Shown here in pieces: positions 1-20,851 of a stretch of 20,851 nt of DNA. This DNA is from a virus. The notes under the pieces are model-generated. The model saw only the letters and a list, made by a program, of their open reading frames with translations, was not told the DNA's origin and did no database searches. The position numbers and the translations under genes were made by a program. The stretch is taken from IMG/VR virus record IMGVR_UViG_3300037264_002744, positions 1 to 20,851 of that record, one strand, 5' to 3'. Every line of letters starts with the position of its first letter. Position 1 is the first letter of the stretch.

Positions 1-66
1 GACCAACTCCTCGATCGCCTGAAGGCCGCTCACCTCGAGCGTCATGTTGTAGTCGGCGGCCGGCAT
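1..66 (-). CDS. partial 5' end of a phage connector or tail-completion gene
   Basis: An ATG at 66-64 overlaps the TGA (68-66) of the upstream gene as TGATG, and the frame stays open to the window edge, giving 22 residues that begin MPAADYNMTLEVSGLQAIEE. A short 'V-x-G-L-x-x-(I/L)-x-x-L' start is common in HK97 gp10-like tail-completion proteins, and this gene follows connector-type genes, so that family is a reasonable guess. Too little sequence is present to be sure. Confidence 0.5.
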   Translation of the reverse strand, partial: MPAADYNMTLEVSGLQAIEELV

Positions 67-539
67 CAGGGGTTCCCGATCTTCCGGCAGTGCAGATGCA
101 CGATCCCATGGATGTTTCCGAACGGATGGACCACGGAATCGTCTCGGACCCGGTATTCGAGCCCGCCGTAGATCACCCTGTATCCCTCTCGGTTCGTCTC
201 GGCCTGTTCGCCGAGCAGGGAAGCGTCGGTAGGGATCCCCTGCTTCTCGACCCCGAGGATGATGTCTCCGAGTTCGTAGAACCCTCCCGGCCGCATCTGA
301 TCGTTCGGCGTGATGGCGTAGAGGTAGGCCTGAATCAGAATGTCTCGGAACGTGGCCTGCGCTTGGACTCCGGCCCAAGTCGTCCCGGCCGAAACCGACA
401 GCGGAATCCGCAGCGTGACTTGGATCGACAGCGCGGCCCGCAGCTGGCTCATCGCCTCGCCGATCGTTTCGTCGTCCCGCAGCGCCGATCCCGGGCCCGT
501 AGCGCCGCCCCAGTTGCCGCCAACCTCGCCGAAGCCCAC
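66..539 (-). CDS. putative head-tail joining (head closure) protein
   Basis: The 157-residue product starts at GTG 539, with GAGGT about 7 nt upstream, just after the TAG (545-543) of the preceding gene. The N-terminus is Gly-rich. The middle and C-terminus are beta-rich, with the run PGGFYELGDIILGVEKQG followed by a 'YGGLEYRVRDDSVV' segment and a final LHCRKIG. This pattern (a small beta-barrel ending in a short beta strand) resembles phage head-closure or stopper proteins, and the position after capsid and adaptor genes fits. The family assignment is inference from context and overall pattern; no catalytic motif is present. Confidence 0.6.
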   Translation of the reverse strand: MGFGEVGGNWGGATGPGSALRDDETIGEAMSQLRAALSIQVTLRIPLSVSAGTTWAGVQAQATFRDILIQAYLYAITPNDQMRPGGFYELGDIILGVEKQGIPTDASLLGEQAETNREGYRVIYGGLEYRVRDDSVVHPFGNIHGIVHLHCRKIGNP

Positions 540-542
540 CGT

Positions 543-1220
543 CTACCTCGTGGGCGTCCAAGGAGGCTGGTTGTCCGGAACCGAGATCGCCATCGCGGGC
601 CGTTCGCGCCGGTCGTTCGTCGTGTAGAAGCCCTTCCGCAGATCGCTGGCGAGCTTCCGTGCGTCGTTCGCTTTCTGCTGCCAGCGGTCCGTGACCTCGC
701 CCTTCGAGGCCGTCTCGCCGCCCACCGTGAAGTCGAAGAAGTCGCCCGAATTGTCGGCGATCATCTCGTAGGCCTGCGCCTTGGCGAATGCGAACATGGC
801 CGGATAGAGGCCCTCGACGATCGACGTGATGGCGTCGGCCGAGACGAACTCGTAGCCCGCCTGCAGGAACACCTGCAGCTGCGCGTCCGTGAAGAATGCG
901 TAGCGGTAGGTGGCGAACAGGCCCAGCACGGCCGGGCTCGCCGGCGCCGCGGTCATCGTCACCAGTCCGAGGATCCCGTCGACGGACGTGACGGCCAGCA
1001 CCGCGTGGGCCTGATCCTTCACCGTCACGACCGGCGCCCCGAGCGGCAGCATCAGCATATGGCGGACCCGGAAAACCGTGTTCGCCGCGTTGATCGGCCC
1101 CACCATCGGTTCGTCGATCGCCGCGTGTGAGGGCGGCGGATTCGTCGACGCGGTGTCGATGTTGTCGTTGATCTCCTTGCGAAACCGGACGATCGCCTGG
1201 GCTTCGGTCAGCGTGGCCAA
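543..1220 (-). CDS. putative head-tail connector/adaptor protein
   Basis: A 225-residue protein. The only suitable start is TTG at 1220, directly after the TGA (1223-1221) of the upstream gene, with a GGGG run about 8-10 nt upstream; no in-frame ATG occurs before the conserved-looking part. The N-terminal 100 residues are beta-rich. The rest is largely helical, including FFTDAQLQVFLQAGYE and a C-terminal basic helix (residues about 180-205). Phage head-tail adaptors (gp6/gp15 type) are small helical proteins with a late Lys/Arg-rich helix, found just after the capsid gene. That assignment is by context and helix pattern only. Confidence 0.6.
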   Translation of the reverse strand: MATLTEAQAIVRFRKEINDNIDTASTNPPPSHAAIDEPMVGPINAANTVFRVRHMLMLPLGAPVVTVKDQAHAVLAVTSVDGILGLVTMTAAPASPAVLGLFATYRYAFFTDAQLQVFLQAGYEFVSADAITSIVEGLYPAMFAFAKAQAYEMIADNSGDFFDFTVGGETASKGEVTDRWQQKANDARKLASDLRKGFYTTNDRRERPAMAISVPDNQPPWTPTR

Positions 1221-1616
1221 TCAGGACCCCGTCCACGCCAGATCGATCGTCGTTCCGCCGGCCGCCGACCCTGCGCGAAGCCGGAACCAGCGATGGCCAG
1301 CGCTCTGAATCGTGATCGTCGCATTCCCGCCGGCGCCGATCACCCCGAACGCACCGCCCGCGAAGTCGATCCAGTTCGCGTCAGTGTCGTCGGGCGTGAG
1401 GTCGTTCGCCTGCACCTTGCATACCGAGGTCGCGTTCGCGCCCGTGTTCGTGACGTAGACCTGAATGTTGGTCACGTCCTCGACCAGCACGGCGTGATGC
1501 GCCGGGTTGCCGGTCGTTCCGGCCCCGACCGATGCCTCGGCGATCGGTACGGCGATCGCTCGCTGCGGACCAATCCGCTGCGAAAGCTGGGTCGTCAGTC
1601 CCTTGTCTGCGTTCAT
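1221..1616 (-). CDS. small beta-rich virion protein, unknown role
   Basis: A 131-residue protein starting at ATG 1616, which overlaps the TGA of the preceding gene (ATGA, 1616-1613). The sequence alternates short beta-type strands with Gly, Ala, Thr and Asn: VTNIQVYVTNTGANA, then GNATITIQSAGHRWFRLRAG and TTIDLAW at the end. It has no signal peptide or membrane segment. This is what a small jelly-roll or Ig-like decoration or fibre-base protein looks like, and its place among head genes fits. I do not recognise a named family. Confidence 0.6.
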   Translation of the reverse strand: MNADKGLTTQLSQRIGPQRAIAVPIAEASVGAGTTGNPAHHAVLVEDVTNIQVYVTNTGANATSVCKVQANDLTPDDTDANWIDFAGGAFGVIGAGGNATITIQSAGHRWFRLRAGSAAGGTTIDLAWTGS

Positions 1617-2017
1617 GCTGCCCTCTCGATCTTTTCCCGGAGTTCGGTTTCGCCCACTTTCTCACCTCGGATGAACGGCATCCAGCGCAAACCGTTGGCC
1701 CGGCAGAGTTCGCCGCGCCACGCTTCCGCCTGCTGACCTTTCGCGATCTGGTCGCACGCCAGCCGGACCGACGAATAGACGCGCCACAGCTTCAGCGATC
1801 GCGACGGAACAACCGATCGCAGCACGACGTTCTGCCGGTAGACGCCGCTGCCGGCGAGCCGCGACAGCATCGGCGCCTTGTCGGGCCGCGGTCGACGAGT
1901 CGGCCGATCGACTCCATCGCCATCCGGATCGACGTGGACGGCGACCGGACCTCGCGACGAGCCGGAAAACGAAAGAGGGGCAGACGTTTCCGCCTGCCCC
2001 CCGGTCGGTGTGCTCAT
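1613..2017 (-). CDS. hypothetical protein after the capsid gene
   Basis: The 134-residue frame begins with ATG 2017 (MSTPTGGQAETSAP), 16 nt after the capsid TAG (2036-2034), and ends in an ATGA overlap with the next gene. The frame also stays open further upstream, inside the capsid gene, to an ATG at 2059, but that would need a 26-nt overlap. The first 50 residues are low-complexity and Pro/Arg/Asp-rich. Residues about 55-134 look folded and basic (RLAGSGVYRQNVVLRSVVPS; RANGLRWMPFIRGEKVGE). The 5' end overlaps a terminator-like hairpin at 1966-2000, so a later start downstream of it is possible. Function unknown. Confidence 0.6.
   Translation of the reverse strand: MSTPTGGQAETSAPLSFSGSSRGPVAVHVDPDGDGVDRPTRRPRPDKAPMLSRLAGSGVYRQNVVLRSVVPSRSLKLWRVYSSVRLACDQIAKGQQAEAWRGELCRANGLRWMPFIRGEKVGETELREKIERAA
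1966..2000 (-). terminator. terminator-like hairpin (attenuator) after the capsid gene
   Basis: On the minus strand, two 10-base arms (2000-1991 and 1986-1977) pair with one G-U wobble and close on a GAAA tetraloop (1990-1987). The bases that follow read TCTTTCGTTTTC, a T-rich though imperfect tail. It begins 33 nt after the capsid stop codon and lies in the first codons of the next reading frame. Form and place fit an intrinsic terminator or partial attenuator that limits read-through after a highly expressed capsid gene. Confidence 0.6.
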
Positions 2018-2033
2018 CGTGTCAGGATTACTT

Positions 2034-3209
2034 CTAGAATCCTCCAACCACGGAACCATCGTTCCCGAGCACCGCGAAGCGCGGATCGAGCCATGCCTGC
2101 TCGAACCGCTTCTTCGTGCGCATCCGGATCTCGTCGTATTCGAACGAGCGGCCGGAGTTCGGGACCTCCTGCACGATCTCGAGGCCCGTGCGCTCCTGGA
2201 AGACGAAGCCCTCGCCCTTCTTGCCGACCGACCAGACCCAGTCGGACAGGTAGCGGTTCAGCGCGATCTCGAGCGATCCCTTGAACACGTTCTCGGACAT
2301 CTGGCCGCCGTACTCGCCCGACGTCGCGACGTTCTGGGTCTGGGTCGAACGTCCGACCACGCCTGCGTAGTACGCGGACCGCATGATGCCGGCCGCGTTG
2401 AATTCGTCGGTCGCCGAGACGAGCAGGTAGTTCGGCACCCAGCCAAGCCGCACGTTCTGCAAATCCTTGATCCGGCGGGCCCGGTAGAAGGCTTCCTTCA
2501 GCCGCGGCACCGACAGCGGCCCGAACGTCTCGAGCCGGTTGTTCAGCGTGTTGGCGTCGTTCGCGCTGAACGTGAAGATGCCGCCCGGGTTGACGCCCGC
2601 CCAGGTGGTCGAGCCTTCCTGCGTCGTCCACGGGTCCGCCGGGACGGTCAGGTTGCCGTAGGAGCCGGCCGCTCCGAGGTAGCGGATCGCGAAATAGATC
2701 TCTTCGAGCCGCGCCATCGCGATCCCCATCTTGCCCTGCCGGCCCTTGAGCTGGCCGGTCTGCTCGTCTTCCCAGAGCTCGTTCGTGAACGCCTCGATCT
2801 TCCCGAACTTGTAGTTCGGGACGATGACGTTGATGCCCTTGACCTGGCCCTCGTTGAAGGCCTGACCTTCGGGCACCAATTCGGGCGTTTCCGAGCTCTC
2901 GAGCGGGTTGTAGAACTCGGCCTTCTTGTCCGACTTGTTGGCCATCGCCACCGTGCGGACCGAGAAGCTCTTCGTCTCCTCGTCGTAGGACTTGTCGGCG
3001 ACGCGCTGCGTACCGACGCGCAGCAACGCTCCGAACGCGTTCTCCGGGTTGGCCTCGCGCTTGACGGCCTCGATGTAGCAGGTCTCGCGCAGCTGGCCCG
3101 GATCCATCCGCCCGGCCTCGGAGAGGCGCAGGTATTCGGCGTCGAGTTCCTTGATCCACGAGGGCGTCATGATGGCCTGCAGCGCCCGTCCTTCGAGAAG
3201 TCTCCTCAT
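2034..3209 (-). CDS. major capsid protein (HK97-fold type)
   Basis: A 391-residue protein. ATG 3209 has a strong SD (AAAAGGAG, about 8 nt upstream). It lies after the protease-scaffold and decoration genes, which is the usual capsid position, and its length suits an HK97-fold capsid protein. Features that fit are an N-terminal helical stretch, a long acidic/basic loop (ETKSFSVRTVAMANKSDKKA, about residues 78-97) that could be an E-loop, an 'IVPNYKFGKIEAFTNELWED' strand, and a C-terminal part ending RSFEYDEIRMRTKKRFEQAW that matches the terminal strand 'i-x-(V/M)-R-x-r-x-x-(A)' of many capsid proteins. It may be nearest to the Mu gpT-like group; the exact family is not decided here. Confidence 0.8.
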   Translation of the reverse strand: MRRLLEGRALQAIMTPSWIKELDAEYLRLSEAGRMDPGQLRETCYIEAVKREANPENAFGALLRVGTQRVADKSYDEETKSFSVRTVAMANKSDKKAEFYNPLESSETPELVPEGQAFNEGQVKGINVIVPNYKFGKIEAFTNELWEDEQTGQLKGRQGKMGIAMARLEEIYFAIRYLGAAGSYGNLTVPADPWTTQEGSTTWAGVNPGGIFTFSANDANTLNNRLETFGPLSVPRLKEAFYRARRIKDLQNVRLGWVPNYLLVSATDEFNAAGIMRSAYYAGVVGRSTQTQNVATSGEYGGQMSENVFKGSLEIALNRYLSDWVWSVGKKGEGFVFQERTGLEIVQEVPNSGRSFEYDEIRMRTKKRFEQAWLDPRFAVLGNDGSVVGGF

Positions 3210-3237
3210 TTTCGTTTCTCCTTTTCGGCGGCGCCGA

Positions 3238-3768
3238 TTACAGCAGGTCTGCGAGCGTGGTGGCCTTCAGACGGATGCGAACTTCGACGAGATCCCCGGC
3301 GATCGTGATGCCGGCGGCCGGGTAGTCGGACGCGACTTCGCCGATCACGTCGGCCAACGCGTCACCACCGCCCGGGTTGTAGAGCCGGACGTGCTGGCCG
3401 TCCTGGCTACCGGCGGTGTCGTCCAGCACGACCTGGTCGCGCGGTTCGAAGACCTGCCCCGACTTGCCGAAGAAGACCTGCACGCCGTTCTCGCGCACGG
3501 TCAGGAAGCCCGGGGGCGCGATCGTCCCGAAGGGCTGGGACTGCGTCGGCCACGCATCCTGGAACGTGCCGATCATGTTGCGGCCGTCGATCGTGGTCGC
3601 GCCACCGTTGGCGCCCGTTCCGACCGTGACCGTCTTGGTCGCGTCGTCCCAGATCGCGGCCTGTCCGGCCTTCGCCGGCGCGGCAACCGTGATCACGGCG
3701 GGGTTGAACGGATAGGCGTTCGTCTGGTCCGACGCTCGCTTGAAAGCGTTTCGCTGAACTGCGGCCAT
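3238..3768 (-). CDS. putative capsid decoration or head-stabilising protein
   Basis: A 176-residue protein. ATG 3768 follows GGAGAGGAG closely (5-6 nt spacing). It lies between the protease-scaffold and capsid genes, the place of lambda gpD and related decoration proteins. The sequence is beta-rich and Gly/Ala/Thr-rich, with no membrane segment: AGQAAIWDDATKTVTVGTG in the N-terminal third, then FLTVRENGVQVFFGKSG and DLVEVRIRLKATTLADLL at the end. The C-terminal 'viGev-sdYp-aGi-iaGdlveVRi' pattern is common in small virion proteins of this sort. The role is inferred mainly from position. Confidence 0.6.
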   Translation of the reverse strand: MAAVQRNAFKRASDQTNAYPFNPAVITVAAPAKAGQAAIWDDATKTVTVGTGANGGATTIDGRNMIGTFQDAWPTQSQPFGTIAPPGFLTVRENGVQVFFGKSGQVFEPRDQVVLDDTAGSQDGQHVRLYNPGGGDALADVIGEVASDYPAAGITIAGDLVEVRIRLKATTLADLL

Positions 3769-3801
3769 GTTGTTCTCCTCTCCTGCGGTTGAGTGCTGCT
3801 G

Positions 3802-4524
3802 CTAGACCTCGACCCCGGCCTGTTTCAGGCTCGCGGCGAGCGATTCCTTCGACTTCGTGGGCGTGGAGATCGAGCGCGGACCCGCGCCGACGACGGCGAA
3901 ATCGCCGGCCATCGACTCGCGGATCTTCGCGTACCGCCGCTCTTCGGCCTCGATCTTGGCCTTCTGCTTCGACTCCGACATCCCGACCAGTTCGTCGATC
4001 GAGATGTAGCCCTCGGGCAACGTGGACCCCGTGAGCAACCGGCGCCCGCTCAGGACCGACTCGAGCACCTGGACCTTGCGGTTCGACTCGCGCAGCTCTT
4101 CCCGCACCGACGCGAAGTCGGTCGCCTTGGACTCGAGCGCCTTGGCCTGATCCTCGAGCGCCGCGGCCAGCTCTTCGTTCCCGGCCTTGCGGAGCACCTT
4201 CGCGGATTCCTTCAGCTCGCCGGCCTTCTTGGTGAGCGACGCCTTTTTCCGCGCCTCTTCCTCCGGCTCCTCGTCGTCCTTCTTGTCGGCCGGAACGCCA
4301 GCGGCCTTCAGGTCGTCTTCCGCCTTTTTCTTCGCTTCCGCTTCGGCCTTTTCCTTGTCGGAGGCCGCCACGTTCGCCGCTTCCGCCGCTTCGTCGGAGG
4401 CCTTCATGTAGCCCTCCATCTCGGCGTGGATCGTCTTCCGCGCTTCCGCGTCGTCGGTCTTGGCCAGTTTGGCCGCCAGCTTGCGGAGCTGCTCGTTGGA
4501 CTCGCGAACGATCTTGATCTTCAT
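3802..4524 (-). CDS. nested in-frame scaffold protein from an internal start
   Basis: Met231 of the protease-scaffold gene (ATG 4524) is preceded by a full AAAGGAGG SD (4540-4533) with an 8-nt spacer, much better than the signal at the long start. Translation from here gives a 240-residue protein starting MKIKIVRESNEQLRKLAAKL that holds only the coiled-coil scaffold part. Lambda C/Nu3 and other phages use this arrangement to make excess scaffold over protease. The SD and frame are seen in the sequence; use of the start is inferred. Confidence 0.72.
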   Translation of the reverse strand: MKIKIVRESNEQLRKLAAKLAKTDDAEARKTIHAEMEGYMKASDEAAEAANVAASDKEKAEAEAKKKAEDDLKAAGVPADKKDDEEPEEEARKKASLTKKAGELKESAKVLRKAGNEELAAALEDQAKALESKATDFASVREELRESNRKVQVLESVLSGRRLLTGSTLPEGYISIDELVGMSESKQKAKIEAEERRYAKIRESMAGDFAVVGAGPRSISTPTKSKESLAASLKQAGVEV

Positions 4525-5214
4525 GGCGCTTGCCTCCTTTGTTCGTCCCGAACCCACCGCGTCGCGCAGCGATTCGAGCGATCTGGTCCAGCCGCCTCGG
4601 GCGGCCGGGAACGTCACCACGTCCGCCGAAATGGCAGCCGTCAGTCTCGTCACCGCGTTCCACTGCTCGCCGTTGATCTCGGCCGGCGCATCTTCGCCGT
4701 CGGCGTTGATCGACAGTCCGCTGTGCGGCTGCATATCCGGGTACAGCGCCGCGTGATCTGCGGCCTCACGGATCAATCCGCGCACGTGCCGCATCAGGTC
4801 GGAGTCCGCCGGGTTGAGCACCAGGTCGGCCATCAGCGCGGCGCGACCGTCTCGGCCAGATTCGACTGCGCACTTTTCAAAGTGTCCGATCAGCTGGCGG
4901 ACCGAACGCTCCGGCAGTTCGATCTCTTCGCGTCGGCTCGGGTGATCGGCAAACGCCTTCGCGCCCTCGAACACCGCGACGCCCGACTCGATCGCCTCGC
5001 GCGTGTACCAGTGGCGGTCGGCCAGATTGCCCGGCCCCTCGCTGATGATGCAGACGCGGGCGCGACGGATCGGCTGGTCGGCCGCTGCGTCGACGGAGCG
5101 GATTCCGCTGCCCGACCAGTCGCGTGCGATGCCAGCCTGATTTTCGCGCTTGCGCTCGATCGCGCGTGCGGCACCGAGCAGCTTCACGGATCCGGGGGCG
5201 GTTGCTGTTGCCAT
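3802..5214 (-). CDS. prohead protease fused to scaffold
   Basis: A 470-residue protein. The N-terminal part (about 45-205) fits a herpes-assemblin-fold phage prohead serine protease: ADHPSR with His91, an acidic turn, then MQPHSGLSINADG with candidate nucleophile Ser165 or Ser168, and finally LTAAISADVVTFPAARGG (the usual 'S-x-D-V-V-T-x-P-A' end of the domain). Residues 231-430 are very rich in Glu, Lys and Ala and should form long coiled coils, as scaffolds do. The C-terminus ends in a capsid-like tail. The protease matures the procapsid and the scaffold directs shell assembly. The ATG at 5214 has no clear SD, unlike the internal start at 4524 (see the nested entry). The exact peptidase family is inferred. 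Confidence 0.78.
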   Translation of the reverse strand: MATATAPGSVKLLGAARAIERKRENQAGIARDWSGSGIRSVDAAADQPIRRARVCIISEGPGNLADRHWYTREAIESGVAVFEGAKAFADHPSRREEIELPERSVRQLIGHFEKCAVESGRDGRAALMADLVLNPADSDLMRHVRGLIREAADHAALYPDMQPHSGLSINADGEDAPAEINGEQWNAVTRLTAAISADVVTFPAARGGWTRSLESLRDAVGSGRTKEASAMKIKIVRESNEQLRKLAAKLAKTDDAEARKTIHAEMEGYMKASDEAAEAANVAASDKEKAEAEAKKKAEDDLKAAGVPADKKDDEEPEEEARKKASLTKKAGELKESAKVLRKAGNEELAAALEDQAKALESKATDFASVREELRESNRKVQVLESVLSGRRLLTGSTLPEGYISIDELVGMSESKQKAKIEAEERRYAKIRESMAGDFAVVGAGPRSISTPTKSKESLAASLKQAGVEV

Positions 5215-5247
5215 CGCGGGGAAGGAACAGCACAGAGCCTCGCCTGT

Positions 5248-5514
5248 CTACCTTCGCGTTTTCCCCCGGCGTTTCCCGACGTTGGCCCGACCGCTGGTCA
5301 GGCCACGAATGATGCGCCAGACCTGCGCGGTCGAGAGGCCGAACTTGTCGGCCATCTGCTTTAGGCCAAGGTTTTTCGAGAGTTTCCGGATCGCCCGGTT
5401 CCGCGACACGAGCCCCAGCGGGATCTCGAGCACCACGATCCTCGACCGAGGCCGAAGCTCGCCGTCGAAACTCTCGTAGCGGATCAGCGGTAGTTTTTGT
5501 GGCTGGCGTGCCAT
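5248..5514 (-). CDS. small basic helix-turn-helix protein
   Basis: An 88-residue, strongly basic protein. ATG 5514 is preceded by GGTGGAGGACACGCG (GGAGG, 8-10 nt spacing). The gene overlaps the end of the preceding gene by 31 nt. Residues about 55-75 (GLKQMADKFGLSTAQVWRII) form a clear helix-turn-helix, followed by a Lys/Arg-rich tail (GKRRGKTRR). The frame continues open upstream, but that part is an Arg/Pro-rich shadow of the neighbouring gene. A DNA-binding protein inside a head operon is unusual: it could be a regulator of late genes or a nucleoid-type packaging helper. Function unknown. Confidence 0.68.
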   Translation of the reverse strand: MARQPQKLPLIRYESFDGELRPRSRIVVLEIPLGLVSRNRAIRKLSKNLGLKQMADKFGLSTAQVWRIIRGLTSGRANVGKRRGKTRR

Positions 5515-5996
5515 CGCGTGTCCTCCACCTTCTGCTCCGAGTTCGTGAACACCCTGAACCACGCCAGCCCGCGGATCGCCCGGCCGACGCTGAACTGCAA
5601 CCGCTCGACCGGGATACTGCGCTCGATCGAGAAGTTTTCGAGCAGCGTGTGGATCTGGTCGAACGACGCCCGCCAGGTCCGGCACCGCGTCAGGAACTCG
5701 ACGACGGCCGCATTCGTGTTGGCGAGGAACTGGCCGAAGTCGCCCTCTTGAAACGAGGAATAGTAGCGGGCGCCGCGACCGCGCTGGACGCGGTACGGCA
5801 TCCGGATCAGTCCGTTCGGCGAAAGGTGCGGACTCTCGAAGCAGATCTGCTCGGGCGTCCAGCCCTCTTCCTCCGAGAGCGTCGCCAGCAGATGCGTCAG
5901 GCCGAACCACGAATCCGAAAGCTGGCTATTCCGCCGCATCAGCACGAGAGCGCGATCGCCCCGCTGCGCGAGCAGCTCATGCGCCGAGGACGGCAT
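5484..5996 (-). CDS. hypothetical protein in the head module
   Basis: A 170-residue protein. ATG 5996 shares its A with the TAA of the 29-residue micro-ORF (TAATG), so translation is probably coupled; no separate SD is seen. The sequence is mixed alpha/beta and looks like a real globular protein: an N-terminal helix (SAHELLAQRGDRALVLMRRN), an aromatic middle (RGRGARYYSSFQEGDFGQFL) and a C-terminal helix-strand segment (IERSIPVERLQFSVGRAI). No signal peptide, membrane segment or catalytic motif is recognised. Its place between morphogenesis and protease genes suggests an assembly or virion role. Confidence 0.6.
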   Translation of the reverse strand: MPSSAHELLAQRGDRALVLMRRNSQLSDSWFGLTHLLATLSEEEGWTPEQICFESPHLSPNGLIRMPYRVQRGRGARYYSSFQEGDFGQFLANTNAAVVEFLTRCRTWRASFDQIHTLLENFSIERSIPVERLQFSVGRAIRGLAWFRVFTNSEQKVEDTRWHASHKNYR

Positions 5997-6085
5997 TACG
6001 GCTTCGGCTGCTTCGGCGGCGCCGTCTTCTCGGGCGGCCTCCGCTTCGGCTTCGGCGACTGCACTTCCTGAATTCGCGCCATCAT
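5996..6085 (-). CDS. 29-residue Pro/Lys-rich micro-ORF
   Basis: ATG 6085 overlaps the TGA (6084-6082) of the head morphogenesis gene, and its TAA (5998-5996) overlaps the next ATG. The product begins MMARIQEVQSPKPKRRPPEK and is basic, Pro-rich and probably disordered. An AAAGGGGG run lies directly upstream and is better spaced for the second ATG (6082). Chained ATGATG and TAATG junctions on both sides support real translation. It might only serve to couple its neighbours, or be a small nucleic-acid- or capsid-binding peptide. Confidence 0.5.
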   Translation of the reverse strand: MMARIQEVQSPKPKRRPPEKTAPPKQPKP

Positions 6086-7098
6086 TGCCCCCTTTCGGCG
6101 ACCCACTTCTCGAATGGCTCGAAGGCTACCAGAACGGTCCGGCCGGTCGACGGGTCACGGATCACCCGATCCTCGGCTCCGATTTCCTCGAGATCGTCCG
6201 GCGCCTCGCCCAGCCCCAGCAGGTCCTTCCACGGCTTCAACGCCGGCGCCGTGACGCACCGGCAGTTCGGATGGAATGGCGGACGGTCCGCGAAGTCCGC
6301 GCTCTCGATGATGGCCCGCGCCTGTGCGCTGTCGATTTCCAATCCGTCCAGCGCCGCGCAATCGTCGTCCGTCCGGCTGTCGATTGTCGCCACCACGATC
6401 TCGCCCGTCACGACGTCGCTGTTGTCGGCGTACACGCGATGGCGGGCCCGGTCCGCCGCCTTCAGGACCTCCGTCCGGACGATCCGCTCGATGACGTAGC
6501 GGGGTCCGGTGTTGGTGGATCCGACGCCGGCGTTGCGGATGTCGCGCACGATCTCGTCCGTTCCCTTGCCGAGCAGCACACCGCTGCCGACGATGTTCTG
6601 CATTTCGCGGGCGAGGTCGTCGGTCAGCGCGAGCGTGCGGTGGCTGAACATCGCGCCCTCCCACGGCGTGTTGACGATCGCGTCCACGGAGTCGTCGGTC
6701 AGCGCCCGCGTGTCGACCCGGATGCTGGGCGGCGTGGCCATGTCGATCGCGTAGGCCGAATACCGAGCCTGCGTCTTGGCCTGCGCCCGCAGCGAGGCCG
6801 ACAGCTTGGCCGTCATCTCGACGCGCAGCCGATCGAGCCTCGAGCGAACCTGATCCGCGAACTGCTCCTCCCGCAGGATCTTCCATTTCAGGTAGTCGAC
6901 CCGCTTCTCGTCGCCCTCGCCGACCGCCTCTTCGAGTGACTCGTGCATCAGGTAGAGCTGCGAGGCCAGTTCGTTTTCGGCCTCGTCGTACAGCTTCAGG
7001 ATCGCCCGAAGGTCGGCCTCTTCCTGCGCGAACAGGGCGCGACGCGACGCGTTTTCGATCCGCTGCAGGACCTGCTGCTGCGTCTGGCGACCCGCCAT
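6082..7098 (-). CDS. head morphogenesis protein, SPP1 gp7/Mu gpF-like
   Basis: A 338-residue protein. ATG 7098 overlaps the portal stop (TAATG); the open frame further upstream is an Arg-rich shadow of the portal gene. Residues 1-115 are helical and charged (likely coiled coil). Residues about 195-283 hold the family pattern: RIVRTEVLKAADRARHRVYA, then ATIDSRTDDDCAALDG, then PPFHPNCRCVTAPA with His276, Cys279 and Cys281. Proteins of this family are minor head components that bind the portal and act in procapsid assembly or DNA ejection. The gene's place immediately after the portal is typical. Confidence 0.85.
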   Translation of the reverse strand: MAGRQTQQQVLQRIENASRRALFAQEEADLRAILKLYDEAENELASQLYLMHESLEEAVGEGDEKRVDYLKWKILREEQFADQVRSRLDRLRVEMTAKLSASLRAQAKTQARYSAYAIDMATPPSIRVDTRALTDDSVDAIVNTPWEGAMFSHRTLALTDDLAREMQNIVGSGVLLGKGTDEIVRDIRNAGVGSTNTGPRYVIERIVRTEVLKAADRARHRVYADNSDVVTGEIVVATIDSRTDDDCAALDGLEIDSAQARAIIESADFADRPPFHPNCRCVTAPALKPWKDLLGLGEAPDDLEEIGAEDRVIRDPSTGRTVLVAFEPFEKWVAERGQ

Positions 7099-9803
7099 TA
7101 TTTCAGGCTCGAGCTGTCGTCCTTCGCGTTCGAGCGATCGCCGGGACTCATGCGGCCGGTCGAGTCTGGCAGGTCTTCGGCCGACGCCATCGCGGCCGCC
7201 CGCTGGTTGATCTGCTGCACGACCTGATCGACGCCGGCCTCGATCTCGGTTTTGATGTCCGCGAGCTCCTTGTCGTAGTCGTAGCGGTTGATGTTGGCCT
7301 CCGCGACGCTGGCGATCGACGACCGCTTGTGCGTGATCCGTCCGCTGCGCCACAGATAGTCGAGCCTCCGCAGCCGCGCGTCCACGTCCTCAGGCGCCGG
7401 CTCCGGGAACGTGAACTCGCCATCCGACGACTCGGTCTTCGAAAGCACCCCGCCCGCGACGGCCGTCTCGTAGACCGCCATCTTGACGGCGTGGCACGTC
7501 TCCTCGGTGTGCCGCTGCAGCGACTCGATCCGTTTGGCGAACGGCGAAGCCCGCATGATCGCCGACGCCTTTGTGCCGCCCTCGGTGACGCCGAGGTATT
7601 CGAGCGGGATCCCCATCGAGGCCGCCGCGAACCGCAGCAGCATCGTCGTGACCTCGCGGGTCGCCGACAACCCAGTACCGATCTGGCTCGACATGGGCGT
7701 GATCTGGACCGCCTTGTTATGGAGCCAGCTGCTGCCCGGCTTCGGCACCTTGGCGAAATTCGGGTTCTGTCGAACGGCCTCGATGTCGGAGGCGTCGCCG
7801 TCGATCTCGACGTCGAACACGTAGGCGAACGCATACTGGCCCGACAGCACGACCGCCGCCGTGAAATCGCGCAGCCGCTTGAACCAGCCCAGCCCCGGGA
7901 AGAGGTCGGACCGACCCCGCTTCTCGCCGCTCGAGATGTTGCGGAGCGAGTGGATGATGTCGTCGGCCGGCACGAAGTCGACCGTGTAGGTCTGGAACGG
8001 CACCCCGTCCATCGTGACGATGTTGTAGGCACCGTTGAAGTTCTGCCAGTAGCCCGCGACCCGCTCGATGTCGTCGGGGTAGGCGATCTTCTCCCACATC
8101 GTCGACGGGTCGATCGGCCGCAGCGTCAGCTGGCCGCGACCGTTCGCGTACTTGCGCAGCATGGCCTCGCCCTGCCACGACTCGTCGCGGACGTGCTGGC
8201 GCAGCCGCTTCTGCCAGTGGTCGCGCCGCTCGAACTCGTCCCAGACCGTCTGGAACGCCACGCTCTCGGCCTGGAACTTCACCCCGCGGCCGATGATGTA
8301 GTCGGTCTGCAGGTCGACGAGCTGGCGGGCGACCGGGTTGTGCGTGACCTCCCACCAACACTTGGCGTGCATATTCAGGTAGTCGGCCAGATAGAGCTGC
8401 TTCGAGTTGTGGACGAAGACACCAGCCGAGAGCGCGAAGTTGTGGTTCGGTTCGACAGTGAAATCGTAGACATCGTCCACGCCATCGGGCACGACCGACA
8501 CGACGCGGTGATTCAGGATGGTCGGTTTTCCGAATCGCGTCGCTCGTCCTCGATCGAGCGCCCGTTTCGCGCCCTCGGCGTATTCGGGATGCTCGGCATG
8601 GTAGCGGGCGACAGAGGCCGAAACCTTGGCCCGCATTTCGTCGGTCCAGACTCGGATCCGGTTCGCGTTTGCGGTCGCCGCAGGGGCCGTTGCTCGAATC
8701 GAGGCCTTATGCGCTTCGCTCATCCAACCGTGCAGCCCCGTGTTCCACGAGATCCACGTGGTTCCGTTGTTCGCCGTTCGGGTCGCCCCCTGTTTCTTCT
8801 TGTCGTCCTCGGACCGGACGCGCCCGATCGCCTTGGCCCTCATCTTTTCGACAGCACCGCGCCTCTTGGCGGGATCGTTCCACCACGACCCAGCCAGCTT
8901 CATGTGCAGCGATTGGTGTTCGCTTTTTGACATGACGACGAGGTTCGTCGGTTCGTTGTTCCGAGGGTTCACGTCGACGTGGTGCCGGACCTGGCCGCGC
9001 TTGATCGGACCGACGAACGAGGCGTGCGTGTACCGCCATCGATTCTCGCCGGGCTGATAGAGCATCTCGTATCCGGCCAACCCCTTGCCAGAGACCTTCG
9101 TGTAGAGCGGCATCAGCGAATCGTCTGGACGAAGATCGGACGCCTTCCGGTACGACCCGTCACGCAGCATGAATCGGTGTCCGGGCGTGCAGCGCACGGA
9201 CTCGCCGTTGTCCAACGTGACCTTGACGACTGGCGTCTGCACGCCCGTCCGCGCCGCGCTGTGCGCCAGCCCCGGCTCGATTCGGCCTGCCGCATTGATC
9301 GAGTAGACCCAGAAACTTTTACCGGCGTATTCGTCCGCGAGCTCTCGGATCGTGCGTTCGGTTCCGTTCAAGAGTCGAACCTTCGTCTCGCCCGCGAAGC
9401 AAAACGGACCTCCGAGGATCTGCAGGAACTCGGCCTCGGGGTTGTTGGGCGAGCCGGGCCCGGCGGCGTCGTTGCCGTCGTCGAACGATTCGAGCAGCTT
9501 GCGCTTCCCCTTCATGGCCTTCGACGACTCGGACAGTTGCCTCTTCGCGTCCGCGAGCTTCGCGCCGGCCTCGATCGTGACCGACTTCATCCTCGCGTGC
9601 GGATAGCAGCTTGTCCGAACGCCGCGCACGATCATGCCGCCCGAAACCGCCATCGACTCGAGCAGCGAGAGCGCGTTGCCTATTTTCGGGTCGGCCTCGT
9701 AGGCGCTCAGGTCCGGCGTGTAGTCGGGCGGCTGGACGAGGAACGAGGCGGGCTTCTGCTTCTCCTCGCCCTCGCCGTCGATCGAGACCTTTTCCTCTGC
9801 CAT
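7098..9803 (-). CDS. portal protein, interrupted by an intein
   Basis: The 901-residue precursor starts at ATG 9803, overlapping the terminase TGA (ATGA). Removal of a 332-residue intein (residues 135-466) leaves a 569-residue portal, a usual size. Portal features are the segment VDLQTDYIIGRGVKFQ soon after the intein, SLRNISSGEKRGRSDLFPGL, a helix-rich region with FAAASMGIPLEYLGVTEGGT, and a charged C-terminus with coiled coil. The portal forms the dodecameric ring at one capsid vertex through which terminase packs DNA. Neighbours on both sides (large terminase, SPP1 gp7-like) confirm the module. The N-extein ends ILGGPF and the C-extein starts SKQLYL. Confidence 0.85.
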   Translation of the reverse strand: MAEEKVSIDGEGEEKQKPASFLVQPPDYTPDLSAYEADPKIGNALSLLESMAVSGGMIVRGVRTSCYPHARMKSVTIEAGAKLADAKRQLSESSKAMKGKRKLLESFDDGNDAAGPGSPNNPEAEFLQILGGPFCFAGETKVRLLNGTERTIRELADEYAGKSFWVYSINAAGRIEPGLAHSAARTGVQTPVVKVTLDNGESVRCTPGHRFMLRDGSYRKASDLRPDDSLMPLYTKVSGKGLAGYEMLYQPGENRWRYTHASFVGPIKRGQVRHHVDVNPRNNEPTNLVVMSKSEHQSLHMKLAGSWWNDPAKRRGAVEKMRAKAIGRVRSEDDKKKQGATRTANNGTTWISWNTGLHGWMSEAHKASIRATAPAATANANRIRVWTDEMRAKVSASVARYHAEHPEYAEGAKRALDRGRATRFGKPTILNHRVVSVVPDGVDDVYDFTVEPNHNFALSAGVFVHNSKQLYLADYLNMHAKCWWEVTHNPVARQLVDLQTDYIIGRGVKFQAESVAFQTVWDEFERRDHWQKRLRQHVRDESWQGEAMLRKYANGRGQLTLRPIDPSTMWEKIAYPDDIERVAGYWQNFNGAYNIVTMDGVPFQTYTVDFVPADDIIHSLRNISSGEKRGRSDLFPGLGWFKRLRDFTAAVVLSGQYAFAYVFDVEIDGDASDIEAVRQNPNFAKVPKPGSSWLHNKAVQITPMSSQIGTGLSATREVTTMLLRFAAASMGIPLEYLGVTEGGTKASAIMRASPFAKRIESLQRHTEETCHAVKMAVYETAVAGGVLSKTESSDGEFTFPEPAPEDVDARLRRLDYLWRSGRITHKRSSIASVAEANINRYDYDKELADIKTEIEAGVDQVVQQINQRAAAMASAEDLPDSTGRMSPGDRSNAKDDSSSLK
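8406..9401 (-). mobile_element. intein with HNH homing endonuclease in the portal gene
   Basis: Splicing motifs are complete: Cys1 (CFAGETKVRLLNGTERTI, start of block A), a block B with Thr and His (VRCTPGHRFMLRDG), and a C-terminus FALSAGVFVHN with penultimate His, terminal Asn, then Ser at +1 of the C-extein. The central part (about intein residues 140-167) carries VRHHVDVNPRNNEPTNLVV followed by two spaced His, an HNH nuclease pattern. Further on, WNTGLHGWMSEAHKASIRA and VWTDEMRAKVSASVARY look like NUMOD3-type DNA-binding repeats. All residues needed for splicing and probably for homing are present, so it is likely active. Confidence 0.9.
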
Positions 9804-11353
9804 CAGGCGTCTCCCAGAATCACGGACGCAAAATCGGTCGGCGTGTCGGCGCCGGCCAGCATCGCGTAGCCGGTCGCGTGCGCCCAGTGGTCATCTGCGG
9901 TCCTCACGTAGCCCATCGTAACATCCCCCGTCTTCTCGTCCACCGTTTCCGTTCGGACGATCGACTCGAGCTGCTTCGCGTAGGCCTCGACCAGCGCCGA
10001 CCGCTTCGGCGGGACCGTCTTCCGGTTGCGGAGCCGTTCGATCACCGTGTCGAGCGTGGTGGTCCGGTGGCAGTCCACGCGCAGGAATCGGCGCTTCTCG
10101 TCCTCGACCCACGAGGGCGGCTCGCCTTTCGACTTCGAGTAGTAGCAGAGCCAGACGCGCGGGCGCCGGCGCTGCGCGAACGCGATCGCGGCCCTCGTCT
10201 CTGGCAGGGCGTCGCAGACAGCCTTCCGGCAGTTCATCGATAGCATGATAGCGTCCATCTCCTCGAACGTCTCGCAGGTCCCGATGCCGAGGATGCGGGG
10301 CGTTCGCAGACCGATCGCAACCCAGTGCAGGACGCGGCCCACGTCGATCCCGATGCAGGTCGGCTCGGCGGTCGCGGCCACCAGCTCGTGCTCGCCGCAC
10401 CGATCGAGGATCTCGCTGGCCGTGATGCGGCCCGAGCCCTCGACATAGGCGATGCCCAGCCGGCCGTTCTTGAACCGGGCGAGTCGGTCGGTGCTGCGGA
10501 AGTCGGTCATCAGCTCGTCGAGGTTCACGGTCGGCATCAGCAGCTGCGACAGGTGGTAGCCCCGGATCTTCGACGACTGGTTGCGGGGGATCCACCGGCC
10601 CTCGCGGCTGTCGATCGGCTTCCGGCACTTCGCGACCGGACAGGCGAGGTAGGCGCCAGCCGTGGCCTCGACCACGCAATCCGGGAACGTCGTCTCGAGG
10701 TCGAACTCCTTGCCGCAGCCCTTGCAGCGGAACGTCCAATACATCTGGTCGGAGTCCGAGAACTCCCGGTCGATCCCGAAGCCCGGGACCGAGGGCTTCG
10801 AGAAGCGCCGCTTCCACTGGACCCGGCTGGCGTGGATGCGCTCGTTGATCTCCTGCAGGTCGTGCGGCGTCATCTCGTTCGCCTCGTCCGCGATCACGAT
10901 ATCGCCCGTGATCGACAGCTTGCGCGTCTTCCCGGCCACGCCGCGGAAGTAGACGTAGGCGTTCCCGATCCGCTTCAGGTGGACGTGGTTGGTGCCGGCC
11001 AGCATCTCGCCGAAATAGTTCAACTCGATCAGCCGCTGCACCTTCGTCTTCGACAGCTCCTCGACGTCCGTGTCGGTCGGGAAGTAGTAGATCGCACCGG
11101 CCGGCAGCTGGCCCCGCGCCAGCAGGTAGAAGACCGAGCACAGCGCCAGCACCGTCAGCCCGACCTGGCTCGCCTTCTCGACCACGATGTTCGGGTGCGA
11201 GACGAAGTCCCACGCGATCTGCAACAGATAGGGCCGGTCGTCGAAACTGTAGCGGACGCCTTCGGGCGTCTCGATGAAGTGGGTCAGCCAGTAGGGGAAC
11301 GGGTGCTCATGCGGCGCGACGCGAGCGACGGCGCGGCACAGCTCGGCCTCCAT
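9803..11353 (-). CDS. terL: terminase large subunit, GpA-like
   Basis: A 516-residue protein, the DNA-packaging motor ATPase and headful or cos nuclease. A variant Walker A is at residues 59-67 (EKASQVGLT) and Walker B at 151-157 (DIVIADE), followed by an ANEM coupling segment. A zinc ribbon (Cys210, Cys213, Cys238, Cys243) is typical of the lambda GpA family. The nuclease domain shows Asp337 (CIGIDVG), Asp381 (VCDALPET) and Asp487/Asp488-His489. ATG 11353 is chosen because the frame above it is Arg/Ser-rich shadow sequence; this gives a 47-nt overlap with the preceding gene. Its SD is weak, so coupling is likely. Confidence 0.9.
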   Translation of the reverse strand: MEAELCRAVARVAPHEHPFPYWLTHFIETPEGVRYSFDDRPYLLQIAWDFVSHPNIVVEKASQVGLTVLALCSVFYLLARGQLPAGAIYYFPTDTDVEELSKTKVQRLIELNYFGEMLAGTNHVHLKRIGNAYVYFRGVAGKTRKLSITGDIVIADEANEMTPHDLQEINERIHASRVQWKRRFSKPSVPGFGIDREFSDSDQMYWTFRCKGCGKEFDLETTFPDCVVEATAGAYLACPVAKCRKPIDSREGRWIPRNQSSKIRGYHLSQLLMPTVNLDELMTDFRSTDRLARFKNGRLGIAYVEGSGRITASEILDRCGEHELVAATAEPTCIGIDVGRVLHWVAIGLRTPRILGIGTCETFEEMDAIMLSMNCRKAVCDALPETRAAIAFAQRRRPRVWLCYYSKSKGEPPSWVEDEKRRFLRVDCHRTTTLDTVIERLRNRKTVPPKRSALVEAYAKQLESIVRTETVDEKTGDVTMGYVRTADDHWAHATGYAMLAGADTPTDFASVILGDA

Positions 11354-11786
11354 CCGTGGCGTAATGGCGGCGGACGGCGTCCACAAGCTCGGGCGTGAGA
11401 GCGAAGGCGAGCGTCGGGCCGCCCGCGTCTTTGACGACCGGCTCCGGGTCAAGGTCGAGCCCGACGATTCGAGCCGCCACCTTCTCGCGCACGGACTCCG
11501 TTTTCGATTGCAGCATCGAGACGTACACGCGGGCCGCGACGCCCTTGTAGGCCGCAATGATGTCGCGGGCCGGGAGGTTGCGATCCTGAAACAACCGCCG
11601 AAACGCTGGCCGCGATCGCCGCTTCGCCACCGTCTCCTGATCGAGACTCAATCGCTGGCCGATCTCGATGTTGGTCAGCGCCGGCTCGGACTCGAGCGTC
11701 TTGATCAGGACGATGTCGATCTCGTCCGTGACGTCGCCGCGCGGGATCCTTTTCGCTCGGACTCGACCGGACTTTGGATTCGGCAT
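11307..11786 (-). CDS. putative terminase small subunit
   Basis: A 159-residue basic protein directly before, and overlapping, the large terminase gene. Residues about 36-56 (ALTNIEIGQRLSLDQETVAK) are a good helix-turn-helix, followed by long helices (residues 60-107) that could make the oligomer core, and a C-terminal tail with PRRRSRRAA. Small terminases bind the packaging start site through an N-terminal HTH and assemble as rings, so the domain order fits. The call rests on position and HTH; no specific family is recognised. Confidence 0.7.
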   Translation of the reverse strand: MPNPKSGRVRAKRIPRGDVTDEIDIVLIKTLESEPALTNIEIGQRLSLDQETVAKRRSRPAFRRLFQDRNLPARDIIAAYKGVAARVYVSMLQSKTESVREKVAARIVGLDLDPEPVVKDAGGPTLAFALTPELVDAVRRHYATDGGRAVPRRRSRRAA

Positions 11787-11798
11787 CCACTTGCCCGA

Positions 11799-12437
11799 TC
11801 AGGCGAGGATGCCGGACAGGTCCGTCTTTTCGTCCTCGGCCGCGTTGGGCGTCGGCTTCTTGGTCGGGACGTAGAAGCCGCAGGCCGGACAGGCGCGACG
11901 CATCCCGCCCTTGCCGGTGCGCTCGTCCATTCCGCCCGGTCCCTCCATGATCGGCTGGTAGCGCTGTCGCTTGTTCGTCTTCTTCAGGGTCGGGCACTGG
12001 TCGCGCGGGCAGTCGATGGCGTCGCCGAAGAAGCGCTGCTTGTTCTCGAAGCCCTCGCGCATGGCGCGGAACGGAATGCCGCCGCGGTTGCACATCCCGC
12101 AGGACATCGGCTGCTCGGGCGGCGGCGGGATCGTGAACGGGCCGGCCGTGAACTGCGCCGAGCAGGCCGGACACTGGCAGTTGTAGGTGAATGGCCCCTT
12201 GTCGCCGAAGCCCTCGATCATCTGCGCGGGCGTGAAGTTTTGCAGCGCTGCCCTCGCGGGCGCTGGACGCTCGGCGCGAGGCTTCGGCGTCTGAACTTTC
12301 GCCGGAACTTTCGATGGATCTTTCGCGGGCGCGGCTGGCGGCGCGAGCGGTGCTGCCACCGAAGAGGCCGGCGGATTCCGAAGGTCTGCTTCCGGGATGC
12401 GGTTCGACTGCTTCGTCTTCGAGTGGTTAGGTGACAT
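11799..12437 (-). CDS. zinc-finger protein with disordered N-terminus
   Basis: A 212-residue protein. ATG 12437 has GGAGG (12446-12442) with 4-nt spacing. Residues 22-65 are Pro/Ala/Lys-rich and probably disordered. The rest holds Cys pairs at 89/92 and 113/116 (first zinc site) and 143/148 and 183/186 (second site), as in CPACSAQF, MSCGMCNRGG and RACPACGFYV. It is the first gene after the 72-bp gap and lies just before the small terminase, so it may help DNA packaging or recruit terminase to DNA. No known family is recognised. Confidence 0.7.
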   Translation of the reverse strand: MSPNHSKTKQSNRIPEADLRNPPASSVAAPLAPPAAPAKDPSKVPAKVQTPKPRAERPAPARAALQNFTPAQMIEGFGDKGPFTYNCQCPACSAQFTAGPFTIPPPPEQPMSCGMCNRGGIPFRAMREGFENKQRFFGDAIDCPRDQCPTLKKTNKRQRYQPIMEGPGGMDERTGKGGMRRACPACGFYVPTKKPTPNAAEDEKTDLSGILA

Positions 12438-12509
12438 CGGGCCTCCGGGGGAAACGAGCGGGTTACGTTTCCCGCCTTTACCCCTACGGAGTGTCGGGAG
12501 TCAATCCCC
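12438..12509 (-). promoter_or_regulatory. intergenic regulatory region before the packaging genes
   Basis: This is the longest non-coding stretch in the window. On the minus strand it contains TTGACT (12504-12499), and 17-18 nt later GTAAAG, only a weak -10 match. Nearer the gene an 8-base inverted repeat (GGGAAACG at 12473-12466, CGTTTCCC at 12456-12449, 9-nt loop) ends 2 nt before the GGAGG SD. A competing 5-base pairing (GCGGG/CCCGC) overlaps it. The repeat may be an operator or an mRNA hairpin controlling ribosome access; there is no T tract, so it is not a terminator. Confidence 0.4.
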
Positions 12510-13652
12510 CTACGCCAGCGGCAGCGCCAGATTCGCCCCCGCGATCCGCTTCCGGGCGAGGTCCGCGTAGACCGGCGAAAGCTCAATCCCGATCCACGAC
12601 CGTCCGAGGCTCTGCGCGACCGCCGCCGTCGTCCCGCTTCCGAGAAATGGATCGAGGACGATCTGCTGGACGGTCTGCGCGTCGGCGTGGTCGCAGGTCG
12701 GACGCCAGCCCGTCTCTTTCCTCTCGCGCCACGTCCTGCCGTTTGTTCGAGCCAACCCGGTCGCCGAAACGCCACGCACGTCCGCCGCCGGACGGTCCCC
12801 GGATTGGATATTCGCTTCCCCGGCCAATTCACCAGTCTCGACGATCCTCTCCCACGGTGCCCCGCACTCCGCGCAAGCACCCTTCGCGCTCGTCCCGGCC
12901 AGGATGCACCGCTTCGGGATCTCCGGGGGAAACGTGGCGAAGTGTGCTTCAGGGTACGGTGCGGTCGGAATCGTCCAGACGGAACGAACGTTTCGACCGG
13001 ACGACTCCTCGCGCTCCGCACCGCTTGCTCGTGACAACTGATGGATCGCCGTCTTCCCGACATCGAATCTCGATCCGGCGTACCCGCGTACCGCAGACTC
13101 CCTCACCGCCTCGTTGTCGAAAAAGTACCGCTCCGACTTCGACAGCAGGAAAATCTGCTCGTGCGACTTCGTAGGCCGGTCCGTCACCGACTCCGGCATC
13201 GGATTGGGCTTGTGCCAGATGATTTCCGACCGCAGATACCAGCCGTCCGCCTGCAACGCGAACGCGACGCGCCACGGCTGGCCGATCAGATCCTTCGGTT
13301 TCAATCCACTGCCGGCCGGAATCTTGGTCATCCTGCGTTGCGTTCCCTCCAAGTGCATCAACTCGCGGTTGCCTCCGCCCTGCGTTCCTCCTTCGCGGGC
13401 ATACGAATCTCCGAGGTTCAGCCACATCGTGCCGTCGTCGCGCAGCACTCGGCGGATCTCCCGGAACACCGCGACGATTCGCTCGACGTACTCGCCAATC
13501 GTCGGCTCGAGTCCGATCTGTCCGGGCATCCCGTAGTCCCTCAAATTCCAATAAGGCGGCGACGTCACGACCGTCTGCACGCATCCGTCCGGCAGCTCGC
13601 GCAACTTCTCGAGAACGTCGCCGACGAGGATCGCGTCCCTCGGCCCGCTCAC
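12510..13652 (-). CDS. DNA methyltransferase, beta type, probably N4-cytosine or N6-adenine
   Basis: A 380-residue enzyme that transfers a methyl group from S-adenosylmethionine to DNA. Motif IV (TSPPYWNLRDYG, residues 30-41) comes first and motif I (LDPFLGSGTTAAVA, about 333-346) last, followed by GRSWIGIELSPVYADLARKR. This is the beta-class order, with target recognition in between. SPPY is more frequent in N4-cytosine enzymes, but N6-adenine enzymes also use it. CAECGAPWERIVETG and a later TCDHAD suggest a zinc-binding insertion. GTG 13652 has a GGGGGGAGGG run immediately upstream. No restriction enzyme gene is adjacent, so it may protect phage DNA from the host. Confidence 0.87.
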   Translation of the reverse strand: MSGPRDAILVGDVLEKLRELPDGCVQTVVTSPPYWNLRDYGMPGQIGLEPTIGEYVERIVAVFREIRRVLRDDGTMWLNLGDSYAREGGTQGGGNRELMHLEGTQRRMTKIPAGSGLKPKDLIGQPWRVAFALQADGWYLRSEIIWHKPNPMPESVTDRPTKSHEQIFLLSKSERYFFDNEAVRESAVRGYAGSRFDVGKTAIHQLSRASGAEREESSGRNVRSVWTIPTAPYPEAHFATFPPEIPKRCILAGTSAKGACAECGAPWERIVETGELAGEANIQSGDRPAADVRGVSATGLARTNGRTWRERKETGWRPTCDHADAQTVQQIVLDPFLGSGTTAAVAQSLGRSWIGIELSPVYADLARKRIAGANLALPLA

Positions 13653-13692
13653 CCCTCCCCCCGCAGCAGGCTCGGGCGTCGGCCGGAGTCGA

Positions 13693-14328
13693 TCATGCGT
13701 TCCTTCCCATCGCCCTCATTCTGGCGCGGTACTCGGTCCGACACGGCCGACAATAGCCTGTCGATCCGATCTTCGGTCGAACCTTGCATCTCGGACACGT
13801 CGGCTTCCGCCTCGGATCAATTCCTCCGCGAAGAATGTTGGCCAGCACGGTTTTCGCCCGCCACGAGGACAGACCGCGAATCTCCGGATACGTCTCTCTC
13901 GCCTTTTTCCAGAACTCTCGGCCGGTCTTCGAGTTTCCGTTTCGATGCCCCCGAGCAAGACGCGCCAGATTCTTTCTGGCGGGATTCTCGTCGCCGCCTA
14001 GCGATCGTCCCTTCGCCACCATATCTGCGTGATTGTCTGCGGACGTTCCGAGAAACAGATGGTCCGGATTCACGCACGGAGGATTGTCGCAACGATGAAG
14101 CACACAGAGGCCCCCGGTGACATCGCCCCTGAACACAATCCAAGCCCAGCGACTGGCGTTGTGTCTCACGCCTCCGACGAAAACTTGACCGTATCCTTGC
14201 CTACTCCTACTGAACTTCCATTCCCAGCAGCCTCTTCCCGACACGGTTGTCCGTCGTTTGATTTCCTCGCCCGCTTGCTCTCGCGTGAGCTTCGACCAAT
14301 GCGGACGGTGCTGGCGAGGCGTTTCCAT
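13693..14328 (-). CDS. free-standing HNH homing endonuclease with C-terminal zinc ribbon
   Basis: A 211-residue protein. GCWEW (33-37) begins the domain, then LCVLHRCDNPPCVNPDHLFLG (His78, Asn82, Cys85, Asn87, His90) is a classic HNH of the type found in phage homing genes. The C-terminus has a zinc ribbon with Cys178, Cys181, Cys193 and Cys196. ATG 14328 has a poor SD and lies inside the preceding HNH gene, with a 122-nt out-of-frame overlap; a later start closer to the HNH domain is possible. The region looks less GC-rich than its neighbours, which suggests recent arrival. Confidence 0.82.
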   Translation of the reverse strand: METPRQHRPHWSKLTREQAGEEIKRRTTVSGRGCWEWKFSRSRQGYGQVFVGGVRHNASRWAWIVFRGDVTGGLCVLHRCDNPPCVNPDHLFLGTSADNHADMVAKGRSLGGDENPARKNLARLARGHRNGNSKTGREFWKKARETYPEIRGLSSWRAKTVLANILRGGIDPRRKPTCPRCKVRPKIGSTGYCRPCRTEYRARMRAMGRNA

Positions 14329-14788
14329 CGAGGTCTCGAATATAGCTATCCGTGTAGAGGATAGCTAGCTTGTTCCAGAGGAGCCGACGAACGCTCTTCG
14401 ATTCTGTTCCGTGGCAGCGCGAGAAGTGGCACCCCGACAGTCCCGGTCCTTGGCAGACTGTCGCAAGATTCCACGGATCGTCTGGCCCCAATTGGCTCCG
14501 GAACTGGACATGGTGGGCTGTCAACCCGAAGGCGTTCTTCGCCCCGCATACGAGGCACGTTCCGTTGTCCCGTTCGATGATGCTGGCCCGCAACGCCGGC
14601 CACGCCGCGATCCGGGCCCGCGCCGCAGGCGACCGCCGGATCCGCCGGGTCGTCCGCCCCAGCCCCTTGCCGCGCCCGATCGGCTTCCGAGGCTTCAGCA
14701 CCGGCAGCGGCTTCGGATGCTGGCCCCTCGCCCTCGCCTCGGCCATCAGGCGCTCCGCGACCTCGCGTGACACCTTCGCGGGCCTCAT
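14207..14788 (-). CDS. HNH nuclease (second)
   Basis: A 193-residue protein. ATG 14788 overlaps the TGA of the preceding gene (ATGA). The N-terminal 60 residues are basic with Pro and Gly (RKPIGRGKGLGRTTRRIRRS). Residues 72-126 form an HNH with zinc: RDNGTCLVCGAKN (Cys78, Cys81), LTAHHVQF (His92, His93), PWNLATVC (Asn107, Cys112) and GCHFSRCHG (Cys120, Cys125, His126). It may be a phage HNH nuclease or a homing enzyme. The last 40 residues overlap the next HNH gene in another frame, so the original 3' end may have been replaced. Confidence 0.78.
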   Translation of the reverse strand: MRPAKVSREVAERLMAEARARGQHPKPLPVLKPRKPIGRGKGLGRTTRRIRRSPAARARIAAWPALRASIIERDNGTCLVCGAKNAFGLTAHHVQFRSQLGPDDPWNLATVCQGPGLSGCHFSRCHGTESKSVRRLLWNKLAILYTDSYIRDLDGNASPAPSALVEAHARASGRGNQTTDNRVGKRLLGMEVQ

Positions 14789-14991
14789 ACCTGCGCCGCC
14801 TCTCGCATCCGCTCGTCCTCGATCCACTTCTGGATCAGGTGCGCGACGAAGTTGACGGGCCGATCCTTCGGCTCGTGGTTCTCGGCCTCGCACCACCAGT
14901 CGTCGTCGAGGTAGCCGCGCCGCGACAGTTCGCGCAGGATCTGTTCGGCGACCTCGACGCTCGCGGGGGCCGGGAAGATGTAGTCGCTCAC
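14785..14991 (-). CDS. small acidic hypothetical protein
   Basis: A 68-residue protein. GTG 14991 overlaps the preceding TGA (GTGA) and has GGGAGGG about 7 nt upstream; the longer open frame above it is a shadow. The sequence starts VSDYIFPAPASVEVAEQILR, is helical and acidic, and ends KWIEDERMREAAQV. No motif is recognised. ATGA and GTGA overlaps on both sides make translation likely. Confidence 0.62.
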   Translation of the reverse strand: MSDYIFPAPASVEVAEQILRELSRRGYLDDDWWCEAENHEPKDRPVNFVAHLIQKWIEDERMREAAQV

Positions 14992-15365
14992 CGCGCCGCC
15001 CTCCCGTTCACCACGACCCGCCGCTCGAAGGCTTCGGTGGACTCGGACGGGCAGGGCTGGCCGATGGCCCACGGGATCGGCGTTCGCAACCACCTAATCC
15101 ACGACGCTATCGCCGCCGCCGTGACAGACGATGGCGGCCAGTGCAATCGGTTTCCTTGCAGATCCCGCGGGTGAGCGGTCGGGTCGAGAGTTTCCCTCGG
15201 CCACGGAGGGAACTGGCCCATCGTGACGCGGCCGCGATCGACGACCACGACAAGATTCCCGGGCCACAACTCCTCGCCGGCCCGCATCCAGACCGTCGCG
15301 CTCGACAGCCCCCTCCCCTTTGACGGCTTCGGGAACCACGCACCGCGTCGGCCCTTCCGCTTCAC
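14988..15365 (-). CDS. hypothetical protein
   Basis: A 125-residue basic protein. GTG 15365 overlaps the preceding TGA (GTGA), with GGAGCGGG just upstream. It starts VKRKGRRGAWFPKPSKGRG, then has VWMRAGEELWPGNLVVVVDR, a short strand-rich part, and a Trp-rich segment (SWIRWLRTPIPWA). There is no clear membrane helix or catalytic motif. Its role is unknown; the junctions and SD argue that it is real. Confidence 0.58.
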   Translation of the reverse strand: MKRKGRRGAWFPKPSKGRGLSSATVWMRAGEELWPGNLVVVVDRGRVTMGQFPPWPRETLDPTAHPRDLQGNRLHWPPSSVTAAAIASWIRWLRTPIPWAIGQPCPSESTEAFERRVVVNGRAAR

Positions 15366-15598
15366 TTGGCCCGCTCCGCGAGCATCGCGTCGGCGAAGGC
15401 GTAGGCGTGACCGGAAGCCCACTTGTGGCATTCGATTCCACCTCCCCACTCTTTCTGCGCGGCCATTCCCGCGAGCGCCTTCCCCGCGAACCAGTCGCGG
15501 AGCGTCATGCCGGGTTCGGCAGGCGCGAGAAGTTCGCCATTCGCCCCGCGCACGATGTACGGAAACGCCGGTCCTCCGTCATTACGAGTCTCGCCCAT
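15362..15598 (-). CDS. small phage protein of the 'GGPAFP...MTLRDWFAG' type
   Basis: A 78-residue protein. ATG 15598 overlaps the preceding TGA (TGATG), with GGGGAGGGG 3-4 nt upstream; a TTG directly before it is an alternative start. The sequence has NDGGPAFPYIVRG and GMTLRDWFAGKALAGMAA, a pattern I know from many small phage and prophage proteins of unknown function. It is cytoplasmic, with no membrane segment. The function has not been worked out as far as I know. Confidence 0.72.
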   Translation of the reverse strand: MGETRNDGGPAFPYIVRGANGELLAPAEPGMTLRDWFAGKALAGMAAQKEWGGGIECHKWASGHAYAFADAMLAERAK

Positions 15599-15774
15599 CA
15601 ACCCCTCCCCCGCCTGCGCGGTTTCGTTTCATGTGAAACGCTCGGACCCACTTCCTCGATCAGGTCGAACCTCACGACCGGCCTCCGCTTCCAGCGGTGC
15701 GGCGCCGCGATCCGGCACAGCCACGCCATCCACCACTCCTGCCATTCGCGGTTGCGCGTGATGGTCAGTTTCAT
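15598..15774 (-). CDS. small Trp-rich basic hypothetical protein
   Basis: A 58-residue protein. ATG 15774 overlaps the preceding TGA (ATGA). It starts MKLTITRNREWQEWWMAWLC, then has basic residues (PHRWKRRPVVRFD), and ends in an Arg-rich tail (KPRRRGRG). The codons for VSHET form the parS-like palindrome at 15625-15640. The longer frame upstream is shadow sequence. Unknown function. Confidence 0.58.
   Translation of the reverse strand: MKLTITRNREWQEWWMAWLCRIAAPHRWKRRPVVRFDLIEEVGPSVSHETKPRRRGRG
15625..15640. promoter_or_regulatory. parS-like palindrome
   Basis: CGTTTCATGTGAAACG has perfect 7-base arms around a TG centre. The core GTTTCATGTGAAAC differs at one base from GTTTCACGTGAAAC, the core of bacterial chromosomal parS sites bound by ParB. 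It lies inside a coding gene, and no parA or parB is seen in the window. Binding by a host or phage ParB is inference. Confidence 0.35.
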
Positions 15775-16010
15775 GCCGTCCGCCTCTGCGTCAGCATCCA
15801 CTCGGCCGCCGACCGCGCCGCCTTCATGGTCGTCTCTCGAATCCGCAGCGGGCCCAGCGTCACGAGAAACCGGCGATCCGGAAGCTGCTTGCTCATCTTC
15901 TCGCCGCGGCCCCTCGAACAACGCGCCGGCAGGTTCATGTTCTCGCGCCGGTCGATCGTCAGGCCTGCGTCGCCGAGCCACGCATAAGCACCGATCCGGA
16001 CCCACTTCAT
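15771..16010 (-). CDS. small hypothetical protein
   Basis: A 79-residue basic protein. ATG 16010 overlaps the TGA of the 40-residue gene upstream (ATGA), and its own TGA overlaps the next ATG. It starts MKWVRIGAYAWLGDAGLTID and contains LPDRRFLVTLGPLRIRETTM and a C-terminal helix (KAARSAAEWMLTQRRTA). No motif is recognised; it may be a small DNA- or RNA-binding protein, but this is a guess. Confidence 0.6.
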   Translation of the reverse strand: MKWVRIGAYAWLGDAGLTIDRRENMNLPARCSRGRGEKMSKQLPDRRFLVTLGPLRIRETTMKAARSAAEWMLTQRRTA

Positions 16011-16129
16011 GCCCGGTCCGCCCGCAGGTAGGCCTCATGGACGCGCTCGATGTAGGCGTCGAGGCAATACCTGCACCACAAGCGAGACCACTCTTCGAAC
16101 GAATGCTGCCATCCGCATCCAACGATCAC
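16007..16129 (-). CDS. 40-residue Cys/Trp-rich micro-protein
   Basis: GTG 16129 overlaps the preceding TGA (GTGA, 16129-16126), and TGA 16009-16007 overlaps the next ATG (ATGA). It begins MIVGCGWQHSFEEWSRLWCR and has Cys5, Cys19 and Cys22 (CxxC: WCRYC) plus His9, a possible small zinc site. It fills exactly the space between two genes whose stop and start codons it shares, which is strong evidence for a real gene in a region of coupled genes. Confidence 0.6.
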   Translation of the reverse strand: MIVGCGWQHSFEEWSRLWCRYCLDAYIERVHEAYLRADRA

Positions 16130-16776
16130 GGCGACACCGCCTGCTTTTGCGCGAGTGCGCGTCTGGCATCGGCGTCCTTCACGGTCCAGAACGCGAACAG
16201 TTGCGCGTCCGATCGCGGGAGTTCGCCCCGTGCGTGGTAGAGCTTCCAGACGGCCAGCGCAATCTGTCGGCGAGGCGGTGGGCCGGACGGCGGGACGGTC
16301 TGGCCGTTAGAAGTTCCGTTCGAGGGATGCAAAGCAGTAGGTGTTGATCTTTCTTCTTTCTCACTTCTCAGGTCTAGGTCTAAGTCTACAGTCTCACTTC
16401 TCGCATTCATCTTGGATTCATCTTGATTAGCTCTCGATTCCGGCTTGACTAACGCCTTCCGGCCCGCGCCCGTCCGCTTCCCGCCCCACAACGCATCGGT
16501 CTGGTAGAGGCTCCAATTCGGCACCATGACGCCGCTGCGGATTCGTTTGAGCAGCGCCTTGCGAACCAGCACGCGGATTCCGTCCGGTCGCGCATCTCGC
16601 CCACGCAGACACGCCGCCGCGATGATGGCCCAGTCGGGCAGATGGATCTCTCCCTCGGCCTCTCCCTCGTCGGCCAGTTTGAGGCACGTCAGCCACAACC
16701 ATCGCTGCGCGGCCGTCAGATCGAGCAGCGCCCGATCCTGCCACGCCTCGCGCCACAGCTTAAACCATGGCTTCAC
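16126..16776 (-). CDS. replisome organiser-like winged-helix protein
   Basis: A 216-residue protein starting at GTG 16776, overlapping the HNH stop (GTGA). The N-terminus (MKPWFKLWREAWQDRALLDL; LTAAQRWLWLTCLKLADEGE; IRVLVRKALLKRIRSGVMVP) matches the general layout of phage replisome-organiser N-domains: 'W-F-k-L', a helical segment where target size is read, and a winged helix. Residues 105-175 are a low-complexity, Ser/Thr/Pro-rich linker, and a C-terminal helical domain follows (QIALAVWKLYHARGELPRSD). Such proteins start phage DNA replication by recruiting helicase. It gives no clear DnaD or helicase-loader signature, so the role is inferred. Confidence 0.6.
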   Translation of the reverse strand: MKPWFKLWREAWQDRALLDLTAAQRWLWLTCLKLADEGEAEGEIHLPDWAIIAAACLRGRDARPDGIRVLVRKALLKRIRSGVMVPNWSLYQTDALWGGKRTGAGRKALVKPESRANQDESKMNARSETVDLDLDLRSEKEERSTPTALHPSNGTSNGQTVPPSGPPPRRQIALAVWKLYHARGELPRSDAQLFAFWTVKDADARRALAQKQAVSP

Positions 16777-17381
16777 GGCCAGGATTTCCTGTCGCGGATG
16801 TTGGCGACAGCAGAGATAGACAGTCCGTGTTTACGACCGAGACTCGACAGCGATACGCCCGAAAGCAAACTATGCCGGATCGACAGAACTTGACGAAGCG
16901 TCACCTTGTGCGCGGGGTGATGTTCTCCGGTGATGTTGCGCCAAGGTCGACCACCTCGAGCCCTGCCTTTCAGTACCTTGTCCGTGTTGTTCTCTCGAAC
17001 GGTTCCGAGACGAAGATGGTCTGGCCTCACACACATCCGATTGTCGCAGTAGTGGATCACGCAGAGGCCGTGGGGAATCGAACCGTTGGTCAGAACCCAC
17101 GATACGCGATGCGCGAGTGCCGTGACTCCCGGCATTCCCATCACGGATCTTCCGCGAGGACCGAGACCAACAACACCGTATCCGCGAGTCGGTGATGTCG
17201 ATCGCTGCCATTCCCAACACGTCGGACCCGCTCGAACGTGAGACCAAAATCTCCGCGCGAACGCACAAGTGGCCCCCGGACCGGCATCGGTTGTCGAGAC
17301 TCGATGGGATCCTTCGTCAGCGACTTTCGGCGCCGACTCGTTTCCGATAGCACCGGGGGCCACTTCTGAATTCGGTTCCAT
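16773..17381 (-). CDS. free-standing HNH homing endonuclease with C-terminal HTH
   Basis: A 202-residue protein. ATG 17381 is 19 nt after the stop of the gene upstream and has no clear SD. After a variable N-terminus, TCWEWQRS (54-61) and LAHRVSWVL lead to GLCVIHYCDNRMCVRPDHLR with His110, Asn114, Cys117 and His122, the HNH pattern of phage homing genes. Residues about 160-200 (VLSIRHSLLSGVSLSSLGRK; HGLSISAVANI) form a helix-turn-helix like the DNA-binding modules at homing nuclease C-termini. It breaks the otherwise regular overlap chain, which suggests insertion. Confidence 0.82.
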   Translation of the reverse strand: MEPNSEVAPGAIGNESAPKVADEGSHRVSTTDAGPGATCAFARRFWSHVRAGPTCWEWQRSTSPTRGYGVVGLGPRGRSVMGMPGVTALAHRVSWVLTNGSIPHGLCVIHYCDNRMCVRPDHLRLGTVRENNTDKVLKGRARGGRPWRNITGEHHPAHKVTLRQVLSIRHSLLSGVSLSSLGRKHGLSISAVANIRDRKSWP

Positions 17382-17400
17382 GAGTCTCGACACGCGATCC

Positions 17401-17769
17401 CTACGCCGACAGCCCGTGCAAGTCCATCGGCAAATCGACCTGCGCGGCCGGCCGGGTCTGGCTCCGCATCGCCTGCGCGGTCGAGCGGAGCGCCGCAATC
17501 CGCACGTGCAGCGCCCGCGCCTTCGCCTCCAGTTCCGCCGCCGCTTTCTCGATCACGGCCGGATCGTCCGCCCACGAGTAGCCGCGCACGAACGACGACA
17601 CGATCGGATCGCCCGTCCGGATCATCTCGACGACGCCGGCCCGGAAGGCGTTGTCGGGGATCCCGAGTTGCTCGACGATCTTGTCTCGCTTCACCCACGC
17701 GCCACGGTAGGAGCGCAGCAGCAGCCGGATCCGCTGCTTCGTCTCGAACGGGAGTTCGAGGGGTTTCAC
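17401..17769 (-). CDS. winged-helix DNA-binding protein
   Basis: A 122-residue protein. GTG 17769 overlaps the preceding TGA (GTGA); GTG 17775 is an alternative start. Residues about 10-60 (KQRIRLLLRSYRGAWVKRDK; IVEQLGIPDNAFRAGVVEMI; TGDPIVSSFVRGYSW) fit a winged helix with a typical 'lG-s-d-x-x-v-R-x-x-i-x-x-l-r-x-G-x-p-I' core and wing. A helical coiled-coil segment follows (VIEKAAAELEAKARALHVRI). Small phage proteins of this plan act as regulators or replication accessory factors. Confidence 0.68.
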   Translation of the reverse strand: MKPLELPFETKQRIRLLLRSYRGAWVKRDKIVEQLGIPDNAFRAGVVEMIRTGDPIVSSFVRGYSWADDPAVIEKAAAELEAKARALHVRIAALRSTAQAMRSQTRPAAQVDLPMDLHGLSA

Positions 17770-17993
17770 CGACACCCCGCGAGGCTCGAGACGGCCGCCC
17801 GCATCGCGGCGGTCTTGGTGCGGTACGATTTCGCGGACGGCTGTCGCCCACGCGGGCTGTACCAGCGCCATTCGTGCGGGAGACCCGGAAAGACCAAGAA
17901 TCCATTCCACCACCACGCCGCGCCCCGCTTGATCCACTCTCGGCCCATGTAGCGGAACGTGACCGGCTGGACCGGAACCTTCGCTGGCCTCAC
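17766..17993 (-). CDS. small aromatic-rich hypothetical protein
   Basis: A 75-residue protein. GTG 17993 has a very good SD (GAGGAGGT, 4-6 nt spacing) inside the end of the preceding gene, whose stop is 17997-17995. It starts MRPAKVPVQPVTFRYMGREW and contains a Trp-rich run (RGAAWWWNGFLVF) and a C-terminal helix with Lys/Arg. There is no membrane segment long enough to count. Unknown function. Confidence 0.66.
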   Translation of the reverse strand: MRPAKVPVQPVTFRYMGREWIKRGAAWWWNGFLVFPGLPHEWRWYSPRGRQPSAKSYRTKTAAMRAAVSSLAGCR

Positions 17994-17994
17994 C

Positions 17995-18267
17995 CTACCT
18001 CCTCACGGGTACGGGGGAGCCGCCCGTCTCTCTGAACTCGCACTCCGACTCGACCAGCACCGGTTTCCCGCACTTCGGGCAGCCGCCCGTGCTGTTGTCC
18101 GACCACCACAGGCCGCCCGGAGGGATCGAGTCGTCCCACTCGACCGCCGACCACCCGCCGCACTCTGGGCAGCGGGCCTCACGTCGGTGCGGGGCGGCTC
18201 CGAACGCCTCGGCCTCTTGCTGATCTGTGATTCGGCAAGCGTTCACTTTCCGTTCTTCGCTTCCCAT
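17995..18267 (-). CDS. small zinc-ribbon protein
   Basis: A 90-residue protein. Cys33/Cys36 (CPECGG) and Cys63/Cys66 (CPKCGK) form a zinc ribbon with Trp-rich residues between (WSAVEWDDSIPPGGLWWSD). Start: ATG 18267 has no SD; GTG 18246 overlaps the TGA of the preceding gene (GTGA) and would give 83 residues, starting VNACRITDQ. The latter fits the overlap pattern of this operon. It is probably a nucleic-acid- or protein-binding accessory protein. Confidence 0.65.
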   Translation of the reverse strand: MGSEERKVNACRITDQQEAEAFGAAPHRREARCPECGGWSAVEWDDSIPPGGLWWSDNSTGGCPKCGKPVLVESECEFRETGGSPVPVRR

Positions 18268-18425
18268 TCGCGCTCATCTGCGGCTTCCCGATCTTGCCGT
18301 GTGTTGTCCATGCACACCGCCTCGTTCTCGCACTTTTCCTCGTGGACGCACTCCTCCCACTCGCGCAATTCTGGAGGATCGATTGGTAGGTCGGGCACGT
18401 CGCGTTGAGGGCGAAGGCGGCTCAT
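18243..18425 (-). CDS. small acidic Cys-containing protein
   Basis: A 60-residue protein. ATG 18425 overlaps the TGA of the preceding gene (ATGA), with an AAGGA 6-8 nt upstream. It starts MSRLRPQRDVPDLPIDPPEL, and residues 24-45 are acidic with Cys26, Cys32 and Cys38; the end is rich in Glu, Arg and Asp. Unknown. Its first codons overlap copy 1 of the 35-nt repeat. Confidence 0.55.
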   Translation of the reverse strand: MSRLRPQRDVPDLPIDPPELREWEECVHEEKCENEAVCMDNTRQDREAADEREWEAKNGK

Positions 18426-18450
18426 CCTCGTTCCTTCGGGGTGGGGCCGC
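18416..18450. repeat. 35-nt direct repeat, copy 1 (pair at 18634-18668)
   Basis: It matches 18634-18668 with a single mismatch (T for C at 18435). Both copies span the junction where a small gene ends and the next starts (tail coding for GPTP(K/E)ERG, SD, ATG, then MSR). The offset is 218 nt. Confidence 0.85.
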
Positions 18451-18643
18451 TTGCACGAGTGCTGTCGCACGTCCGCACTCCGCTACCGCACGGCCGACAG
18501 ACGTAGGCACCGCACAAGCGGCACCGATTACCGACGCACCGAAGGATTCGGTTCGCGCACCCTCTCGACGCGCACCGGACGAGCCTGGGGCGTCCCATCA
18601 CTCCCCTCCCTTCGGAGGTCTTCCCGGTAGCTGGGCGGCTCAT
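18422..18643 (-). CDS. Cys-rich small protein
   Basis: A 73-residue protein with eight Cys (24, 29, 36, 41, 44, 49, 52, 59), as in NRCRLCGAYVCRPCGSG, likely two zinc sites. ATG 18643 overlaps the preceding TGA (ATGA) and has GGAGGAACGAGG upstream. An internal ATG at 18598 (MGRPRLVRC) has an even better SD (GGGAGGGG) and would give 58 residues, starting near the Cys-rich part. Which start is used is undecided. Confidence 0.6.
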   Translation of the reverse strand: MSRPATGKTSEGRGVMGRPRLVRCASRGCANRILRCVGNRCRLCGAYVCRPCGSGVRTCDSTRASGPTPKERG

Positions 18644-18668
18644 CCTCGTTCCTCCGGGGTGGGGCCGC
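18634..18668. repeat. 35-nt direct repeat, copy 2
   Basis: Pair of 18416-18450 (one mismatch). It holds the end of the gene at 18640-18879 and the SD and ATG of the gene at 18422-18643. Confidence 0.85.
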
Positions 18669-18879
18669 CTGCTTTCAATCTGCGCTCGAGAACACGGAAC
18701 ATTCTCGCCAGCGCCGCAACCCCAACCTGTTCCGGCCACTTTCGCTCCGAGGTAGTTGTCGCCTCGCAGTAGGCGCAGAGGTCGTGGTCACCGGCGTCTG
18801 GCGGATGCGTGCCAGTGAATCGCGTGACCGGCCCCTCGTAGTTGCAGCATTCGCAGTAACCTCTCTTGATTCGTCGCAT
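18640..18879 (-). CDS. small zinc-ribbon-like protein
   Basis: A 79-residue protein. ATG 18879 overlaps the preceding TGA (TGATG). Cys9, Cys11/Cys12 (GYCECCNYEG) and Cys35/Cys38 (DLCAYCEAT) suggest one zinc site. A helix follows (VGVAALARMFRVLERRL), and the C-terminus GGPTPEERG is nearly identical to SGPTPKERG of the gene at 18422-18643. Unknown function. Confidence 0.6.
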   Translation of the reverse strand: MRRIKRGYCECCNYEGPVTRFTGTHPPDAGDHDLCAYCEATTTSERKWPEQVGVAALARMFRVLERRLKAGGPTPEERG

Positions 18880-19097
18880 CACTGGCGGCTCTCCGAAGAC
18901 TTGGTGGTGCCGAATCGCCAAGATGGGTGCTTCCCGCAGGTGCATGGGTCGCACGTCGGGCACACGTCGTACCCGTGCGGACACTCGATGGCGGCCGCGC
19001 TGTCTCTGGCGAACTTGAACTTGCACCGTCGCGCCTGTCGCAGCGAACGCGGTTGCCGACTTCGGTTCGCATCGTATCGGAGTCGAAACTCGCTCAC
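18879..19097 (-). CDS. Cys-rich small phage protein
   Basis: A 72-residue protein. GTG 19097 overlaps the preceding TGA (GTGA), with GGGAG 7 nt upstream. Residues 39-54 (CPHGYDVCPTCDPCTC) give a dense Cys/His cluster, a motif I have seen in small phage proteins of unknown role. The N-terminus is basic (RSRQPRSLRQARRCKFKFAR). It probably binds zinc. Confidence 0.62.
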   Translation of the reverse strand: MSEFRLRYDANRSRQPRSLRQARRCKFKFARDSAAAIECPHGYDVCPTCDPCTCGKHPSWRFGTTKSSESRQ

Positions 19098-19510
19098 CGG
19101 CAACTCCCGTCACAGGGGGGCGTTGAAATCCCTAACAGCGAACACCGGCAAGGCTCCATCGAGGCGGCTCCACCTGGCGACAGGACGGATGAGAGATTGG
19201 CGAGCGCCGATCTAAGAGCCTCTCGTTCCGCCCATCCCTCTTCACCTTCGACAGCATCGAACTCGCCAGCCGCCATCAGATCAAGTTCTACCGAGATTGC
19301 CTTCGTCGCCTCCCGAAGCGCCTCGTCTCTCGCGTCGTAGGTGTTGACGGCGTGGAGCGTCAGCAGGATGTTGTCGGCCTCGAACGCCGCCTCCGCCGCT
19401 CGCTTGACGCCTTCCTCCGTAGCCGACAGGCGCGTTCCGACGACGGCCACCGCCACCATTTCCCACGGCCTCTTGGTCGCGTTCGGGAACAGCTTTGTCG
19501 ATTCGCTCAT
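19094..19510 (-). CDS. nested in-frame start within the two-domain gene
   Basis: ATG 19510 (MSESTKLFPNATKRPW) is preceded by GGAGG (19522-19518) with a 7-nt spacer. It yields a 138-residue protein with just the second domain. No stop separates the two domains. Either a stop was lost and both forms are made, or the gene is truly fused. Confidence 0.45.
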   Translation of the reverse strand: MSESTKLFPNATKRPWEMVAVAVVGTRLSATEEGVKRAAEAAFEADNILLTLHAVNTYDARDEALREATKAISVELDLMAAGEFDAVEGEEGWAEREALRSALANLSSVLSPGGAASMEPCRCSLLGISTPPCDGSCR

Positions 19511-19852
19511 GGCGTTTCCTCCGTTGGGGTGGGTTCCTTCGCCGCCTTGGGGGTCGCCGCGTGCCGTGCGGTAGGCGTCGTATGCAGCGACGGTTTCGTC
19601 GTTTGGCGCTCCACGGATGAACGAACTTGCCATCGCATCCGCAGCCGCGAGTAGGGCCGCTGGGTCGGGGATCCCGCGAAGGGCGTTGACACACGCCATC
19701 ACGCGGGCGCGAAACTCCGCATCGCTCGCTGGTCTGTACGGCAACTCAATCCAGATTCGTCCGGGCGTTCCGGGCGCTTCGAGGTACAGCAAGCCGCCGT
19801 CTCCGCTCTCGCACCACGGCTCGCCCCAGTCCTTCGGCTTCTCGTTGCTCAT
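19094..19852 (-). CDS. two-domain hypothetical protein, likely fusion of two small phage proteins
   Basis: A 252-residue protein. ATG 19852 has AAAAGGAG (about 8 nt spacing) and overlaps the preceding TGA (ATGA). The first part (1-112) starts MSNEKPKDWGEPWCESGDGG and has FRARVMACVNALRGIPDPAA, typical of one class of small phage proteins. The second part (115-230) starts MSESTKLFPNATKRPWEMVA and has AFEADNILLTLHAVNTYDAR, another such class. Each is normally a separate protein. Met115 has its own strong SD (see the nested entry). The C-terminus is Cys-rich (CRCSLLGISTPPCDGSC). Function unknown. Confidence 0.65.
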   Translation of the reverse strand: MSNEKPKDWGEPWCESGDGGLLYLEAPGTPGRIWIELPYRPASDAEFRARVMACVNALRGIPDPAALLAAADAMASSFIRGAPNDETVAAYDAYRTARGDPQGGEGTHPNGGNAMSESTKLFPNATKRPWEMVAVAVVGTRLSATEEGVKRAAEAAFEADNILLTLHAVNTYDARDEALREATKAISVELDLMAAGEFDAVEGEEGWAEREALRSALANLSSVLSPGGAASMEPCRCSLLGISTPPCDGSCR

Positions 19853-20073
19853 GTCTTTGGCTCCTTTTTGCCGCCCGAAAGGACGGATTCGATCTTGGCG
19901 AGGGCGGCCCAAACTTTCCGCCGATGAGTTTCGATGGCTTCTGCCGAGGTTGCTACGACCAGCAGGGCAAAGCTCATCGCGGCTTGCTTGTGCGCCTCGC
20001 GCAGCCGTTCGATCTCCGCGTCCAGCGCCCGAATCTCTCTAGCCTGACGCTCTATCGTCTCCACGTCGCTCAT
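19849..20073 (-). CDS. small coiled-coil protein
   Basis: A 74-residue protein. ATG 20073 overlaps the preceding TGA (ATGA) and has GGGGAGGT with 7-nt spacing. Residues 1-35 (VETIERQAREIRALDAEIER) have a clear heptad pattern, and a second helix follows (MSFALLVVATSAEAIETHRR). The second helix is hydrophobic but too short and mixed to call a membrane segment. Unknown function. Confidence 0.65.
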   Translation of the reverse strand: MSDVETIERQAREIRALDAEIERLREAHKQAAMSFALLVVATSAEAIETHRRKVWAALAKIESVLSGGKKEPKT

Positions 20074-20708
20074 CGCCTTACCTCCCCGCCTGCGGGCGGC
20101 TCCGTCTTCCCTCGGCTGCCGCAATCGGGACACGGAACGACGAGTCCGCGACAAGAGGTCAGGTCCTCTATTACGGTCGGCATTTCCTCGAGTACGGCAT
20201 TGCAATCGCAATGCGCCATGATCGTTCGTGTTCCGCCACACAACGCACACGTCTTCGCGGTCGCATCTGCACTCGCGGGCGGCTCCGTCTTCCCTCGGGA
20301 GCGGATTGCCTCCCGCGCTTGTTCCAGCCACAACGGAGATTCCTGACCCGGCAGCCTGTCCAGCACGACCTTCCGGTAAATTTTGTCCGCCGCCCGTGCC
20401 TCTTCGATCTTCGATTCTAGATGGTGCCTCGCTTCGTTCAGACCATCGGCCAGCGGGTGGTGCGCTTGGGCCAGCGTGAGATTTGCGGCCGCAAGGCTGA
20501 CCGCTCCAATCGCCGCTGCCAGTTCCTCGGCCTCGATGATTGCCTTGCGCGTCAGTTCCCTCTCTCGTTCGACGGCTTCGGTGATGGCCGCCCCTATGGC
20601 TTCAACCAGCATCGACTCGCTCAAGAGTTCGTCGCCGAACGCACCACGGGTCCAACAACTAACAACGACTTTCTGTGCCGTCTCTCTGACCTCCGGTGTC
20701 GGGGTCAT
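20070..20708 (-). CDS. helical protein with C-terminal zinc ribbon
   Basis: A 212-residue protein. ATG 20708 overlaps the preceding TGA (ATGA), with GAGG 8 nt upstream. Residues 1-135 are helical (SMLVEAIGAAITEAVERERE; ELAAAIGAVSLAAANLTLAQ). The C-terminal part has Cys154/157/167/169/186/193/196 (TCALCGGTRT; PCPDCG). SRGKTEPPA occurs twice, around the zinc site, encoded by 24-nt perfect repeats. The repeat suggests that the zinc segment was inserted or duplicated. Unknown function. Confidence 0.64.
   Translation of the reverse strand: MTPTPEVRETAQKVVVSCWTRGAFGDELLSESMLVEAIGAAITEAVERERELTRKAIIEAEELAAAIGAVSLAAANLTLAQAHHPLADGLNEARHHLESKIEEARAADKIYRKVVLDRLPGQESPLWLEQAREAIRSRGKTEPPASADATAKTCALCGGTRTIMAHCDCNAVLEEMPTVIEDLTSCRGLVVPCPDCGSRGKTEPPAGGEVRR
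20092..20115. repeat. 24-nt perfect direct repeat, copy 1
   Basis: Identical to 20275-20298. Both lie in one gene and encode SRGKTEPPA before and after the zinc-ribbon segment; the offset of 183 nt is a multiple of three. Confidence 0.85.
20275..20298. repeat. 24-nt perfect direct repeat, copy 2
   Basis: Pair of 20092-20115. Recombination between the copies would remove 61 codons containing the zinc ribbon without shifting the frame. Confidence 0.85.
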
Positions 20709-20851
20709 GGGTTGGAGCCTCGGATAGCGGCTGCAACGGCATAGCACACAGTTTCGCTTTGCTCGACAGTATCGACGCCACCCTGCGTCACCTTGCCGGC
20801 GAGTCTTTCCGCCACTCTCGCGCACCGCTCCTTCTCGGCTGCGACAGCTTC
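20705..20851 (-). CDS. partial 3' end of a small phage gene
   Basis: A frame open from the right edge gives 48 residues ending at TGA 20707-20705, which overlaps the next ATG (ATGA). The sequence EAVAAEKERCARVAERLAG and the end AAAIRGSNP follow the 'AvaaErerCA-iae...IaaaIR' pattern that I know from C-termini of small phage proteins. The 5' end lies outside the window. Confidence 0.6.
   Translation of the reverse strand, partial: EAVAAEKERCARVAERLAGKVTQGGVDTVEQSETVCYAVAAAIRGSNP

Follow-up and report, generated by a model that had tools for sequence, protein, structure and literature searches.

Inteins have mostly been recorded in nucleic-acid enzymes. In a 20,851-nt stretch of viral DNA (hereafter the window; positions 1 to 20,851 of IMG/VR record IMGVR_UViG_3300037264_002744), a minus-strand open reading frame that resembles a phage portal gene is interrupted in frame by an insert of 332 codons, which raises the questions of what the insert is, whether it splices and homes, and how it relates to other inteins. 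Our answer, to which we assign a probability of about 0.9, is that the insert is a homing intein of class 1 that bears an endonuclease of the HNH family and that resides in, and splices out of, the portal protein of a lambda/Mu-type tailed phage. The parts of the reading frame are as follows.

7098..9803, minus strand: portal gene with in-frame intein; 901-aa precursor, 569 aa after splicing; PHROG portal family
9402..9803, minus strand: N-extein, 134 aa, with the C-terminal end FLQILGGPF (read from the codons)
8406..9401, minus strand: intein, 332 aa, with the class 1 signature Cys1 ... His-Asn / Ser+1 (Pfam and TIGR matches; AlphaFold2 model)
9093..9401, minus strand: N-terminal half of the splicing domain, residues 1-103 (TIGR01445; pLDDT 94-98)
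9177..9188, minus strand: block B, Thr72...His75 (CTPGH)
8913..9020, minus strand: HNH_3 endonuclease domain (PF13392), residues 128-163, with His140/His141, Asn153 and His162
8529..8903, minus strand: mostly helical stretch 3' of the HNH domain, residues 167-291 (from the model; not NUMOD3 by Pfam)
8406..8519, minus strand: C-terminal half of the splicing domain, residues 295-332, ending VFVHN (TIGR01443; pLDDT about 94-98 at 301-332)
7101..8405, minus strand: C-extein, 435 aa, portal domain, with the N terminus SKQLYL (PHROG portal; lambda portal fold)

The insert extends from Cys135 to Asn466 of the 901-aa reading frame, exactly 332 residues, and the minus-strand codons that define its ends are those of Cys1 (9399-9401), His331 (8409-8411), Asn332 (8406-8408) and Ser+1 (8403-8405). 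Block A contains the Cys1 nucleophile within CFAGETKV, the C-terminal junction VFVHN / S supplies the penultimate His, the terminal Asn and Ser+1, and C1, T72, H75 and N332 all fall in columns that do not vary across an alignment of 49 inteins (that of the window and 48 relatives). Matches to Pfam Intein_splicing (4.1e-20), to the NCBIfam models TIGR01445 (N-terminal, 8e-11) and TIGR01443 (C-terminal, 4.7e-5), and to the NCBIfam RtcB-type intein model (1.8e-38) are far beyond chance. The initial annotation, which had read a complete-looking intein at 8406-9401 with Cys1, the block B Thr and His, the penultimate His, Asn and Ser+1, was thus correct as to both borders and residues. An AlphaFold2 model made with the 48 relatives as alignment had a pLDDT of 83.4 (mostly 94-98 at residues 1-160 and 301-332, low at 206-252), and near the top of its structural matches were the Mtu RecA intein (Z 21.9, 138 residues, 1.5 A) and the Ssp DnaB intein (Z 21.2, 135 residues, 1.4 A). 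These superpositions run from residue 1 to residue 332, as expected where a nuclease has been inserted into a splicing domain; as modelled, the insert is a class 1 intein with the Hint (Hedgehog/intein) fold.

Identification of the host protein draws on the genes around it as well as on the exteins themselves.

9803..11557, minus strand: large terminase (GpA type), upstream of the portal gene; phrog_675, 5e-85; Pfam GpA_ATPase, 1.7e-13
6082..7353, minus strand: Mu F-like head morphogenesis gene, downstream of the portal gene; Pfam PF04233, 6e-11; phrog_241, 1e-38
3802-5214: protease-like gene; weak match, 1.5e-5
2034-3209: capsid-like gene; weak match, 8.7e-7

The order terminase, portal, MuF, protease, capsid is the usual arrangement (the protease and capsid matches being weak), and no intein family matched the large terminase. 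The C-extein matched the PHROG portal family at 2e-14 and Pfam Phage_portal_2 at 1.5e-6 with 28.0 bits, which is below the cut-off of 32.9. We built a portal profile from four cultured phages, namely Xanthomonas M29, Acidithiobacillus AcaML1 and Bordetella PBb001, whose genes are annotated as portals, and Pseudomonas LPPA33, from which the matching gene was taken; hhalign aligned the host portal with these at a probability of 93.7% (E 1.9e-7). A scan seeded with the four portals returned hundreds of lambda-type portals, from which we retained 58 clean intein-free proteins of 452-535 aa that are only about 20% identical to the portal of the window. With these 58 as alignment, the C-extein model reached a pLDDT of 77.8, and its best fold matches were chains of the lambda portal (8xow_B: 369 residues at 6.2 A, Z 26.5), the T4, SPP1 and T7 portals ranking below; a sequence search of the PDB with the C-extein matched no portal, although the fold match is clear. 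Pattern scans of IMG/VR returned no close relative of the portal, terminase or capsid gene, a scan of species genomes returned none of the portal, and tblastn of the C-extein against the cultured-phage collection gave nothing at 1e-3. With the spliced portal as query and E<=10, the listed tblastn matches had E values of 0.6-9 and were mostly annotated portals. By sequence family, fold and gene order, the host protein is a lambda/Mu-type portal, as the initial annotation had proposed.

The intein sits between GGPF and SKQLYL, and Ser+1 is residue 1 of the modelled C-extein, the first helix of which comprises residues 2-22. Residue 1 pairs with residue 43 of the lambda portal; the exact register at the junction is unsure, since residues 1-4 have a pLDDT <50. 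The first motif that can be aligned (HNPVARQLV with RNNPYAARGV) lies about 20 residues downstream of the junction. In the model, the splice site is the edge, or start, of the first portal helix, the empty site having been placed through the fold and a weak alignment because of the low identity of the intein-free portals. Conservation of the junction sequence was not demonstrable in the aligned intein-free portals, so that the earlier suggestion that the insertion marks a conserved portal element holds structurally at most, at the helix start. With no close portal relative found, there is no known allele with these flanks and an empty site in which homing might be traced.

The HNH_3 domain was detected at 6.1e-7 on the intein and at 1.9e-6 in a Pfam search of the window, and a set of nine inteins shows no variation at H140, H141, N153, H162 and H166 within the HNH region. 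The HNH domain named by the initial annotation is thereby borne out, and the NUMOD3-like repeats that it also named are not supported: PF07460 gave no match in the window intein at E<=10 (note that HMMER filters may drop weak short motifs), and the best self-comparison score for an internal repeat in residues 167-292, 40, was attained by 11 of 200 shuffles and so lies within the shuffled range. PF07460 did match, at 5.6e-4, in the reading frame of one relative (L044). By analogy with other homing nucleases, the helical stretch of residues 167-291 may be a DNA-binding arm.

One alternative is that the intein is splicing-competent but that its endonuclease is no longer active, homing having ended and the element being kept since imprecise loss would destroy the portal. 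Mini-inteins of 145-205 aa within the family (L026, L050, L054, L074 and L075) indicate that nuclease loss is common, and the region after the HNH domain is of low confidence in the model and unlike named DNA-binding repeats. However, the HNH_3 score of 29.4 bits is over the curated cut-off of 24.8, the key His and Asn residues are those found at the invariant positions of the family, and the frame is uninterrupted; we regard this alternative as unlikely, though by no means negligible. A second alternative, that the insert only cleaves, or stays in the portal, where as a Hint domain it would serve structure or regulation, takes its support from bacterial intein-like and Hedgehog proteins, non-splicing Hint folds that were among the fold matches. 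We consider it highly improbable, given that every class 1 splicing residue is present, His-Asn and Ser+1 included, that the best matches are true inteins, and that the insert is absent from all 58 intein-free portals, none of which retains the 332 residues as a regular domain.

The intein and its host differ in composition: GC3 is 0.78 in the intein (260/332) versus 0.92 in the extein (526/569; Fisher p 3e-9), and the difference persists when amino acid content is controlled (z -6.0), as for an intein that arrived later than its host gene. Three freestanding HNH endonuclease genes on the minus strand of the window (13693-14328, 14207-14896 and 16773-17498) have a GC3 of 0.60-0.70, lower than that of the intein and in line with mobile DNA, so that the phage holds several mobile-type nuclease genes. 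An assembly artefact that fused unrelated sequences, for which one might cite the unequal GC3 and the fact that the record is one 20.9-kb virus fragment, has next to no likelihood in view of the single uninterrupted frame, the residue-exact intein borders and the like insertions in many independent contigs.

Returning to the reading of the insert as a homing intein, we envisage that after translation of the precursor the Cys1/Ser+1/Asn332 pathway would cut out the 332 residues and join GGPF to SKQLYL, yielding a 569-aa portal subunit for the head. During co-infection the HNH domain would presumably cleave intein-free portal alleles, into which the intein would then be copied by recombination. 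We infer splicing from the intact residues, the fold and the need for an intact portal, and homing from the HNH domain and the composition; judged by these sequence features, the portal intein is probably functional as a homing intein.

Where do the relatives of this intein reside? By tblastn at E<=1e-3 the intein matched 40 cultured-phage records, all at <60% identity and mostly ribonucleotide reductase inteins. An intein profile scan identified 49 loci in IMG/VR and 17 in species genomes. The viral hosts, which were identified through Pfam in a subset and from sequence context in the remainder, were mainly T4-like portals (about 23 distinct reading frames), a share that is biased upwards because the scan was partly seeded with the T4-portal inteins L002 and L004, and then terminases, with DNA polymerase A, dUTPase and radical SAM genes as single cases. 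In the first scan, seeded with the window intein alone, 3/3 matches were T4-like portals. The cellular hosts, judging from flanking residues, look like GyrA, GyrB and one DnaB. The GyrA-like loci (L060-L068, L070, L071, L074 and L075) carry the family at one site and come from many candidate-phylum bacteria and small archaea; two of their inteins are mini-inteins without a nuclease. By score the closest inteins were those of the terminase loci L011, L012 and L014 and of the portal locus L013. In a splicing-domain tree (142 columns) the window intein had no supported sister, and a single origin of all portal inteins was neither shown nor rejected (p-AU 0.175).

The T4-like portal loci show several further features. 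The reading frame at L004:2-8068 (+) (also L037; IMGVR_UViG_3300010379_000183) encodes 2688 aa with an open 5' end and contains five inteins by Pfam. Within it, at L004:3197-5731 (+), one intein follows directly on another, no extein residue intervening (SWILLHN / CFQGSTR), and Gln is the apparent last residue of the second (KVQSFQ / SVEEDFF). Further T4-like portal frames, among them those of L018, L020, L021, L029, L036, L038 and L043, hold three or four inteins apiece; the frame at approximately L010:2027-6187 (LR756508, an unannotated record of a 484-kb uncultured phage) has three by profile, of which one has an HNH-like middle part and the other two are short. The site NP[LM] / S.DED(F/Y)F is occupied in about 10 T4-like portal loci, and several distinct sites cluster near the first conserved portal helix. 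One clade (support 91/89) unites L018 inteins 1, 3 and 4, L021 inteins 1-3 and L020 intein 1; that inteins from different sites of one portal gene group together in this way suggests that they spread inside the gene and did not each arrive separately. At the NLPV / CKYGD site the inteins (L004:1520-2737, L002:5256-6566 and L003:810-1328) have no N-terminal Cys or Ser and possess a block F Cys (DVYC); two also have a block B Trp. In these respects they resemble class 3 inteins, but the Thr that class 3 inteins carry close to the C terminus, part of the WCT motif (PMC7664689), is absent. Outside the portals, Bacillus phage SP-15 carries an intein (L009:3674-5293) in a gene annotated as hypothetical (SP15_022), with a C-extein that starts CVTGGIGLGKST, a P-loop resembling that of a terminase or helicase.

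Titles and abstracts returned by searches of the open-access literature contained no report of inteins in T4-like portals, of tandem inteins or of five inteins in one gene, an absence that is no proof; a single ribonucleotide reductase gene is known to hold four, the largest number given in the relevant passage of PMC1635734. Taken together, these distributions raise the possibility, which we put a little short of even odds, that one HNH-intein family, also found in terminase and gyrase genes, has a hotspot in the portal genes of tailed phages in general, lambda-type and T4-like, with portals entered repeatedly and T4-like sites dense around the first portal helix, near the site used in the window. 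If portal genes are a frequent intein target, inteins may often split or inflate the portal annotations of metagenomic phages, and in principle the assembly of heads could depend on protein splicing.

How, then, does the window intein compare with known systems? With the Mtu RecA and Ssp DnaB inteins (PDB 3ifj and 1mi8) it has the splicing-domain fold in common; these come from bacterial hosts, and their solved chains of 139-141 residues are splicing domains without a nuclease. The terminase inteins at the KVDHP-GG / SKD site (L011, L012, L014, L017, L019, L025 and L026) are closest by score, with 34% identity to L011 over the whole length and 51% to L014 over residues 1-166, but their host, by sequence context, is the large terminase. 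T4-like portal inteins in IMG/VR (for example L002/L029, L004/L037, L013, L015, L018 and L021) are of the same family, are roughly 30-55% identical in matched parts, mostly have an HNH domain and likewise reside in portals; however, those portals belong to the T4 gp20 family (PF07230), their insertion sites are unlike that of the window, and several of the genes hold three to five inteins. Kelley et al. (2016) described six portal inteins in cluster C1 mycobacteriophages (PORT, Table 1; PMC5050341), which also occupy a phage portal gene, in a different phage group; no Mycobacterium phage was among the 40 records matched at E<=1e-3, so the window intein is not recognisably the PORT intein of cluster C1. 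These six cases and the many T4-like relatives mean that the initial annotation, in calling a portal host uncommon, was half right and overstated the rarity. Portal inteins being already known, the window intein is a new example of a known mobile element, and adds a case in a portal of the lambda type, a head protein that has a structural and no enzymatic role.
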